A stretch of 64,000 nt of DNA, from contig NZ_SJPQ01000001.1 in the NCBI RefSeq assembly GCF_007859945.1, positions 930,001 to 994,000 on the forward strand, given 5' to 3'. Made by a program: the position numbers and the translations under genes. The number at the start of each line of letters is the position of its first letter. Positions within the stretch are counted from its first letter, which is position 1. Origin of the DNA: Pseudobythopirellula maris (lineage in GTDB: Bacteria; Planctomycetota; Planctomycetia; Pirellulales; Lacipirellulaceae). The notes under the pieces were generated by a model. It made no database searches. It was not told the DNA's origin and worked only from the letters and a program-made list of their open reading frames with translations. Shown in pieces: positions 1 to 64,000 of the stretch.

Positions 1-1094
1 GTGTAGTCGCCGGCGGTGAGAAAGAGGTCGTAGTTGATGTTGGGGGTGACGCTAGGATCGAGCTCAACGACGACCTCCCCCAAACTGTCGTAGATCACCA
101 CCCCGACGTCGATGTTGGGGTCTTGGGCGAAGCCATTGACATCGAAAGAGACCTCGCCGGTCGTGGTGGTGAACCTGAAGTAGTCGCGGTCGTACCGCTC
201 CTCGATGATCCCCCACTCCGAGATTTCCCCGTCGATCGACTCCAGCAAGTGGGGGTCCGCTAGGCTGTTTAGGTAGTCGTCTTCGCGGAAGCCGAAGCCC
301 TTGCTGGTGATGAAGCTGTAGTCGTCGAACGTATTGCTCGAGCCGGCGTAGTCGCCGTTGCTCCACTGAGTGATTGAGGCGTCGAAAGGCGCACCCATGA
401 GCGGGCCCCAACTCGTCCGGCCGTAGCCCCCCGTGCCGGGATGGTACTCTTGGTCGTAATAGCTGTCGTGCGCCAGGCCGAAGGTGTGGCCCACCTCGTG
501 GCTGGCGGTCAGGCCCCCCTTGCGGGCGCCCTTGTTGAACGTGAAGACCGGGTTGTCCGCAGCGTCGTCGAAACGCGAAGAGCCCGAGTCGCCGCCGATA
601 CCGACCCCGAATCCAGCGGTCGCTTGCGTCATCACCACCCGCATGCCCCAGTGGGTGTCGCCATCGCCCAACTTCCTCAATGCAGTCGCACCAGGATCGG
701 CAGTGGTCACGTTGACGTTGAACGGGATGTAGTCCTCGGCCACGTTCTGAAAGATCTGCTGGATCTCGATCAGCTCCTCGTCGCTGAACGACCCCGAGTC
801 ACCATCGAGGTCGTAGGCCGGGAACACAATGTTGTGCCCCCACGAATTGCCGACGCTGTGGAAGCCCGTGAAGTCGAGGTAGATGGTCTTCGTCGCGTTG
901 GGATTGCTCGACAAGCTGAAGGTGCTCTCAAGCCCGTACGGAGCCTCGGCGAACTCGTCGCCAAAGGTGAACGAGCCGTCGACGTAGGCGGGGTACTTCG
1001 CCCCCAATGCCGGCGCCGCCAACAGCAGCGTGAACGCCAACGCCGTCAGAATGCTAGGCGACTGGAGTCGGACCGTCCTGGGCGTGTCAATCAT
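1..1094 (-). CDS. Secreted metzincin-type zinc metalloprotease, partial (C-terminus beyond window)
   Basis: The reading frame runs leftward off the window, so the C-terminus is missing. The N-terminus has a signal peptide (residues about 8-32, ending ALG). Residues about 199-210 read HEVGHTFGLAHD, the HExxHxxGxxHD zinc site of metzincins. A following WGPLMG is a plausible Met-turn. The segment after it (residues about 280-360) resembles a beta-rich pre-peptidase C-terminal type domain. It probably cleaves proteins outside the cytoplasm. The start at 1094 puts the signal peptide near the N-terminus, but an in-frame ATG at 1112 is also possible and neither has a clear ribosome site. The substrate is unknown. 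Confidence 0.85.
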   Translation of the reverse strand, partial: MIDTPRTVRLQSPSILTALAFTLLLAAPALGAKYPAYVDGSFTFGDEFAEAPYGLESTFSLSSNPNATKTIYLDFTGFHSVGNSWGHNIVFPAYDLDGDSGSFSDEELIEIQQIFQNVAEDYIPFNVNVTTADPGATALRKLGDGDTHWGMRVVMTQATAGFGVGIGGDSGSSRFDDAADNPVFTFNKGARKGGLTASHEVGHTFGLAHDSYYDQEYHPGTGGYGRTSWGPLMGAPFDASITQWSNGDYAGSSNTFDDYSFITSKGFGFREDDYLNSLADPHLLESIDGEISEWGIIEERYDRDYFRFTTTTGEVSFDVNGFAQDPNIDVGVVIYDSLGEVVVELDPSVTPNINYDLFLTAGDY

Positions 1095-1112
1095 TCCAGT
1101 GTCCACGAGCAT

Positions 1113-1920
1113 TGCTTCAATCAACGCAGCTAAAAGTGGTGGTCATCGAGCGGAAGCGGGACGCCTTGCAGTTCGTACCGCCTAGCCTCATGTCAGCTTC
1201 CGGCGTCTTAGCGACGACGGCCTGAAGCGTGCCGTGGGCCATCGGCTTGGATGCGCCAGACATGAAGGGAGAGACCGTTAGGAAGGACTGCGTAGTAAAG
1301 GCAAGGTTTGGAATTGACAGCGAAACTAAGCGCCTGCCGAGCAAGGTGCTCTGCATGACAAACGAAAGGGCGCCAGGGATCAGAACCGCCCGCCCTGAGC
1401 AGCCGGGACTGAATCTGGGAGTTTCCCCCCTACTCTTCGCCCACAAAGCCAACCGGTCGCTGCTCTGATTCACGAACGATCTAAAGTGACCCAACTCGAT
1501 CCAGATTAACCAACGAGCGAGGTATTGACAAACCATAATATTATGGTCACACTGTGTTATGCCGTCTTGGCGGCATTCCCGAGTCTTTTCTCGGGTTTCT
1601 GATAAGGAATGAAGTCAGGATCAATAGTAAGAAAACGTGTCCCTCTCTCTGCCATCTTGAGTCTGTACGACCCTTCGACGGCAGCTCAGCAAGTTCTGCT
1701 CTGTGGTTGATAGGTCGTACGCGTGGCCTCTCAGCACGGCGGGTGCGAGGATCGATAAGGATTTTGCTGAGTACTCGGCGCGTGTTGAGTTCCGGCGACC
1801 TATTAGCGAGCGACGAGGCGTCAGCAGGTTTGGCGGCTGAGGTTTGGCTCTTTCATGCTCGTTCACGCGTCTACAACCTTCGTATCGACTCAAGCATCTG
1901 AAGCCCCCGGAAGGTCTTTC
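1113..1920. other. Intergenic region with AT-rich palindrome
   Basis: About 800 bases between the divergent metzincin and DUF1559 genes. Short open frames here resemble nothing I know. The notable structure is a perfect 16-base palindrome at 1532-1547 (accataatattatggt) just after a TTGACA at 1525-1530. A small hairpin cccgag...ctcggg followed by ttt lies at 1578-1598. No RNA gene is recognised. Confidence 0.5.
1532..1547. promoter_or_regulatory. Perfect 16-bp AT-rich palindrome, possible operator
   Basis: The sequence accataatattatggt equals its own reverse complement and follows TTGACA by one base. A related AT-rich motif (aatattatg next to TTGACA) lies at 10593-10613, upstream of another exported protein gene. 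An operator role is inference only. Confidence 0.3.
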
Positions 1921-3027
1921 ATGCGAGTACCTCACGCCAATCGGAACGCGTTCACGCTTGTCGAACTATTGGTCGTTATCGCGATCATCGGGATCCTCGT
2001 CGCATTGCTTTTGCCGGCCGTTCAGTCGGCGCGTGAGGCCGCTCGCCGGGCGCAGTGCACGAGCAATCTCAAGAACATCGCGTTGGCGGCCCACAACTAC
2101 GCCAGCGCCAACAATGCCCTGCCGCCGGCCGATGTTCGCGAATACATTCTCGATGGCAGCGGCAACAAGAGCGACGTCAATACGCTCTACAGCTGGGTGA
2201 CGGTGCTGCTCCCGTACATTGAAGAGGCCAACACTCACGCGGCCACCGACTGGAGCATCCGCTTCGAAGACCGACTCAACGCCGGTGTGACCAGCCACCA
2301 CATCCCGTTTGCGATCTTCACTTGCCCCACCGAAGTGAGCCCGCCCTCGGTAGTAGGCGTGGTCAATGACTTTTACGGCGCCCGTGGCAACTATGTCGCC
2401 AACGCCGGAACAGGCTTCTATTGGGCCGAGGACGTGTCCCCTAACGAGGCGATCGCCGGTTGGGAGAATCAGATCAACAGCGATCCGAACGCGAATCCTC
2501 AGGCGATCCGGCCGCAAGAGAACGCGGTTCACATGACCTCGCTCGGCTCGTTCGTGGTCACCGCCGACCAGATCCAGAGTCTTGGCTCGACGCCTCGCGG
2601 CCCTTTCCGCGGGCGTCGGTTCGCCGAGTTCACCGACGGCACGAGCAAGACCGCCGCGATCTGTGAGCTGCGTCTTGTCGAAGGCCAAGACACCCGTGGA
2701 GCGATGCACTTCGGCCCCGCTTCGCTCTACATGCACGATTGGCCGCCGAATATGGCGTTCAATGAACGCAACCCGTTCACTCCGGTCTTGAAGATCGAAG
2801 ACTGGACCCGCTGGTGCGACCGCACCGTGGCCGACAGCATCTCTCCCTGCAGGGCCTCGAACTCGGGTTGGGTTGGCTTCTGGCATCAGATGGCGCGGAG
2901 CTATCACCCCGGTGGGGTCGTCTTGGCGTTGGCGGATGGCTCTGCCCGATTCACCCCCGACAGCATCGAGCCTGAAATCTGGCGTGCGCTAGGATCGCCT
3001 GATGGCGAAGAAGTCGTCAGCTTCTGA
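1921..3027 (+). CDS. DUF1559 domain protein with prepilin-type N-terminus
   Basis: 368-residue protein. Residues about 11-32 form the type IV pilin-like cleavage/methylation segment ([15 protein letters not shown]) and transmembrane helix. The typical planctomycete continuation [19 protein letters not shown] follows. The body is DUF1559, and the C-terminus carries the [13 protein letters not shown]...SPDGEEV signature. These proteins are probably exported by a type II secretion/pilus-like route; their role is unknown. The frame is open upstream to 1855, but the ATG at 1921 places the leader next to the pilin motif. A small lipoprotein gene follows 65 bases downstream, a pairing repeated at 31.0-32.5 kb. 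Confidence 0.93.
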
Positions 3028-3092
3028 TTCTCGACAGATCGGCCGACCTGCAACGCCATCACAAATGCGGCGCTCTCCCCATAGCAACGCCC

Positions 3093-3551
3093 ATGCAATC
3101 CTGCGCACCACCTCGCTTTGGCTTGGCTCTACTGAGTCTTGCTGCTGTCGTGTGCTTGGTAGGCTGCGGCAGCCGTGATTCGGGCTGCCTTGTAGGCGGG
3201 AGCGTCACGTACGATGGAGAGCCGATCGCCCGGGGCAGTATCGGATTCGCTCCCACGAACTCCGAGGTGGGTCGCCCCGCCGCCGGAGAGATCGTTGATG
3301 GCCGTTACGAGATCCCACGCAGCGAGGGCCCCTTCACCGGTGAATACCGTGTGATGATTTACGCCGAGAGGCCGTCGGGCCGCACGATGCAGGCCGACGA
3401 GAGTGGGTCGGAGACCCTCGAATTACTCGAGCAGTACCTGCCCTCCACGTACAACGACCGTACGACGCTTGAAGCCTGGATCGATGGGGACCGGCTTGAC
3501 TTGGATTTCCCTCTCGAGAAGCCCAGGGCCGGCGGCCGCAGGAAACGTTGA
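3093..3551 (+). CDS. Small lipoprotein, transthyretin/carboxypeptidase-regulatory-like
   Basis: 152 residues. The N-terminal hydrophobic segment ends in a lipobox (VCLVGC, Cys near residue 25), so it is likely membrane anchored. The rest contains the GSVTYDGEPIARGSIGFAP type pattern seen in small beta-sandwich lipoproteins that follow DUF1559 genes in planctomycetes. It is predicted to be periplasmic. It sits 65 bases after the DUF1559 gene and is probably cotranscribed. The function is unknown. The tail is basic (GGRRKR). Confidence 0.85.
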   Translation: MQSCAPPRFGLALLSLAAVVCLVGCGSRDSGCLVGGSVTYDGEPIARGSIGFAPTNSEVGRPAAGEIVDGRYEIPRSEGPFTGEYRVMIYAERPSGRTMQADESGSETLELLEQYLPSTYNDRTTLEAWIDGDRLDLDFPLEKPRAGGRRKR

Positions 3552-3571
3552 CACTGCGGTGGCTCAGAGAC

Positions 3572-5563
3572 TCAAGTCCCACGCGCCGGGCGTACCAAAC
3601 GAAAACCAACGTTCGGCAAGGGTCTGTCAGGGCTCACCCCCAAGCGGAAAGAGGGAGTGGCGGTTTGACGCTCGGTGTCCCAGCCGCCACCGCGTATGAC
3701 CTTCATCGTGCCTCCGGCGGGTCCGGTCGGATTGACCTGCGTGTCGGCCGTGTCTTCGTAGTCGCCGTGCCAGTCAAGTGTCCACTCCCAGACATTGCCC
3801 GACATGTCGTAGCACCCCGCCGGTGAGCGGCTTTCGGAGTGAAAGCCAACCGGTGTGGTCGACGGGGCGACGTAGTCTTCGGAAGGACCGCCGCTGTTCA
3901 TCAGCGTCGCCGCAACTGTGGGGCTGAAGCGAGCCTGCGAAAGCCCGGTGCGAAGCACACGCTCGGTTTCGGCATCCCAGCCGGCGGCCCTTTCCCATTG
4001 GGCCTCAGTGGGGAGCGAGGCGCCTTGAGCCTCGGCCATCGCTGTGGCGCCACGCCAAGTGACACAGTTAACCGGGTGATGCTCGCGTCCCTCGCTCCAT
4101 ACAACGCGGTCGTTCTTGCGTGCAAGCATAGCCAACGGCCTCTCGGGACTGAGCACACACCAGGTCTGGCCGGTTGACGCCTCGTGGACCTCGGCGCCGG
4201 ACAATTCGGCCCGTCCGGCCGCGAGCTCTTCGTTGAGAAACCGGGCGTATTCGCCGCAAGTGACCTCGGTGACGCCGATCTTGTAACCCTCCAAATGGAC
4301 CCAATGCTGCGGGTGCTCGACGCTCCACCCCTCCTCACGCGGCGCCCCCATCAAAAAGTCTCCCGCGGGCACACGCACCCACTGCCCCGAGGCAACGCCG
4401 CCCGTCGCCGGAGGCACGTCGCTCTGACGTGCGAGGCTCGCCGGCACGAGTTCGTCACGTAGCTGTTTCACAAAGTTCGATAGCACCCGCGCAGTGCGAG
4501 GGCGCTGCGATGCTTCGAGCCGCACCGAGTTGGGTGATTCGATATGGATCGCGCGACGAGCGACATCGCTAGCCAGCACGCCGTACACCCGCGCTCCCAG
4601 CCCCGAATAGAAAAAGTCAGCCGGGTATCCGTTGAAGTCATACCGGCGGTCCTCGGGCAGGTTGCCCCAATGGCTCGGCGGCGCTTCGTCGCCATATTCT
4701 TCCGCCACACAGCGGTCGAAGGCCGACTTGAGAACGCGGACCTCCTCAAGACTAAAGCCGCGGGCCATGCACTCGAACACGTTTCGGTAGAGTTTCTTGC
4801 CGTTCTCGTCGGTGACCGACAGGTCGTGGCCGTGGAAGTCGAGATACAGGTCCAGCGGCGGCGCCCCCTGAGCGACTTCGGGCCGCGCACCAACCGCGAG
4901 TGCCTTGGTCTTGAACTCGGAGAAAATCGCCACGGCTTCCGCCGTCCAATCGCGGTAAGGCAAGATCCCGTAGGCCTGCGGGCGCGGGCGGCGTTGGAGC
5001 GGACGATTGACGTCGATCCAGCGTCCCAGGTAGCTGATACGCGAGCCATACGCACAGACCGAAGAGACCCCGCACTGACGGGTTGTCTCGGCAACGATCT
5101 CGCCGGTGAACATATCACAGTCGCCGTGCGGCGCCCCCACGACAAAGCCGGGCCACCGGCTCCCGTCACCCGGTTGAGACTCGATCCGGATCGGCTTGTC
5201 GACCGGCTCGAGCCGTCCCTCCCCGGGCGCGAGCAGCCGGAGCGTGACGGCAGCGTCTCCCGGCTCTACGCCCAGGCGGTCTCGCAACGCCTTCTTCATT
5301 GAGACCGTATCGACCGGACGGCCGATCGGATAAAGGAGCACCTCGGCACGGTTCTCACCCGCAGAGAGTTCGGCGGCGCCACCGCCTTCGGCGGAAAGGC
5401 TCTCCAGCACCTCGGGCGACACCAGCGCCGCGTCGCCGAGTTGCAGGGTGTTCAGCGGCGCCATTTCGACACGCGAGAACCGCCAGTGCTCCTCGGCCTG
5501 GGTGGACGACCCGAGCAAGGCGACGGCAAAACCGATCGTGCGGAGCGCGGAGTGAACCTGCAT
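3572..5563 (-). CDS. N-formylglutamate amidohydrolase-like domain fused to formylglycine-generating enzyme-like domain
   Basis: About 663 residues, exported (signal peptide ending near STQAEE). Residues about 130-380 look like the N-formylglutamate amidohydrolase/M14-like fold: a PHGDCD metal-site-like motif, then DVNRP and DFHGHD. Residues about 390-663 are an FGE-sulfatase (SUMF1/EgtB/PvdO) domain, with WVRVPAGDFLMGA at its start, LPTEAQWERAAG, SGNVWEWT and a GFRLVR end. FGE-like domains in bacteria include true formylglycine enzymes and many binding-only relatives; I cannot tell which this is. The frame opens with TTG at 5587, but ATG at 5563 fits the signal peptide better. Genes on both sides are unrelated. 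Confidence 0.85.
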   Translation of the reverse strand: MQVHSALRTIGFAVALLGSSTQAEEHWRFSRVEMAPLNTLQLGDAALVSPEVLESLSAEGGGAAELSAGENRAEVLLYPIGRPVDTVSMKKALRDRLGVEPGDAAVTLRLLAPGEGRLEPVDKPIRIESQPGDGSRWPGFVVGAPHGDCDMFTGEIVAETTRQCGVSSVCAYGSRISYLGRWIDVNRPLQRRPRPQAYGILPYRDWTAEAVAIFSEFKTKALAVGARPEVAQGAPPLDLYLDFHGHDLSVTDENGKKLYRNVFECMARGFSLEEVRVLKSAFDRCVAEEYGDEAPPSHWGNLPEDRRYDFNGYPADFFYSGLGARVYGVLASDVARRAIHIESPNSVRLEASQRPRTARVLSNFVKQLRDELVPASLARQSDVPPATGGVASGQWVRVPAGDFLMGAPREEGWSVEHPQHWVHLEGYKIGVTEVTCGEYARFLNEELAAGRAELSGAEVHEASTGQTWCVLSPERPLAMLARKNDRVVWSEGREHHPVNCVTWRGATAMAEAQGASLPTEAQWERAAGWDAETERVLRTGLSQARFSPTVAATLMNSGGPSEDYVAPSTTPVGFHSESRSPAGCYDMSGNVWEWTLDWHGDYEDTADTQVNPTGPAGGTMKVIRGGGWDTERQTATPSFRLGVSPDRPLPNVGFRLVRPARGT

Positions 5564-5632
5564 GATGCTTTGGAAGTTGTGCGACAAGGTGGTTGCCGAT
5601 CCGGTAGGTCGTGGTGGTGGCTAACTCATCCG

Positions 5633-6190
5633 CTAGCCGATTGAATCATCCTGGCGTTCCGCGTGAGGCTCGGCGGCGAGGCAGGCCGACATCGCAGTGC
5701 GAGCTTGGTCAAGACAGTCCCAAGCCTCTTCGACAGCCCCGTCCGCGGAGGCGCTCAAGGCGCGATTGAGGAGTCTCTCGACCGTGGCGAATCGAGTCAT
5801 CAGCCCAGCGAATGCTCCGACACCAAAGACGTCGAGCATCTCCTGTCGGTGGGAGAGGAACGCGAGGATCGGCGGCCGTGTGGCATCGCCGAGCTGTTGA
5901 TGAAAGCGTGGCATATCGTCATGGCGTTCGCCGTCGGCAACTGAACCGATCGCAAGGGCGAGCGTCTCCAGAGCGTCGAGCGAGCGATTGGGACCGGCGT
6001 CGTTCATGGTTAACCGGGCGGCGTCGCGGCCGCCGACGCGCCGCACAACAGCTCCCACGGCGATCGCCAGCAGAGAGGCCCAGTAGACCGCGACGAGTTG
6101 CGGCGATTTCTCGATCGGGCCCGCCGCGGCGATCAGCGCCGTTACGGCCCCCACCGCCATCAATGTGATCGCAATCACCTGGGCTTTCAT
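5633..6190 (-). CDS. Small two-helix membrane protein downstream of OPT transporter
   Basis: 185 residues. Two hydrophobic helices near the N-terminus (residues about 5-24 and 33-52) are followed by a soluble alpha-helical region. I recognise no family. Its ATG overlaps the stop of the OPT transporter gene (ATGA overlap), which implies translational coupling and a role linked to the transporter. The open frame extends upstream to 6874, but that part is only the shadow of the transporter gene. Confidence 0.7.
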   Translation of the reverse strand: MKAQVIAITLMAVGAVTALIAAAGPIEKSPQLVAVYWASLLAIAVGAVVRRVGGRDAARLTMNDAGPNRSLDALETLALAIGSVADGERHDDMPRFHQQLGDATRPPILAFLSHRQEMLDVFGVGAFAGLMTRFATVERLLNRALSASADGAVEEAWDCLDQARTAMSACLAAEPHAERQDDSIG

Positions 6191-7980
6191 CGCAACGCCC
6201 CCAGCACCGTGAGCGACGCGAATAGCAGCGTGGTCAGGCCGTCGCCTACGATCAGTCCAACCGCCAGCGGCGTGCCGGTCGACTCGCACCAGTCGGCGCC
6301 ACGCAGCAGCGCGAGCAACTCGCGGGCGATGGCGCCGAGGCCGTAGGGCAGCACGATGCTGATCCCGAGGTACATCGAGATGCCGACGATCACCCCCAGG
6401 CCGGGCAAGCCGCTCAGCGACAGCACAGCGCCGACGAGCGCCCCGGCCCCGTAGCGGGTCCAGTCGATGCTGCCGCCTTGCACTTGCTCGATCACGGCAC
6501 GGAGGGCATCGGCCTGGGGGACAGCGATCGCGGTGCCGGGCCCGAAGCCGTTGGCGCCGTTGGGGCCGGATTGCCACAGCAGCGCTATGACCGACAGGGC
6601 GATGATCGGGCCGAGGCCGCAGCAGGCCAACTGCACGAACTGCTGCCTCGCCGGCCGGCTGCCCACTAGTTGCCCGGTCTTGAGGTCTTGCATCATGTCC
6701 GCGCTGAGCGAGCACGCCACACTGACCGCGGCGCCCAACATCACGGTCGGCGCCACCGCCCCGCCGGTCAGGTACATCAGGATCACCACGGCCAGCAGCG
6801 CCATGCCGGACAGTGGGGTCCAGTCGGTCATCCCCGTCGCCTGCGCGATGACGATCGAAGAAAACCAGACCCACAACGAGCCAACGACCGCCACCAACAG
6901 ACCACGGACGATTGAGCCTACGGGATCGGTTTCAAAGCCTAAGCCGGCAACGGTGATCGTGAACAGCGTAACGACCGCCAGCGCGACCGAGGCGTACAGC
7001 ACGCCAATCGGCATCTCGTCTCTTCCCGCCGATGGCGTGGAGCCGGCGTTTCGCTGCGAGGCGGCGCGGAGCGTCGTCAAGGCGGCGCGGATCGCGGGCG
7101 CCATCAGGAAGACTCCCGAGAGGGCGCCGCCGAGCAACATACCGATCCCCAACGGACGGGTGAGGGCCGAGTGGATGGCCCCGCCGACCGCCTGCGGGTC
7201 GTACTCGCCGCCGGCGGGACCCCAGCCCCACGCAACGACCAGGGGCGTGATCACCCAGTAGGAGACGACGCTCCCGGCCAGCACGAACAGGCCGTTGCGG
7301 CCCGCGATAAAACCGATCCCTAGGGCGAACATCGACAACGACGCCGACGCCTGCACGTAGGGCGGCAGCCCGAGCCATTGGCCCAAGTCGATCGACTTGG
7401 GCAGCGAGGTTTCGATGCCCTCAAAGCGGTCGGTGTTTTTCAAGAAGAAGAACAGGGCGGAGACCGTTGCGCCGACGAGCAACAGTCGGCTCTTGCCGAG
7501 CCCCTCGGCGGGAGAACGCAGGATCGCCGCGACGGCGGTCCCGCTCGGAAAGAGCAGCCGCTCGACCTCGATCATCTGCTTGCGGATCGGGATCACGAAC
7601 CCAACGCCCAGCAACGCCCCGGCCACCGAAGCCCCGGCCGCTTGCCAGAAGTCGAATTGCGTGTCGGGCAACAGGAACAGGACCGGCACGGTGAACACGA
7701 CACCGCCGGCCGTCGTGTTGAGGCTCGAGGCGATCGTTTGGACAATGTTGTTCTCGACAATCGTGCCGCGGCGGAGCATGCCACGGAGCACTCCCCAGCC
7801 GAGGATCGCCGCTACCGTCGAGCCGCTGGTCGAGAAGCCGAGCGTCATGCCGGCGTAGGTGAAGGTAGCGGTCATGCCGACGCCGATTAGCAATCCCGTC
7901 ACGACCGCGGCGAGGGTCACCTCTCGGTAAGGCGCCGCCGGGATGCGGGGGGCTGCGGTCGTGGGCGTGGTGGGGGGCAT
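6187..7980 (-). CDS. OPT family oligopeptide transporter
   Basis: 597 residues, strongly hydrophobic with about 14-16 transmembrane segments. It contains recognisable OPT features such as GMTLGFSTSGSTVAAILGWG and the NNIVQTIASSLNTTAGGVVF segment near residues 60-90. OPT proteins import small peptides or metal-chelating peptide derivatives across the inner membrane. The ATG at 7980 fits the family N-terminus; the longer frame to 8325 is antisense to the upstream peptidase gene. It lies 29 bases after the M20 peptidase gene and overlaps the next gene, so the three form an operon for peptide uptake and cleavage. Confidence 0.93.
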   Translation of the reverse strand: MPPTTPTTAAPRIPAAPYREVTLAAVVTGLLIGVGMTATFTYAGMTLGFSTSGSTVAAILGWGVLRGMLRRGTIVENNIVQTIASSLNTTAGGVVFTVPVLFLLPDTQFDFWQAAGASVAGALLGVGFVIPIRKQMIEVERLLFPSGTAVAAILRSPAEGLGKSRLLLVGATVSALFFFLKNTDRFEGIETSLPKSIDLGQWLGLPPYVQASASLSMFALGIGFIAGRNGLFVLAGSVVSYWVITPLVVAWGWGPAGGEYDPQAVGGAIHSALTRPLGIGMLLGGALSGVFLMAPAIRAALTTLRAASQRNAGSTPSAGRDEMPIGVLYASVALAVVTLFTITVAGLGFETDPVGSIVRGLLVAVVGSLWVWFSSIVIAQATGMTDWTPLSGMALLAVVILMYLTGGAVAPTVMLGAAVSVACSLSADMMQDLKTGQLVGSRPARQQFVQLACCGLGPIIALSVIALLWQSGPNGANGFGPGTAIAVPQADALRAVIEQVQGGSIDWTRYGAGALVGAVLSLSGLPGLGVIVGISMYLGISIVLPYGLGAIARELLALLRGADWCESTGTPLAVGLIVGDGLTTLLFASLTVLGALR

Positions 7981-8009
7981 GGCGGCTGGTTGGCGAAAGA
8001 GGCTCGGCT

Positions 8010-9221
8010 TCAGTCGAGTCCCGTCGTGATCTCGGCGGGTTGCCCTACCGGCCCTCGTAGCGAGGGAGGTGGCCCCAAATCGGCTTCGTCGGTCCGCAGC
8101 CGCCGTTGTGAATCCGTGTGCGTGCTGTCTTCCTGCACACACTCCCTCAGCGTGTCGTACAGCGGCCGCAATGCCGCCACCTCGAGCCATTCCTCGTCCG
8201 CGTGGGCGCCGTCGCCCGGCGTGCGCAGGATCAGGATCGGGATACCGAGCCCGACGAACCACTTCGCGTCGGAAGAGCCGTTGTCGGCGCGAATGTCGAT
8301 CGGACGCCCGAGGCGACGTTGCCAAATCTCACGGAGCCGCCGCAGCTCTACGCTCTCCGGCGACAGAAAAACCCGCTCGCCGTCGACGACGCCGGAAACC
8401 TTCAACGGGTGGAACGCCTGCCGGGCAATTTCGATGACGTCCGCGCCTGCTTGCTCGCCGGCCCAGTAGAGCCGCACCGAGGCCCGGGCCCGGCACGGGG
8501 GGGAGATGCCATTGGGCTCGGTCTCGATGGATAGGACACAGGCGGTCGACCCCCAGTTGTCGTTCTCCTGCAACTGACGCTGCTCGGGGCAGAGCTTTGG
8601 CAGTCCAGCCGCGAGGCTGTTGGCGAGCAACTCCGCGGCGCTAAAGCCATTCCACGGGGCGTTGCGTGCGCCGGGGATGGTCTCCGCTTCGAGCTCGAGC
8701 TGGACGATGCCCTTTTGGGCAAAGGTAACCGCGTCGCCATAGCCGCCGTCGCCGTTGATCAGCTGCTGGGGCCGCCACCCCTGCTCGACGAGAGCCTTGG
8801 CGCCATGGCGGCCGCCGATCTCCTCGTCGGTGTTGACCATCAGCCCCACGTCGGGCGGATTCGGTAATCGCGACAAGTCGCGCACCACGTGCATCGCCAC
8901 GGCGACAAAGCCCTTCATGTCGACCGCCCCTCGGCCGTACAAGCGACCGTCCGCCACGTGTGGCTCAAACTGCTCGGGGGCGCCGGGCACCACGTCGGCG
9001 TGTCCGTGCAGGAGCCAACGGGGGGTTCGCGTCGGCTTGGTCGTGACGACGATCGACGGGTAACCGGAGTGCTCGGTTTGGCTAATCTCTACCGGCGCGT
9101 CTTGGAAGAACTCACGGATGCGACGCACCACCTCATGCAGCGAACGCTGATCGCCATCGATCGAAGGGACTTCGATTAACGAGGCGCACGTATCGACAAG
9201 CTCCTGATCGGATGGGTCCAT
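8010..9221 (-). CDS. M20 family metallopeptidase (ArgE/DapE-like)
   Basis: 403 residues. Metal-site motifs of family M20 are clear: LLHGHADVVP (first His and catalytic Asp), GRGAVDMKG (bridging Asp) and NTDEEIGG (catalytic Glu pair), with a C-terminal GAHADEEW His. The family removes acyl groups or hydrolyses dipeptides (acetylornithine deacetylase, succinyl-diaminopimelate desuccinylase, aminoacylase). No signal peptide is visible, so it is cytoplasmic. Its position ahead of the OPT transporter suggests it trims imported peptides rather than acting in arginine or lysine synthesis. The exact substrate is unresolved. Confidence 0.9.
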   Translation of the reverse strand: MDPSDQELVDTCASLIEVPSIDGDQRSLHEVVRRIREFFQDAPVEISQTEHSGYPSIVVTTKPTRTPRWLLHGHADVVPGAPEQFEPHVADGRLYGRGAVDMKGFVAVAMHVVRDLSRLPNPPDVGLMVNTDEEIGGRHGAKALVEQGWRPQQLINGDGGYGDAVTFAQKGIVQLELEAETIPGARNAPWNGFSAAELLANSLAAGLPKLCPEQRQLQENDNWGSTACVLSIETEPNGISPPCRARASVRLYWAGEQAGADVIEIARQAFHPLKVSGVVDGERVFLSPESVELRRLREIWQRRLGRPIDIRADNGSSDAKWFVGLGIPILILRTPGDGAHADEEWLEVAALRPLYDTLRECVQEDSTHTDSQRRLRTDEADLGPPPSLRGPVGQPAEITTGLD

Positions 9222-9344
9222 GGGTCGCTGAGAGGCTCGTCGATTGCCGGCGGAAGCGCCGCGGGGGGGAGGAAGGGGTTGCTCGCGGCGTGGCGGCTAA
9301 CGTTTATGAAGAGGGGTTCCATCGCGGCTTGCGATGGGGCGGCC

Positions 9345-10232
9345 TCAGTCGGGCGACTGACTAGCGGGCTGCGGGGATGAGTCGTCGAAAGCTCCGGCGC
9401 GCTGGAGAGTCTGCTCGAGAAACTGGATCACCTCGGACCGCTCGACGATCGACTCGGGGTGCTTCTGGCACTCGGAGACTTGTCGCATGAAGTGGTCCAA
9501 TAAGTTCTGATGACTTTGACGCATGAACACCTGGCCGAGGTCGAAAACGATGATCTCTCGGTTGAGGATCTCGTAGTTCACGACGAACAGTTGGCGGGGA
9601 ATCAGCACGACCTCGAACCCCAGCAAGTCCTCGCGTAGGCGACTAATAATCGTCTCGATGAACTCTTTGATCGGTTCGGCGTCGAGTCGGTCCCAGGGGG
9701 GCCTTCGCAAGACGAAGTCCTCGACCTCGCTCTGCACCACGACCTCGACCCGTCGGCGTTCGTGCTCGTCGATCACCCGACGGCGGTGGACGAACGCCTC
9801 CATCGCTACGTCGGCTTGCTCCTGCGGGAGTTCGTAGATCCTCTTAAGCACCTGCTCTCGAAGGCTGAGCGGCTGGTGCACGATCGAGAAACCACGCGAA
9901 AGACTGAGCCGTTCGCCGCTCCCCTGGCTGAGCCAGAACTCCTCAAGATCGGCGTAACTGCGGCTCTCGTGGCCGATTTGAGGCCGCAGGTAAAACGAGT
10001 CGCTCTCGATGTCGAGCAACCAGTCAATCGAGAGGTTCAGCACACTGCAGAGCTGTCGAAGTTTCTCGAGCGAAGGCAGCTGGTGTCCGTTGAGAATCGA
10101 ATAGACCGTACTGACGCCGATCCCTGATTTGACCGCCAGCCATTTGGGAGTTTCACCGGTTTGATAGAGCGCGGCGCGTATCTTGCGGCCGAGCGCCTCG
10201 GCGTCGACAGCAATCTTGGGAGGGTCAGCCAT
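9345..10232 (-). CDS. XRE-family helix-turn-helix regulator
   Basis: 295 residues. Residues about 15-70 form a Cro/CI-type HTH (WLAVKSGIGVSTVYSILNGH, then PSLEKLRQLCSVLNLSIDWLL). The remaining 220 residues are a sensor or effector region of unknown type, rich in charged helices. ATG at 10232 (MADPPK) is chosen because it starts shortly before the HTH; the longer frame to 10451 has no supporting features. It is transcribed away from the PEP-CTERM gene at 10677, so it could control that intergenic region, which carries an inverted repeat. Confidence 0.85.
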   Translation of the reverse strand: MADPPKIAVDAEALGRKIRAALYQTGETPKWLAVKSGIGVSTVYSILNGHQLPSLEKLRQLCSVLNLSIDWLLDIESDSFYLRPQIGHESRSYADLEEFWLSQGSGERLSLSRGFSIVHQPLSLREQVLKRIYELPQEQADVAMEAFVHRRRVIDEHERRRVEVVVQSEVEDFVLRRPPWDRLDAEPIKEFIETIISRLREDLLGFEVVLIPRQLFVVNYEILNREIIVFDLGQVFMRQSHQNLLDHFMRQVSECQKHPESIVERSEVIQFLEQTLQRAGAFDDSSPQPASQSPD

Positions 10233-10676
10233 GGCATGGGAGGTTCGCGGTGTACGGGGCCTGCGGTCCCACTCAGTCGAGCTGCGGTTAGACAGCGCTC
10301 CGCTCTTTCGGGACGAATCATTCGGCCTTTTGGAGACGTTATCGTACACAACGAAGACCCTTTTCTCATCGTCGATCAAGCAACCACCGAAGGCCGCCTG
10401 CCAGCGAGGCCGAAGTCGATGTTTTTGGCCCCACCAACTGCACTCCGCCACTACGACAGGCAGCCGCCAGACACAGAGGCGTGCTTTTTAAGCCACCTCT
10501 ATCTGCTCGGGCACGCGTGACGACAGCAGGCCAAGAGGCGTGTTCTAAGCCGCAAATCACAGCCATTCATGGTTATTCCATAATAATATAGTTTGACAAG
10601 AATATTATGTCAAGGATACGATTGACTCATCGAGTTTTGATACAGGCGAATTCTGGCACTTCAAACGGCGAGCCTA
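10233..10676. other. Intergenic region with inverted repeat and candidate promoter
   Basis: About 440 bases between the divergent XRE regulator and PEP-CTERM genes. No coding sequence is recognised. The AT-rich segment 10570-10615 contains CATAATAATAT and the inverted repeat described separately. The rest shows no clear structure. Confidence 0.5.
10593..10613 (+). promoter_or_regulatory. TTGACA...TGTCAA inverted repeat, candidate promoter/operator
   Basis: TTGACA and TGTCAA are separated by nine AT-rich bases containing AATATTA. TTGACA also works as a -35 box, with TACGAT 18 bases downstream as a weak -10, about 55 bases before the PEP-CTERM start at 10677. A related motif is at 1525-1547. 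The repressor could be the adjacent XRE protein; this is inference. Confidence 0.35.
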
Positions 10677-11384
10677 ATGAACACCAAGAATCTTGCAGCG
10701 TCCCTGATGGCAATTCTGCTGGCTGGATCGACCAGCCACGCAGCTGTGATGACTTACACCGACTTGAACGACTGGCTCAACGCGGTCAGCGGAACCGCCT
10801 CGCTCGAGGATTTTGAAGGCGCCACGGAGGACGTTTACTTCGGCCTCGCTGGGAATGCGACTACCAGCCCGAACGGGTCTCTTGGTCTGTCGGCCAACGC
10901 CAACTTCGACGACAACGCCTCTATCGACGTTTCCCCCTATGTGAGCTCGGGCGCTGACATCAACGGCGACGTCGTGGTCAACATGCGGTTCCTCGATGGC
11001 GGCCACGGCTCCAACGCACAGGAGACGGTCACGGTGGCCCTGCCGGCTGGCGTCGTAGCCTTCGCCTTCGAGTACAATAATTACGACTCGGGCGATGACG
11101 GCGCGTTCCTCAGCTTCGAGGGGACGAATGGTCAGATCGTTGGGGCATTCGATTCGACCGTCGATGGTTTCTTCGGCGTGCTCGACACCGACCCCGGCGC
11201 CGTGATTTCCTCGTTCTCCTTCACCGGAGACCCAGCGGTTGGTACGGGCGTGTCGGCGTTCAACTCTTTTGACGATGTCCGCTACAGCGTCGTCCCCGAG
11301 CCCACGACTTCGGTTCTCTTGGGCCTGGCCGCCATCGGTCTCGGGCTGACGAAGCGTCGGCCCCGCGCCTTGGTTGCGGCCTAG
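10677..11384 (+). CDS. PEP-CTERM sorting domain protein
   Basis: 235 residues. A signal peptide (residues 1-22, ending SHA) leads to a beta-rich body with several acidic loops. It ends in VVPEPTTSVLLGLAAIGLGL followed by TKRRPR, the PEP-CTERM signal: a VPEP motif, a hydrophobic helix and a basic tail, recognised by exosortase systems. It is predicted to be surface or exopolymer associated. The gene ends 54 bases before the next exported protein gene and may be cotranscribed with it. The body matches no specific enzyme I know. Confidence 0.88.
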   Translation: MNTKNLAASLMAILLAGSTSHAAVMTYTDLNDWLNAVSGTASLEDFEGATEDVYFGLAGNATTSPNGSLGLSANANFDDNASIDVSPYVSSGADINGDVVVNMRFLDGGHGSNAQETVTVALPAGVVAFAFEYNNYDSGDDGAFLSFEGTNGQIVGAFDSTVDGFFGVLDTDPGAVISSFSFTGDPAVGTGVSAFNSFDDVRYSVVPEPTTSVLLGLAAIGLGLTKRRPRALVAA

Positions 11385-11438
11385 TTGATTCGGTCTAGCC
11401 ATAATCGAGACCGGTTTTATGGACAGAAGGGTTTGCGG

Positions 11439-12533
11439 ATGTTTCGACCGTTGGCCAAGGGTGACCGCACGAGCTGCGTCAGAGTTTTGGGCGTCGTACT
11501 CGGCCTAGTAATCGGGGCGAGCGGTGCGGCTTGTGCGCAGTCCCCATGGCTGTACTACTCTGTGACGCGGGGTGACGCGCCGATCATTCTCACCGCGCCG
11601 CACGGCGGGACGCTCAGCTACCCGTTCAACGAGAGGTCGTGCACCGATGGCCAGGCGTGTGCGCTCGACACCAACACCCGCCAGCTCGCCCTAACGACCA
11701 GCAACGAGTTCTACGCCCTCACCGGCCTGCGGCCTTACGTCGTGATCGCCCAGGGGCACCGCCGCTTCATCGACCTCAACCGCAGTTCGGAAGAGGCTTA
11801 TGACGACCAGCTGGCGGCGCCTTACTACGATTACTACCACAACGCGATCGACGGCTTTGTAGCCGACGTTAGGCAGCGGTTCGGCCGCGGCCTGCTAATG
11901 GACATCCACGGCCAATCGGCCGAGCCCGATACTATATTACGCGGCACACTTGACGGCCTTTCGGTCACGGAGATGCTCAACGCGTTAGGCGAGGACGCGC
12001 TGAACGGTCCCGGCAGCGTGATGCGTTCGTTCGACGAGCAAGGCTTTAAAGTCTACCCGGATGTCGACGTCCCCTACGCCGAGCAGGAAGAAGACCCCCA
12101 CTTCAGCGGCGCGTACACAGTCGAAGCGTACGGCAGCAACAACGCTTCGGGGATCGATACGATCCAGCTCGAATTCGGCTACGATTACCGAGGCGGCGAG
12201 AGCTGGCGCGACACCGCCGCGGCGTTGGCGGTCGCGATGCAGGCCTACCACGAGACCTACTTGAGCGACCCTATCCTCCCCGGCGATTACAACGACGATG
12301 GCACGGTCGACGCCGCCGATTTCACGGCCTGGCGAGATTCTCTCGGCGGCCCAGCCGGCTCGCTTCCCAATAGCATCGTCGGCGGCCCTATCGGCATGGC
12401 GCACTATGACACCTGGGTGGCTCACTTCGGTGACACCCTGCCGCTGAACGCACCGATCCCTGAACCAATGTCGGGGATGCTATTGGTGTTGGGAGTTGCG
12501 GCGGGTCTCTTTGCTTTCAGGTCGGCTCGGTGA
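11439..12533 (+). CDS. Exported N-formylglutamate amidohydrolase-like protein with dockerin and PEP-CTERM
   Basis: 364 residues. A signal peptide (ending ACAQ) precedes a domain with TAPHGGT (His near residue 55), QGHRRFIDLNR and MDIHGQSAE. These are the metal and active-site-like motifs of the N-formylglutamate amidohydrolase family. Residues about 285-300 (DYNDDGTVDAADFTAWRDSLG) form a dockerin-like calcium loop. The end is PEPMSGMLLVLGVAAGLF plus RSAR, a PEP-CTERM-like anchor. ATG at 11439 has AGAAGGG upstream; the frame opens with TTG at 11385. It shares its catalytic fold type with the fusion protein at 3.6-5.6 kb. The substrate is unknown. Confidence 0.83.
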   Translation: MFRPLAKGDRTSCVRVLGVVLGLVIGASGAACAQSPWLYYSVTRGDAPIILTAPHGGTLSYPFNERSCTDGQACALDTNTRQLALTTSNEFYALTGLRPYVVIAQGHRRFIDLNRSSEEAYDDQLAAPYYDYYHNAIDGFVADVRQRFGRGLLMDIHGQSAEPDTILRGTLDGLSVTEMLNALGEDALNGPGSVMRSFDEQGFKVYPDVDVPYAEQEEDPHFSGAYTVEAYGSNNASGIDTIQLEFGYDYRGGESWRDTAAALAVAMQAYHETYLSDPILPGDYNDDGTVDAADFTAWRDSLGGPAGSLPNSIVGGPIGMAHYDTWVAHFGDTLPLNAPIPEPMSGMLLVLGVAAGLFAFRSAR

Positions 12534-12566
12534 TTGCTGCTCGGCGATCGCTGCGGGAGACGTCTC

Positions 12567-13238
12567 TCAAGGCCTCTTGCCGATAAGCCTCCGCCCATCC
12601 GCTTCGTAGGTTGTCTCCCAGAAGCACGCTTCGAAGGGCGGGTCGACGGACCGTGCACCCTCGACGCAAACTTTGAGATAGGGCGGGTAAGGTCGGATAT
12701 CTTTGCAGACCGCCTCGGAGCCTTGGGGAGCCCGGAGCACATAACCAAGGCTTACAGAGTCGTTTTCGCCCGACCAAGGCATCCACGCGACAGGGCAAAG
12801 GTCGTAGTTTTGCTCTCGTTGTCGCAGTGCGGGCAAGTCCGAAACCTCAAGCGTTATCGCTCGACCGCAGAGGCAGTCGCTGCAAGAGCCGGTCCACAGA
12901 ACGTTGAGGGCCGCGACTTCGGTCTCATCGGTGGGCTGTCCGTACCGGACGAACGCCCCTGGCGTCATCACATAGTCGAACAGTCGCCTCGCCCCCCAAG
13001 CAATCACGGGGGGGTAGCCTTCGGCAGGCACGCCCGAAAGGGTCTTCGCCGCGGACTCCGTGTTCATCAGACTGCCGTAGCCCACCAGAGTGATTGCAGA
13101 AAGCCCACGCTTCGCAAGCGAACCCTCAAGCCCTTCCCAGGGATAGGCAATCTGATGCGCAGCAACGTCTGCAAGCAACCGCGTGACACTGCTGCGCACG
13201 CCGACTCTATCTAGACGGGAGCCCCAGTCCTCGATCAT
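12567..13238 (-). CDS. Gamma-glutamylcyclotransferase-like (AIG2 fold) protein
   Basis: 223 residues. The sequence LVGYGSLMN near residue 50 matches the glycine-rich YGSL substrate loop of gamma-glutamylcyclotransferase-like proteins. Cys-rich SCSDCLCG follows later. ATG at 13238 is preceded by GGAGGAG at ideal spacing, so the 32 residues of open frame upstream are excluded. It is convergent with the amidohydrolase-like gene. The enzyme activity is unproven, because many AIG2-fold proteins have unknown substrates. Confidence 0.65.
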   Translation of the reverse strand: MIEDWGSRLDRVGVRSSVTRLLADVAAHQIAYPWEGLEGSLAKRGLSAITLVGYGSLMNTESAAKTLSGVPAEGYPPVIAWGARRLFDYVMTPGAFVRYGQPTDETEVAALNVLWTGSCSDCLCGRAITLEVSDLPALRQREQNYDLCPVAWMPWSGENDSVSLGYVLRAPQGSEAVCKDIRPYPPYLKVCVEGARSVDPPFEACFWETTYEADGRRLIGKRP

Positions 13239-13488
13239 GTCAGTCTCCTCCGGTCGAGCGGCGCCAGAAGTCGAGACGTCTAAAAACACGCCGGCGTTGA
13301 AGAGCATATCACACGCTCGAGGTCGTCGGACCACGGGTTTCGACCATTGTCATCTGGCGGACGCCGCCACTGGCGACCCGGGAGAAAATTTCTCTAACGG
13401 CCACTACAAAAAAGCTCAGCGGCGCCGAGTCAAAACCGCGACCGAACCCAGGACGAGGGCGAGCGTGCGGGTCGAGATGTGCGTGGGC

Positions 13489-14442
13489 TCAAGCATGGCG
13501 GGGGGCGGCGTTGTCTCCGTCGGTGTGCTGGCTGGCTTTGATAAACTCGAGCACCTGCTCTTTCTCAGGGATCGATGTCTGAGCGCCGACGACTGTGCAG
13601 GCGAGTGCGCCAGCGGCGCCGGCGAAACGGATCGACTGGTCGAACGGCAGCCCGTCGGCGAGCGCTACGGCGAGCCCCCCGGCAAAGGTGTCGCCTGCGG
13701 CGGTGCTGTCGACCGACTCGACCATCAGGGGGGCGTGCAACGCCCACGACTCGCTCATCGCCGACAGCGCGCCCCGCCCACCTAGAGTCGTCACCAGACG
13801 CTCGATTCCTGTCTCGGCAATCAGCAATTGGGATGCGGCGGCGATCTCTTCGAAAGTCTCAACCCGACGACCGGTCAGGGAGGCTAGCTCGGTTTCGTTG
13901 GGCGTCAGCAGGTCGACTTCCTTGAGCAGTTCACGCGGGGGCGACGGGGTCGCGGGCGCCGGGTCAAGGATCACTCGCACACCGCACTGGCGTGCGAGAC
14001 GTGCGGCGTTGATCGCGGCGGCGGTAGGGGTCTCGAGTTGCAACAGCAAGACGTCACCCCACTCGTACCACGCCGTGTCGGTTGGAGCCTCGACCAAGGC
14101 GTTGGCGCCTGGGCTGACGAGGATCGAATTCTGTCCGTCATGCTCGTTGAGCAAGATGATCGCAACGCCACTCTCTCGCTCCACCCGCCGCACGCCGTCA
14201 ACGTCAACGCCATGGGTCTGGAGGTTCTCGAGCATGCGCCCGCCGAACGCGTCGGTCCCCACGCATCCGACGAAACGAACCTCTCCACCGAGTCGGGCGG
14301 CGGCGACTGCGGAGTTCGCTCCCTTGCCGCCTGGGACCAAACGGATAGCGCCAGCCGACGCTGTTTCGCCGGGCTGTGGCAACCGATCGATCGGCGTCAC
14401 CACGTCCATGTTCGCGCTGCCTACGACGAGCACTTTGGCCAT
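13489..14442 (-). CDS. rbsK: Ribokinase (PfkB family sugar kinase)
   Basis: 317 residues, usual ribokinase length. It has the N-terminal VGSANMDVV and PGGKGANSAVAAARLG substrate-binding segment, and the C-terminal PfkB signature DSTAAGDTFAGG with the catalytic Asp in the anion hole. It phosphorylates ribose at O5 with ATP, feeding the pentose phosphate pathway. No ribose transporter is adjacent, so the sugar could be nucleoside derived. Other PfkB kinases are possible, but the overall pattern is closest to RbsK. Confidence 0.88.
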   Translation of the reverse strand: MAKVLVVGSANMDVVTPIDRLPQPGETASAGAIRLVPGGKGANSAVAAARLGGEVRFVGCVGTDAFGGRMLENLQTHGVDVDGVRRVERESGVAIILLNEHDGQNSILVSPGANALVEAPTDTAWYEWGDVLLLQLETPTAAAINAARLARQCGVRVILDPAPATPSPPRELLKEVDLLTPNETELASLTGRRVETFEEIAAASQLLIAETGIERLVTTLGGRGALSAMSESWALHAPLMVESVDSTAAGDTFAGGLAVALADGLPFDQSIRFAGAAGALACTVVGAQTSIPEKEQVLEFIKASQHTDGDNAAPRHA

Positions 14443-15221
14443 GCTTACACCCCCACCATCGATTCGATGGCTAAGAGATGCAGTTCGCCAACAGACGATA
14501 TGACGGGCAATCTATATCGCACGGTGATCCTAGTTCGCCTGATTACTGATGGGTCAAGCCTAGCGGCTAGCCGGTCATCTCAATGCTCTCCGCCGCTCGT
14601 TACCCTGCCTGTACAAGCGGCTGCGTCCACCGGGAAATTCGATTCTCATGCTCTCAGCAAGAGCCTTGCACGACAAGCGTGTGCCGGGGATCGGCCCCGT
14701 GCCCCCCAAGCAGCACAGGCGCCTAGTTGAGAACGCTGAGCTTGATCGCTGGCCAGATGCAGAGAGCTCCTTAAATCGTTCCACTCGCCAATGAGATGGC
14801 TAGCCTGCGACATCCGCCTCGGTAGTGCACGAAGACTTCCGCCCACGACCGGCAGGGGCAAATGATCGCAATAGCATCATGCAACTGCGCATAAACGCCC
14901 TGCGTTGAGGAACAATACGCTTAGAATGAAAGGCTGTGCTTCTCCTCTTTAGTCTACTCCTTCGGCCACCGGCTTTAATGCTCGGACCGCCTTTTTGGCC
15001 GGCCCGCTCCGGGTTGCACCGGGCTTGTTGCCGTGAACTCTTCGATACCATTCACGAGCTGCGTCGATTGACTGCTGGCTTTCACCTCGATGCTGCCCAA
15101 AAGCGACGCGTTGACCGTTAGCCGCTGAGGCGGATCCGGTTACGCAAATCCAGCCAGTTCGGCTGCTAGTTCCACGCACGCATATCTCTATCTGCTCTGA
15201 GACTCGCACATCATTCCACCG
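14443..15221. other. Long intergenic region, nothing recognised
   Basis: About 780 bases between divergent ribokinase and the giant surface protein. Short open frames on both strands lack known motifs, and no tRNA, terminator or repeat was found. It may hold promoters for both genes. Confidence 0.4.
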
Positions 15222-18200
15222 TTGCAGAGGTTCGTATTGCCTTCTCTTCCCCGCAGTCGTCGTCGAAACGGCGCAAAGCATTCATCAAAGCTAAGCCTAG
15301 AGCAACTCGAGCAACGCTGCGTGCTCAGCGCTGATCCGATTATCAGCGAATTTTTGGCAAGCAACGACGGAGTGCTCCAGGATGAAGACGGCGAGTTCAG
15401 CGACTTCATCGAGCTCTACAACCAGGGAGACGAGTCGCTCGATTTGGCCGGGTGGTACCTGACCGACGACGAGCAAGACCTCACCAAGTGGTCTTTTCCC
15501 AGCACCGACCTTTCGAGCAACCAATACCTGGTCGTCTACGCTTCGGGCAAAGCTCGCAGTGTCTCGGGGAGCGAGTTACACACCAACTTCGCCCTGTCGG
15601 CCAATGGTGAGTACTTGGCCTTGGTGGCGCCCGATGGGCTGACCATCGCCAGCGAGTTCGCGCCTGAGTTCCCGGTGCAATACGAGGACGTATCGTTTGG
15701 CGTGGCGGAGCAACGCACCCCCACCACGCTGCTGGAGCATGGCTCGCCAACTCAAGTGTTGGTCCCAGGAGCGGAGATTGGGACCGCATGGACCATCGAG
15801 GGGTACGACGACACCGGCTGGACTTCGGGTTCCCTAGGGGTCGGGTACGCCGTTGAAGCGGCCGCGCCGGTCTCGGAGACCGTGCTCCAGATTGACTTCA
15901 ACGACCGCGGCTCAGCAGCCAACACCTTTGGGGCCTTCGATGCTTTCGTCATCGAATCGGGCGATGAGAACCAAACGTCGCCCGTCACGCGCACGTTTGG
16001 CGATATCGACGTAACGCTGATCGACGCCACTTCCACAGCGGGCTACCAAGACCGTGTCCGCGCAACCCCGACGAACGTGGGAGATTTTTCTGAGTCCCTT
16101 CTGTTGCAGGACTTTGTCTTTTCTTCCGACAACGATGGCTCGGCCGGCGCGGACAGCGGGCTGGACGTCTTGATCGAGGGGCTGGATGCGGAGGCGACTT
16201 ACACGGTGTGGGGCTGGTCGTACGATCCCAGCAGCACGGGCACGCGTGTTTCCGACTGGACCGCCAATGGCGTCTTGCTCGATGACTACAGCTTCGACGG
16301 CAACGCGCCGCCTACCGACAACGAGACCTACCGCTTTGGCATAGTGACCACCGCCAACGCCCAGGGCGAAATCTTGCTCCAGGGCCGACGCGACGAGGCG
16401 AACTTCGACTTCGGCGTGTTCCTCAACGCCCTGCAAGTTGACACCGGGGACGCACTCAATCTTCCCAGCGGGGTCGCAGAGGCGTTGCGCCTCGACTTCA
16501 ACGCCCGGACGGCGGGCGAGTCGGGCTCGGCAAACACGGAAAACGGTTACTCCGTGATGGATCTCGACGAGAACGGTTCGTTGTTCGGTGGGATTGAAGT
16601 CACTCTGTCATCGTTCAACGGGGCCACGCTCAACGATCGCGACCGATCGGTTCCTGGCGAGAGCGGCTCGTTCACTTTGGACCAGGTGTACGATGACCAT
16701 ATCTACGCGGACGGCCCCGCCGGCAGCGGTATGGAGATACTCCTAGAGGGTCTCGTTCCCAACGCCCAGTACGACGTGGCGATCCGATCGTACGACGGGG
16801 GACTCAGCACCAGCCCGTGGAGCGCGATCTGGACCGAAGAGAGCGGCGACAATCCGGTCACCATCGCCGACCCCTACACCTTCGAGGCCACTGTTTCGCC
16901 CGGCTCCAACGACGACAACACGATGCGGGCCAGCCTGACCGCCTCGGCGCAGGGAACACTCGTGCTGCGAGGCGTTGAGCACGAAGACACCAACACGAGG
17001 AGCGTGATCGTCAACGCTATCGAGCTGACCCGCTCAACGCTTGACGAGGCGATTGGCTTCGATATCGAAGCCGCGATGCACGATGCGAACAGCTCCGCCT
17101 ACACCCGAACGCAATTCACCGTCGACAGCTTGGCGGAAGTCGACGAGTTGCGTCTCGAGATGCAGTACGACGCTGGCTTTGTGGCTTACCTGAACGGTGT
17201 GGAGGTCGCGCGTCGCAACGCCCCCGCGGGAACCCCCGCTTACAACGCTGCGGCGACCGCCGAACGCAGCACGAGCCAAGCCTTGCAGGCCGAGACGATC
17301 AACCTCGATGGCTTTATCGGCGAGCTGAACGAAGGCGGCGCCAACGTGCTCGCGATTCACGGCCTGAACATCTCGGCCGACGACGCCGATTTCTTGATCG
17401 CGCCGCGGCTTTATGCAGCCGCCGTCGATAGCCAAGAGGGGCTGTACCTGCTGACTCCCACGCCCGGAGCCCCCAACGGCGAGGGTGTTCTGGGCTTCGC
17501 CTCGGCGCCCCTAGCCAGTGTGTCGCACGGCTTTTACGAGACATCGTTCCCAGTCTCTTTGACGGCGTCGACGGCCGGAGCCGATGTCTACTTCACCTAT
17601 GATGGCAGCGTTCCCAGCGCGAGCAATCCGGCCGCTATTCTCTACGACGGTCCGATCACGATCTCCACGACCACCGTGCTGCGGGCCGCAGCGGTCAAGG
17701 AGGGCTTGGGCGATTCACCGACGATCACCGAGACTTACTTGTTTCTCGACGACGTGCTGGACCAGAGCATCGACACCAGCAACCCGGCGAACAATCCGTT
17801 TGGCCTCGAGTACCCCGCCATTTGGCAGGCGAACGCCACGGCCGATTTCAATGTCGACGGCCGGATCGACAACGACCCTCTCTGGGACCTCAAGAGTTCG
17901 CTGCAGTCGATCCCAACGATGTCGATTGTCTTGGACCACGACGATTTATGGGACCCTGCGAACGGCATCTACCCGAACGCCACGAGCGAGGGGTCGGATT
18001 GGCGGAGGGCCGGGTCGATCGAGTACATCGACCCCAACACGGGCGAGAACTTCCAGTACAACGCCGGCGTGCAGATGCACGGGGCCGCCAGCCGCGACAA
18101 CGTGCGTCTGAAGAAACACTCGTTCCGGCTGATCTTCAACAGCGAGTGGGATGGGCCCGGCACGCTCGAATTCCCGCTGTTCGACAACGACCCCGAGTTC

Positions 18201-20558
18201 GCCGACATCAACACCGTGGTCATGCGGGCGTCGTTCACCGACAGCTTCGCCACCCGCACCTCAACCAACCGGTACTCACCGCTCGACTCGACCTACACGC
18301 GCGACGTCTTCATGCGCGACACGCAGATCGCCATGGGCCACCCGTCGCCCGACAGCACCTACGTGCACCTCTATATCAACGGCCTGTACTGGGGGATGTA
18401 CAGCCCGGCCGAACGGACGGACGACGCGTTCCTGGCGTCGCGGCTCGGCGGCGAGCGCGAGGACTGGGACGTCATCCGTGACTTCAACGAGTTGTCTCGC
18501 GGCAACCGCGACGTCTACGACGAGATGTTCGACATCGCCGCCCAGATCGAGAACGCCTCGGATTCGGTAGCGAACGACTTGTTCCAAGTCCTGCAGGGAA
18601 ACAACCCAGACGGCTCCCCCGATCTCGCCGGAACCACTTACCTCGATGTGGACAACTTTATCGATTACATCCTGCTCCACGTGCACGGCGGCGTGGAAGA
18701 CTGGCCTTCCCACAACTGGGTGGCGGCGCGCAACCGGGTCGATCCGGGCGAGGGCTTCAGGTACTTCGTTTGGGACCAAGAGATCGCCTACGACGGCTAC
18801 GAGCGAGACGTGACGGATGAGAGCGGCGGAGAAGGTCGCCCGGGCGAGCTCCTGCAACGACTGAAGAACAGCTCGGAGTTCAGGCAGCGATTCTCCGACC
18901 GCGTTCAGCACCATATGCTCAACCCGGACGGAGCGCTCACCGTCGCCGCGAACACCGATCGTTGGCTGTGGCGCGCCGACCAGATCGGCGAGGCGATTGT
19001 CGGCGAGTCCGCCCGCTGGGGCGACGCACGCGAGGGGGAGCAGATCAACGCCCCGCCCTCGACCACGGTCCCGCTGATGACCCCCGCCTTGTGGGAGGCG
19101 TCGATCGCCGAGGTCGTCGGCTACTTCCCCGAGAGCCACAACGACACGCTCGCCTACCTGGCGAACGACGACCTGTGGAACGGCTCCGTCGCGGCCCCTC
19201 TGTTCAATCAGTACGGCGGAGAGATCTCCGCGCCCTTTGATCTGACTCTGACCAACCCCAATGCCAGCGGGACGGTCTACTATACGCTTGACGGCTCCGA
19301 CCCGCGTGCTGTCGGCGGATCGGTCAGCGCGTCGGCGATCGCCTACACGGGCGGCCCCATCAGCTTGACGGCGGCGACCCAAGTGCGTGCGCGGGTGCTT
19401 GATCTCGGGCAACCCGGATCCAACGACGACTGGAGCCCGGAGGTCGACAAAGCTTTTGAGCTCGACGCGCCGCTTTCGCTGCGGATCGTTGAGCTGATGT
19501 ACAACCCAGCCTCGGGCGGGACGGAGTACATCGAACTGCAGAACGTGGGGGCATTGCCCATCGATCTAGACGGCGTCCGCATCGCAGACTTTTCTTCCGG
19601 CGGCTACACGTTCGCCAGCCAAACGCTTGGAGCGGGCGAAAGGATCGTGGTCACAGAAGACACGGCCGCTTTCCAGTCCCAGTACCCGTCGGTGACAAAC
19701 GTGACGTCGACGGCGTATTCAGGCAGTCTGAGCAATGGCGGCGAAACGGTGACGTTGGTCGACGCCATGGGAAGGACCATCCAATCCTTCGGCTACGACG
19801 ACTCGCCCCCCTGGCCGACCGAGCCCGACGGCGATGGGCGATCAATGGAGTATATCGGTCCGTTCGACGCCGACGCAGAAGACCCTTTGCTGGTCACAGG
19901 AGACCCTTATGACGACGGCGCCAATTGGCGGGCCAGCTTGGCGCTAGGCGGCACGCCGGGCGCGGCGGGCGCCCTCACTGGCGACTACGACGGGAACGGC
20001 GTAGTCGAGCACGCCGACTACTCGCTGTGGGTGTCGACCTTCCGGTCCACCTCGGACTTGCGTGCGGACGGAAACCAGAACGGCGTTGTCGACGCGGCCG
20101 ATTTCACCGTGTGGCGTGACAACCTTGGGAATGCTTTGCCATCCTTCTCGACGGCGATCGGACTCGCTTCGTCAGCAGCCCCTCAATCTTCAGCCGCCCC
20201 TCTCGTGGAGACAGTCGATGTGGGGCCTGAGGACGAGGCGGCTCGTAAGCCGTTGCCTGCCGCCCGGGTCGCTTCATACCGTTTCGAGGCCCTCGCCTCT
20301 AGCGAAAATGGCGAGGAACCCGCAGGGCACGACTCCGCCCCAACGGCAGAAGAGAATCTTCTGCTCTTGCTTGCACTAGACCACGCGAATCAGAACGCGA
20401 ACGCTGCTGATTCGCAGCAGCGAGCCCATGCCGAAGGTTGGGATGCCCTGGAGAACAGCTTTGCCTCGCTCGGCGAAGACGACCCTACGGACGACAGTGG
20501 GCTTCGCTCGCTTGGCGGCGATGCCGAGGAACCGCTCGACGTCGTGAGAATATTCTGA
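15222..20558 (+). CDS. Giant surface protein: LEPR-XLL leader, lamin-tail, CotH kinase-like, chitobiase-C and dockerin domains
   Basis: 1778 residues. It starts at TTG with a LEPR-XLL-type leader (LSLEQLEQRCVLSA, residues about 24-37). Order: lamin-tail domain (about 40-150), two related beta domains each beginning with a LxxDFN motif (about 225-410 and 425-605), a chitobiase-C/Fn3-like domain (about 775-850), a CotH kinase-like domain (about 900-1260, including RYFVWDQEIAYDG), a second chitobiase-C domain (about 1335-1400), a second lamin-tail domain (about 1418-1530), and dockerin-like repeats (about 1585-1640). A low-complexity acidic tail of about 140 residues ends the protein. CotH proteins can phosphorylate spore-coat or secreted proteins, but activity here is unknown. 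No ATG exists near the leader, so a non-ATG start is required. Confidence 0.85.
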   Translation: MQRFVLPSLPRSRRRNGAKHSSKLSLEQLEQRCVLSADPIISEFLASNDGVLQDEDGEFSDFIELYNQGDESLDLAGWYLTDDEQDLTKWSFPSTDLSSNQYLVVYASGKARSVSGSELHTNFALSANGEYLALVAPDGLTIASEFAPEFPVQYEDVSFGVAEQRTPTTLLEHGSPTQVLVPGAEIGTAWTIEGYDDTGWTSGSLGVGYAVEAAAPVSETVLQIDFNDRGSAANTFGAFDAFVIESGDENQTSPVTRTFGDIDVTLIDATSTAGYQDRVRATPTNVGDFSESLLLQDFVFSSDNDGSAGADSGLDVLIEGLDAEATYTVWGWSYDPSSTGTRVSDWTANGVLLDDYSFDGNAPPTDNETYRFGIVTTANAQGEILLQGRRDEANFDFGVFLNALQVDTGDALNLPSGVAEALRLDFNARTAGESGSANTENGYSVMDLDENGSLFGGIEVTLSSFNGATLNDRDRSVPGESGSFTLDQVYDDHIYADGPAGSGMEILLEGLVPNAQYDVAIRSYDGGLSTSPWSAIWTEESGDNPVTIADPYTFEATVSPGSNDDNTMRASLTASAQGTLVLRGVEHEDTNTRSVIVNAIELTRSTLDEAIGFDIEAAMHDANSSAYTRTQFTVDSLAEVDELRLEMQYDAGFVAYLNGVEVARRNAPAGTPAYNAAATAERSTSQALQAETINLDGFIGELNEGGANVLAIHGLNISADDADFLIAPRLYAAAVDSQEGLYLLTPTPGAPNGEGVLGFASAPLASVSHGFYETSFPVSLTASTAGADVYFTYDGSVPSASNPAAILYDGPITISTTTVLRAAAVKEGLGDSPTITETYLFLDDVLDQSIDTSNPANNPFGLEYPAIWQANATADFNVDGRIDNDPLWDLKSSLQSIPTMSIVLDHDDLWDPANGIYPNATSEGSDWRRAGSIEYIDPNTGENFQYNAGVQMHGAASRDNVRLKKHSFRLIFNSEWDGPGTLEFPLFDNDPEFADINTVVMRASFTDSFATRTSTNRYSPLDSTYTRDVFMRDTQIAMGHPSPDSTYVHLYINGLYWGMYSPAERTDDAFLASRLGGEREDWDVIRDFNELSRGNRDVYDEMFDIAAQIENASDSVANDLFQVLQGNNPDGSPDLAGTTYLDVDNFIDYILLHVHGGVEDWPSHNWVAARNRVDPGEGFRYFVWDQEIAYDGYERDVTDESGGEGRPGELLQRLKNSSEFRQRFSDRVQHHMLNPDGALTVAANTDRWLWRADQIGEAIVGESARWGDAREGEQINAPPSTTVPLMTPALWEASIAEVVGYFPESHNDTLAYLANDDLWNGSVAAPLFNQYGGEISAPFDLTLTNPNASGTVYYTLDGSDPRAVGGSVSASAIAYTGGPISLTAATQVRARVLDLGQPGSNDDWSPEVDKAFELDAPLSLRIVELMYNPASGGTEYIELQNVGALPIDLDGVRIADFSSGGYTFASQTLGAGERIVVTEDTAAFQSQYPSVTNVTSTAYSGSLSNGGETVTLVDAMGRTIQSFGYDDSPPWPTEPDGDGRSMEYIGPFDADAEDPLLVTGDPYDDGANWRASLALGGTPGAAGALTGDYDGNGVVEHADYSLWVSTFRSTSDLRADGNQNGVVDAADFTVWRDNLGNALPSFSTAIGLASSAAPQSSAAPLVETVDVGPEDEAARKPLPAARVASYRFEALASSENGEEPAGHDSAPTAEENLLLLLALDHANQNANAADSQQRAHAEGWDALENSFASLGEDDPTDDSGLRSLGGDAEEPLDVVRIF

Positions 20559-20779
20559 AGAGACAGCGATAGCAATCGGCTACCGCAGCATGTCCGCCAT
20601 GCCAATGTTACTTCGCATCTTCAGGCCTCGGCGCGGAGCATACGACCCGCGCCATAGACGTCGACGTGAGCGGTTCCGGGCGTGCACCGCCCTTCCCTGC
20701 CGCCCCGCGCAAGGAATCAAGCGGAGCCTAAGTAAACCTAGCGACAGGATTCTCGGATCTCTCTCAAACCCTCTGCGTC

Positions 20780-20935
20780 TAGAGCGTTTTCGAATTGGTG
20801 TGGACGAGCGGGGAAGCGATTGGCGGCGTGGCGAGGAAGCCGAAGCAGGCAATGCGGTGCATTGTCGTTGCAGGCTGACGAAGCCATGACGCCGATCGCG
20901 AGCCGAGCGTCTACACCATTGAGCAAACCGCTCTA
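20780..20935. repeat. 156-bp inverted-repeat-ended element, copy 1 (MITE-like)
   Basis: It begins tagagcgttttcgaattggt and ends gagcaaaccgctcta. The outer about 28 bases at each end are imperfect inverted repeats (both contain ATTGGTGTRGACG in opposite orientation). A near-identical 157-base copy lies at 62907-63063. Both begin and end with TA. It lies between convergent ends of the giant surface protein and VOC genes. No transposase of its own is present. Confidence 0.85.
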
Positions 20936-20958
20936 AGCCGGGCAAACACTCCGAGATC

Positions 20959-21432
20959 TCAGACCGCGAATAGCTGGCTTTGGATGTCGCGGAAGGCTTT
21001 GAACTCCAATGCGTTTCCGCTGGGGTCGAGGATGAACATCGTGGCTTGCTCGCCGGGTTCGCCCTCGAAGCGGGTGTACGGCTCGATCACCCACTCGACC
21101 TCATCGGCTGGCTCGTGAGCACGGAGCTTGTCGGCCAAGGCCTGCCAAGCGTCCATCTCGAGCACCACGCCGCTGTGCGGCACCGGCACGCCGTGGCCGT
21201 CGACCGGGTTGACGTGTTGGCCGATCTTGCCGTCGGGACCGATAGACGGGTTCAGGTGCACCACGAACTGGTGGCCGAACAGGTCGAAGTCGATCCACTT
21301 CTCAGCGCTGCGGCCCTCGGGACAGCCGAGCACCTCGCCGTAGAAGCGGCGCGCCTCGGTGATGTCGCGGACTTGGAGGGCGACGTGGAACGGGGTGAGC
21401 TTAAACGTTGTCTCTTGGGCTGCGGAGCTCAT
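20959..21432 (-). CDS. VOC family (glyoxalase/dioxygenase superfamily) protein
   Basis: 157 residues, a single VOC unit: [22 protein letters not shown] at the start, [11 protein letters not shown] in the middle and [14 protein letters not shown] near the end, the last giving the metal-ligand Glu. Members include glyoxalases, dioxygenases and resistance proteins; the substrate is not predictable. Its ATG overlaps the stop of the upstream DUF1559 gene (ATGA), so translation is coupled although the functional link is unclear. Confidence 0.88.
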
Positions 21433-22523
21433 AGCGATCCGACGACCTCCTCACCGTCAGGCGTCGAGTAAGCGTGCCAAATCAACTGCTCGATGCTGTC
21501 TTGGACTAGCTTCGCACTGCCATCGACGAACAGCGTGTTGACCCCACCAGGGTGGTTGCTGCGCGCCGTCTGATTCCACTGCCCCTTCCAAGCCTGAGAG
21601 TTTTGTTTGCAAGGGGCGTTGTACTCGTTGACGCAATACCTCGTGAGGTCTTTCCAGTCATCGGGCTTGCCAAGCAGAGTCACTTGCTTGGCATTCGGCA
21701 CGAAGTCGTGCATGTACATTGCGGCGGCGCCGAAGTGCATCGCTCCGCGGGTGTCTACGCCGGGTACGGTAATGAGCTCGCTCACCGCGGCGGTCTTGCT
21801 GGTGCCGTCCGTCGCGCGGGCCAGCTTGAGGCCCTTGTTAACGAGGAAGGCTCCCAGGCGGTAGAGCGACGAGCCGTCCTCACACTTGCTCCAGTGCTTC
21901 GGCTCTTCAGTGACCCCAGTCCCGTAGGGGTCCTCGGCGTATCTATTGGCGAAGGGGTTGATCTGCGATTTCGTACGGCATTGGAACGGGTAGGATGTAA
22001 AATCGGCAGGGTTGTCCATCCAAACCCAGCCGATGCCGGCGTTGGCGACGTAATTGCCCCGAGCACCATAGAAGTTCATGCCATCGACAACATCTGCCGG
22101 CTCATCCGTCGGGCATTGGAACGTCTTGAATTGAATGTGGTGCGCCGTGTTATCAGCCGCAACGCGCTCACCAAGAGGAATCGTCCAGTCGGCCTGATCG
22201 TACGCCGCCGCTTCTTCCACGTATCGCATGACCAGTGTGACCCAGCTGAACATCGTTGGGTCCGCTGAGGCCTCGGCGGCAGCGAGGTCACGCTGGACAG
22301 CTCCCGCGGGGAACCGGCCGTTCGCGCTCTCGTAGTTCATCAGCGCCAGGCCGACTTGCCGCATGTTGCTCAGGCACTGGCTGCGGCGGGCCGCCTCACG
22401 GGCGGACTGCACCGCCGGCAGCAGCAGGGCGACTAAGATGCCGATAATGGCGATCACGACCAGCAGCTCGACCAGGGTGAACGCCGCGGGCAGCCGACGG
22501 CGGCAAGAAATGGGAGCACGCAT
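21429..22523 (-). CDS. DUF1559 domain protein with prepilin-type N-terminus
   Basis: 364 residues. The prepilin-like segment [20 protein letters not shown] (residues about 14-33) is followed by [20 protein letters not shown]. The C-terminus has [16 protein letters not shown] and TPDGEEVV, the DUF1559 closing signature. It is predicted to be exported and assembled or anchored through the pilin-like helix; the function is unknown. Unlike the other two DUF1559 genes here, it is followed by a VOC gene rather than a small lipoprotein. Confidence 0.93.
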
Positions 22524-23079
22524 AGATATTGTCTCTCGAGAACAAACGGGCGGACACGGGGGGCCGATAGTGAGACCGCCTAGCCTCGGCTCCTAGCGCC
22601 TGAGTATAGCGCTATCGAGGAGCGATCCGAAAGAAGAATCTTCCAGGCGTGCGCAAAAACGGCGATGCCGGTGCGCAAGTTTGAGCCTCGACCTGTGAGC
22701 GTCCTCTCGAAAACCGGAGGCTTGCGGCATTATTCTGGTGACATCGCTGACGGCGATGGCTAGATTAAAGCCACTCTCTGAGGCCCGCCCATGTTGCGAG
22801 GCCAGACGAGGACAGGGCGGAGGTATCGCGGTGCAGGGTGCGTGAGGAACCACGCCACTCTCGCGCCGCTTGAATAATCAAAGAGCCATCCGGCGCGGCA
22901 AGCCTTGCAGCATGCTTGCCGTGTCCTCCCTCCCCTAGCGCCTGTCCCTTCGCTAAGAATGCTTGCGATGCGCTGCTTGCGGCGGCCACGCCGCCCACCT
23001 TCCAAAGTGCTTATATTGTCCCAGCGCTCGGTTACGCGCTGTTTGTTACGAGCTGTACTCGCACCAGGAATTAGTTCTC
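22524..23079. other. Intergenic region, nothing recognised
   Basis: About 555 bases between divergent DUF1559 and PEP-CTERM genes. Open frames here lack similarity to known families. No repeat or RNA gene was seen. It presumably contains the promoters of both genes. Confidence 0.4.
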
Positions 23080-23901
23080 ATGAAGCGAATCCTCAACACC
23101 CACCTGACCGCCGGCGCCGCAGCGTTGGCCGCTTTGCTGTGCCTCGCCCAAGCCGCCCAGGCTGCGATCCTCGATGATTTCAACGCGGGCGAGTTGATCG
23201 CCGACTTCCAGTTCGACGACGCCGACGGCACGGCGCTCGATGCGGCCGCCAACTCGGTCGATCCGCTCGCCCTTTTTGACAACGACAGCGACAACGACAA
23301 CGTGGTGACCAACGGCTTGGGGCAACTCGACGCCTCGGGCAAGGACAACACCGCGTTCGGCAGCAATTACGTTGATATTGGAGCGATCTCCTACGGTCGA
23401 GCGATCGGCCTGTTCGACGTCTCGTGGGACTTCGACGAAAGCGTGTACGACGGAGCACAAGACGAGGAATTCCGCCTCACGCTGGTGCAGTTCGACCCCC
23501 GTTCGACCTTCGTCACCGGGGAAACATTCTTCACCCGCACGTCCGCCACCGAGGTCACCTTGACCGGCAACGCCGTAGGAACCGGCTCCGTCGACACCTC
23601 CGACGCGGTCTTCGGATCCACGGGGGACATGCTCACGCTGATCGACGTTAATCTGGACGAGAGCACACTCGATCTGTGGTACTCGATCGACGACGGTGTT
23701 TCGTTCACCCTGCTCGGGGGTGGCGTGCTCGACCCCAACCGCGGCATCGAATCGCTTCGCGTCGTGCTCAACGAGGACTTTAGCAACGACACGTTGCTGA
23801 TCGAGCGCGTGGCGCTCTCCTTCATCGTGCCGGAACCGACCAGTGCGGCGATCGCCTGCATGGCTCTCACGGCCCTGATCGGCCGTCGCCAAAGGGATTG
23901 A
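23080..23901 (+). CDS. PEP-CTERM protein with LamG-like beta domain
   Basis: 273 residues. A signal peptide (ending AQA) is followed by a beta-sandwich-like body starting DFQFDDADGTALDAAANS. It ends IVPEPTSAAIACMALTALIG plus RRQRD, a PEP-CTERM anchor. ATG at 23080 is preceded by AGGA; the longer frame to 22963 adds no motif. The body clearly resembles the second half of the double protein at 27297-30125 (shared DFQFxDxxGTAxxxAANS and NGLGQLDxSGKDN), so they are paralogues. It is predicted to be a surface protein of unknown ligand. Confidence 0.85.
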   Translation: MKRILNTHLTAGAAALAALLCLAQAAQAAILDDFNAGELIADFQFDDADGTALDAAANSVDPLALFDNDSDNDNVVTNGLGQLDASGKDNTAFGSNYVDIGAISYGRAIGLFDVSWDFDESVYDGAQDEEFRLTLVQFDPRSTFVTGETFFTRTSATEVTLTGNAVGTGSVDTSDAVFGSTGDMLTLIDVNLDESTLDLWYSIDDGVSFTLLGGGVLDPNRGIESLRVVLNEDFSNDTLLIERVALSFIVPEPTSAAIACMALTALIGRRQRD

Positions 23902-23938
23902 TCGCTGGCCGGATTTTGAAGCGCTGACCGATTTCTTC

Positions 23939-23973
23939 ACCCGGGGGCGCGCCGCTCGTGGCGCGCCCCGGGT
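23939..23973. other. GC-rich hairpin between PEP-CTERM and GGT genes
   Basis: The arms acccgggggcgcgcc and ggcgcgccccgggt form a 14-bp stem with one bulged G around a six-base loop. There is no T-run on either side, so it may act as an mRNA stabiliser or weak terminator rather than a classical one. Confidence 0.4.
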
Positions 23974-23994
23974 GACCTGTAGGAGTGAAGAGGC

Positions 23995-25725
23995 ATGCTA
24001 AGGCGGACGCTATCTCCCCCCGCCATCGCCGCGGCCCTCGTGTGCATCGTGAGTGGGTGGTTTGCGGGCGACGCTTGGGCCCAGCAACGCATCGCGGCCG
24101 AGCGAGGGGTCGTTGTGACCGGCCACCCGGATGCGACCGCGGCGGGGCTGGCGGTGCTGCGCGCGGGGGGCAATGCGATGGACGCCGCGGTCGCCGCCTC
24201 GTTGGCGCTCGGCGTCGCGGAGCCCTACGGATCGGGCTTGGGCGGCAAGATGGTTCTCTTGCACCGTGAAGCGACCGGCGGCGAGATCGGCTGCGTCGAG
24301 GCGCTGTGCCCTTCGCCCGCGGCAACCGATGTGAAAGCCTTCGCCGCACTCTCTTCGGCCAAGCGATCGCGGGGCTACCACTCGGCCTGCGTGCCGGGTC
24401 TGCCGGCGGGGTTGTACGCCGCCCACCAGAAGTGGGGGTCGAAGCCGTGGGGCGAGCTCTTTGACGACGCCATCCGCCTCGCCGAAGAGGGAGTCACCGT
24501 CAGCGAAGAGATGCGCGACCTAATGGCCCCTCACGAGAAACGACTGGCGGCCAACCCCGAGACCGCGCCGATCTACTTAGTCGATGGCCGCCTGCCCCGT
24601 GTGGGTGAGCGGTTCTCGAACCCCGACCTCGCCGGCACGCTGCGTCGCTATCGCGATGGCGGCGCCAAAGGCTTTTACACGGGCGAAACGGCCGAGCGGA
24701 TCGTCGCGGCCGCCCAGGCGGCCGGCGCGCGGCTGTCGCTCGACGACTTCCGCAGCTTTCAGCCTCGATTCAGCGAGCCGTTGGCGATCAACTTACGCGG
24801 CTACCGGGTCTACAGCAGCCCGCCGCCGCTCACGGGTGGGGCGACCGTATTGGCGGTGCTCAAGGGGCTTGAGCAGGCCGACTGGCCAACCGCCGCGCCG
24901 CGCGACGCGGCTTACATCGACCGCATTGGGAGGCTGCTGCAAGTCTTCTACCCGCGTATCAGCAAGTCGGCGGCCGACACGCCCGATGCCGCCCGCCTGA
25001 CCCGCGAGTTGCTAGCCGACGACTCGATCGCCGCGGCCGTCGAGTTGGCCGCCAATCTTGATCCCCAAGACCCGAAGGCGTCGCTCGTCGGCGCGCACGC
25101 GGCTACGGGCGCCACGCTCGACGACCGTGACGACGCCAGCACCACGCACCTAGTGGTGATCGACTCGAGCGGTGAGATGGTGAGCCTTACGCAGTCGCTG
25201 AGCCTGCACTTTGGGGCCTGCGTCGCGCCGCCCGGCACGGGCGTGCTGCTCAACGACAGCATGAGCAATTTTGCGATCCGCACGAAGTCGTCCCCCAACT
25301 ACCTGGCCCCGGGCAAGCGGCCCCGCAGCACCGTGGCGCCCGTGCTCGTGACACGCGACGGCCTGCCGGTGCTGGCGCTCGGCATCCCGGGGGGCCAGCG
25401 GATCCCGACCACCACGATTCAACTGCTCGCCGACGTGCTGCTGACCGACACGCCGCTCGAGCAATCGTTCGGCCGGCCCCGCTTCCACCTCCGCCGGCCC
25501 TCGACCTCCAAGCAGCCGCCCAACGTGATCGATCTGGAAGAGGGCGCATCCGCCGATGAGCTCGCCACGCTGCGGGAAGAGCTCGAAACGCTCGGCTGGC
25601 GGACCGAACGCAAGCCGCACAACGGCCACTACTTCGGCGGCGGCAACGCGGCGCGGTTCCTCGCGGGCGGGCGTTTAGAGGGAGTCGCCGACGACCGCCG
25701 CACCAACTTCGCCGACGGCGACTGA
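23995..25725 (+). CDS. ggt: Gamma-glutamyltransferase
   Basis: 576 residues, normal for GGT, with a signal peptide (ending AWAQ). The precursor is expected to self-cleave before the Thr of STTHLVVID (Thr383), the N-terminal nucleophile of the small subunit. Also present are GGNAMDAAVAASLALGVAEP and GSGLGGKMV, NDSMSNF, GKRPRSTVAPVLV and GIPGGQ, all standard GGT segments. It hydrolyses or transfers the gamma-glutamyl group of glutathione and gamma-glutamyl peptides, probably in the periplasm. AGGAG lies before the start. An M14 carboxypeptidase gene follows 26 bases later, suggesting joint degradation of gamma-glutamyl or other peptides. Confidence 0.93.
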   Translation: MLRRTLSPPAIAAALVCIVSGWFAGDAWAQQRIAAERGVVVTGHPDATAAGLAVLRAGGNAMDAAVAASLALGVAEPYGSGLGGKMVLLHREATGGEIGCVEALCPSPAATDVKAFAALSSAKRSRGYHSACVPGLPAGLYAAHQKWGSKPWGELFDDAIRLAEEGVTVSEEMRDLMAPHEKRLAANPETAPIYLVDGRLPRVGERFSNPDLAGTLRRYRDGGAKGFYTGETAERIVAAAQAAGARLSLDDFRSFQPRFSEPLAINLRGYRVYSSPPPLTGGATVLAVLKGLEQADWPTAAPRDAAYIDRIGRLLQVFYPRISKSAADTPDAARLTRELLADDSIAAAVELAANLDPQDPKASLVGAHAATGATLDDRDDASTTHLVVIDSSGEMVSLTQSLSLHFGACVAPPGTGVLLNDSMSNFAIRTKSSPNYLAPGKRPRSTVAPVLVTRDGLPVLALGIPGGQRIPTTTIQLLADVLLTDTPLEQSFGRPRFHLRRPSTSKQPPNVIDLEEGASADELATLREELETLGWRTERKPHNGHYFGGGNAARFLAGGRLEGVADDRRTNFADGD

Positions 25726-25751
25726 CACCGACTCCCCCAAGGCGCACCGCA

Positions 25752-27272
25752 TTGTACCGTCACCTGTGGATCTTCTTCTCGCTCGCCGTTTTGGCCACGA
25801 CGCCGCTGCGCGCGGCGGTCACGCTCAACGGCGACTTCGACCACGGCTCGCTCGACGAGTCGGCCAGCTTTGTCTCGGGCGACTTCGTGCAACTGGCAGG
25901 CCGCGACAACTACAACGCCGGCCAGTGGAAGTGGCTTTACTTCTCGGCAAACGGGGTGCAGGGGCAGCAGCTTACCTTCCGGATCGACGATGACTTCCCG
26001 GGGGGCGGGTCGAGGCTGAACAACCACGAGATGGTCTACAGCTACGACCAAGACAATTGGTTCTTCTTCGACAACAACGCGCGGAGCTCTTCGGCCGACA
26101 CCTACACGTTCTCGAACGATTCGGCTTTCACCTCCGACCAAGTCTGGGTGGCGTACGGGTTGCCTTATTCGATCGACCGGTTGGAATCGCACACGGCTGG
26201 CGTCGCGGCGAGCCCATGGGTCTCGCCAACGGCGACCGGCGGCTCGGACCTTGTGATCGGGCAGTCGCCCGGGGGGATCGACGACATCGGCCGCGTGATC
26301 CCGCAGCAAGACCTTTACGGATACCGCGTCACCGATCCCAGCTCCGACGGCCCGAAGGCGAAGATCGTGCTGCTCGGCGGCACGCACTCGAATGAGACGC
26401 TCGCCAACCTCACTCTCGAAGCGCTAGTCGACTATCTGGTCAGCGACGAACTCGACGCGGCGTTGCTCCGCCGCCGGGCCGAGTTCTTTGTTTATCCGAT
26501 GGCGAACCCCGACGGCCGGCTGGCCGGCTACAACCGCAGCACGGTGCAGTTTCCTGACCTCGACCCGAACCGCCACTGGGACGCGCCGCACTACGACGGG
26601 CTGACCGACATCCGGGCGGTGGGCGAAGCCATCATCGCCGACACCGGCGGCGACGCCGACATTTTCCTCGACTTCCACTCGACGGTCGATCCCGGCTCGA
26701 GCCACTTCGTTTACACCGACATCGACAAGAACATGCACCTGCACCCCTATTGGCAACAGGTGCTGCAACTCGAACCGACCATCGCGACATTCGACGCCGC
26801 GCTTCAGAACGACACCGGGGCCAAGTTTGGCTACGAGCAACTGGGCGTGGGATTCACCGGAACGTTCGAGACACGATTCATCGCCGGCGAGAACGAAGAC
26901 CGCTTTGTCACGCTGGGAGAGAACTTCGGCAAGGCGTTCGCCGCGTTGCTCGCCACGCCTTACGGTGACCTCAACTTCGACGGCGACGTCGACGCCGACG
27001 ACTACGCCGTGCTCACCACTCACGCCGAAACGAGCACCGCGGGCCTGACGACCGCCGAGGCGTACGCGGCGGGCGACCTGAACAACGACGGCTGGAACGA
27101 CGCACTCGACTTCGGCCTTTTCAAAGAGACTTATGTCGCGACCCACGGCGCCCAGGCCTTTGCGCTGATGATCGCCGGAGTCCCCGAACCCTCAACCCTG
27201 ACCGTCGCACTGGTCGCGGCGATCTCCCTTATCATCCGCCGCCGATCCCCGGCGGCAGCCAAGCCATATTGA
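25752..27272 (+). CDS. Exported M14 zinc carboxypeptidase with dockerin and PEP-CTERM
   Basis: 506 residues from a TTG start (no early ATG). A signal peptide ends near PLRA. The N-terminal beta domain (residues about 40-150) resembles that of cytosolic carboxypeptidase-type M14 enzymes (WKWLYFSANGVQGQQLTFRI). The catalytic part has GGTHSNET (zinc ligands His212 and Glu215), NPDGR, LDPNRHW and DFHST, then a GxFETRF segment with a candidate catalytic Glu. Residues about 415-465 hold two dockerin-like calcium loops. The end is PEPSTLTVALVAAISL plus RRRS, a PEP-CTERM anchor. It probably trims C-terminal residues of peptides at the cell surface, in an operon with gamma-glutamyltransferase. Confidence 0.87.
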   Translation: MYRHLWIFFSLAVLATTPLRAAVTLNGDFDHGSLDESASFVSGDFVQLAGRDNYNAGQWKWLYFSANGVQGQQLTFRIDDDFPGGGSRLNNHEMVYSYDQDNWFFFDNNARSSSADTYTFSNDSAFTSDQVWVAYGLPYSIDRLESHTAGVAASPWVSPTATGGSDLVIGQSPGGIDDIGRVIPQQDLYGYRVTDPSSDGPKAKIVLLGGTHSNETLANLTLEALVDYLVSDELDAALLRRRAEFFVYPMANPDGRLAGYNRSTVQFPDLDPNRHWDAPHYDGLTDIRAVGEAIIADTGGDADIFLDFHSTVDPGSSHFVYTDIDKNMHLHPYWQQVLQLEPTIATFDAALQNDTGAKFGYEQLGVGFTGTFETRFIAGENEDRFVTLGENFGKAFAALLATPYGDLNFDGDVDADDYAVLTTHAETSTAGLTTAEAYAAGDLNNDGWNDALDFGLFKETYVATHGAQAFALMIAGVPEPSTLTVALVAAISLIIRRRSPAAAKPY

Positions 27273-27296
27273 GCATCCCCCCAGGAGATTGAACCC

Positions 27297-30125
27297 ATGT
27301 TTCGGCTCATACGCACCGCCACTTGCCTCGTTCTATTAGGAACCCCCTACGCGGGCGCCGTCGACCTCGAATCGTTCGAGTTCAACGACGCCAACGACAC
27401 GCCGCTGACCGCGGCTGTCAACACGGCCAACCCCGGCAACTTCTGGTTCTACGACGAGGAGGCGACCTCGCCGGACGACGAAACGACCGGCGACATCTCA
27501 GCCGTTCAGTCGGGTGCGTACCAGATCGTCACCGACAGCGCTTTCGCCACCGGCCTCGAGTCGCGGTTCCTCGACATAGCGAACGTCTCGAGCGGACAGG
27601 TTTACCTGTCCGCCACGTTTAGCGATTGGAACTTCAGCGAGTACGACGGCGAGACCACCGAGGAGTTCCGTCTCTCCTTCTTGGAAGACGACAGCGGCAC
27701 GAGCGGATCGACCGTGACGGCTCAAGTACGCATCAATCGCAACCCCGACACCGGCGCGATGGAACTGCTCGGCGAGGCGATCGGCACGGCCGGCTCGCAC
27801 GACATCGCTAACGTCGTGGAACTGCCCGACACCCTGAGCGAAGATTTCACCGTGGTCCTGGCGCTCGACAAAGACAGCGATAGCTTCGAGATCTTCTACA
27901 AGCAAGGCTCGGCGGCCTCGCAGGTGCTTGGCCTGGGCGGCGTGTCGCGTGTGCGTGACGGCAACTCGGTCCGGATGGTGACCGGCGACTTTGGCGTCGA
28001 GAACTTCTTGCCATTCTTGATCGACGAGTTCATCGACCTCGACCGTGTCGTGCTGAGCGACACGAACCCGCTGACCGACCTCGTCACGCTCGAAGTCGAC
28101 CGCGAAACCGGAGCCATGACGCTCAAGAACACCTCGGGAGCCGCCGTGCCGGGAGTCACCGGCGTGACGCTCGAGTCGGAGGTCGGCGCGATCGACTTGA
28201 CAGACTTTGCCGACTTCAGCGGCACGTTGGCTGACGGCCAGATGGTCGCGCTCGACTCGTCCCCCGACGGCGCCCCGGGGCTGTGGGTCCAGAACCCGGT
28301 GGAGGACGTGCGGGCCGAGCTGACGCTGTCGGGTGGGGGCGTGCGGACTTTGGACGTGAGCTTCATTGAGAACGGCGGCGACAAGTGGAGGGCGGGCGAT
28401 CTCAATTTTGACGGCGTCATCGACTCCGGCGATTACGCGATCCTCGCCGCCAACGCCGAGGCGACCCTCACCGGCTCACTGGCCGAGCAGTACCAGCTGG
28501 GCGACCTCAACAGCGACGGCCTCAACGACGCGGCCGACTTCGGGATCTTCAAAGCGGATTACATCGCCGCGAATGGCGAGGTGGCGTTCGCCCGGTTGGT
28601 CAGCGGCGTGCCCGAGCCCGGCTCCGCCGCCCTCGCCGCACTCGGGATGCTCGCATTGGGCATACGCCGTCGACGCGACGCGCGGATCCTTACTGAAACG
28701 CACACCTCTAAGAGCAGCACCATGACCCGAAGCACACGCAGCACGCCTGCCGTGACCCTGGCGGTTCTGGCCGTCGCCGCGTTGGCGGCCGGCCGCGCCG
28801 AGGCCGTCATCTTTGAGGACTTCCAGTTCAATGACACAGCGGGGACAGCAGTCGAGGGCGCGGCCAACAGCGCTAACTCCGGCAACCTGCTCGACGCCGA
28901 TGGCGATTCGATCGGCGTGGTCACAAATGGCTTGGGACAGCTCGATTTATCGGGGAAGGACAACGACCTATTCGGCACCCACTTCGTCGACATCGATCCG
29001 GCGTTCACCTCTGGGACGATCTTTGGCGTCATGGAGCTGACGTGGGACTTCCAGAGCGTGCTTGACACGACACAGAACGAAGAATTGCGGATCACCTTCG
29101 AGAACAATGACCCCCGAGGCACCGAGACGACGGCCGAATTCCAAATCATCCGCGACGACTCCGATCAGATGGTAGCTCTCGGCCAAGCGAACGGCACGGG
29201 CTCTACCGACTTTTCCAACCCCGTTCCGCTGATCGATGTCGGTCTCACCCAGAACGCCAAGTTCATCGCCGTCTTGAAGGCCGACCTCGACAACCGTGAG
29301 TACGAGTTGCTCTACTCCAGCAACGGGGGATCCTCGTTTAACTCCGCGGGCATCGCCTCGCTCTCGCCTTCACGCAACATCGAAGCGGTTCGTCTCGGCA
29401 TCAACAATGATTTTGTCGGTGACAACGTGTTGATCGACCGGTTCTTTGTCGCGGACGAACTGCCCTACGAGATCGATCCCGACAAACTGACCCTCATGGT
29501 CCATCCGCAGTCGGGTTACACGGCGATCGTCAACGAGACGGGCACCCCGTTTGAAATCGACCACTACCGCATTCTCAGCGACGACGGCTCGCTCTTGGTC
29601 GATGGCTGGCGGAGCCTGCAAGACCAGGCGATCGATGCGGTCGACGGCCCCGACGGCGGCTCGATCGCAGGCGACGGCGTGGGCGAAACCTGGACCGAGG
29701 CGGGCGGCTCCGACTCGGGGGTGCTCTCCGAGTCGTTCCTGCTCTCCGGTACGGCGTTTGATTCGGGCGTGTTGCACACGCTCGGCACGATCGTCGACCC
29801 CGACGACATCGGCTCACTCACCTTCGAGTACCGCGACGCCTCGACCGGCACGGTCTTCACAGGCGACGTGTCGCTCGATTCGCTCGGCCTGGGCGACTAC
29901 AACCTCGACGGCGTGGTCGACGCCGCCGACTTCACCGTGTGGCGCGACGACGCGTTCGGCGCCTTTGGCGCCCCTGGCGTGACGGCCTATTACGACGAAT
30001 GGGTGGACAACTACGGCGCTTCCTACGCCGCCGCGCCGCTGGCCGTGAGCGTGCCGGAACCGGGCGCAATGGTCATGGTCCTTCTCCTGCTAGCCGTGCC
30101 CGCACTGCGACGGCGAGTGGGCTGA
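27297..30125 (+). CDS. In-frame double protein: two PEP-CTERM/dockerin proteins without a stop between them
   Basis: 942 residues. The first half (1-462) has a signal peptide, a beta domain, dockerin-like loops (about 363-425) and an internal PEP-CTERM (VPEPGSAALAALGMLALG then RRRRDA). It is followed with no stop by a linker and a second signal peptide starting at Met476 (base 28722; VTLAVLAVAALAAGRAEA). The second half has a similar beta domain, a dockerin loop (DYNLDGVVDAADFTVWRDD) and a final PEP-CTERM (VPEPGAMVMVLLLLAVPA, RRRVG). The likeliest explanation is two tandem genes whose stop was lost or disrupted by a frameshift: TGA (28694-28696) and TAA sit just out of frame in the linker. 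The second ATG may still be used. AGGAG precedes the first start. Confidence 0.8.
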   Translation: MFRLIRTATCLVLLGTPYAGAVDLESFEFNDANDTPLTAAVNTANPGNFWFYDEEATSPDDETTGDISAVQSGAYQIVTDSAFATGLESRFLDIANVSSGQVYLSATFSDWNFSEYDGETTEEFRLSFLEDDSGTSGSTVTAQVRINRNPDTGAMELLGEAIGTAGSHDIANVVELPDTLSEDFTVVLALDKDSDSFEIFYKQGSAASQVLGLGGVSRVRDGNSVRMVTGDFGVENFLPFLIDEFIDLDRVVLSDTNPLTDLVTLEVDRETGAMTLKNTSGAAVPGVTGVTLESEVGAIDLTDFADFSGTLADGQMVALDSSPDGAPGLWVQNPVEDVRAELTLSGGGVRTLDVSFIENGGDKWRAGDLNFDGVIDSGDYAILAANAEATLTGSLAEQYQLGDLNSDGLNDAADFGIFKADYIAANGEVAFARLVSGVPEPGSAALAALGMLALGIRRRRDARILTETHTSKSSTMTRSTRSTPAVTLAVLAVAALAAGRAEAVIFEDFQFNDTAGTAVEGAANSANSGNLLDADGDSIGVVTNGLGQLDLSGKDNDLFGTHFVDIDPAFTSGTIFGVMELTWDFQSVLDTTQNEELRITFENNDPRGTETTAEFQIIRDDSDQMVALGQANGTGSTDFSNPVPLIDVGLTQNAKFIAVLKADLDNREYELLYSSNGGSSFNSAGIASLSPSRNIEAVRLGINNDFVGDNVLIDRFFVADELPYEIDPDKLTLMVHPQSGYTAIVNETGTPFEIDHYRILSDDGSLLVDGWRSLQDQAIDAVDGPDGGSIAGDGVGETWTEAGGSDSGVLSESFLLSGTAFDSGVLHTLGTIVDPDDIGSLTFEYRDASTGTVFTGDVSLDSLGLGDYNLDGVVDAADFTVWRDDAFGAFGAPGVTAYYDEWVDNYGASYAAAPLAVSVPEPGAMVMVLLLLAVPALRRRVG

Positions 30126-30159
30126 CCAGCCCGCTTCGTCAGATCCAACGGTTTCTCTC

Positions 30160-30203
30160 ACGCCATGCCGACCGGCTCCCGCCGGTCGGCATGGCGTTTT
30201 TTC
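30160..30203 (+). terminator. Strong intrinsic terminator after the GGT/M14/PEP-CTERM operon
   Basis: A perfect 17-bp stem (acgccatgccgaccggc, loop tccc, exact complement) is followed by TTTTTT. It lies 35 bases after the double PEP-CTERM gene and ends that operon. Confidence 0.93.
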
Positions 30204-30289
30204 GTCCATGGTTTATGACTATATCGCTGCTGTCTGAGTGCGTCTCTTTGTACGCCTGCAGCTGATTGCCCTAGCCCCTTCAAAGAGGG

Positions 30290-30938
30290 AATCTCTCGGC
30301 CGAGTCGAGGTGTCGGAACGCCGGGCCTGCAAGGTTCTCGGTCAGCCCCGTAGCACGCAGCGTCGGGCGAAGCGAATCCCGAGTGACGAGCCGCGTCTGG
30401 TGCGTCGGATGGCGCAGCTGGCGAACGGCTCGTGCTTGCGACTGCGGCCGGCGTTCAAGAACCACCTCTGGAGCAACGGCTTCGTGCACGACCGCACGAC
30501 CGCACGAGCGACGGCCGGGCGTTTCGGGATGCTGACGCTGATCGATGAGCGCAAGAGAGTGCCTGGCGATCGATGTGGCGCGCAGGCTCAGGCACGCCGA
30601 CGTGTGGGAGCGGCTGAGCGACCTGTTTGCGGGTCGAGGCGTGCCCAAATACATTCGCAGCGACAACGGCTCGGAGTTCACGGCCAAGGTGGTGCGAAAT
30701 GGCTCGAGCGAACCGGCGTGAAGACGCGGTTCATCGAGCCGGGCAGCCCTTGGGAGAACGGCCACTGCGTTAACTTCAACGGCAAGTTGCGGGACCAGCT
30801 GCTCGCCCGAGAGCAGCTCGACTCGCTGCTGGAAGCCAGCGTGCTCCTCGAGCGTAGGCGGCGGCACTACAACACGGTCAGGCCCCACAGCTCGCTGGGC
30901 TGCCGGATCCCTTCGCCCGCCTGCAATCAGCTTGCGTA
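30290..30938 (+). pseudogene. Degenerate IS3-family transposase remnant
   Basis: Three pieces in alternating frames rebuild an IS3 OrfB. They are SERRACKVLGQPRSTQRR (HTH_21, near 30310); a rightward-shifted piece with ECLAIDVARRL and YIRSDNGSEF (30550-30700); and, back in the first frame, WLERTGVKTRFIEPGSPWEN, then NFNGKLRDQLL and a [11 protein letters not shown] end. Asp, Asp and Glu of the DDE site are all still visible, but at least two frameshifts and the missing OrfA make it inactive. No terminal inverted repeats were identified. It lies directly upstream of a DUF1559 gene and may have altered its promoter. Confidence 0.85.
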
Positions 30939-31022
30939 GTGTTTCTGGCGAGGCTTTGCGTAGCGAGCTATACTTCGGTTCCGCAATCACTGCCCAAGAA
31001 ACAGAGCACGCGGTTCTCCGCT

Positions 31023-32036
31023 ATGCCCGCGAAGCATACTCCCCGCCGACTGTACGCACGCGCGTTTACTCTTGTCGAGCTGCTGGTCGTCATCGCGATC
31101 ATCGGCGTGCTCGTGGGGCTGTTGCTTCCGGCGGTCCAGTCCGCCCGCGAGGCGGCGAGACTCGCCCAATGCAAGAGCCACCTCCGCAACCTTGGCTTGG
31201 CTACGCTTCAGTTGCACGAAGCAACGGGCGCATTCCCGCCAGCCCGATTGAGGGCACGCAACGACTATGACGATCACGCTTGCGAGTCTTCGGAGCCGTC
31301 GTGGTTAGTGAGAATCTTGCCCTATCTGGAAGAGGGCTCGATCGCCAGCGAATGGGATTTGTACGCCCCCTACGACCGGCACGCCCCGCGGCTCCGTGAG
31401 TTCGTCTCCCCGCTGTTTGTGTGCCCGTCACGCAGGGCCGTCCACGAGTCGGTGATTCCCTCGGGCAACTTCACGAACGAAACCTTCTACCCCTGCGGTT
31501 GCAGCTCGTTCGAATCCGTCTGGCTAGTCGGCGGCGCCACAGGCGATTACGCCGCCAATCATGGCGACTACACCGGCGGCTCTTACGCCGATGAGTATTC
31601 CTACTGGCGCGGCGGCAACGGCACAGGCGTGATCATCTCGAGCCGCCCGGTTTGCCGCGATGGCCTCTCTGCCGGTTGGCTCGACAAGGTCCGGATGAAA
31701 GACTTGGTCGACGGCGTGAGCCACACGGCATTGGTGGGTGAAATGCATGTGCCCGCCGGGCGACTGGCGCAGGCGCCGGAGAACGGGCCGATGTACAACG
31801 GCCGCGACCTGCCGGCGTTCGCCCGCATCGGTGGTCCCGGGATCGGTATTGCTCGCGGGCCAGGCGACAACAGCGTCCCCGTGCTCGGATTCGGCAGCTG
31901 GCACCTTGGGGTCTGTCCTTTCGTCATGTCCGACGGAGCGGTCCGACTCGTGTCCAGCGAAATCGACACCCCAACCCTCGCCTCCATGTGCCGGCGCGAC
32001 GACGAATATGAGATCGAATACGGACGGCATTTCTGA
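31023..32036 (+). CDS. DUF1559 domain protein with prepilin-type N-terminus
   Basis: 337 residues. Residues about 13-34 form the prepilin segment ([20 protein letters not shown]), followed by [20 protein letters not shown]. The body is Cys-rich in the middle (YPCGCSSFE). The C-terminal DUF1559 signature is weaker: [16 protein letters not shown] replaces HPGG. ATG at 31023 is chosen; the frame opens at 30939 inside the IS remnant. The next gene, a lipoprotein, overlaps its end by 29 bases, so the two are coupled, as in the 1.9-3.6 kb pair. Confidence 0.9.
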
Positions 32037-32508
32037 TCGGGCCACGCTCCGCAGCACAGGTCAACTCGGCGCCTCGGTGGCCGCGTTGCTTGTCGCCGGG
32101 ATTCTCGCATCCGCCGGCTGCGATGACGGCCGCCCGCCACGCTATCCCGTGCGCGGCAAAGTGGAGTTCGTGGGCGGGGGAACCGTCCGCCACGCAACGA
32201 TCGAGTTCGTGCCGACAACGCCCGGCCCCTCGCCACGAGGCAAGGTCGACGCCGCGGGTAACTTCCGGTTGGGAACCTACGACGACGCCGACGGCGCGCC
32301 TGCGGGTAAGTATCAGGTGGTGGTCATCCAACCGATGCCGCCCGTTTCGCCCACGGCGGCTGACCAGCTAGGCGAAGAGCACGCTTCGCATGCGGCGAGC
32401 TTCAAGGTCGTGCACCTCAAGCACGCATCGCCAAGCACCAGCGGTTTGACGGCCGAAGTAGAAGCAACCGGCAAGAACGAAATGACGATCGTCGTAGAAG
32501 CGAACTGA
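32008..32508 (+). CDS. Small lipoprotein, transthyretin-like, partner of DUF1559
   Basis: 166 residues. The hydrophobic N-terminus ends in a lipobox (LASAGC). The core [16 protein letters not shown] and [14 protein letters not shown] follows the pattern of small beta-sandwich lipoproteins (carboxypeptidase-regulatory-like) found after DUF1559 genes. It starts within the last 29 bases of that gene, indicating translational coupling. It is predicted to sit in a membrane facing the periplasm. The function is unknown. Confidence 0.82.
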
Positions 32509-32607
32509 TCCCCCTCGCTCGGAAGGGCCCCACGCATTGAAGGCCAGCTAGCCGCCGCACTTTTAGGGGAGCAACCGGCCGCCCCTCAATCGCGCGTTCT
32601 ATAAAAG

Positions 32608-32681
<74 letters not shown>

Positions 32682-33225
32682 AAGTCGCTGAATCACATAG
32701 GGTTGCGTCGCGGGCGGTCTGGGTCAAGAACCATTGGCGGTTTCCTGCTGCTATCGGAGGGGCAATTGGTGGGACGACTTAGCTAAAATCGCCCGACGCC
32801 CCCTCCCTTAGGCCCATCGCCTAGCTTGGACTTAAGCGCCAGTTGGAGCTCATGACCTGATCTGATCGCCAGCAATTTTTTTTGCATTCCCGGTCGTTCA
32901 AGTTCTCAATCTATTGATTACCGATCCTCGCCTCCAAGATTAGCGGCCAGGATTCAATCAGTAGCGCTGATCGATCAATCGCTGTATTGGGATCTCTATC
33001 CTGGCCTAGCACGATAGGCATTTCGACTGCCGGCGCAACCGGAACGACCCGTCGAATGGGCCTCGGCGAGGTACGAGAGCGGCCGCATTTCTGTGTGCTT
33101 GGCCGTCCTTTGGCGATATCTGACGTAGCTTTCAGATGGTGTCGAGACGCATCCGCATCGGTGGCCAGCCGCACGCACCAGTCGCTACTTTGCCTTCTAC
33201 CATGCCCACCCGGGAGCCTATCTTC
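32682..33225. other. Intergenic region, nothing recognised
   Basis: About 540 bases between the divergent tRNA and VWA genes. An A/T run (attttttttt) occurs near 32876. No gene, repeat or convincing terminator was seen. Confidence 0.4.
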
Positions 33226-34722
33226 ATGGCCCGATTGCTCGCCTGCTTCGCTCTGCTGTTTCTGGTAGCGGAAGCAAATCCCGCTTCCGCCGGCTACCCT
33301 GAAGTCCTGTTCGTTTTGGATTCTTCGGGCAGCATGAACGAGCCGGCGGGAGACGAGCGGAAGATCGACGCCGCGAAGCGGGTGATGAACCAGATCGTTC
33401 CCGGGCTTGAGCCGGAAGTGCGTGTGGGACTCGTGGCCTATGGTCACCGCACGCCGGGCAGTTGCTCCGACGTGGAGACGTTGATCGCTGCGGGGAGCGA
33501 TGATCGCTCGGCGTTGCTCGCACGGGTCGCCGCTCTCGAGCCGCGAGGCAAGACCCCAATCACCAAGGCGATCTTAGCGGCAGCTAGCCAGACCAAGGGT
33601 CGTGATGTCGAGACGAGTCTCGTGCTCGTGAGCGACGGGATCGAGACGTGCGGAGGCGACCCGTGCGCCGTGGTCCGCCAACTCAAGGAAGCCGGGGCTA
33701 GGCTCGTGGTCCACACGGTTGGATTCAACGTCGGCCCGGCGGCTGCTTCGCAACTCGCATGCTTGGCGTCGACAGGCGGAGGGGAATACTTTGACGCGTC
33801 AGACGGCGACTCGCTGCTCGCCGCGCTCGAGAACGTCAGCCAAGAGATCGCCGAGAAAGTTGAGGCGGCCCGCATCGAGTCGGTCGCCGCCGAAACGGGC
33901 CTCGGGAAGATCGAACTCTCAATGCCCTACGATTCGGCTCAGAGTTTAGAGGCGATCCAGATCAACCGTGTGGCCGACGGCCGACGAATCAAGGTGATCA
34001 GGCAGGTCGAGCCCGACTCTCTCCACCCGTTGCCCGCCGGCGAGTACGCCTTGGTCGCGTGGTTCGCTATCCCCAATCACGGCGAGCCGACTCGCTCTGA
34101 ACTCGGCAGGGTGACCGTCCGCAAGGGAGAGACCACGGGGCTCGAACTAGGGGCAATCGCGCTGAATTTGCCCGAGGACCTGACTTACGCCGAATGGAGT
34201 GACCGGGTCAACATCGAGGAGGTGGCGATCTACGACGCAGGCTCCGACAACTTGGTGGCGAGCGTGCTGGACAACGGCAACGGTTTCTACAACTACCTCG
34301 ACAAGCCCGTGCCGGCCGGGGTTTACGATGTGAGATTCCGCTACAAGAGCGGCGTGGGAGAGCTGACGACCGTCGCCCGCCAAATCGTCGTCAAGCCGGG
34401 CCGCACGGCTACGGCGACGCTCGACAGCGGCATCCGCGTGCAGCGGGGCGATAAGAGTCTGATGGGCTGGCGGCTCTTTCGCCGCACCCACGCCACGGCG
34501 GACGCCGCCGAAGACGGCGCCGCCTTGCAAGCCCAGCGCGAGCTTGTGCTCGTGACTAAGCGGAGCTGGGACAAGGCCGACCAACTCTACTTCCCGTACC
34601 TCGTCCCGCCGGGAGAGTTTGACATCGAGGCGGACATAAAAGGCATGGACGAGCCGCTTCCGGTAGCCAACGGAGTCACGATCGAGCCGGGCAGATTGCT
34701 CGAGTTTGACATGGGCTTGTGA
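33226..34722 (+). CDS. Secreted von Willebrand factor A domain protein
   Basis: 498 residues. A signal peptide (ending NPASAG) is followed by a VWA domain (residues about 22-200) with an intact MIDAS: DSSGSMN, then TPITKAI and SDGIETCGGDPC. The last 300 residues are beta-rich and appear to contain repeated immunoglobulin-like units (LPAGEYALVAWF and VPAGVYDVRFRY are similar segments). It probably binds a protein or polymer through a metal ion in the periplasm or outside. ATG at 33226 has GGGAG upstream and directly precedes the signal peptide; earlier ATGs at 33202 and 33136 are less likely. Confidence 0.88.
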   Translation: MARLLACFALLFLVAEANPASAGYPEVLFVLDSSGSMNEPAGDERKIDAAKRVMNQIVPGLEPEVRVGLVAYGHRTPGSCSDVETLIAAGSDDRSALLARVAALEPRGKTPITKAILAAASQTKGRDVETSLVLVSDGIETCGGDPCAVVRQLKEAGARLVVHTVGFNVGPAAASQLACLASTGGGEYFDASDGDSLLAALENVSQEIAEKVEAARIESVAAETGLGKIELSMPYDSAQSLEAIQINRVADGRRIKVIRQVEPDSLHPLPAGEYALVAWFAIPNHGEPTRSELGRVTVRKGETTGLELGAIALNLPEDLTYAEWSDRVNIEEVAIYDAGSDNLVASVLDNGNGFYNYLDKPVPAGVYDVRFRYKSGVGELTTVARQIVVKPGRTATATLDSGIRVQRGDKSLMGWRLFRRTHATADAAEDGAALQAQRELVLVTKRSWDKADQLYFPYLVPPGEFDIEADIKGMDEPLPVANGVTIEPGRLLEFDMGL

Positions 34723-34776
34723 GCACGCCGGGCAGTATGGGCTCCGCACGCGGCCACGCTATGCTTCTAAGCGGGC

Positions 34777-35577
34777 TCACGCCGCTGCGCGTCGGCTGCT
34801 GCAGCGTGCGACGAACGCCGCGTAGTCGGCCGGGGTGTCGATGCCGCCCGTGGCCTTGTCGACCAGGCCGACCCGGATTGTCTCGCCCGCCTCAAGCACG
34901 CGGAGCTGTTCGAGCTTTTCGGTCTGCTCGAGCCGCGAAGGGGGCAGATCGCCCAACCGTTCGAGGAACGCGCGGCGGTAAGCGTATAGGCCCAGGTGCT
35001 GCAGGCAGCTCGGCTCGTCGCCCGGTTGGGGATCGCGTGCGTACGGGATCGGGCTGCGGCTGAAGTAGAGCGCGCGACCGGCCGAGTCGAGGACCACCTT
35101 CACCACTGACGGGTCGGCGATCCGCTCCGGATCGCTCAGCGGCGCGGCTACGGTGCCCATCGGGCATGAAGGGTCGGCGAGCATTTGGTCGATCAGCAGG
35201 TCGACCGACCGCGGGTCGAACTCCGGCTCGTCTCCTTGCAGGTTGACGAAAAGGTCAAACCCGGGCAAAGAGCGGGCGGCTTCAGCGACACGGTCGGCGC
35301 CGCTCTGACAGTCGGGGCTCGTCATCACGCAGCGGCCGCCGAAAGCAAGCACTTCACGCTCGATCTCGGGGTGATCGGTCGCCACGACCACCGCCGAGGA
35401 ACGCTCTGCCTGCAGGGCGACCTCGTAGGTGTGCTGGATGATCGAGCGGCCGGTCTCGTTGAGGAGCATCTTGCGCGGCAGCCGCGTCGACTCCAACCGG
35501 GCCGGGATCACCACACACGCCCCCTGGCTGGGGAGCGACAATGAGACAGGAACTTCGGTGCGGTGCGATGCGTCCAT
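34777..35577 (-). CDS. kdsB: 3-deoxy-manno-octulosonate cytidylyltransferase
   Basis: 266 residues, the normal size. It has the nucleotidyltransferase start CVVIPARLESTRLPRKML, VVVATDHPEI, NLQGDEPEFDP, YFSRSPIPYAR and GLYAYRR...LPPSRLEQTEKLEQLR, all KdsB signatures. It activates Kdo with CTP to CMP-Kdo for lipopolysaccharide core synthesis in the cytoplasm, which supports an outer membrane with LPS. ATG at 35577 gives the family-length product; the longer open frame reaches into glmS. Confidence 0.95.
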   Translation of the reverse strand: MDASHRTEVPVSLSLPSQGACVVIPARLESTRLPRKMLLNETGRSIIQHTYEVALQAERSSAVVVATDHPEIEREVLAFGGRCVMTSPDCQSGADRVAEAARSLPGFDLFVNLQGDEPEFDPRSVDLLIDQMLADPSCPMGTVAAPLSDPERIADPSVVKVVLDSAGRALYFSRSPIPYARDPQPGDEPSCLQHLGLYAYRRAFLERLGDLPPSRLEQTEKLEQLRVLEAGETIRVGLVDKATGGIDTPADYAAFVARCSSRRAAA

Positions 35578-35706
35578 GCTTCGCCTCGGTAGTGGGGTGA
35601 CTGCTTTTTGTTGGCGTCGGGCGCCGAATACGGGCGTCATCTTTACCCGAAACGCCCGGTTCAGAGTAGGTCGAAGCCAATCCGTTTGCCTGAAGTGTCT
35701 AAAACA

Positions 35707-35783
35707 GGCGAGCCGGCGGCGTGAGCCGCCGGAGGGAAGCGGGTACCCTGGGCACTGCGGGGGCTCACGCCCGCCGGCTCGCC
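35707..35783. repeat. Palindromic element, copy 1 (GGCGAGCCGGCGGC...GCCGGCTCGCC)
   Basis: The left arm ggcgagccggcggcgtgagc and right arm gctcacgcccgccggctcgc are inverted repeats around about 35 bases. A second full copy is at 37785-37871 and a right half at 50282-50305. All are outside genes, so it looks like a REP-type family. Confidence 0.8.
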
Positions 35784-35904
35784 GGCTGCGATGACCGCTG
35801 CGGAATGACGTAGGCCTAAACCGCGTCGGGGCGTAGAATCGAGCGGTTGCCGCTGCTAGCAGGCCGCGGCTGGGATCCGATCTGTGGGGGTTGAATAGAC
35901 GCTT

Positions 35905-37779
<1,875 letters not shown>

Positions 37780-37784
37780 CCGTT

Positions 37785-37871
37785 GGCGAGCCGGCGGGCA
37801 TGAGCCCTCGGTGGCTGATGTGCCGTTGCGTAGCGTAAGCTACTCCGGGGGCTTACGCCCGCCGGCTCGCC
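37785..37871. repeat. Palindromic element, copy 2
   Basis: The same family as 35707-35783, with arms ggcgagccggcgggcatgag and gcttacgcccgccggctcgc around a different middle. It occupies the whole gap between the convergent glmS and Nudix genes and could act as a two-way terminator. Confidence 0.85.
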
Positions 37872-38383
37872 TAGTGCGTTGCTGCCCAGCGGAGCAACAT
37901 GACGAGCGTCTTCGCGTCTTCGATACGGCCGTCGTGGCACATGGCTAACGCTTCGCTGAGCGGAACGATGTGGTTCTCGATCTCTTCGCCAGGCTCGCGT
38001 GCGGCGGGCCCCTCCGACAAGTCTTGGGCGACGAACGCGTGCATCCGCTCGCTGAGGATGCCGGGCGACATCCAAAACGGCGGCGTCGGCTCAATGCGGC
38101 CGGCCCGGTAGCCGGTCTCCTCGATCAGCTCACGGCGGGCGCATTCGATCGGCGGCTCGGGGGGTTCGAGCGTTCCGGCTGGCAGCTCGAGGAGAGTATC
38201 GTCGACCGCGATGCGGCGGTTGCGGATCAGGCAGACCCGCCCCCCCGCTAGCAGCGGCAGGATCACCACGGCGCCGGGGTGCTCCACCACTTGCCTCGGC
38301 CGCTCGTCGCCGCTTGCGGTTGTTTGCAATCGCTCGACCACACGGAAGCGAGAGGTTTCTAGCAGCACATTTTTTTCTTCCAT
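37871..38383 (-). CDS. Nudix hydrolase, ADP-ribose pyrophosphatase-like
   Basis: 170 residues. A complete Nudix box is visible: Gly of GTLEPP, Glu, then RELIEETGY (GX5EX7REUXEEXGU pattern). The upstream VVILPLLAGGRVCLIRNRR and LLELPAGTL and downstream PPFWMSPGILSERMHAF match the ADP-ribose pyrophosphatase (NudF-like) group. It would hydrolyse ADP-ribose or a similar nucleoside diphosphate sugar in the cytoplasm. It ends at the palindromic element shared with glmS. Confidence 0.9.
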   Translation of the reverse strand: MEEKNVLLETSRFRVVERLQTTASGDERPRQVVEHPGAVVILPLLAGGRVCLIRNRRIAVDDTLLELPAGTLEPPEPPIECARRELIEETGYRAGRIEPTPPFWMSPGILSERMHAFVAQDLSEGPAAREPGEEIENHIVPLSEALAMCHDGRIEDAKTLVMLLRWAATH

Positions 38384-38575
38384 CGCAGCGGTTATTCGAC
38401 AGGGGGTGGGGGGATATTTGCGGGGGTCTCACCAGGTTGCTACGATAACTTTTGCGGCCGTTAGTGGCGACGCGTACGCCTCTGGCGGTTGCTTCGGAAC
38501 GAGACGAGACGAGCCGGCGTCTATCTCTGGTCTGGCTCCCCCCCCCCGCAGGGCGGTACGCGCGGCTTCCATTCT

Positions 38576-39847
38576 ATGCCCAACAACTCGCCCACCACCA
38601 CGGAAGATCGCTGGAGCGCCCCGCTAGGGTTGTGGTTCGGAATTGGGGTGCGGCTGCATGTGACCTTGGTCCTGGTCGTAGTGCTCGCGTTGGGAGCGAC
38701 GTTCCACGGCCTACTGGCTTCGGACTCGCTGGCGACTGACACGATGGCGCCCGACACGATGGCGACGGAGCAGGCCACTGGGAGCACCGCCGCGGCGATC
38801 GGCGACGGGCTGGCGAGCGATCGGCAGGCGAGCGATGCAGCAACGGGCTACGCAGCGGCGCCCCCCGCCTGGACCCCAGCCCACACGGGTATCGTATTAA
38901 CCATCTACTTGCTCAGCCTCGTGCTGCACGAGTCGGCCCACCTGCTGGTTGTCAATCGGTTGGGAGGCAGAGTCGACCGAGTCGTGCTGACCCCCGTCGG
39001 GGGAATCGCCTCGCCCAGTTTTTTGAGTCGCCCTGAGAGTCGCCTCGTTGCGGCGATGGCCGGCCCGCTGGTCAATCTCTCGGCTGCCGTGCTCGCCACG
39101 GTGTACATGGTCGCGCTCGAGGCAGGCGCCGAAGGCGCCAGCCAGTCGCTCGGCGAGTGGTTGCTGCCCAGCCTCGACGCGTCGGTTTGGAGCGGCCCCA
39201 TCGGCCTGTCGATCGCACGCCTCGCACTGTGGTGTAACTGGTTGCTGTTCCTCGTGAACCTGGCGCCCGCATACCCCTTTGACGGCGCCCCCGCGTTGCG
39301 GAGTTGGCTGTGGCCCCGCTTGGGCCGCCGCCCCGCCGCCGAGACGGCCGGACAAATCGGCCGCTTGCTCGGCCTGGTAGTCGCCCTGATGGCGATGGCC
39401 ATGCTCGACCGCACAGCTACCGCCCCGCCGCCGCTCTGGGCGCCGCTCGCGGTGTTCGCGGTCTTGGTATTCTTTGGCGCCCAGCGCGACCTGATCGTCG
39501 CCCGCGAGTCGACCCACGACGACCCCCACCACGGTTTGTCAGTCCAGGGCCAACTCGGTCTCCGCGCGCTGCTTGAGGGCGACGCCTCGGGCGAGGTGGC
39601 GTTGGTCGAGTTCTTGCCCAGCCCTTCCGCGCGCGACGAATCCGAGACGTTGTCTCATTCCTTGTCGTCAAGGTCCGATGACGGCTGGGACGATCCCGAG
39701 CCCCCCGCCGACATGGACGACGAGGCGCAGGTCGACTCGGTCCTGGCCAAGCTCCACGCCGAGGGCTACGAGCGGCTTTCTGACGACGAGCGTGAGACGC
39801 TGCACCGCGCCAGCCGCCGCTACCAGCGGCGGCGTCTCTCGAACTGA
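38576..39847 (+). CDS. M50 site-2 protease-like zinc membrane peptidase
   Basis: 423 residues. HESAH (residues 118-122) is the HExxH zinc site inside a membrane helix. NLAPAYPFDG (residues 228-237) gives the third ligand, as in NPxPxxPLDG of family M50. About five transmembrane helices are present. A low-complexity Thr/Ala/Asp insertion follows the first helix, and an acidic C-terminal tail of about 120 residues is probably cytoplasmic. It is predicted to cleave membrane-embedded proteins. ATG at 38576 is chosen; the frame opens with TTG at 38489. The substrate is unknown. Confidence 0.9.
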   Translation: MPNNSPTTTEDRWSAPLGLWFGIGVRLHVTLVLVVVLALGATFHGLLASDSLATDTMAPDTMATEQATGSTAAAIGDGLASDRQASDAATGYAAAPPAWTPAHTGIVLTIYLLSLVLHESAHLLVVNRLGGRVDRVVLTPVGGIASPSFLSRPESRLVAAMAGPLVNLSAAVLATVYMVALEAGAEGASQSLGEWLLPSLDASVWSGPIGLSIARLALWCNWLLFLVNLAPAYPFDGAPALRSWLWPRLGRRPAAETAGQIGRLLGLVVALMAMAMLDRTATAPPPLWAPLAVFAVLVFFGAQRDLIVARESTHDDPHHGLSVQGQLGLRALLEGDASGEVALVEFLPSPSARDESETLSHSLSSRSDDGWDDPEPPADMDDEAQVDSVLAKLHAEGYERLSDDERETLHRASRRYQRRRLSN

Positions 39848-39969
39848 GCACGCCATTCCGTGCGGCCGCTGCCACCGGTGCGACTGCTACAACCGCTTTA
39901 CGGTTGGTCGTGTTTCGTCTCGGCAACGGCCCTCAGCGGGAGCGGCTGCTCGAGAGGTAGTAGGGTTGC

Positions 39970-41688
39970 ATGCTTCGCGTTGTGCGTACGCCTCGCCACT
40001 CGCTCCGACCCCCGCCCTTTGCTGTGCTCTCGACTACCGCCATACCAGCCCGCTCCGAGCGTGGAGTCGCGGCGTTCAAGGGCCTGAGCCTCGCTCAGCA
40101 GCGTCGTTTGCGCCAGCTAGAGCAGGCATTTTCGGCGCCGTTCACGGTTGTCGAGGTCGACCTGCCCGGATCACGCGACTCGGCTCGACCCGCCGTACGA
40201 CTAATCAAACCCGCCAAGGGGGCGACGATCGAGCTCAACCGCCTCGAGGCTGGCCTCGCCGCCGCCGCGATCGCTGAAGGGGTCTGGGTGGATGACTCCA
40301 GAGCGCCCCTGCTGCAAGCCGTAGCGCCGCTAGGGGCGGCCGACGAGCTGAACGAACCCGAACCCGAGAACGCTCCGCGTCGAATGGCGATCGGCGAGCT
40401 GCGGCCCGTCAATGGGGCGTCCACCTGGAGCGCCGATTCCGCCAGCCGGATGCTGGCCTCGGTCGTACAGAACGACACGCTCCAACGAAGGCTCGACGGA
40501 CAGCGGCGGCAGCTGGCCGACGTGTCGGGGCACCTGCTATCTACGTTCGAGGAACTCTCGCTGCTGCAACGGCTCGCCGAACGCCTGCGACTGGCGAGCG
40601 ACGCCGCCGAGCTCGCCCGTCAGACGCTCGTCTGGCTGCGCGACGTGGTGCCCGCCGAGTGCTTGGTGTTCAGCCCTTGCGAAGACTGGTCCGAAGTGAC
40701 CGAGTCGTCGCAGAGCCGAATGACCGTCGGCCGCCGTCCGCTTGAGGGTGATGACCTTGGACGGTTGATGGATTGGATCACCGAACGTGCGCCTCGCAAG
40801 GTGCTCGTAGCCACACGCCCCCAAGACGAGCTGCCCCCGTGGGCCGCTTCTAAAATCAGCGACCTGGTCGCCGCCCCTATCATGGCCGCCGACCGGCCGA
40901 TCGCTTGGCTCGTCGCCTTGAACCATCGAGAACGATTCGGCAAGCACGACTCGGAAGAGTTTTTCGGCCAGGTCGAGGCGAGCCTGCTGTCGAGCGTCGC
41001 CGCGATACTCGGCGTGCACGCCGGCAATCAGCGGCTCTACGGCGAGAAGTCGGACCTGTTCGAATCTTCCATCCGGGCGATGAGCTCGGCGATCGACGCC
41101 AAAGACCCTTACACACGCGGCCACAGCGAACGGGTAGCGCGGATCTCGGTCTGCCTCGGCCGCCGGCTCGGTTGCTCGCAGCCCGAGATCAACCGGCTTT
41201 ACCTCGGTGGACTGCTGCACGACGTCGGTAAGATCGGCATCCAAGACCGTGTGCTCGGAAAAGCGGGCGCTCTGACCGACGAAGAGTACGAGCACATCAA
41301 GTCGCACCCTCTCCAAGGCGAGCGGATCCTGCGGGGCTACCACGCCCTCGAGCCGGTGCTCTCGATCGTGCGCAACCACCACGAGTCGTGGGACGGCTCG
41401 GGCTATCCCGACGGACTCAAAGGCGAGGCGTGCCCACGCCTGGCGCGCATCGCCGCCGTGGCCGACGGTATCGACGCGATGTCGAGCGACCGCGTCTACC
41501 GACCCGGCATGCCGGTGGGCGAGGTCGAAAAGATCTTGCGCGACGGAGCGGGACGGCAGTGGGACCCCGAAGTGATCGCCGCCTATTTCGAGGTCCGCGA
41601 CGAAGTGTGGCGCGTGATCGACGAGTACGACAGCGAGCAGCCCGCTCCGCAGATCGACTTCAGCTGTCTCGACGAGCCGACACGCTAA
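39970..41688 (+). CDS. GAF/HD-GYP domain protein, probable cyclic-di-GMP phosphodiesterase
   Basis: 572 residues. The N-terminal 190 residues are of unknown type. A GAF-like sensor occupies about 195-350. The HD-GYP domain follows (about 365-555), with GHSERVARIS, HDVGKIGIQD (His417, Asp418), HHESWDGSGYPDGLKG and ADGIDAMSSDR. HD-GYP enzymes degrade cyclic-di-GMP, and the DGSGYP signature is intact. No transmembrane helix is obvious, so it is likely cytoplasmic. It would lower the second messenger that controls attachment and motility. Confidence 0.92.
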   Translation: MLRVVRTPRHSLRPPPFAVLSTTAIPARSERGVAAFKGLSLAQQRRLRQLEQAFSAPFTVVEVDLPGSRDSARPAVRLIKPAKGATIELNRLEAGLAAAAIAEGVWVDDSRAPLLQAVAPLGAADELNEPEPENAPRRMAIGELRPVNGASTWSADSASRMLASVVQNDTLQRRLDGQRRQLADVSGHLLSTFEELSLLQRLAERLRLASDAAELARQTLVWLRDVVPAECLVFSPCEDWSEVTESSQSRMTVGRRPLEGDDLGRLMDWITERAPRKVLVATRPQDELPPWAASKISDLVAAPIMAADRPIAWLVALNHRERFGKHDSEEFFGQVEASLLSSVAAILGVHAGNQRLYGEKSDLFESSIRAMSSAIDAKDPYTRGHSERVARISVCLGRRLGCSQPEINRLYLGGLLHDVGKIGIQDRVLGKAGALTDEEYEHIKSHPLQGERILRGYHALEPVLSIVRNHHESWDGSGYPDGLKGEACPRLARIAAVADGIDAMSSDRVYRPGMPVGEVEKILRDGAGRQWDPEVIAAYFEVRDEVWRVIDEYDSEQPAPQIDFSCLDEPTR

Positions 41689-41699
41689 CGCCTCTGTGG

Positions 41700-42575
41700 T
41701 TAAACAAAAGGCAACGGGCAAACCGTCGCCCGGAGCCCGTCGCAATCGAGTTCGGTCCCGGCGGCCGATTGGGCGCGACGGACTGTGGCCAACCCGATCG
41801 GCGCAGCCAACTTTTCCGAGTAGCACGCCGAGGTGAGCGTGCCGACCGTTTGGCCCTTGGCTGCCAGATCCGAGCCAACAGGCGGCTCCGCCGGGCCCGA
41901 GAATCGCACCCCGACCAACAAGCGGTTCACCTGGCCCAGCGCGTCGATCCTGGCGACCGGCTCTTGGCCCAAGTAGCACCCCTTGGTGAAGCTAATCGCC
42001 ACGGCGTCGCGTTGCGTCTCTTGCGGCAAGCTGCGTTCGTCGAAGTCTTGGCGATCGCGCGGCGCGCCACACTCGATGCGGAGGGCGTCGAACGCGGCGG
42101 CGTCGAGTTCTTCGCCTTGAAGGCTCAGGGGCGTGCTAGCGGACGCGTGAACCAACGCCGCAGACCCCTCACCAAGCGCCGCGGTAGGCAGAACAAAACC
42201 ACCGGCGTCATCGGCCAGCAAGGCCTCCCGCGAGCTGGCCCAACAGGCTGAGCCCGCCGTGGGATGAATCGTCGAGAGCTCGACCTTCTCTCGGATCAGG
42301 TACCGATCGAGGTGCGAGCTCAAGTCCGCGGCGCCGTCGGAGAGAAGCAGCACGGCGTAACGCTCCTCGCCGGTGCGGCCAACCCAGCCGTACGCCAGCA
42401 CGCGGCCTTTCACATCGGTGAAGAACGCCTCGCAGCTCTCTCCCTCGGCGAGTCGCAACACGTCGTTGGTGCAAAAGCTCTGCAAGAAACGGCCGGCGTC
42501 TGGTCCGGTCGCCACGACACACGACCACTCCGTGAGCCTTCCCCAACGCAAGATAGCTGAAGTGGAATCGCTCAA
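41700..42575 (-). CDS. ygfZ: YgfZ/GcvT-like folate-binding protein
   Basis: About 291 residues. The YgfZ signature KGCYLGQEPVARI is present (usual form K-G-C-Y-x-G-Q-E), with FTNDV-like FCTNDVLRL and DVKGRVLAYGWV. These proteins use tetrahydrofolate and help repair or assemble iron-sulfur enzymes. I chose TTG at 42575: it overlaps the upstream stop (TTGA) and starts one residue before the family-typical N-terminus. The longer open frame is antisense/out of frame within the upstream gene. Coupling to the LarA-like gene is likely. Confidence 0.85.
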   Translation of the reverse strand: MSDSTSAILRWGRLTEWSCVVATGPDAGRFLQSFCTNDVLRLAEGESCEAFFTDVKGRVLAYGWVGRTGEERYAVLLLSDGAADLSSHLDRYLIREKVELSTIHPTAGSACWASSREALLADDAGGFVLPTAALGEGSAALVHASASTPLSLQGEELDAAAFDALRIECGAPRDRQDFDERSLPQETQRDAVAISFTKGCYLGQEPVARIDALGQVNRLLVGVRFSGPAEPPVGSDLAAKGQTVGTLTSACYSEKLAAPIGLATVRRAQSAAGTELDCDGLRATVCPLPFV

Positions 42576-43795
42576 ACGAACGGCTCCTCGGCGGCCACAG
42601 CCGTCCCATCGATCGCCGCGTCGAACGACACGTGCTGGGCGCCGTCGAGCACCACGCAACTCGGCCGGCCGCCGGCCAGCCGGCCGAGTTCGGTGAGGTT
42701 GGCGATCGGCGTCACGCCGAGGCTTTCGACCAGCTCCCCGTCGAGGCCGCTCATCAGGTAGACCGGCCCCCGCTGCACCGCACAGAGCAGCCGCCACGCC
42801 GCCCAGGCGTCGGGTCCGTTGTCGTTACGCATCTCCGCGGCGACCCGATCCAAGTCGTCGGAATCAACGAGCCGGCCGAGCGACTCGCCGAGCGTTTCGT
42901 CGAGCGCCGAGCAGATGGCGATCGCCCCCTCTTCGTCGACAAGCCTCTCGGCGGCGTCGAGCGCGCGGGCCACGTTGGTCCATGTCTGGGCGTCGCGATC
43001 CCCTCCCACCCTGGCGATGACGAGCGTCGCCGGCTCGGGCGTGGAGTCGCACGACCAGCGGCGGCGATGAGCTTCGGCCGCCAAGGTGTCGACCCGGTCG
43101 ATCTCGCCCGCAAAGGTTTCGGCCACTCCGCCGGCGCCGTCGGGGGTCACCCGCACAGCGAAGGAGGCGCCGACCAAGCGGCCCGCCTCGTTGTTTTCGG
43201 CGCGTCGCTGCGCGTCGCCCGCCCGCTCGATGTTGGCCAGCCTGCGTCGGCGGCGGAGCGTGGCGAGATCGGCAAACTCGGGGTACAGCCCCGCGTAGGC
43301 GCCGCCGGCGCCCGCCGGGCGAGACGGGCCAAGGACGAGCACAAAATCGGCCTCAAAGAGCTGCTTGCTGATGCGGAGCTCTCGATCGCCACGCCCCAGC
43401 CCCAAAAAGCAGAGTCCCTCGGCGTCGGCCGGGTCGTGGGCCACCACCGACACGGCGGGCGTTTCAACGAGCCCTTCGGCCGCCACTTGCCGGAGCGTCT
43501 CGTTGCCGGCGAGCACCGTGATTCGCTCGGCGGCCACGCCCACCTCAACCAACGCTTCAACGACCGCCCGCACACAGCCAGCGGCGGCGGGAGTCCCCTC
43601 GGCCAAGGCAACCGTGACGTGGTCGTCTGGCAGCAGGCACTGCTCAAGCGGCGGCAGCCCCACCGGGTCGCGCAAAGCGGCCCGCACCCTCTCAGCGTCT
43701 TGGGGAGCGGCGGGCTGAGGGTTGGTCGGATCGCGCCACTGAGCCACCTCGCTGGCGACTTCGGCGCCTTCGCGGGCGTGGATGGTGAGCGGCAT
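42572..43795 (-). CDS. LarA-like (DUF2088) nickel-pincer racemase family protein
   Basis: 407 residues. The N-terminal region has ALRDPVGLPPLEQCLLPDDH followed by VTVALAEGTP, resembling the DUF2088 domain of lactate racemase LarA and relatives. The canonical DxTRPTP motif is replaced by LAEGTPAAAG, so catalytic activity as a racemase is doubtful. It is probably cytoplasmic. ATG at 43795 (MPLTIHAREG) fits the domain start. It overlaps the downstream YgfZ-like gene. No larB, larC or larE is seen in the window. Confidence 0.65.
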   Translation of the reverse strand: MPLTIHAREGAEVASEVAQWRDPTNPQPAAPQDAERVRAALRDPVGLPPLEQCLLPDDHVTVALAEGTPAAAGCVRAVVEALVEVGVAAERITVLAGNETLRQVAAEGLVETPAVSVVAHDPADAEGLCFLGLGRGDRELRISKQLFEADFVLVLGPSRPAGAGGAYAGLYPEFADLATLRRRRRLANIERAGDAQRRAENNEAGRLVGASFAVRVTPDGAGGVAETFAGEIDRVDTLAAEAHRRRWSCDSTPEPATLVIARVGGDRDAQTWTNVARALDAAERLVDEEGAIAICSALDETLGESLGRLVDSDDLDRVAAEMRNDNGPDAWAAWRLLCAVQRGPVYLMSGLDGELVESLGVTPIANLTELGRLAGGRPSCVVLDGAQHVSFDAAIDGTAVAAEEPFV

Positions 43796-44020
43796 AGACG
43801 TCGACTGAGGAGCGACCAGTACGGGAAAGACTACATCTCGGGGTGGCGATCTTACCGTATCGTACCGGGCATGAGCGCGACCCCCCATCGATCGTATCGG
43901 CCCGAGGAAAGCGGGGTCAAGCGTCGCCCACGCTGGTGCGAAGCCCCGCAGTCTGATAGCTTTTTTATCCCTCAGGCCGCCCCGCCAGCCCTCCCCCGCC
44001 GTGTTCCGCGGCCCGTCCCG

Positions 44021-45106
44021 ATGCCCTCTCCCTCGGCGTTCAGAATCACCCGCAGACCGCCCGCTGGGTTGCTCCTTGGCGCCGCGTTGCTAGGCGCTGC
44101 GGTCCCGCTCGCCACGCTCGGCTGCAGCGGCGAGCACGGAGCGGCTGACACGACCACCAACACCACAGAGCTAGCCGCCCAGCAAGAGCCCAGCCCCCAA
44201 GCCGATACGCCCCTACCCGCCGCACGCACGGGCCCCAGCACCTCGGTCGAGGCCGATGCGTTGCTCCAGCGGATGGCCGCGGCCTACCGCCGGGCGCCCT
44301 CTTACCTCGACAACGCCCTCTACCATGAGCGGTTTGTTCTTCGCACCGAGGGAGTCGAGCGCGAGACCCCGCCGCACGTCGTGTCGGTGCTCTTCGAACG
44401 CCCCAATCGTATGCGGATCCAGCGGCAGGTTCCTGGCAGTGGCGAATCGTCGCTCGCGGTCGGCATGGTGTGCGACGGCGAGCGTCTGCGGGCGTTTGTG
44501 AGCGATTGCCCGGGCCAGCTGCTCGACCTTGAGGCTCCCGAAGGGTTCCAGCCGACCGCCGAGGGGATCGCCCCCGATCGCCACCTGGCCGCAGCGCTCG
44601 CCCCCGTGCCGGTGATGAACCTCTACCCGCAGCTCGACCTGCTGCTCGCCGAGGAGCCAGACGGCCCCGCCCTGCTCCGCGACGCGGAGGCCGAGATGCT
44701 GCCGCCCGGCGCCGCCGACGGCGCGCCGCTCGAGCGCGTGAGGCTCCGCCGCGCCGAAGGGGATTACACCCTGTGGATCGAGCCCGACTCGCTGCTCTTG
44801 AGGCGGCTCGACATGCCGACCGAATCGGTCCGCGACGAGCTCGACCCCGAGCGGGTGCTCAAGAGCCTGGAGCTCTGGATCGAGTTCGAACAAGCGACCT
44901 TCGGCGCCCGGGCCCCGATCGACGCCTACCAGATGGAAACGCCCGAGGGGGCGGAAATGGTGGCGGCTTTCGAGGCGTCGTCGGGTCGCGCCGCAGAGCA
45001 AGTCGCGACCCGTCCGCCGATCGTCGACCTCGAATCGACCTCCCAAGATGTTTCTTCGCTGCTCGATCGCGTCTTGCAATCGCAGGAAAACAGCGAGAAT
45101 GATTGA
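44021..45106 (+). CDS. Lipoprotein with LolA/DUF2092-like fold
   Basis: 361 residues. A hydrophobic leader ends in a lipobox-like LATLGC, followed by a Thr-rich linker (TTNTTEL). The domain beginning LLQRMAAAYRRAPSYLDNAL and continuing FERPNRMRIQRQVP resembles the LolA/LolB-like DUF2092 predicted periplasmic proteins. These carry hydrophobic ligands in a half-barrel. It is predicted to be anchored in a membrane facing the periplasm. ATG at 44021 is used; the very long open frame upstream is antisense to the LarA-like gene. The exact role is unknown. Confidence 0.7.
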   Translation: MPSPSAFRITRRPPAGLLLGAALLGAAVPLATLGCSGEHGAADTTTNTTELAAQQEPSPQADTPLPAARTGPSTSVEADALLQRMAAAYRRAPSYLDNALYHERFVLRTEGVERETPPHVVSVLFERPNRMRIQRQVPGSGESSLAVGMVCDGERLRAFVSDCPGQLLDLEAPEGFQPTAEGIAPDRHLAAALAPVPVMNLYPQLDLLLAEEPDGPALLRDAEAEMLPPGAADGAPLERVRLRRAEGDYTLWIEPDSLLLRRLDMPTESVRDELDPERVLKSLELWIEFEQATFGARAPIDAYQMETPEGAEMVAAFEASSGRAAEQVATRPPIVDLESTSQDVSSLLDRVLQSQENSEND

Positions 45107-45205
45107 GAGGCGTCGCACCGCCTCCCCCACGAGATTGCCACACGGCGTGTCGCTAGCGAGCGCCGATTACCCGTATTTCATCCCCGCAAGCCGAGGAGCC
45201 CAACG

Positions 45206-46606
45206 ATGACCGCTACCCCCACGTGTGTGAGTGACCAAGAGATGCTGGCCTGGTGCGAGGCGATCGTTCGCGGTCGCGACACAGCGCCCGAGCTCTCGCT
45301 GAACGACTACCTGGCCGACGTGCCGCGGCTCGACTCGCTCTCGGACCTGCCGAGTGGAACGCCGGTGCTGGTGCGCGGCGACACCGACGCCAAGCCGGGC
45401 GCCAACGTCGGCGAGGGCGACATCCGCCTCCGCTCGATGGTCGACACCCTGAAGTTCGGCATCGAGAAGGGCTGGAAGCAAGTCGTCTTCGGCCACATCG
45501 GTCGCAAGCCAGAAGGCTCGCTCGACAAGGTGGCGGCTCGCTTGGGCGAGCTGCTCGGCTGTGAGGTTCCGTTGGTCGAGGACTGGTGGGACGACGCCGA
45601 AGGCAAGGTGCTGCCGTCCGTCAAGCAAGCGGTCGAAGCCGCCGCGCCGGGCGCCGTGATCGTGCTGCAGAACACTCGCAAGTACGACGTGGAGCGTTTG
45701 CTCTGGAAGGCCAAGCCGGCCGACTTGCCGGCTCTTGCTCCCAAGCTCTCGGCGCTCGCCAACGGTCTGGCCGAGGCGGTCGGCCCGGTCTACGTGAACG
45801 AGGCCTTCTCTGCCGGCTCGCTCGACGCGTCCAGCGTCGCCGTACCCGCCGCCATGGAGCGTGTGGCCCTCGGCAAGTACGCCGCCGGCGAGTTCGACGG
45901 CCCGATGCAGCAATGCCTCAAGTCCGACCTGGCCGTCTTCAGTGGCATCAAGATCGACAAGCTCGACGACATGGAGGCGATGATCGCCCGCGGCTCGATC
46001 AAGCAGATCTTCGCCTCGGGCTCCCTTGCGATGGCGATCCGCAAGGCGATCGGCCAGCTCGACGACGCGCCGGTCTGCCTCGGCGCCGCCGAGGACCCGG
46101 CCAACAGCGGCGAGCCGTGGTACATCCCGCCCGCCCGCGTCGAGCAGGCCAAGGCGATCGTGGCCGACGGCCGCGAGAAGGGCATCACCTTCACCGTGCC
46201 GTGCGACTCGGTCGTCGAAGACGGCACGTCGCAAGACGAGCTCAAGCCCTCGGACCAGCAGTTCGACATCGGCCCGAAGTCGATCGAGCACTTCCACGCG
46301 TCGGTTGGCGAGTTCATCGAGAAGGCGGGCGCCGGCGCGGTGGCGTTCCACAACGGCGTGTTCGGCATGTTCGAGGACCCGCGTTTCGCCGAAGGCACGG
46401 CGAAGTGGATCCCCGAGCTCAAGCGGATGAAGGACGCCGGCGTTGAGGTCTACGTCGGCGGCGGCGAGGGCGGCAAGGCGCTCGACAAGTACGGCGAGCC
46501 CGACTGGGTGACCCACTGCTTCACGGCCGGCGGCACGGTGCTCAACGCGTTGGGCAGCGAGCCGGTGCCGTACCTGGTGGCGCTGCGCCTCGCGGCGAAG
46601 AAGTGA
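45206..46606 (+). CDS. pgk: Divergent phosphoglycerate kinase
   Basis: 466 residues, longer than the usual 390-415. The two-domain order is retained: VLVRGDTDAK (residues 54-63) in place of VLVRVDFNVP; HIGRKPEGS for HLGRPKG; LQNTRKYDVE; VNEAFSAGSLDASS for the VNDAFGTAHRAHAS segment; FSGIKIDKLD; HNGVFGMFE for WNGPMGVFE; and GGGEGGKALDKYG and TAGGTVLNAL at the C-terminus. PGK moves phosphate between 1,3-bisphosphoglycerate and ADP in glycolysis. Loss of the DFN substrate-binding motif makes activity uncertain; it may be a specialised paralogue. GAGGAG precedes the start and a terminator follows. Confidence 0.85.
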   Translation: MTATPTCVSDQEMLAWCEAIVRGRDTAPELSLNDYLADVPRLDSLSDLPSGTPVLVRGDTDAKPGANVGEGDIRLRSMVDTLKFGIEKGWKQVVFGHIGRKPEGSLDKVAARLGELLGCEVPLVEDWWDDAEGKVLPSVKQAVEAAAPGAVIVLQNTRKYDVERLLWKAKPADLPALAPKLSALANGLAEAVGPVYVNEAFSAGSLDASSVAVPAAMERVALGKYAAGEFDGPMQQCLKSDLAVFSGIKIDKLDDMEAMIARGSIKQIFASGSLAMAIRKAIGQLDDAPVCLGAAEDPANSGEPWYIPPARVEQAKAIVADGREKGITFTVPCDSVVEDGTSQDELKPSDQQFDIGPKSIEHFHASVGEFIEKAGAGAVAFHNGVFGMFEDPRFAEGTAKWIPELKRMKDAGVEVYVGGGEGGKALDKYGEPDWVTHCFTAGGTVLNALGSEPVPYLVALRLAAKK

Positions 46607-46618
46607 CGCCAACGGTAT

Positions 46619-46654
46619 TTAGCCCCGGGTCATTGACCCGGGGCTAATTTTTTT
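46619..46654 (+). terminator. Intrinsic terminator after pgk
   Basis: ttagccccgggtca and tgacccggggctaa form a long stem with a tight loop, followed by a run of eight T. It lies 12 bases after the pgk stop and before the convergent autotransporter gene. Confidence 0.92.
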
Positions 46655-46665
46655 TATCGCCTCGG

Positions 46666-48711
46666 TCACCACACAAATTCCACCCCGCCCGAACCAACGT
46701 GCAGCGTTTGCACGTCGTTCACCTGCAAATCGTAGCCTGCGAACAATCGCGAGGCGGCGTTTGCTTGGTAGCTGACGCCGCAGCCGAACAGTCCCCAGTC
46801 GCTCTTCAGGTCGACGCCGCGGACCGCGAAGCCAGCCCCCGCTCCGCCGATCGCGAAGTTGTTCGAAACGACTTGGTTCGTGTCGAGGAACTCGTGGATC
46901 CACGCCGCCCGCAGCTCGGGCGTCAGCCGGCGGCCGTTGCGCAGGTGCCGGTCGGTTGAGAACCTGCCGCCCATGATGCTGCGGAACGAGTGGGCGTCGA
47001 CGCCGCCAATCGCCAGGTTCAGCGCCCCGGCGCCAGTCTCGACTAAGCTATTCTGACGCAAGTAAACGTACTGCAGGGCGGCGTAAGGCTGAACGTTCCA
47101 TCCGCAGTGGCGGACCGAACGGCCGCGTTCGAGGTAACTAATCGCCTGCCAACCGTCCATGTTCCCCCGGGCGGTCGCCGTGGCGCCGACGTTGATATTG
47201 CGGCGGATGTCGGCTTTGTCGTAACCGGCGCCGGCTAGAGCGATCCAATAGTCGCAACCATCGTAGCCGACCAAGTGACCGCCGAAATGGTAGTTCTCGA
47301 TGTCGGCCCGCTCGCCGAGCGTGTCCCCGTCGACCGATCCCCAAGCCATGTTGCCCCAGATCCCCGCGGCCCAGTTGCGGGAGATCGACTCCTCCACTGC
47401 GAACTGCGTGCCGCCGAGGCCGTAGCTGAATCCATCGGCGTTGCCGTCGCCCTGGGCCGATCCCCCCAGGCCGTAGCCGGAGATCCATGCACGGTGAGAC
47501 GTGCAGCAGCCGCCCGTGGAGCCACGGGCGGCCGATGGCTCGTACGACACCAGTTGCATGGCCGACTCAGCAGAAACCTCGGCGTATCCGCTGCTCGCTA
47601 GCGGGTCGCCGGGATCCATGCGACCGCGCAGGTAGCCGGACATTTGCGATAGGTAGAACGTCGTGTGCTGCAGCCCGGCCGTGGGAAGCGAGCCGTAGGC
47701 GGCGCCGGCGTACTGATCGAGGGCCATCTGGACTTCGGCGTCGCTGAGTGGGTCGATCGTGTCGAGGATCGTTTGCAACGCAGCCGGCGCGGCGCCGCCG
47801 TAGGCGTCGAGGCTCTCCGCGATCTGCCCCTGGTTCCCGGTGAAGGCCCGACCGGAGTAGGTCGACCCTAGGCCGACGAAGTCATTCGCGTCGGCGCCGA
47901 CGGCGTAGAAGTAGATGAACGAGATGCTCTCGCCATCCATCAGATCGCCTATGTCGAAGCCGATGCCAATGGTGTGATCGCCAACGGTGTCGCCGCTGCC
48001 GGCGGTGTAGGTGTCGGGGTCGGTCGACCAGCCGGGCGAGATCGCCGTGTTGTGCGCCACGTCGTCGTTCGAGTAGAGACCGAGCGTGGCGCCGTTAGTC
48101 TCGCTCTCGGAGTTGACCCAATCCTCTTCGGCGAAGCCGATCACCGCGTTGCCACGGGTGTTGATGCTCGACGTCCCCCCCGAATCGGGGTCGATCCAAC
48201 GCGAGAATCGCACGTTGTCGAGATCCGAGAGCGCCGTGATCGTCGTGGTGATCTGGACGTTCTTGCTGTCGTTGTTCAGGCCGTAGTCGTGCTGGATGGT
48301 GAACTCCCCCGCAACGGCGCCCGACCAGCTGACCGAATTGTCAAATCCCGAGGTCCCCGATGGAACCACCATGGGCGCCGACGTGGGACCCATCGGCGCC
48401 GCGCCGCCGCTGTTGTTGTTGATGTACACCCCCGAGGCGTCGTGCTCGACCGAGAAGCCCTCTTGCGGGGTGCCGGGAGTGAGGTAGTCGTTACTGGTGT
48501 TGAACGCGCCGGCGCCAGTCGCGTCGAAGATGAAGCCGGGGCTTGTGTTGCCGCCCACGCCAAGCGTGCCGTTGCTGCTCACGCCGGTGCGGACGAAGTC
48601 GCCCTCCAGCACGAGAGAGTCGCCCGGGATTTGCCCCCATGCCGGCGAGATAAAAAGAACGCCCGTGGCGATGGCCGCAAACGAGAATCGACTTAGACCT
48701 TTTCCGCTCAT
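46666..48711 (-). CDS. Autotransporter-domain outer membrane protein
   Basis: 681 residues. A signal peptide (ending PAWG) leads to a beta-rich passenger of about 390 residues. A C-terminal beta-barrel (about 400-681) has alternating aromatic strands (YWIALAGAGYDKADI, WNVQPYAALQYVYLRQNSL, LTPELRAAWIHEFLD) and ends in GVEFVW, an aromatic C-terminus typical of outer membrane insertion. This is the layout of type Va autotransporters. A Cys pair (GGCC) precedes the barrel. ATG at 48711 follows a GGGGGCAGC stretch. The passenger function is unknown. Confidence 0.87.
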   Translation of the reverse strand: MSGKGLSRFSFAAIATGVLFISPAWGQIPGDSLVLEGDFVRTGVSSNGTLGVGGNTSPGFIFDATGAGAFNTSNDYLTPGTPQEGFSVEHDASGVYINNNSGGAAPMGPTSAPMVVPSGTSGFDNSVSWSGAVAGEFTIQHDYGLNNDSKNVQITTTITALSDLDNVRFSRWIDPDSGGTSSINTRGNAVIGFAEEDWVNSESETNGATLGLYSNDDVAHNTAISPGWSTDPDTYTAGSGDTVGDHTIGIGFDIGDLMDGESISFIYFYAVGADANDFVGLGSTYSGRAFTGNQGQIAESLDAYGGAAPAALQTILDTIDPLSDAEVQMALDQYAGAAYGSLPTAGLQHTTFYLSQMSGYLRGRMDPGDPLASSGYAEVSAESAMQLVSYEPSAARGSTGGCCTSHRAWISGYGLGGSAQGDGNADGFSYGLGGTQFAVEESISRNWAAGIWGNMAWGSVDGDTLGERADIENYHFGGHLVGYDGCDYWIALAGAGYDKADIRRNINVGATATARGNMDGWQAISYLERGRSVRHCGWNVQPYAALQYVYLRQNSLVETGAGALNLAIGGVDAHSFRSIMGGRFSTDRHLRNGRRLTPELRAAWIHEFLDTNQVVSNNFAIGGAGAGFAVRGVDLKSDWGLFGCGVSYQANAASRLFAGYDLQVNDVQTLHVGSGGVEFVW

Positions 48712-49074
48712 GCTGCCCCCGCCTATATAAGGGGGGCGCCGCGTCCCTGCCGACAAGCCGCAACGGCTCTCAGCGCATCCTTCCATGGATGTGCGTCCCG
48801 ACTGCCCCCCGGGAACGTCAACTTATTTTGTTGACGCCAGAGGTACATCGGCGGTCCCCCGCTCGAACGCCGAAAAAAACGGAGGCGGCCCGCGAAGTTT
48901 ACCCATCCACGCTGCGAGCGCCCTCTATTGTGGTTGCTGATCAACCACGCGTTCGAAAAAATGAACGCATCTATCGGGAACCCACATGATGAAGTGGTGG
49001 TCTAGCAGCTAAGGCGCCAAGAGAAGTAGACCGTGCCAGCATAGAGTCGGCGTCGCTTATTCTGCGCAGGCCGT
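48712..49074. other. Intergenic region upstream of autotransporter
   Basis: About 360 bases. It holds the CGTCAAC/GTTGACG inverted repeat at 48816-48836, listed separately. Otherwise no gene or repeat is recognised. Confidence 0.45.
48816..48836. promoter_or_regulatory. CGTCAAC-N7-GTTGACG inverted repeat, candidate operator
   Basis: Perfect seven-base arms flank an AT-rich spacer, about 105 bases upstream of the autotransporter start. The leftward-reading arm GTTGACG includes TTGAC, similar to a -35 box. A repressor site is possible but unproven. Confidence 0.35.
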
Positions 49075-50052
49075 CTACCAGTACTTCTCGTAGTGGATGT
49101 TGCCGGGGACTTTCGGCTCGTCGGCCTTGAAACCTTTGCCCTCGAGAACCTCGACCACGCCAACCGGTTCCGGGTAGCGCCCGTCGGGGTGGTCGAGCTT
49201 GCGCGGGATGCCGATCATTGCGGGGTTGCCGCACAAGAAAACATGGGTGTCGGGAGCGTGGAGCTCGAACCCAAGCCGGTCGGCCACGTCGTCCGCCCGT
49301 AGCAGGTCTTGCACGTAGGTCACGCCGACGTAGTCAGGATGGTCCTTGTCGCGGTTCTCGGGCTCGCGGGTGGTGAGCGGGATGTAGCGGTAGTTGTCAT
49401 ACGCCGCTTCGAGCTTGCGGTGTTCCTCGGTGTAGCCGAGGTCATCGCGGTACCGGACACAGGTGACACAGGCGATCTTGCCCAAGTGGCCCGAGGCCAG
49501 CAGGTTTGAGAGCATCGCGTTGTGGGGCGCCTCGCCGGTGCCAGTGGCGGCCAAGATCAGGTTGTCGGTCGGCTTCAAGCCGCTCATGGTGAACGCGCCC
49601 TTCGCTCGGGGGCCCATGTGCAGCCGGTCGCCCTTCTTCAGACCGAACAGCCGGGGAGTGAGCGCCGGGGGCTTATCGGCCTGGAGCACCAGGGCGACGT
49701 AGAACTCGAGCTCTTGCTCGTCGCCAGCGGGGACCACCTTGCCGTCGTCGTCGAGCAGGCGGCTGCTGATCGAGTAGGCCCGTTTGACGACTTTTTGGAG
49801 CATCTTCTCGTTGAGCGTTTCGGCTTGGGCGCCCTCGACGCGCGGCTCCCAGTATCCCATGCCCAGCGTGGTGTATTGGCCCGCATCGTAGTGGAGCGCC
49901 GGACCGGTGTCGCTCACCCCGTCGTCGAGCCGCACCCGCATGCGCAGCAGCGAGTCGTTGAGGCGCTCGAACCAAGTGACCGTGGCGTTGTAGTGCGTCT
50001 TGCGCAGCTCGGCGACATGATCGCCAGTAAGCTGGGTCTCGGCGGAGCCCAT
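49075..50052 (-). CDS. fpr: Ferredoxin/flavodoxin-NADP+ reductase
   Basis: 325 residues. The FAD site RAYSISS is followed by the NADP-binding AATGTGEAPHNAM (GTGxxP) and FLCGNPAMI. The C-terminus IHYEKYW ends in an aromatic residue that stacks on the flavin, as in bacterial Fpr enzymes. It transfers electrons between NADPH and ferredoxin or flavodoxin in the cytoplasm, for biosynthesis and oxidative stress. It is about 40-60 residues longer than E. coli Fpr, mainly from inserts in the FAD domain. No redox partner gene is adjacent. Confidence 0.92.
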   Translation of the reverse strand: MGSAETQLTGDHVAELRKTHYNATVTWFERLNDSLLRMRVRLDDGVSDTGPALHYDAGQYTTLGMGYWEPRVEGAQAETLNEKMLQKVVKRAYSISSRLLDDDGKVVPAGDEQELEFYVALVLQADKPPALTPRLFGLKKGDRLHMGPRAKGAFTMSGLKPTDNLILAATGTGEAPHNAMLSNLLASGHLGKIACVTCVRYRDDLGYTEEHRKLEAAYDNYRYIPLTTREPENRDKDHPDYVGVTYVQDLLRADDVADRLGFELHAPDTHVFLCGNPAMIGIPRKLDHPDGRYPEPVGVVEVLEGKGFKADEPKVPGNIHYEKYW

Positions 50053-50350
50053 CGAGTACGTCCTGTCGAGTGCGGTCGGATGATTGGCCTGTAGTCATAG
50101 GCCGGGGGGCGTTTCCACTCGCCATATCTAACGTTTTAGCGGGCAATTAGAAACCCCGGACAGCGCAGGCGAAGCGTTCGATCGCGCGTCGGCGATTGGG
50201 GACCATCGGCGGAGCGGATTGTTTTGCTGGGTTTGGGGTCTTGGGAGATGGCTGGTGGCTGCTTTGTTACATTGCCCACCGGTGGCTTGCGCCCGCCGGC
50301 TCGCCGTTCGGGTTGCGTGGGTTCAGAGTCCACTCGTTGCACGCGGCGCA
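50053..50350. other. Intergenic region with half palindromic element
   Basis: About 300 bases between the terminator of the tRNA locus and fpr. It contains gtggcttgcgcccgccggct (50282-50305), the right arm of the palindromic element seen at 35.7 and 37.8 kb. No gene is seen. Confidence 0.5.
50282..50305. repeat. Palindromic element, right half only
   Basis: It matches the right arm of the elements at 35707-35783 and 37785-37871 (gcccgccggctcgcc). No left arm is nearby, so this is a truncated copy. Confidence 0.65.
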
Positions 50351-50383
50351 AAGAAAAAGCCCGTCTGCGGATTGCAGACGGGC
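50351..50383 (-). terminator. Intrinsic terminator of the tRNA-Asn/GIY-YIG locus
   Basis: Read leftward: gcccgtctgc, loop of five, gcagacgggc, then TTTTTCTT. It lies 14 bases past the last tRNA-Asn fragment, so the full tRNA, both nuclease genes and the fragments can be one transcript. Confidence 0.9.
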
Positions 50384-50397
50384 CGTTTAGTTTTAAG

Positions 50398-50465
50398 CTC
50401 CCCCGGCAGGACTCGAACCTGCGACAAGGCGGTTAATCCGCCCGTGGCGGACCTGCTCTACCGAC
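50398..50465 (-). pseudogene. tRNA-Asn 3' fragment, copy B
   Basis: Identical to the 3' part of the tRNA-Asn at 51034-51106 from the D-loop to the discriminator base, but the 5' acceptor and D-stem are missing. In addition, the anticodon 5' stem/loop bases CGGCTG are replaced by the hairpin TCCGCCACGGGCGGA. The left part encodes the C-terminus and stop of nuclease gene B. It cannot be a functional tRNA. Confidence 0.85.
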
Positions 50466-50714
50466 GTGCTCGTCAAGCCAAGCTCTTCCCACCCCGCTCT
50501 TGAACCAGCGTTCACGAGCCATCGCTTCTGATCGCGAAGCAAACTCTTCGCTGTGGGCTAATCGCCAAATCCCCGGGAATTTAGCGGTGTACCGGCTCGG
50601 GCCAGAAGGCTCCGCGCCGTTGTGCTGCAACAGACGGTGATCGAGGTCGGATGTTTGGCCCACGTAGCGTCGGCCAGCCTCGTCGTTGATCAGCACGTAG
50701 ACAAAGAAAAGCAA
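50433..50714 (-). CDS. Small GIY-YIG nuclease-like protein, copy B
   Basis: 93 residues from a TTG start. FVYVLINDEAGRRYVGQTSD gives the GIY-YIG core in its YVL...YVG form. The following DLDHRLLQHN and SRSEAMARERWFKSGVGRAWL match small stand-alone GIY-YIG (UvrC N-terminal-like/YhbQ-like) nucleases. It differs from copy A by two residues (His/Leu instead of Arg/Met). The last residues VGRAGPPRAD and the stop are encoded by the tRNA-Asn fragment. The start lies two bases after the preceding tRNA fragment. DNA cleavage is the family role; the target is unknown, and the tRNA-Asn gene is the obvious candidate. Confidence 0.8.
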   Translation of the reverse strand: MLFFVYVLINDEAGRRYVGQTSDLDHRLLQHNGAEPSGPSRYTAKFPGIWRLAHSEEFASRSEAMARERWFKSGVGRAWLDEHVGRAGPPRAD

Positions 50715-50715
50715 G

Positions 50716-50783
50716 CTCCCCCGGCAGGACTCGAACCTGCGACAAGGCGGTTAATCCGCCCGTGGCGGACCTGCTCTACCAAC
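50716..50783 (-). pseudogene. tRNA-Asn 3' fragment, copy A
   Basis: The same structure as the fragment at 50398-50465: D-loop onward, hairpin TCCGCCACGGGCGGA in place of CGGCTG, then an intact 3' half. It sits between the two nuclease genes, forms the 3' end of copy A and immediately precedes the start of copy B. It is not a functional tRNA. Confidence 0.85.
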
Positions 50784-51032
50784 GTGCTCGTCGAGCCAAG
50801 CTCTGCCCACCCCGCTCTTGAACCAGCGTTCACGAGCCATCGCTTCTGATCGCGAAGCAAACTCTTCGCTGTGGGCTAATCGCCAAATCCCCGGGAATTT
50901 AGCGGTATATCGGCTCGGGCCAGAGGGCTCCGCGCCGTTGTGCTGCATCAGACGGCGATCGAGGTCGGATGTTTGGCCCACGTAGCGTCGGCCAGCCTCG
51001 TCGTTGATCAGCACGTAGACAAAGAAAAGCAA
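50751..51032 (-). CDS. Small GIY-YIG nuclease-like protein, copy A
   Basis: 93 residues, TTG start located two bases after the discriminator base of the intact tRNA-Asn. The GIY-YIG core FVYVLINDEAGRRYVGQTSD, catalytic-type Arg in DLDRRLMQHN and a C-terminal ARERWFKSG helix are present. The C-terminal ten residues and the TAA stop come from the tRNA-Asn fragment and its inserted hairpin. The gene plus fragment form a 318-base unit repeated in tandem as copy B. RNase Z cleavage of the tRNA would leave an almost leaderless mRNA. The activity is inferred from the family. Confidence 0.82.
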   Translation of the reverse strand: MLFFVYVLINDEAGRRYVGQTSDLDRRLMQHNGAEPSGPSRYTAKFPGIWRLAHSEEFASRSEAMARERWFKSGVGRAWLDEHVGRAGPPRAD

Positions 51033-51033
51033 G

Positions 51034-51106
51034 CTCCCCCGGCAGGACTCGAACCTGCGACAAGGCGGTTAACAGCCGCCTGCTCTACCAACTGAGCTAC
51101 AGGGGA
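51034..51106 (-). tRNA. tRNA-Asn (GTT), intact
   Basis: A complete cloverleaf read leftward: TCCCCTG acceptor, TAGCTCAGTTGGTAGAGC D-arm, GGCGGCTGTTAACCGCC anticodon arm with GTT, GCAGGTTCGAGTCCTGC T-arm, CGGGGGA acceptor and discriminator G, as expected for Asn. CCA is not encoded. It is the only functional-looking Asn tRNA of the locus and is flanked by a degenerate copy upstream and two 3' fragments downstream. Confidence 0.95.
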
Positions 51107-51117
51107 ATATGGGGTTC

Positions 51118-51187
51118 CTGTCGAACTGCGGCTAGAGCGGTTAATCCGCCTACGGCGGACCTGCTCTACCAACTGAGCTACAGGAAA
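51118..51187 (-). pseudogene. Degenerate tRNA-Asn copy with hairpin insertion
   Basis: Read leftward, TTTCCTGTAGCTCAGTTGGT and AGAGCAGG match tRNA-Asn. Then TCCGCCGTAGGCGGA replaces the CGGCTG of the anticodon arm, followed by TTAACCGC. The T-arm is shortened (GCAGTTCGACAGGAA). The acceptor ends still pair, but the T-stem is lost, so it should not be functional. It shares the hairpin position with the two fragments downstream. Confidence 0.75.
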
Positions 51188-51322
51188 TAGTCTCATCAAG
51201 CCCTCCAAGTATGCCGCAGCGAGCGGAGGTTGTCTAGGCCGAGATGCTGGCTAACGGGCCTCTCTTGGGAGGGCCGAGGCCCTCTATCCGCTGCAATTGG
51301 ACCACCGGCGGGGGTCGACGGT

Positions 51323-51856
51323 TCACTCGAGCGCCGCGGCGATCGCGGCGGCGATTTCGTCGGGCTCGGCCATGCGGCCGGCGCCCTGTTGGCGGCAGCT
51401 GAGCCAGCCGCTTCCGGGGGACACGATCCGCACGCCGTCGTCGCCCACAGCGGCTACATTGCGTTGGACGGCCGGCTTGGACCACATCTCGGTGTTCATC
51501 GCCGGGGCCATCAGCACCGGGCCGGTGAACGAGAGCAACAGCGTGCTAAGCAGGTCGTCGGCCATGCCGTGGGCGGCCTTGGCAAGCAAGTCGGCCGTGG
51601 CCGGGGCGATGCACAACAGGTCAGCCCGGCGGGCGAGCTCGATGTGCGGCCCCAATGGGTGCTCGGCCAGGTCGAACGATCCTTCCGGCACCGAGCGACC
51701 CGTGAGCGCCGAGAAGGTCGCCGCGCCGATAAACCGGCGGGCCGCCTCGGTCATCACCACCGAGACGCCATGGCCGTCTTGGGCCAACCGGCTCACGAGC
51801 GCGGCCGTCTTGTAGGCCGAGACCCCGCCGCCGACGCCTATTAAGATTTCTGGCAT
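51323..51856 (-). CDS. coaC: Phosphopantothenoylcysteine decarboxylase (flavoprotein)
   Basis: 177 residues. The flavoprotein start [20 protein letters not shown] is followed by the FMN/substrate motif APAMNTEMW (PxMNxxMW) and the flap [18 protein letters not shown] with the catalytic-type Cys. It makes 4'-phosphopantetheine in coenzyme A synthesis. The length corresponds to the CoaC half only; the CoaB synthetase domain is not fused and not seen in the window. It is the last gene of the leftward run containing rpoZ and gmk. Confidence 0.93.
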
Positions 51857-51957
51857 GGCGGCTCTGAGTGGGTTGGTGTGCGTGCTTGGGTGCGCTGCCA
51901 GCCGAAGTGCATGGGTCGTCAGTACGTGGGTCGTCGGCTAAAGCCCCCCTCACCCTT

Positions 51958-52209
51958 CTAGATCGAGTCGAGGTCGAACTCGGGGGCTTCCTCGTTGCTG
52001 GCGACAACCATCTTGCCCTCGTTGTCGAGGAAGATCTTGTCCTGCAAGATCTCTTCCACAACGATCTCCATCTGGTTGCTCGAGTCGATTTTCACCAACG
52101 GCCGTGCGCCGGCGTTGATCGCCACGAGGCGCTTTTGAATCAGCGTCGAGAGCTTGAACCGTCCGCCAACCTTGTTGACGATCTCTTCTTCTTTCAGCGC
52201 GTCGATCAT
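51958..52209 (-). CDS. rpoZ: RNA polymerase omega subunit
   Basis: 83 residues. The core [20 protein letters not shown] matches the omega helix region (usually xxGxRYxLVxxAxxRAxQL), followed by an acidic tail. It helps assemble and stabilise RNA polymerase. Its position between gmk and coaC is the conserved bacterial order, which supports the call more strongly than the short sequence alone. ATG at 52209 is chosen over an upstream frame start at 52251. Confidence 0.88.
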
Positions 52210-52274
52210 GCGTCGAAACCTAAGGAGTGTTTTGATCCCCCCTGAGAGCAAGGGGTCCCACGTGTGGGGAGAGG

Positions 52275-52874
52275 TTATGCGCGAGGGAGCCCCTCGGCCA
52301 GGAATATTTTGTTGATCTCGTCGACGGCGTCGTCGAGACCCTCGTTGATCACTCGGTGCTGGTACTCGCCGGCGCGTTCTAACTCGTGGCGGGCGACCTC
52401 CAGGCGGCGCTGGATCGCCTCTTCGGTCTCGGTGCCGCGCGCCCGCAGGCGCTCTTCGAGCACCCGCTGCGAGGCGGCCAAGTCTTTGGCCGGTGCGATG
52501 AAGACAGTGATCGCCTCGGGAAACGCCTTGCGGGCCCTTTCCGCACCGTCGACTTCAATCTCTAAAATTACCCACACCCCGGCCGCCAGGCTAGGCCTAA
52601 CCTCGTTCCAGAGGGTGCCGTACCAGCAGCCACGGCCGAAAACCTCAACGCATTCGAGGAAATCGCCAGCCTCTCGGCGGGCCGCAAAGTCCTCTTTGGA
52701 CAGGTAGTGGTAGTCCCGACCGGCTACCTCGCCGGCGCGCGGTTCTCGCGTGGTGGCCGATACGCTCAGCCGCAGCATGCCTCCCCCACGCTCGATCAGC
52801 TTGCGCACGATCGTCGACTTGCCGACCCCCGAGGGGCCGGAGAGGATCACGAGTTTTCCGGCTTCGCCAGCCAT
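52275..52874 (-). CDS. gmk: Guanylate kinase
   Basis: 199 residues. It has the P-loop [19 protein letters not shown], then [26 protein letters not shown] (GMP-binding region), and [18 protein letters not shown]. It phosphorylates GMP or dGMP to the diphosphate in the cytoplasm. It lies upstream of rpoZ and downstream of yicC, the usual grouping. The 96-base gap to yicC holds short repeats. Confidence 0.96.
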
Positions 52875-52968
52875 TGGCTATTAGCTGTTAGCGGTTAGCT
52901 ACAAAGGGCGGCCTTCGGCCGGCGTTATGTTAGCCAAAGGCTAATAGCCAACAGCTAACAGCCCTTTC
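52875..52968. repeat. Short AGCTAAYAGC-type inverted repeats between gmk and yicC
   Basis: The words ggctattagctgttagc and gctaatagccaacagctaac occur in opposite orientation around ggcggccttcggccggc, which itself can fold. The transcript would form a hairpin between the yicC and gmk coding regions. No function is known. Confidence 0.5.
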
Positions 52969-52970
52969 TT

Positions 52971-53846
52971 TCACTCCACGTTCTGCACTTGCTCGCGGAT
53001 CCGCTCCAGGGCGGCCTTCATCTCCACCACGCGGTGCGAGATGTCGGTGTCGTTGGCTTTCGAGCCAATCGTGTTCGTCTCGCGGCCCATCTCCTGGGCG
53101 ATGAACTCGAGCTTGCGGCCGCAATTCTCGCCCTTGGCGATCGTCGAGCGGAACTGCTCGATGTGGCTCTTGAGGCGAACGATCTCCTCGGAGATGTCGC
53201 TGCGGTCGGCGAAGAACGCCACCTCACGAACCAAGTCGGCCGGCTCGACCGTCACGCCCAACTTCTCAAGCGACTGGGCGACCCGATCTTGCAGGCGATC
53301 GCGGTAGCCATCGACCACCATCGGCGCCCGCTCCTCGACGCCGGTGAGTTGCTCGTGGATCACGGTGCAGTTGTCGCCCAAGTCGACAGCGAGCGCCTGC
53401 CCTTCGCTCTTACGCATCGATCCAAAGGCGTCGAGAGCCGATTCCAGGGCCTTCTTGATGACCGGCCAATCGGCTTCGGCGTCGGCCGCGGCGGCGTCGG
53501 GCGTGTCGACCACGCCAGGCAGCGTCAGCAGCGCTTCGATCCTGGGGGTCTCGCCGCTGGCGCACAGCTCGCCCAACTGACGCTGGTAACCCTTCAGCAC
53601 GGCGGCGTTGAGGTGGTAGTCGTCGGCCGACGCCTTGCGTTCGACACGCACGTTGACCGTCACCGTGCCGCGAGCCGCGAGCTTGCGGACGAGGGCCTCG
53701 ACCTGCGGCTCGAGGCCGTGGTAGCCGTCGCTCGAGCGGTAGTTGATCTTGAGATGCCGGTTGTTGATCGCCCGCACCTCGGCGGTGACGGCGATCGTGT
53801 CCGATTCCGCGCGGCCCTCACCAAAGCCGGTCATGCTGACGATCAA
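52971..53846 (-). CDS. yicC: YicC/YloC family endoribonuclease
   Basis: About 291 residues. The N-terminus LIVSMTGFGEG fits the family start M-I-x-S-M-T-G-[FY]-G. TTG at 53846 is therefore preferred, with GAGGAA about nine bases upstream; ATG at 53834 is the alternative. The middle EVRAINNRHLKINYR and the C-terminal LEFIAQEMGRETNTIGSKAN segment with a basic/acidic pocket are hallmarks of YicC, an RNase implicated in sRNA turnover. It lies upstream of gmk, as in many bacteria. Confidence 0.93.
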   Translation of the reverse strand: MIVSMTGFGEGRAESDTIAVTAEVRAINNRHLKINYRSSDGYHGLEPQVEALVRKLAARGTVTVNVRVERKASADDYHLNAAVLKGYQRQLGELCASGETPRIEALLTLPGVVDTPDAAAADAEADWPVIKKALESALDAFGSMRKSEGQALAVDLGDNCTVIHEQLTGVEERAPMVVDGYRDRLQDRVAQSLEKLGVTVEPADLVREVAFFADRSDISEEIVRLKSHIEQFRSTIAKGENCGRKLEFIAQEMGRETNTIGSKANDTDISHRVVEMKAALERIREQVQNVE

Positions 53847-53921
53847 AGCGATGTTCCTCTTCGCCCGGGGGCGCGGTGTCGTGCGGCGAATGCCCAAGCG
53901 TGTGGGCTCAGAGCGAGAGAG

Positions 53922-54359
53922 CTACGGCGTTTCGGCGTCGGCCGGTTGGTCGGCGACCGAGTCCGAGTCCTCGGCGACCGAGGGGGCGACATCGGTCGGC
54001 ATGTTGGCTTCGCCCGAGGCGGCCTCACCGGCGGGGTCCGTCCCCTCGGCTGGCGGAGCCCCGGCGCCGAGCCCCAGGCCCGGGGCCACGGGGGCGGCGA
54101 TCACACCGCCGTCGTCGCCAAAGGCGTCGCCGCGGTGGTTGGCCCAGTACGTGGCCAAAACGCAGAGAATGATCCAAGCCGAGACGGCCCAAATCGTGAT
54201 CTTGGTGAAGGCGTCGCCCGCCTTGGCGCCGAAGGCGCTGGACCCACCGGGGCCGCCCAACGCGCCGGCCAAACCGCCGCCGCGACCACGCTGGACAAGG
54301 ACCAGCAAGATGATGAACAGGGACATAAGCCCCAGCGCCAGTTGGATCAGGATTTCCAT
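53922..54359 (-). CDS. secG: Preprotein translocase subunit SecG
   Basis: 145 residues. It has two transmembrane helices (about 3-22 and 55-75) with the loop [16 protein letters not shown] and a [18 protein letters not shown] segment, typical of SecG. A Pro/Ala/Glu-rich acidic tail of about 60 residues follows and is longer than in model bacteria. SecG supports SecYE protein export through the inner membrane. It is downstream of tpiA, a common arrangement. Confidence 0.93.
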
Positions 54360-54475
54360 GTCGATCGCCCGGGGCGAAGAATTGAGTTGAGGTGTGGGCG
54401 GGCTCCGATCCCGCCATCGATTCTTGTGGTCCGTCGCATCATCGGGGGCCGCTGCGCGAACGATCGCGTCCCGGC

Positions 54476-55228
54476 TCAGACCGCCGTGGCGATGCCGAGG
54501 AAGTCTTCCGCTTTGAGGCTCGCGCCGCCGACCAGGGCGCCGTCGACGTTCTGCTGGCCGATCAGCTCGGCCGCGTTGCCCGGCTTGACGCTGCCGCCGT
54601 AGAGGATCCGCACCTTTTCAGCGACTTCGCTAGTGTAACGCTCGGCGAGCAAACGGCGAAGGTCGGCGTGGACCTCCTCGGCCTGTTCGGGTGTGGCCAC
54701 TTTCCCAGTGCCGATGGCCCAGACCGGCTCGTAAGCGACCACCAATCCGAGGACCTGCGTCTCGCTGACCCCCTCCAGGGCGCCGAGCAGCTGGCGACGG
54801 TTCACGTCGGCCGTTTGTTCCGCCTCACGCTCCTCGAGCAGCTCGCCGACACAGACGACGGGCACGAGGCCGGCGTCGAGCGCCTTGAGGGTCTTCTTGT
54901 TCACTTCGGCGTCGGTCTCGCCCATCACGTGGCGCCGCTCGCTGTGACCGAGGATCACGTATTCGGCGCCAAGGTCGCTGAGCATCGAGGCAGACGTTTC
55001 GCCAGTGAACGCGCCGTTGTCCTCGAAGTACATGTTCTGGGCGCCCAGGGCCACAGGGCTGCCGGCCAGCTTGTCGGCCACCGCCGCCATGTAGACAGCC
55101 GGCGGGCAAACCAACAGGTCGGCTCCGGCGACGTCGCCCGCCTTGTCGGCGATCGCCGCGGCAAGCGCCTCGGCGCTCGCGCGGTCGGTGTTCATCTTCC
55201 AGTTGCCGGCGATCAGGGGGCGTCGCAT
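54476..55228 (-). CDS. tpiA: Triose-phosphate isomerase
   Basis: 250 residues. [13 protein letters not shown] at the start, [12 protein letters not shown] (catalytic His), [14 protein letters not shown] (catalytic Glu) and [13 protein letters not shown] (phosphate loop) are all intact. It interconverts glyceraldehyde-3-phosphate and dihydroxyacetone phosphate. ATG at 55228 gives the family-typical start; ATG at 55243 adds five residues and cannot be excluded. It precedes secG. Confidence 0.96.
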
Positions 55229-55388
55229 GGCTTGGGGTTCCATGTTCGGGATTAAGCGGGGCCTGACTTGTTTTTTGTTCCCTCCCCCTGGTGGAGAGGG
55301 TCACGGAGGGGGGCGACCTGAGCGTCCGGCGCCTCACCCTCGATTCGCTCTAACGATCAATCGGGACCTCCCCACGGCGGGGATTCAT

Positions 55389-56414
55389 CTAAAACGTCTT
55401 CCCAATCGCTACGGCGACCTTCTTCAGCTGCGCCATCAGCTCAGCGTATTGCTCGGGCAACAAGGCCTGCGGCCCGTCGCTCATCGCCTCTTCGGGGCAG
55501 TTGTGCACTTCGATGTGAACGCCGTCAGCGCCCGCCGCCAGGCCCGCCAGGGCACACGCCGGGATCAGCTCCGGCCGGCCGGTGGCGTGGCTCGGGTCGA
55601 CGATGATCGGCAGGTGCGACATCTCCTGAGCCTGCGGCACAGCACAGACGTCGTAGATGTTGCGCGTCGCGTTGTCGAAGCCTTTGACGCCGCGCTCGCA
55701 CAACACCACCTTCGAGTTGCCCTGCGAGAGCACGTACTCGGCGCTCATCATCAGGTCTTTCACGGTGGCCGCCATGCCGCGCTTCATCAGCACCGCTTTG
55801 TCGGTCTTGCCCACCTCGGTCAGGAGGACGAAGTTCTGCATGTTGCGGGCGCCGAGCTGGATCATGTCCGAGTACTCGGCCACCAACTCCACGTTGCGCG
55901 GGTCGGTCACCTCGGTGACGATCGGCATGCCGTGCTTGTCGCCGACCTCGCGGAGGATCTTCAGGCCCTCTTCGCCAAGGCCCTGGAACGAGTAGGGGCT
56001 GGTGCGCGGCTTGAACGCGCCGCCGCGCAGCAGGTTGGCGCCGGCCGCCTTCACAGCGCCGGCGATCTCGTCCATCCGTTCGGCCGACTCGACCGCACAA
56101 GGACCGGCGATCATTCCCAAGTGGCCGCCGCCGATCTTGGTGACAACCTTGCCCGAACCGACCTCGATGATCGAGGGCTCCGGATGGGCCGTGCGGCTGG
56201 CGAGCTTGAAGGCGGGCTGCACCGGCACGACCTCGGCCACACCGGCGATCGCGCCCAGCGGCGCCGTGCGGATCTTGTCCTCGTCGCCAATGACACCGAC
56301 AACCGTGCGATAGGTGCCCTTGCTCAGGTGCGCCTTGAGGCCCATCGCCTCGACTCGCTCGACAACGTGGTCGACCTGCGCGTCAGTGGCCGATTCTTTG
56401 AGGATGATGATCAT
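55389..56414 (-). CDS. aroF: 3-deoxy-7-phosphoheptulonate synthase (type I beta, with regulatory domain)
   Basis: 341 residues. The N-terminal 70 residues ([20 protein letters not shown]) are the ferredoxin-like regulatory domain of the Thermotoga-type enzyme. The catalytic barrel has [45 protein letters not shown] and [13 protein letters not shown]. It condenses PEP and erythrose-4-phosphate, the first step of the shikimate pathway. The regulatory domain usually gives feedback inhibition by Tyr or Phe. pheA lies just upstream on the same strand, so both serve aromatic amino acid synthesis. Confidence 0.96.
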
Positions 56415-56572
56415 CGGTCGCTCTTGAGCATGTCGCTTAGTTGTGGGAGGCGTCTCGGACGCCGATGCGATTTACCTAGCCGTTTGGCGAGCGTAGCGTT
56501 ATCGGCGTCGGAGGCGCCTGCCACAGCAATGCCAAGGGGCCCGATCAAGAGCCCCCAATGAAGCCCCGCAGT

Positions 56573-57682
56573 CTAGTCGATCGGGGGCGACTGGGGATAG
56601 GACCCCAGCACCCTCAGCTGGACCGCTTTTTTCTCGAGATTGGCGATCGCCCGCCGGGCCCGCAATTCGGTCTGATGGCCCAAAAACTCGACGAAGAACA
56701 GGTATCGCCCCCCCTCCTGCCCCGCCGTGCGGCTGCCGGGGATCGGGAAGCTCTCGATCCAGGTCAAATTGAGCTTCGCCCGCTTGAATATCGCCATCGC
56801 GTCGGCCAATGAGCCCGGCTCGTGGGCCACCTCGAACACGATCGCCGTCTTGTCGCCGCCGGTCTTCGCCGCCGGCGCCATGCCGATCACCGCGAAACGG
56901 GTGATGTTGTCGCTCTGGTCCTCGATGCCGTGGGCCAGCACCCGCAGCCCGTGGTGCACACCGGCCTGCTCGCTGGCGATGGCGGCCACGGCGGGGTCGG
57001 CCGACGCCATCACGGCGGCCTCGGCGGTGCTCGCCACCGGCTGGGTGTCGACGCCCGGCAAGTGCTTGGTCAGCCACGAGCCACATTGCGCCAAGGCCTG
57101 GGCCTTGCTCGCCACGCGACGCACGTCGGACCTTTTCCCTTTGCCCAGCAGGCAATGGTGGATCCGAAGCGGCAGTTCGCCGCATATTTGAACCTCGCTC
57201 TTGGCGAAGGCCTCGAGCGTGTCGGTCACGCGGCCGTGGGTCGAGTTTTCCAGCGGAACCACGCCCCACTCGCACGAACCGCTCGCCACCTCGTCGAATA
57301 CGGCGCCGATGGCTCCGACAGGGACAAGCTCCGTGGCGTCGCCGAACCGGTGCAACGCCGCCTGGTGGCTGTAAGTGTGCTCGGGGCCGAGATAGGCCAC
57401 GCGTTCGTGGGTCGTGATCGCCCGACAGGCGGCCTCGACCTCTCGCAGCACGGCCCGCACAGACCGCTCGGTCACCGGGCCGGTGTTTTTCTCCACGAGC
57501 TTGTCGACCGCGGCCGCCGAGCTCTCGGCCTCGCCGCCCGGCGCGCCGACCGCCTCGGCCAGCGACTGGCAGAGCGAGGCCCGGTCGCTGAGGGCGTCGA
57601 GCAGCTCCCGGTCGATCTTGGCGATCTGCGCCCGCAGCGTGCGTGGCGTGGGGGCGGCGGGTTGGGGTTTCTTCTTGGACAT
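56573..57682 (-). CDS. pheA: Chorismate mutase/prephenate dehydratase
   Basis: 369 residues. Domains: chorismate mutase helix region (about 14-85; LRAQIAKIDRELLDALSDRA), prephenate dehydratase (about 95-270; VAYLGPEHTYSHQAALHRFG and GVVPLENSTHGRV), and a C-terminal ACT domain (about 285-365; HEPGSLADAMAIFKRAKLNL with the TWIESFP Phe-binding motif). It converts chorismate to phenylpyruvate, with feedback by phenylalanine through ESFP. ATG at 57682 is used. It is followed by aroF. Confidence 0.95.
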   Translation of the reverse strand: MSKKKPQPAAPTPRTLRAQIAKIDRELLDALSDRASLCQSLAEAVGAPGGEAESSAAAVDKLVEKNTGPVTERSVRAVLREVEAACRAITTHERVAYLGPEHTYSHQAALHRFGDATELVPVGAIGAVFDEVASGSCEWGVVPLENSTHGRVTDTLEAFAKSEVQICGELPLRIHHCLLGKGKRSDVRRVASKAQALAQCGSWLTKHLPGVDTQPVASTAEAAVMASADPAVAAIASEQAGVHHGLRVLAHGIEDQSDNITRFAVIGMAPAAKTGGDKTAIVFEVAHEPGSLADAMAIFKRAKLNLTWIESFPIPGSRTAGQEGGRYLFFVEFLGHQTELRARRAIANLEKKAVQLRVLGSYPQSPPID

Positions 57683-58089
57683 CGTATCTGAAATCAGCGC
57701 GACGCGACTTATCCCTAATTCCCAACGAGGCTTACGGCTCGTGGCTGCCAAATCGACCGCCCCCGCCAGCAGTGAAGGCAGGCCGGCTCGACCCCGGCTG
57801 TCGATATGGCAGTGCAGCCGATTGACTGCCACAGCGGCAAGGCCGCCCCCGAGGAACCACAAGTTTGTTTGCCGCAAGGAGTTATGTCAAGACTAGCCGT
57901 TTTTACCTCACTCCAGCGGGCTCGGCATACCCTTTGCTCTAGTTGCTCGCCGTGCTTCCACGCATTTAGCGCCGGGCGCCCGCACCAGCTGAACTTCGTC
58001 TTCAGCTAACCATCGACTATTTGCGCCGCTGGCGAACAACACACTCCCCCCGCTTAAACGACCACACCCCTCAGGCAGGAGAAACCATT
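57683..58089. other. Divergent promoter region between pheA and dnaK
   Basis: About 400 bases. AGGAGA before the dnaK ATG is a good ribosome site. I see no CIRCE-type inverted repeat and no recognised RNA gene; heat-shock control elements cannot be assigned. Confidence 0.45.
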
Positions 58090-60003
58090 ATGGCCGCCGG
58101 AGAAAAAATCATCGGCATCGACCTCGGCACGACCAACTCGGTTGTCGCCGTGATGGAAGGCAAAGAGGCGAAGGTGATCCCCAACCCCGAGGGGAACCGC
58201 CTCACGCCTTCGGTCGTCGCGTTCACCGACAAGGGCGAAACGCTCGTCGGTGAGCCCGCGCGCCGTCAGGCCGTCACCAACCCGACCAAGACCATCTACT
58301 CGATCAAGCGGTTCATGGGCCGCCGCCACAACGAGGTTGCTGGCGAAGAGAAGATGGTGCCTTACGAGATCACCGGCGGAGCCGAGGATTACGTGAAGGT
58401 CAAAGCCGGCGGCGAAGAGATGACCCCGCCCGAGGTTTCGGCCAAGACGCTCCGCAAGCTCAAGGAGTCGGCCGAGAGCTACCTGGGCCACAAAGTCAAC
58501 AAGGCGGTGATCACCGTCCCGGCCTACTTCAACGACGCCCAGCGCCAGGCGACCAAGGACGCCGGCCAGATCGCCGGCCTCGAGGTCGCGCGGATCATCA
58601 ACGAGCCGACCGCCGCGTCGCTCGCTTACGGCCTCGACAAGAAGGGCCAAGAGACGATCTGCGTCTTCGACCTGGGTGGCGGCACGTTCGACGTGTCGAT
58701 CCTCGAGGTCGCCGACGGCGTGTTCCGCGTGATCTCGACCAACGGCGACACGCACCTCGGCGGCGACGACTTCGACGAGGAGCTGATCAACCACGTCGCC
58801 GACGAGTTCAAGAAGGAGCAGGGCGTCGATCTGCGTAAAGACCCGATGGCCCTGCAGCGTCTGCAGGAGGCGTGTGAGAAGGCCAAGAAGGAGCTCAGCT
58901 CGGCCCAGTCGACCGACCTCAACCTGCCGTTCATCACCGCCGACGCCTCCGGGCCGAAGCATCTGCAGATGAACATCACCCGCGCCCAGTTCGAGAAGCT
59001 GGTCGACGGCCTGGTCGAGCGTGTCCGCAAGCCGGTGCTCAAGGCGATCGAAGACGCCAAGCTCGACCCGTCGAAGATCGACGAGGTCGTGCTCGTGGGC
59101 GGCTCGACCCGCATCCCCAAGGTCGTCGAGCTGGTCAAAGACATCTTCGGCAAAGACCCCCATAAGGGCGTCAACCCGGACGAGGTCGTGGCCATCGGCG
59201 CCGCCATCCAAGGCGGTGTGCTGGCGGGCGACGTACAAGACATCCTGCTGCTGGACGTCACGCCGCTGTCGCTCGGCATCGAGACCTTGGGCGGCGTGAT
59301 GACCAAGCTCGTCGAGCGCAACACCACGATCCCCGCCGAGCGTAAGCAGGTCTTCAGCACGGCCGACGACAACCAGACCGCCGTCACGGTCCGGGTGTTC
59401 CAGGGCGAACGCGAGATGTGCAACGACAACCGCCTCTTGGACCAGTTCAATCTGGAGGGCATCCCGCCCGCGCCGCGTGGCGTGCCGCAGATCGAGGTCA
59501 AGTTCGACCTCGACGCGAACGGCATCCTCAACGTGGCGGCCAAGGACCTCGGCACGGGCGTGGAGCACACGGTCAAGATCGAGCAGTCCTCGGGCCTCTC
59601 GGAGGAAGAGATCGAGAAGATGCGCCGCGACGGCGAGGCGAACGCCGAAGAGGACAAGAAGAAGCGCGAGCTGGTCGAGGCCCGCAACGCCGCCGAGTCG
59701 CTCGCCTACCAGGTCGAGAAGACCCTCAAGGAGCAGGGTGACAAGGTGTCAGACGACGACCGGGCGCCGATCGAGTCGGCGATCGAGAAAGTCCGCGAGA
59801 CGGCCAAGGGCGAAGACGTGGCCGCCATCAAGAGCGCGACCGACGCCCTGCAACAGGCCAGCCACGCGATGAGCGAGGCGATGTACAAGTCGGCCGCCGA
59901 AGCGGGCGCCGACCCCACGGCCGACACCTCGAGCGAAGCCGCCGCCGACACGTCAACCGACGACGACACGATCGACGCGGAGTTTGAGGTGAAGGAGAGC
60001 TGA
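58090..60003 (+). CDS. dnaK: Chaperone DnaK (Hsp70)
   Basis: 637 residues, full length. The ATPase domain has [49 protein letters not shown] and [12 protein letters not shown]. The peptide-binding domain has [20 protein letters not shown]. The C-terminus [10 protein letters not shown] is close to the EEVD-type bacterial end. It folds and protects proteins with DnaJ and GrpE, neither of which is in the window. ATG at 58090 is preceded by AGGAGA. A large antisense open frame in this gene is an artefact of GC-rich codon use. Confidence 0.98.
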
Positions 60004-60068
60004 ACCACTAACGACACGGATGGGCGCGGATAACGCGCCGAACGTGACAACCTGAGATGCGACCCATT

Positions 60069-60096
60069 TAGCCGGGGGCGAATTCGCCCCCGGCTA
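60069..60096. terminator. Perfect 28-bp palindrome after dnaK
   Basis: The sequence tagccgggggcgaa/ttcgcccccggcta is a perfect palindrome followed by only TTTG, about 65 bases after the dnaK stop. It may serve as a terminator or be one of the REP-like palindromes of this region. Confidence 0.5.
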
Positions 60097-60118
60097 TTTG
60101 CGTGGCGGGCCGCACCGG

Positions 60119-60329
60119 GAAGCCCCGGAGGGGCGTAGGGGGCGTAGGCAAATAGCCAGGGGCGCGAGCCCCTGGGGCCGATCGGCCGATTAGGATAGAA
60201 GCCCCGGAGGGGCGGCAGCGGCGTAGTTGGCCAACGCTCTGTCGCCCCTCCGGGGCTTTGTTCTGCTTGCTTGCGATTCCGGTCCAGGGGCTTACGCCCC
60301 TGGCTATGTGCCGTCGCCCCTCCGGGGCT
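60119..60329. repeat. Cluster of REP-like palindromes upstream of the HUH transposase
   Basis: The palindromic word AGCCCCGGAGGGGC occurs at about 60120 and 60200 and inverted (GCCCCTCCGGGGCT) at 60244 and 60316. A second type, CCAGGGGCNNNNGCCCCTGG, occurs at 60158-60177 and 60284-60303. A related gccccttcggggc is at 60908-60920, downstream of the transposase. The arrangement resembles REP elements around a RAYT-type transposase. Confidence 0.8.
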
Positions 60330-60347
60330 TTTCGTCGTGGTGGGACG

Positions 60348-60797
60348 ATGCCTTCTTCTTATACGAGCCTCACTTATCACATTGTCTTCTCAACGAAGTA
60401 TCGCCGGCCGCTGCTCGTCTCCGAGATGCGAGGGCGCCTTTACGAATATATGGGCGGTATCGTCCGGCGTGAGTACGGGACGCTGCTTGAGATCGGCGGC
60501 GTCGAAGATCACGTCCATCTGCTGACGCGCATCCATCCCAGCACCGCCGTCGCCGATTTTCTTCGAGTGCTGAAATCGAACTCGTCGGGGTGGGTCAACG
60601 AGCAGTCGCTCACTCCCAACCGCTTCGCCTGGCAGGAGGGCTACAGCGCCTTCACCGTGAGCGAGTCGCAAACGGGCGCCGTGCGGCGGTACATCCAGCG
60701 GCAAGAAGCACACCACGCCAAGCAGGATTTCCGGGCAGAAATAGAGCGGTTGTGCGAACATCACGGGCTGACGCTCGATGCCGAGCACTTCGCGTGA
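60348..60797 (+). CDS. IS200/IS605-like HUH (Y1) transposase, RAYT-like
   Basis: 149 residues, full length for a Y1 transposase. LTYHIVFSTKYRRPLL begins the fold, DHVHLL (HUH motif, about residue 52) provides metal ligands, and RRYIQRQEAHH near residue 110 provides the nucleophilic Tyr. Such enzymes cut and rejoin single-stranded DNA at hairpins. RAYT members mobilise REP palindromes, and this gene is embedded in them. ATG at 60348 is chosen because the pattern YTSLTYHIVFSTKYR is the normal N-terminus; the frame to 60258 includes a palindrome. It appears intact. Confidence 0.92.
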   Translation: MPSSYTSLTYHIVFSTKYRRPLLVSEMRGRLYEYMGGIVRREYGTLLEIGGVEDHVHLLTRIHPSTAVADFLRVLKSNSSGWVNEQSLTPNRFAWQEGYSAFTVSESQTGAVRRYIQRQEAHHAKQDFRAEIERLCEHHGLTLDAEHFA

Positions 60798-60994
60798 ATA
60801 GTGGGCCTGCCTCTAGAGGCAAGACCCCCCCGTAGCTCGCCCCTACAGGGCTCTACCGCCTGCATGCTACGATCTCTCTGGGCGTTGCCCTGGGCTAGCG
60901 TATTGCCGCCCCTTCGGGGCTGACGAGCGACGCCGTCATTCGCGCTCATCCGTGCCCATCCGTGTGAGCCGTGGTTCCTCTGCCCGTGCAGCCT

Positions 60995-61636
60995 ATGAGC
61001 AAGACCAACCCTCAGGTCGACGCGTACTTCAAATCTCTCAAGCATTGGCGCGACGAGCTCGAGGAGCTCAGAGCGATCGCACTTGATCGCGATTTGACCG
61101 AAGAGTTGAAGTGGCGTTCGCCCTGCTACACGGTAGAGGGCAAGAACGTCGCCATCTTGGGCGGATTCAAAGAATTCTGCACGATCAGCTTCTTCAAGGG
61201 GGCCTTGCTCAAGGACCACAAGGGCTTGCTCGACAAGCCGGGCAAGAACAGCCGGGCGGCGCGGCTGATCCGGTTCACCTCGGTCGGCGAGATCGTTCGG
61301 CTCCGGCCGGCGATCGAGGCGTGCCTGCGCGAGGCGATCGCGGCGGAGCGGGCCGGCCTGAAGGTGGAGGTCGACCAGGGCGCCGCTCTTGAGCTGCCCG
61401 CGGAGCTGGTCGCCCGCTTCGACGAGAGCCCCGCGCTGCGAACGGCGTTCGAGGCGCTCACCCCGGGGCGACAGCGGGGCTACGCGATGCACTTCGCCGC
61501 AGCCAAGCAGTCGAAGACCCGCACCGCAAGGATCGAGAAATACGAGCCACGGATCCTCCAGGGGAAGGGGTTCCACGACTGCACCTGCGGGCTGACCAAA
61601 AGCCGCCCGGCTGCGACGGCTCTCACAACACGCTGA
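60995..61636 (+). CDS. YdeI/OmpD-associated family protein (DUF1801-like plus YdeI C-terminal)
   Basis: 213 residues. The N-terminal DUF1801-like part has NPQVDAYFKSLKHWRDELEE, LTEELKWRSPCYTVEGKNV and FKEFCTISFFKGALLKD. The C-terminal part ALTPGRQRGYAMHFAAAKQS with KTRTARIEKYEPRILQGKG is the YdeI signature. Members are cytoplasmic and have been linked to resistance to antimicrobial peptides, but the molecular role is unclear. ATG at 60995 is preferred over the GTG at 60971. It stands alone. Confidence 0.88.
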   Translation: MSKTNPQVDAYFKSLKHWRDELEELRAIALDRDLTEELKWRSPCYTVEGKNVAILGGFKEFCTISFFKGALLKDHKGLLDKPGKNSRAARLIRFTSVGEIVRLRPAIEACLREAIAAERAGLKVEVDQGAALELPAELVARFDESPALRTAFEALTPGRQRGYAMHFAAAKQSKTRTARIEKYEPRILQGKGFHDCTCGLTKSRPAATALTTR

Positions 61637-61738
61637 AGCGTGGCGGCTAGTGCGAATCGCACGGATGCGTAGCGCGTGTGGCGGTGTGATTCGACATCGA
61701 TAAGTCGAAAACAACGCTACGGCTAGCGGTAGTTCGCC

Positions 61739-61954
61739 CTAGCGCACCGCGTCGAGCTGCGCGCCCTTGCCCGGCGCCACGCCTTGCGGCGCGGCGGCGT
61801 CGAGCAGCGCGATGGCCGCGTCGCCGGCGGCCCGCTGGGCGTCGAGCGTTTTGCCGGCGATCGCGTAGGCGACCTGCGACTGGGTGGCCGACTTTTTAGC
61901 CGCGAGAACGCTCTCGATCGCGGCGCCTGAACTCGTGGGGCTGATGCTGCTCAT
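61739..61954 (-). CDS. YjfB-like small putative motility protein
   Basis: 71 residues. The core [20 protein letters not shown] followed by AAIALLDAA resembles the short YjfB family (VxxAVLKKALDxxxxxGxALLQxL). It is a small helical protein of uncertain, possibly flagellar, role. ATG at 61954 is chosen; the frame opens at 62041. The match is short, so confidence is moderate. Confidence 0.55.
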
Positions 61955-62209
61955 ATTCTTAGGGGATCGGCGCCCCTGCCCTGCCCACTCGCCGCCGAAT
62001 TGGCCTATCGCCCCGAGGCGAACGGCTTGGTCCCCCGTCAAATAGCCCAGCCGTCACAACCGGCGCCCGGCGGCGCCCCCTTGGCCGCGGCGACCTCGGA
62101 TCGCCCGCCCGGGACGGAGCCGGTAAGATGCATCGCGAAGGTGTTCACGCCTGCCCGCTGCCGGCGGGTGCGGAGAAAAGGACCGAAGGAACGACCCCGA
62201 GAAGCAAGC

Positions 62210-62869
62210 ATGGCGAAACGAATCACCCCCCAAGAAGCCGACGCGTTCATGCGGCAGCTCAAAACGCTGGTCATCGCCGGCGTGCTGCTGGTGCTCGTGC
62301 CGCTGATCTTTTACGCGGTCTACCTCGACAAGCGGCTGGCCACGTTCGAAGAGTCGCTGAGCCACAGCCCGCCGGACGAACTCGAGGTCGACGACTTCGG
62401 CCGCGACGACCTCAAGCACCTGGCCGCCAACGCCACCGAGGGCGAGGTGGTGTACGTGCCGGCCTACTCGCACATCTACCACGGCAGCGGCGAGCCTTAC
62501 CTGCTGACGATCACGCTGAGCGTGCGCAACACGAGCGTAAACGACGCCATCGTGGTCAAGTCGGTCCGCTACTTCGACACGAAGGGCAAGGAGGTCAAGT
62601 CGTACCTCGAGAAACCGGTCCGTCTCGCCGCCCTGGGGACGACCGAGGTGGTCATCAAACGCGAAGACGCCACGGGCGGCAGCGGGGCGAATTTCCTGGT
62701 CGAGTGGTTCGCCAACACGCCCGTCCCGCAGCCGATCATCGAGGCCGTGATGATCGACACGAACTCGCAGCACGGGATCTCGTTCGTAGGACGCGGCAAA
62801 GTCATCAGCCAGGCGTCGGCGGGCGACGAGGCGCAAGGCACGACCGAGCCGCCGCCGGCCGCTCCCTGA
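62210..62869 (+). CDS. DUF3124 domain protein with N-terminal membrane anchor
   Basis: 219 residues. One transmembrane helix (about 19-38; [19 protein letters not shown]) is followed by a beta-rich domain (about 80-200) with [39 protein letters not shown] and SGANFLVEW. This matches DUF3124, a periplasmic immunoglobulin-like domain of unknown function. ATG at 62210 puts the helix near the start. A MITE-like element follows 37 bases after the stop. Confidence 0.82.
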
Positions 62870-62906
62870 TCGGCCAGCGGTTCAGGGCCCCAACGAACGG
62901 GCCAGC

Positions 62907-63063
62907 TAGAGCGGTATTCGAATTGGTGTGGACGAGCGGGGAAGCGATTGGGGTCGTGGCGAGGAAGCCGAAGCAGGCAATGCGGTGCATTGTCGATGCA
63001 GGCTGACGAAGCCATGACGCCGATCGCGAGACGAGCGTCTACACCAATGAGCAAACCGTTCTA
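62907..63063. repeat. 157-bp inverted-repeat-ended element, copy 2 (MITE-like)
   Basis: It is nearly identical to 20780-20935, with about ten differences and one single-base indel. The ends tagagcggtattcgaattgg and tgagcaaaccgttcta are imperfect inverted repeats, bounded by TA. The open frame through the middle is conserved in both copies, but is too short and motif-free to call a gene. Confidence 0.85.
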
Positions 63064-63099
63064 AGTTACGCCCAGGCGTGGGCGTTCCGTCGCACGGCT

Positions 63100-64000
63100 T
63101 CACGCCATCGGATCGGACTCGTTGTGCTCAGTGACATTGACGCTCCGCGCCAGGTCGTCGCGCACCCGCTCGTGCAGCGACGACACACGGAGCCGATTAA
63201 CCGCCCGCTCGACCTTGGCCAGCGAGCCCTCGCTCGGGAAAGCCAGGTGGCAGACCGGGTCGCCGGGACTCACCGACGGGATGGTGGTCATGCCGAGGAT
63301 GATGCCCTCGCGCGGCGCCGCGATAACGCCCAGGTCGTCGCCGTGCAGCGAGTGGGCCGTGGCGATCGGTTCGCCGGCCGAGACAATCTGCCCCGGCGCC
63401 ACGTGGAACGAAAGGAAGCCGCCATGCTCGGCGCGGATCCACTTGGTGGCGTCGGTCTCAAGGCGGTAAGGCGGCTCGATCGGCTTGCCAGCGACCATGC
63501 CCAGAAACCGCAGGCAGTTCGTCACGCCGCGGATGGCGTACTCGACTACCGTCGGCTCGGTCTTCCAGACCTCGCCCGCCTCGAGGATCAACGTCGCGCA
63601 GCCCGCCTTGCACGCCTCGGACCGCAGCGACCCTTGCGGACCATCGCCGTTGATCGTGAGCTCGGCCCCAAACGCGCGAGCAAAAGCCGCCAGCCGGTCG
63701 ATCGACAGGTTGGCTCGCACGTTCGGGAAGTTCGTGCGACGCACCGCGGCGGTGTGCAAGTCGATGCAGTAGTCGCAGCGCTCGATCACCTGCGTGAAGT
63801 AAGCGTGCGCCAACCGGCCGGTGAGCGTGCCTCCGACCGAGCCGGGGAAGCTGCGGTTCAGGTCGCGGCGGTCGGGCATGTAGCGGGCGTTGCGCTCGAA
63901 GCCGATCAGGTTCACCACCGGCACCAAGATCAGCGTGCCCGCACGCAGCTCGAACGGCCGATCGCGCAATATCTGCAAGATGGCGCCGGCGCCGTTGATC
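63100..64000 (-). CDS. Succinylglutamate desuccinylase/aspartoacylase family protein, partial (N-terminus beyond window)
   Basis: The frame stays open to the right edge, where INGAGAILQILRD follows the expected (H)GDE metal motif lying outside. Present in the window are VPVVNLIGFERNARYMPD, RDLNRSFPGS, YCIDLHTAA (third metal ligand His) and TLILEAGEVWKTE (catalytic Glu region). A C-terminal beta domain with GGFLSFHVAPGQIVSAGEPI follows. Such M14-like enzymes remove acyl groups from N-acyl amino acids. The substrate is unknown. Confidence 0.88.
   Translation of the reverse strand, partial: INGAGAILQILRDRPFELRAGTLILVPVVNLIGFERNARYMPDRRDLNRSFPGSVGGTLTGRLAHAYFTQVIERCDYCIDLHTAAVRRTNFPNVRANLSIDRLAAFARAFGAELTINGDGPQGSLRSEACKAGCATLILEAGEVWKTEPTVVEYAIRGVTNCLRFLGMVAGKPIEPPYRLETDATKWIRAEHGGFLSFHVAPGQIVSAGEPIATAHSLHGDDLGVIAAPREGIILGMTTIPSVSPGDPVCHLAFPSEGSLAKVERAVNRLRVSSLHERVRDDLARSVNVTEHNESDPMA

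Follow-up and report, generated by a model that had tools for sequence, protein, structure and literature searches.

How does a small nuclease gene come to lie directly against a tRNA gene and to end inside a broken copy of the same tRNA, twice in a row? This question is raised by a tRNA-Asn locus of Pseudobythopirellula maris (G000). The locus lies in a stretch of 64,000 nucleotides, the whole of which is called the window here. Its features are listed below from upstream to downstream:

51208 to 51237, minus strand: promoter-like pair CTAGAC-18 nt-CATACT, upstream of the entire array; the same pair is present at the empty sites of G005 and G018
about 51136 to 51186, minus strand: dead 5' part of tRNA-Asn (tRNA positions 4-28, 100% identical), broken at the anticodon stem, then a palindrome
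51145 to 51159, minus strand: palindrome TCCGCC-GTA-GGCGGA, replacing the anticodon arm in this upstream dead copy
51033 to 51106, minus strand: intact tRNA-Asn(GTT) (ARAGORN; Rfam RF00005, 68.2 bits, locus L154 being the same stretch)
50751 to 51032, minus strand: GIY-YIG nuclease ORF 1, 93 aa, with a TTG start that abuts the tRNA and a stop within a tRNA piece (PF01541, E 4.5e-12)
50715 to 50783, minus strand: dead 3' part of tRNA-Asn, from about position 15, with a palindrome (50755-50769) for the anticodon arm
50433 to 50714, minus strand: GIY-YIG nuclease ORF 2, 93 aa, 2 residues unlike ORF 1 (PF01541, E 4.7e-11)
50397 to 50465, minus strand: second dead 3' part of tRNA-Asn, palindrome at 50437-50451
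50354 to 50388, minus strand: terminator-like hairpin, then a T run; the empty sites also have such a hairpin 3' of the tRNA (by eye)

From promoter to terminator, the whole array forms a single tRNA-Asn transcription unit on the minus strand. A first-pass annotation had described a tRNA-Asn, two GIY-YIG ORFs, 3' pieces of the tRNA and a terminator, and these parts were confirmed by ARAGORN, by the PF01541 matches and by a direct repeat unit of 318 bp whose copies are 97% identical. It had overlooked the third dead copy, consisting of the 5' half and a palindrome (about 51186-51136), and it had taken the 3' pieces for plain tRNA fragments. This they are not, since the anticodon arm is replaced by a palindrome at 50755-50769 and 50437-50451; all three dead copies in the window carry a GC palindrome in that place. 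ORF 1 runs into the tRNA-Asn 3' piece 50783-50715, which contains its final ten codons and its stop. In the genome of P. maris, a 74-base query found a single full-length tRNA-Asn with more than 80% identity among the matches listed, and the two window ORFs were the only GIY-YIG matches at E 0.01. The array stands above chance, as judged from the repeat E-values (L113) and from its recurrence in other genomes. Displaced tRNA pieces and a tandem unit adjoin the complete tRNA-Asn in the window, and tandem units also occur in G010 and G707.

ORF 1 and ORF 2 differ by 6 synonymous and 2 non-synonymous nucleotide changes, a pattern that is best explained by local duplication with some constraint on the copies. 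To judge from the sequences, the tandem pair of units is probably such a duplication and not the product of two invasions. A local duplication of 318 bp would also fit a passive history, in which a resident GIY-YIG gene was caught between tandem tRNA duplicates and copied by unequal recombination, with no causal part for the nuclease. Direct repeats favor unequal exchange, and tandem upstream units of 78 bp and 223 bp were found in G010 and G707. However, this history is unlikely in view of the results described below, namely the empty sites, the recurrence with many isotypes and in mirror order too, the same-strand association with tRNA genes (26 to 0 within 320 nt), and the clustering of Asn and Pro nucleases by target across host families in a host-incongruent tree.

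Empty sites were sought at 29 tRNA-Asn or tRNA-like loci of other genomes, with 1.5 kb on each side. In G005 and G018, which belong to the same family as P. maris, RpoZ, CoaBC, a promoter, tRNA-Asn and a terminator-like hairpin are present and there is no GIY-YIG ORF. The promoter pair CTAGAC-18-CATA(A/C)T is common to the window and to these two sites, and in the window it precedes the dead 5' part. The insert is therefore contained in the transcription unit of the tRNA. The downstream neighbor in the window, an FNR-like gene, was absent within 1.5 kb at the G005 and G018 sites, so the site match is one-sided and holds upstream only. On that side, occupied (G000) and empty (G005, G018) versions of the same site exist with the target kept, and the contrast between genomes with and without the unit that the first-pass annotation had envisaged is found in this shared upstream neighborhood. 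The intact tRNA-Asn in the window and the one in G005, which lacks the element, agree at every base (74/74; search of 35 genomes, own included). Decayed copies were also observed: G016 contains a frameshifted ORF and a dead copy with a different palindrome, and G052 and G407 contain element remnants.

The element recurs at tRNA genes in other genomes. The window protein had a match in 11 of 59 genomes (own included in both counts), and the strongest after its own were G010, at tRNA-Asn, and G031 and G020, at tRNA-Pro. Their anatomy is as in the window, with a degraded downstream piece in G020. When 397 genomes of the class (own included) were searched with a five-row profile, 90 gave E ≤1e-6. 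Six of them were below 1e-15 (G000, G010, G174, G167, G382, and G407) and the next were at 1e-12 and weaker; five of the six are at tRNA-Asn, and G407 is decayed. G382 has several copies, with the element in pieces and contigs that end within the ORF, and at one contig end the ORF lacks a full upstream tRNA in an assembly that is unsure there. An eight-row profile gave E ≤1e-8 for 80 of 392 genomes of the phylum (own included), and the five best of the others have their match at tRNA-Asn (G686, G707, and G456) or at tRNA-Pro (G756, and G513 in mirror order). The same anatomy was thus found at tRNA-Asn in G010, G174, G167, G382, G686, G707, and G456, in decayed form in G016, and at tRNA-Pro in G031, G020, and G756. 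At least five host families have this design at tRNA-Asn, and it was also found at tRNA-Pro, Ser, Val, Asp, Arg, Leu, and Ala. In G707 (L115, C1, minus strand 2900-1400), repeated 223-bp units lie upstream of the intact tRNA-Asn; each consists of a promoter region, a dead 5' tRNA and a palindrome, and the end of another ORF copy precedes them.

Two orders were observed at these loci, either intact tRNA, ORF and dead 3' part, or the mirror of this, with dead 5' part, ORF and intact tRNA. The mirror order was found at tRNA-Pro, Val, Ser, Ala, Asn, Arg, and Asp. The first-pass description of the element as a nuclease plus a tRNA 3' part fits one of these two arrangements, and it leaves out the hairpin in the dead copy; its statement that the intact tRNA is kept holds in every linked case examined. 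The ORF stop frequently lies within the adjoining tRNA.

A tRNA lies within 320 nt of 26 of the 70 best-ranked phylum matches (window included), in each case on the same strand and never on the opposite one. The 320-nt limit was set after the tRNA distances were known; at 5 of the 70 places the flank on one side is shorter than 320 nt, and L214 has an opposite-strand tRNA at 326 nt, just beyond the limit. This agrees with the first-pass expectation of recurrence near tRNAs in planctomycete genomes. The 70 places are the 71 best-ranked minus the second copy in the window and extend to E 8.1e-12, and those with E 8.3e-12 to 1e-8 fall outside them; L010 gave no HMM match in this proximity scan. 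A scripted search detected a partial tRNA copy near the ORF in 19 of the 26 loci with a nearby tRNA; L123 and L202 have such a copy as a short repeat, and in L193, L201, L203, L217, and L218 none was seen across the ORF. None of the 24 weak class matches L027-L050, a part of the class matches, has a tRNA within 320 nt. Additionally, a scan of genome contigs with the window protein gave two weak matches with no tRNA link seen (L013 and L014), and IMG/VR gave 11 weak matches; of L143-L145, which were scanned for tRNAs, L143 has a tRNA-Lys. Two distant matches to the window protein were found in plasmids and none in phage records at E 1e-4 (tblastn).

Targets other than tRNA genes are also occupied. 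In L194 (G584:C301:3469-4884), a GIY-YIG ORF lies in the loop of a 17-bp inverted repeat within an RNase P RNA gene of class A, which is otherwise complete (RF00010 model 1-367 of 367, 244.4 bits). The loop that holds the ORF is presumably P12. In L187 (G513:C97:2914-4353), the ORF lies at the 3' end of an AIRC-domain gene, and the gene end is duplicated downstream. The two copies of this end differ by 7 synonymous and 0 non-synonymous nucleotides in 15 codons, and their last few residues differ, a pattern that would be expected of a replacement end from a diverged donor. Other flanks were seen in two further loci. L219 (G478:C14:55614-57011) has its GIY-YIG ORF between two copies of a 27-bp palindrome, CCCCACACCAATTCCATTGGTGTGGGG, with no nearby tRNA, and in L200 (G702:C223:51592-53037) 95-bp direct repeats (88% identical) with palindromic ends lie around the ORF.

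The range of targets and orders bears on whether the unit could be a satellite inserted by an integrase supplied in trans, with the 3' end of the tRNA serving as att site. An intact tRNA followed by an insert and a 3' tRNA piece is the usual att geometry. In addition, 43-bp tRNA-Asn 3' pieces were found in G011 (G011:C49:65982-66024) and G048 (G048:C86:39052-39094), where the intact gene lies 4.6 kb and 15 kb upstream of them; this is as expected of what ordinary integrated islands leave and would suit such an origin. However, the unit contains no integrase gene and its space is filled by the GIY-YIG ORF, the mirror order with dead 5' pieces is unlike 3'-end att sites, hairpins stand at the break of the dead copies, and the occupied sites include the end of a protein gene and a loop of RNase P RNA. 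An integrase-type insertion is improbable on these grounds.

In the tRNA-linked ORFs, the Tyr of the YIG motif (28/28), Arg (27/28), His (28/28), and Glu (26/28) are conserved. We take these four to be the catalytic residues of the GIY-YIG domain. In the window ORFs, Pfam found no DNA-binding domain besides GIY-YIG, and the search of NCBIfam with the window protein returned TIGR01453 alone, far below the cut-off. Among solved structures, the protein matched the UPF0213 chains 1ywl and 1zg2 (96 and 107 residues; E 1.1e-8 and 1.7e-7) and SLX1 (E 1.7e-4). The single-domain UPF0213 proteins and SLX1 have the GIY-YIG domain in common with the window protein, and we know of no tRNA-linked mobility in either family.

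The nuclease tree was built from the first 76 residues, with most of the C-terminus cut off, and 5 of its 33 inner branches are starred. Eight Asn-locus nucleases from host families f1, f22, f62, f94, and f99 form one clade (100/96), and the Asn loci L185 and L220 fall outside it. When the isotype labels were shuffled 500 times, clustering as strong as that observed never arose for Asn and arose twice for Pro, a result that is somewhat overstated because the ORFs were sampled by a profile rich in Asn rows. The Ser and Val nucleases were not clustered by target (86/500 and 500/500 shuffles as strong). A clade of the two f1 Asn proteins, those of G000 and G010, was rejected with p-AU 0.0043 in an 11-row set, in a post hoc test that was chosen after the larger tree and in which one row is long-branched. 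The distribution of the element is sporadic, its nuclease tree is host-incongruent, and the target is conserved for Asn and Pro. Together with the recurrence, the empty sites and the decayed copies, this largely supports the first-pass proposal of a minimal mobile element at a tRNA gene, although the pair in the window is itself better explained by duplication.

The hairpins are the part of the anatomy that sets the dead copies apart. The palindrome TCCGCC-nnn-GGCGGA occurs three times in the window, always at this locus (0.07 expected from shuffles), and it stands where the identity to the intact tRNA-Asn breaks. The partial tRNA copies at tRNA-linked GIY-YIG loci have 47 junctions, of which 37 show a hairpin, defined as a perfect stem of at least 5 bp, at the break. 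When these stretches were shuffled by dinucleotides, the expectation was 8.1, which is conservative because the shuffled stretches include the hairpin letters, and the 47 junctions are non-independent, with several per array, some dead copies counted at both ends and one spurious row. The latter is a tRNA-Cys called by ARAGORN in L114, which was taken as spurious as it overlaps the ORF end and a dead tRNA-Asn piece; it was left out of the tRNA-proximity count and is still one of the 47 junction rows, without a hairpin. Most tRNA-Asn cases have TCCGCC..GGCGGA, and G016 has TCCCGGCACGCCGGGA instead; dead copies of tRNA-Pro carry GTCGCCGCGGCGAC and GCCGCCGCGGCGGC, those of tRNA-Ala CTCCGGC..GCCGGAG, and those of tRNA-Asp TCCCGACAC..GTGTCGGGA. 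The palindrome sequence varies while the slot stays, which points to a conserved hairpin and not to a conserved sequence. In some dead copies a hairpin is placed in the D-loop (L120 and L185) or additionally in the T-arm (L024), and in G456 it is located in the anticodon loop.

The hairpins might also be the moving part, if the GIY-YIG protein were to mobilize palindromes and the arms of dead tRNAs were their landing sites. RAYT enzymes and REP repeats offer an analogy for palindromes moved by a protein. This possibility draws on the hairpins in 37 of 47 junctions, on the ORFs flanked by palindromes (L219) or by an inverted repeat (L194), and on dispersed palindromes of the same kind in G000 (17; control 2) and G010 (43; control 3). 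Nevertheless, G174, G382, and G167 carry the element but few such palindromes (1, 2, and 4; controls 1, 0, and 5). Nor did excess hairpin density differ when pieces of up to 20 kb from 19 GIY-positive genomes were compared with pieces from 20 GIY-negative ones (p 0.55), in a small, GC-unmatched sample whose negatives are genomes absent from the phylum match list and in which L226, entirely masked, was left out (19 positives instead of 20). A mobilizer of hairpins has only a small chance of being the right account, and a system like RAYT/REP was not supported, as palindrome abundance did not follow enzyme presence (p 0.55, small sample). The small palindromes dispersed in G010 (L076-L095) fall into several related kinds, and their outer stems vary; exact TCCGCCnnnGGCGGA sites number 43, compared with 3 for a reversed control.

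A further explanation is that the system works at the RNA level, either with a protein that acts on the tRNA as RNA or with dead pieces that serve as decoys or processing signals. The ORF start within a few bases of the tRNA end is compatible with this, as is the position of the dead copies in the window, where a single promoter precedes them and a single terminator follows. The upstream dead 5' piece has a more stable fold than shuffled versions of itself (z -2.38, 0/200 equally stable), but the two dead 3' copies are not clearly more stable than theirs (z -0.95 and -0.55; intact tRNA -2.58). Moreover, the structural relatives are UPF0213 proteins and SLX1, a structure-specific endonuclease, and in G174 and G686 a terminator-like hairpin separates the tRNA from the ORF (by eye). 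An RNA-level function is very unlikely. The same hairpins, with another that lies between the dead copy and the ORF in G167 (by eye), limit the first-pass claim of expression from the tRNA promoter, which fits the window, where the shared promoter pair is upstream of everything, and is not general. A group I intron with a GIY-YIG ORF was rejected, since the live tRNA is uninterrupted and no Rfam intron was found in L154 and L022 at E 0.1.

On balance, we find it slightly more probable than not that the window unit is a chromosomal, free-standing GIY-YIG homing element of about 0.3 kb that occupies a tRNA gene. The anatomy, the recurrence, the empty and filled sites, the decay, the Asn/Pro clustering, the host incongruence, and the conserved residues all support this reading. 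The predicted nuclease would break an element-free tRNA gene of a particular isotype, and recombinational repair from an element-bearing copy would then install an intact tRNA and the ORF. The same repair would leave the displaced old tRNA piece, with a hairpin instead of the anticodon arm, so that homing would result in a functional tRNA kept and an ORF gained. Recombination between the tRNA repeats could subsequently build and shrink tandem arrays such as that in the window.

The main difficulty for this reading is that the intact tRNA is identical in the occupied G000 and the empty G005, so that a target wholly within the tRNA would leave the host sensitive. Immunity of the occupied locus must therefore depend on context. 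Our preferred guess is that, in the copy still joined to the native flank, the hairpin abolishes the site at which the nuclease would cut. The copy at the native flank would then have no anticodon arm, and the copy that has the arm would have no native flank on the ORF side, rendering the occupied locus immune. Alternatively, the predicted nuclease may not cut the mature tRNA sequence. The hairpin could also merely lower recombination between the copies, or mark a break-repair event.

A homing element of this kind has partial precedents. WHO elements of Torulaspora and Lachancea consist of a nuclease gene adjoining an essential gene; in homing, one end of the target is replaced, the full-length gene keeps working, and the old end is displaced downstream as a fragment, with formation of tandem clusters (Coughlan et al., 2020; PMC7282813). 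In the same account, WHO proteins resemble HO and are fusions of the intein-zinc finger type, their target is a protein gene, and allele-specific cleavage was demonstrated (PMC7282813). The planctomycete elements resemble WHO elements, as so described, in having displaced target pieces and tandem clusters beside a complete target. Unlike WHO elements in that account, the window has a 93-aa protein, which Pfam assigns to GIY-YIG with no sign of an intein-zinc finger (HO-like) endonuclease, a tRNA target and a unit of about 320 bp, and the planctomycete elements have a hairpin in the dead copy and mirror arrangements. A difference between the live and the displaced end, a trait of WHO elements as described there, is seen in L187, whereas the 40-base 3' parts of the live and dead tRNA-Asn in the window are identical.

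The nearest tRNA-linked nuclease is SegB of T-even phages, which Brok-Volchanskaya reportedly treated in 2008. A later account presents it as a free-standing GIY-YIG homing nuclease, often beside tRNA genes, that cuts tRNA-containing DNA and gives rise to tandem repeats of tRNA and nuclease gene with a 718-bp unit, a C-terminally truncated SegB, and microhomology between the tRNA 5' end and the segB 3' end (PMC13096335). The window is similar in having a GIY-YIG gene beside a tRNA and tandem tRNA-nuclease repeats, and this known product of SegB favors the homing element (PMC13096335). SegB is phage-borne, unlike the window element, and dead partial tRNAs with hairpins are absent from the consulted portion of its description (PMC13096335). 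In the titles and abstract openings returned by searches of the open-access literature (PMC, preprints aside), we found no description of this arrangement in bacterial chromosomes. We conclude that the element is real and recurrent, looks mobile and has a new form; its logic comes closest to that of WHO elements, and parts of it to SegB.

A wider reading, which we put forward tentatively and with the balance slightly against it, is that planctomycete-type bacteria harbor widespread, undescribed minimal homing elements for structural-RNA genes. In these, GIY-YIG genes of 80-100 codons would invade tRNA genes, supply a working copy and disarm the displaced copy by a hairpin; the Asn and Pro lineages at least would move between host families with the target kept, and related ORFs would occupy an RNase P RNA loop and a protein-gene end. 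If this is true, the elements would be selfish, autonomous and very small, and they would show in nature how essential tRNA genes can be both attacked and rescued; they would also account for many orphan small GIY-YIG genes and pseudo-tRNAs. It would also raise the questions of how the intact tRNA of the host is spared although it is identical, and why a hairpin so often stands in for the anticodon arm of the dead copy, and it would provide target-specific minimal nucleases for study. Engineered homing drives may carry a rescue copy of an essential gene, and by analogy the elements described here would be their natural counterpart.
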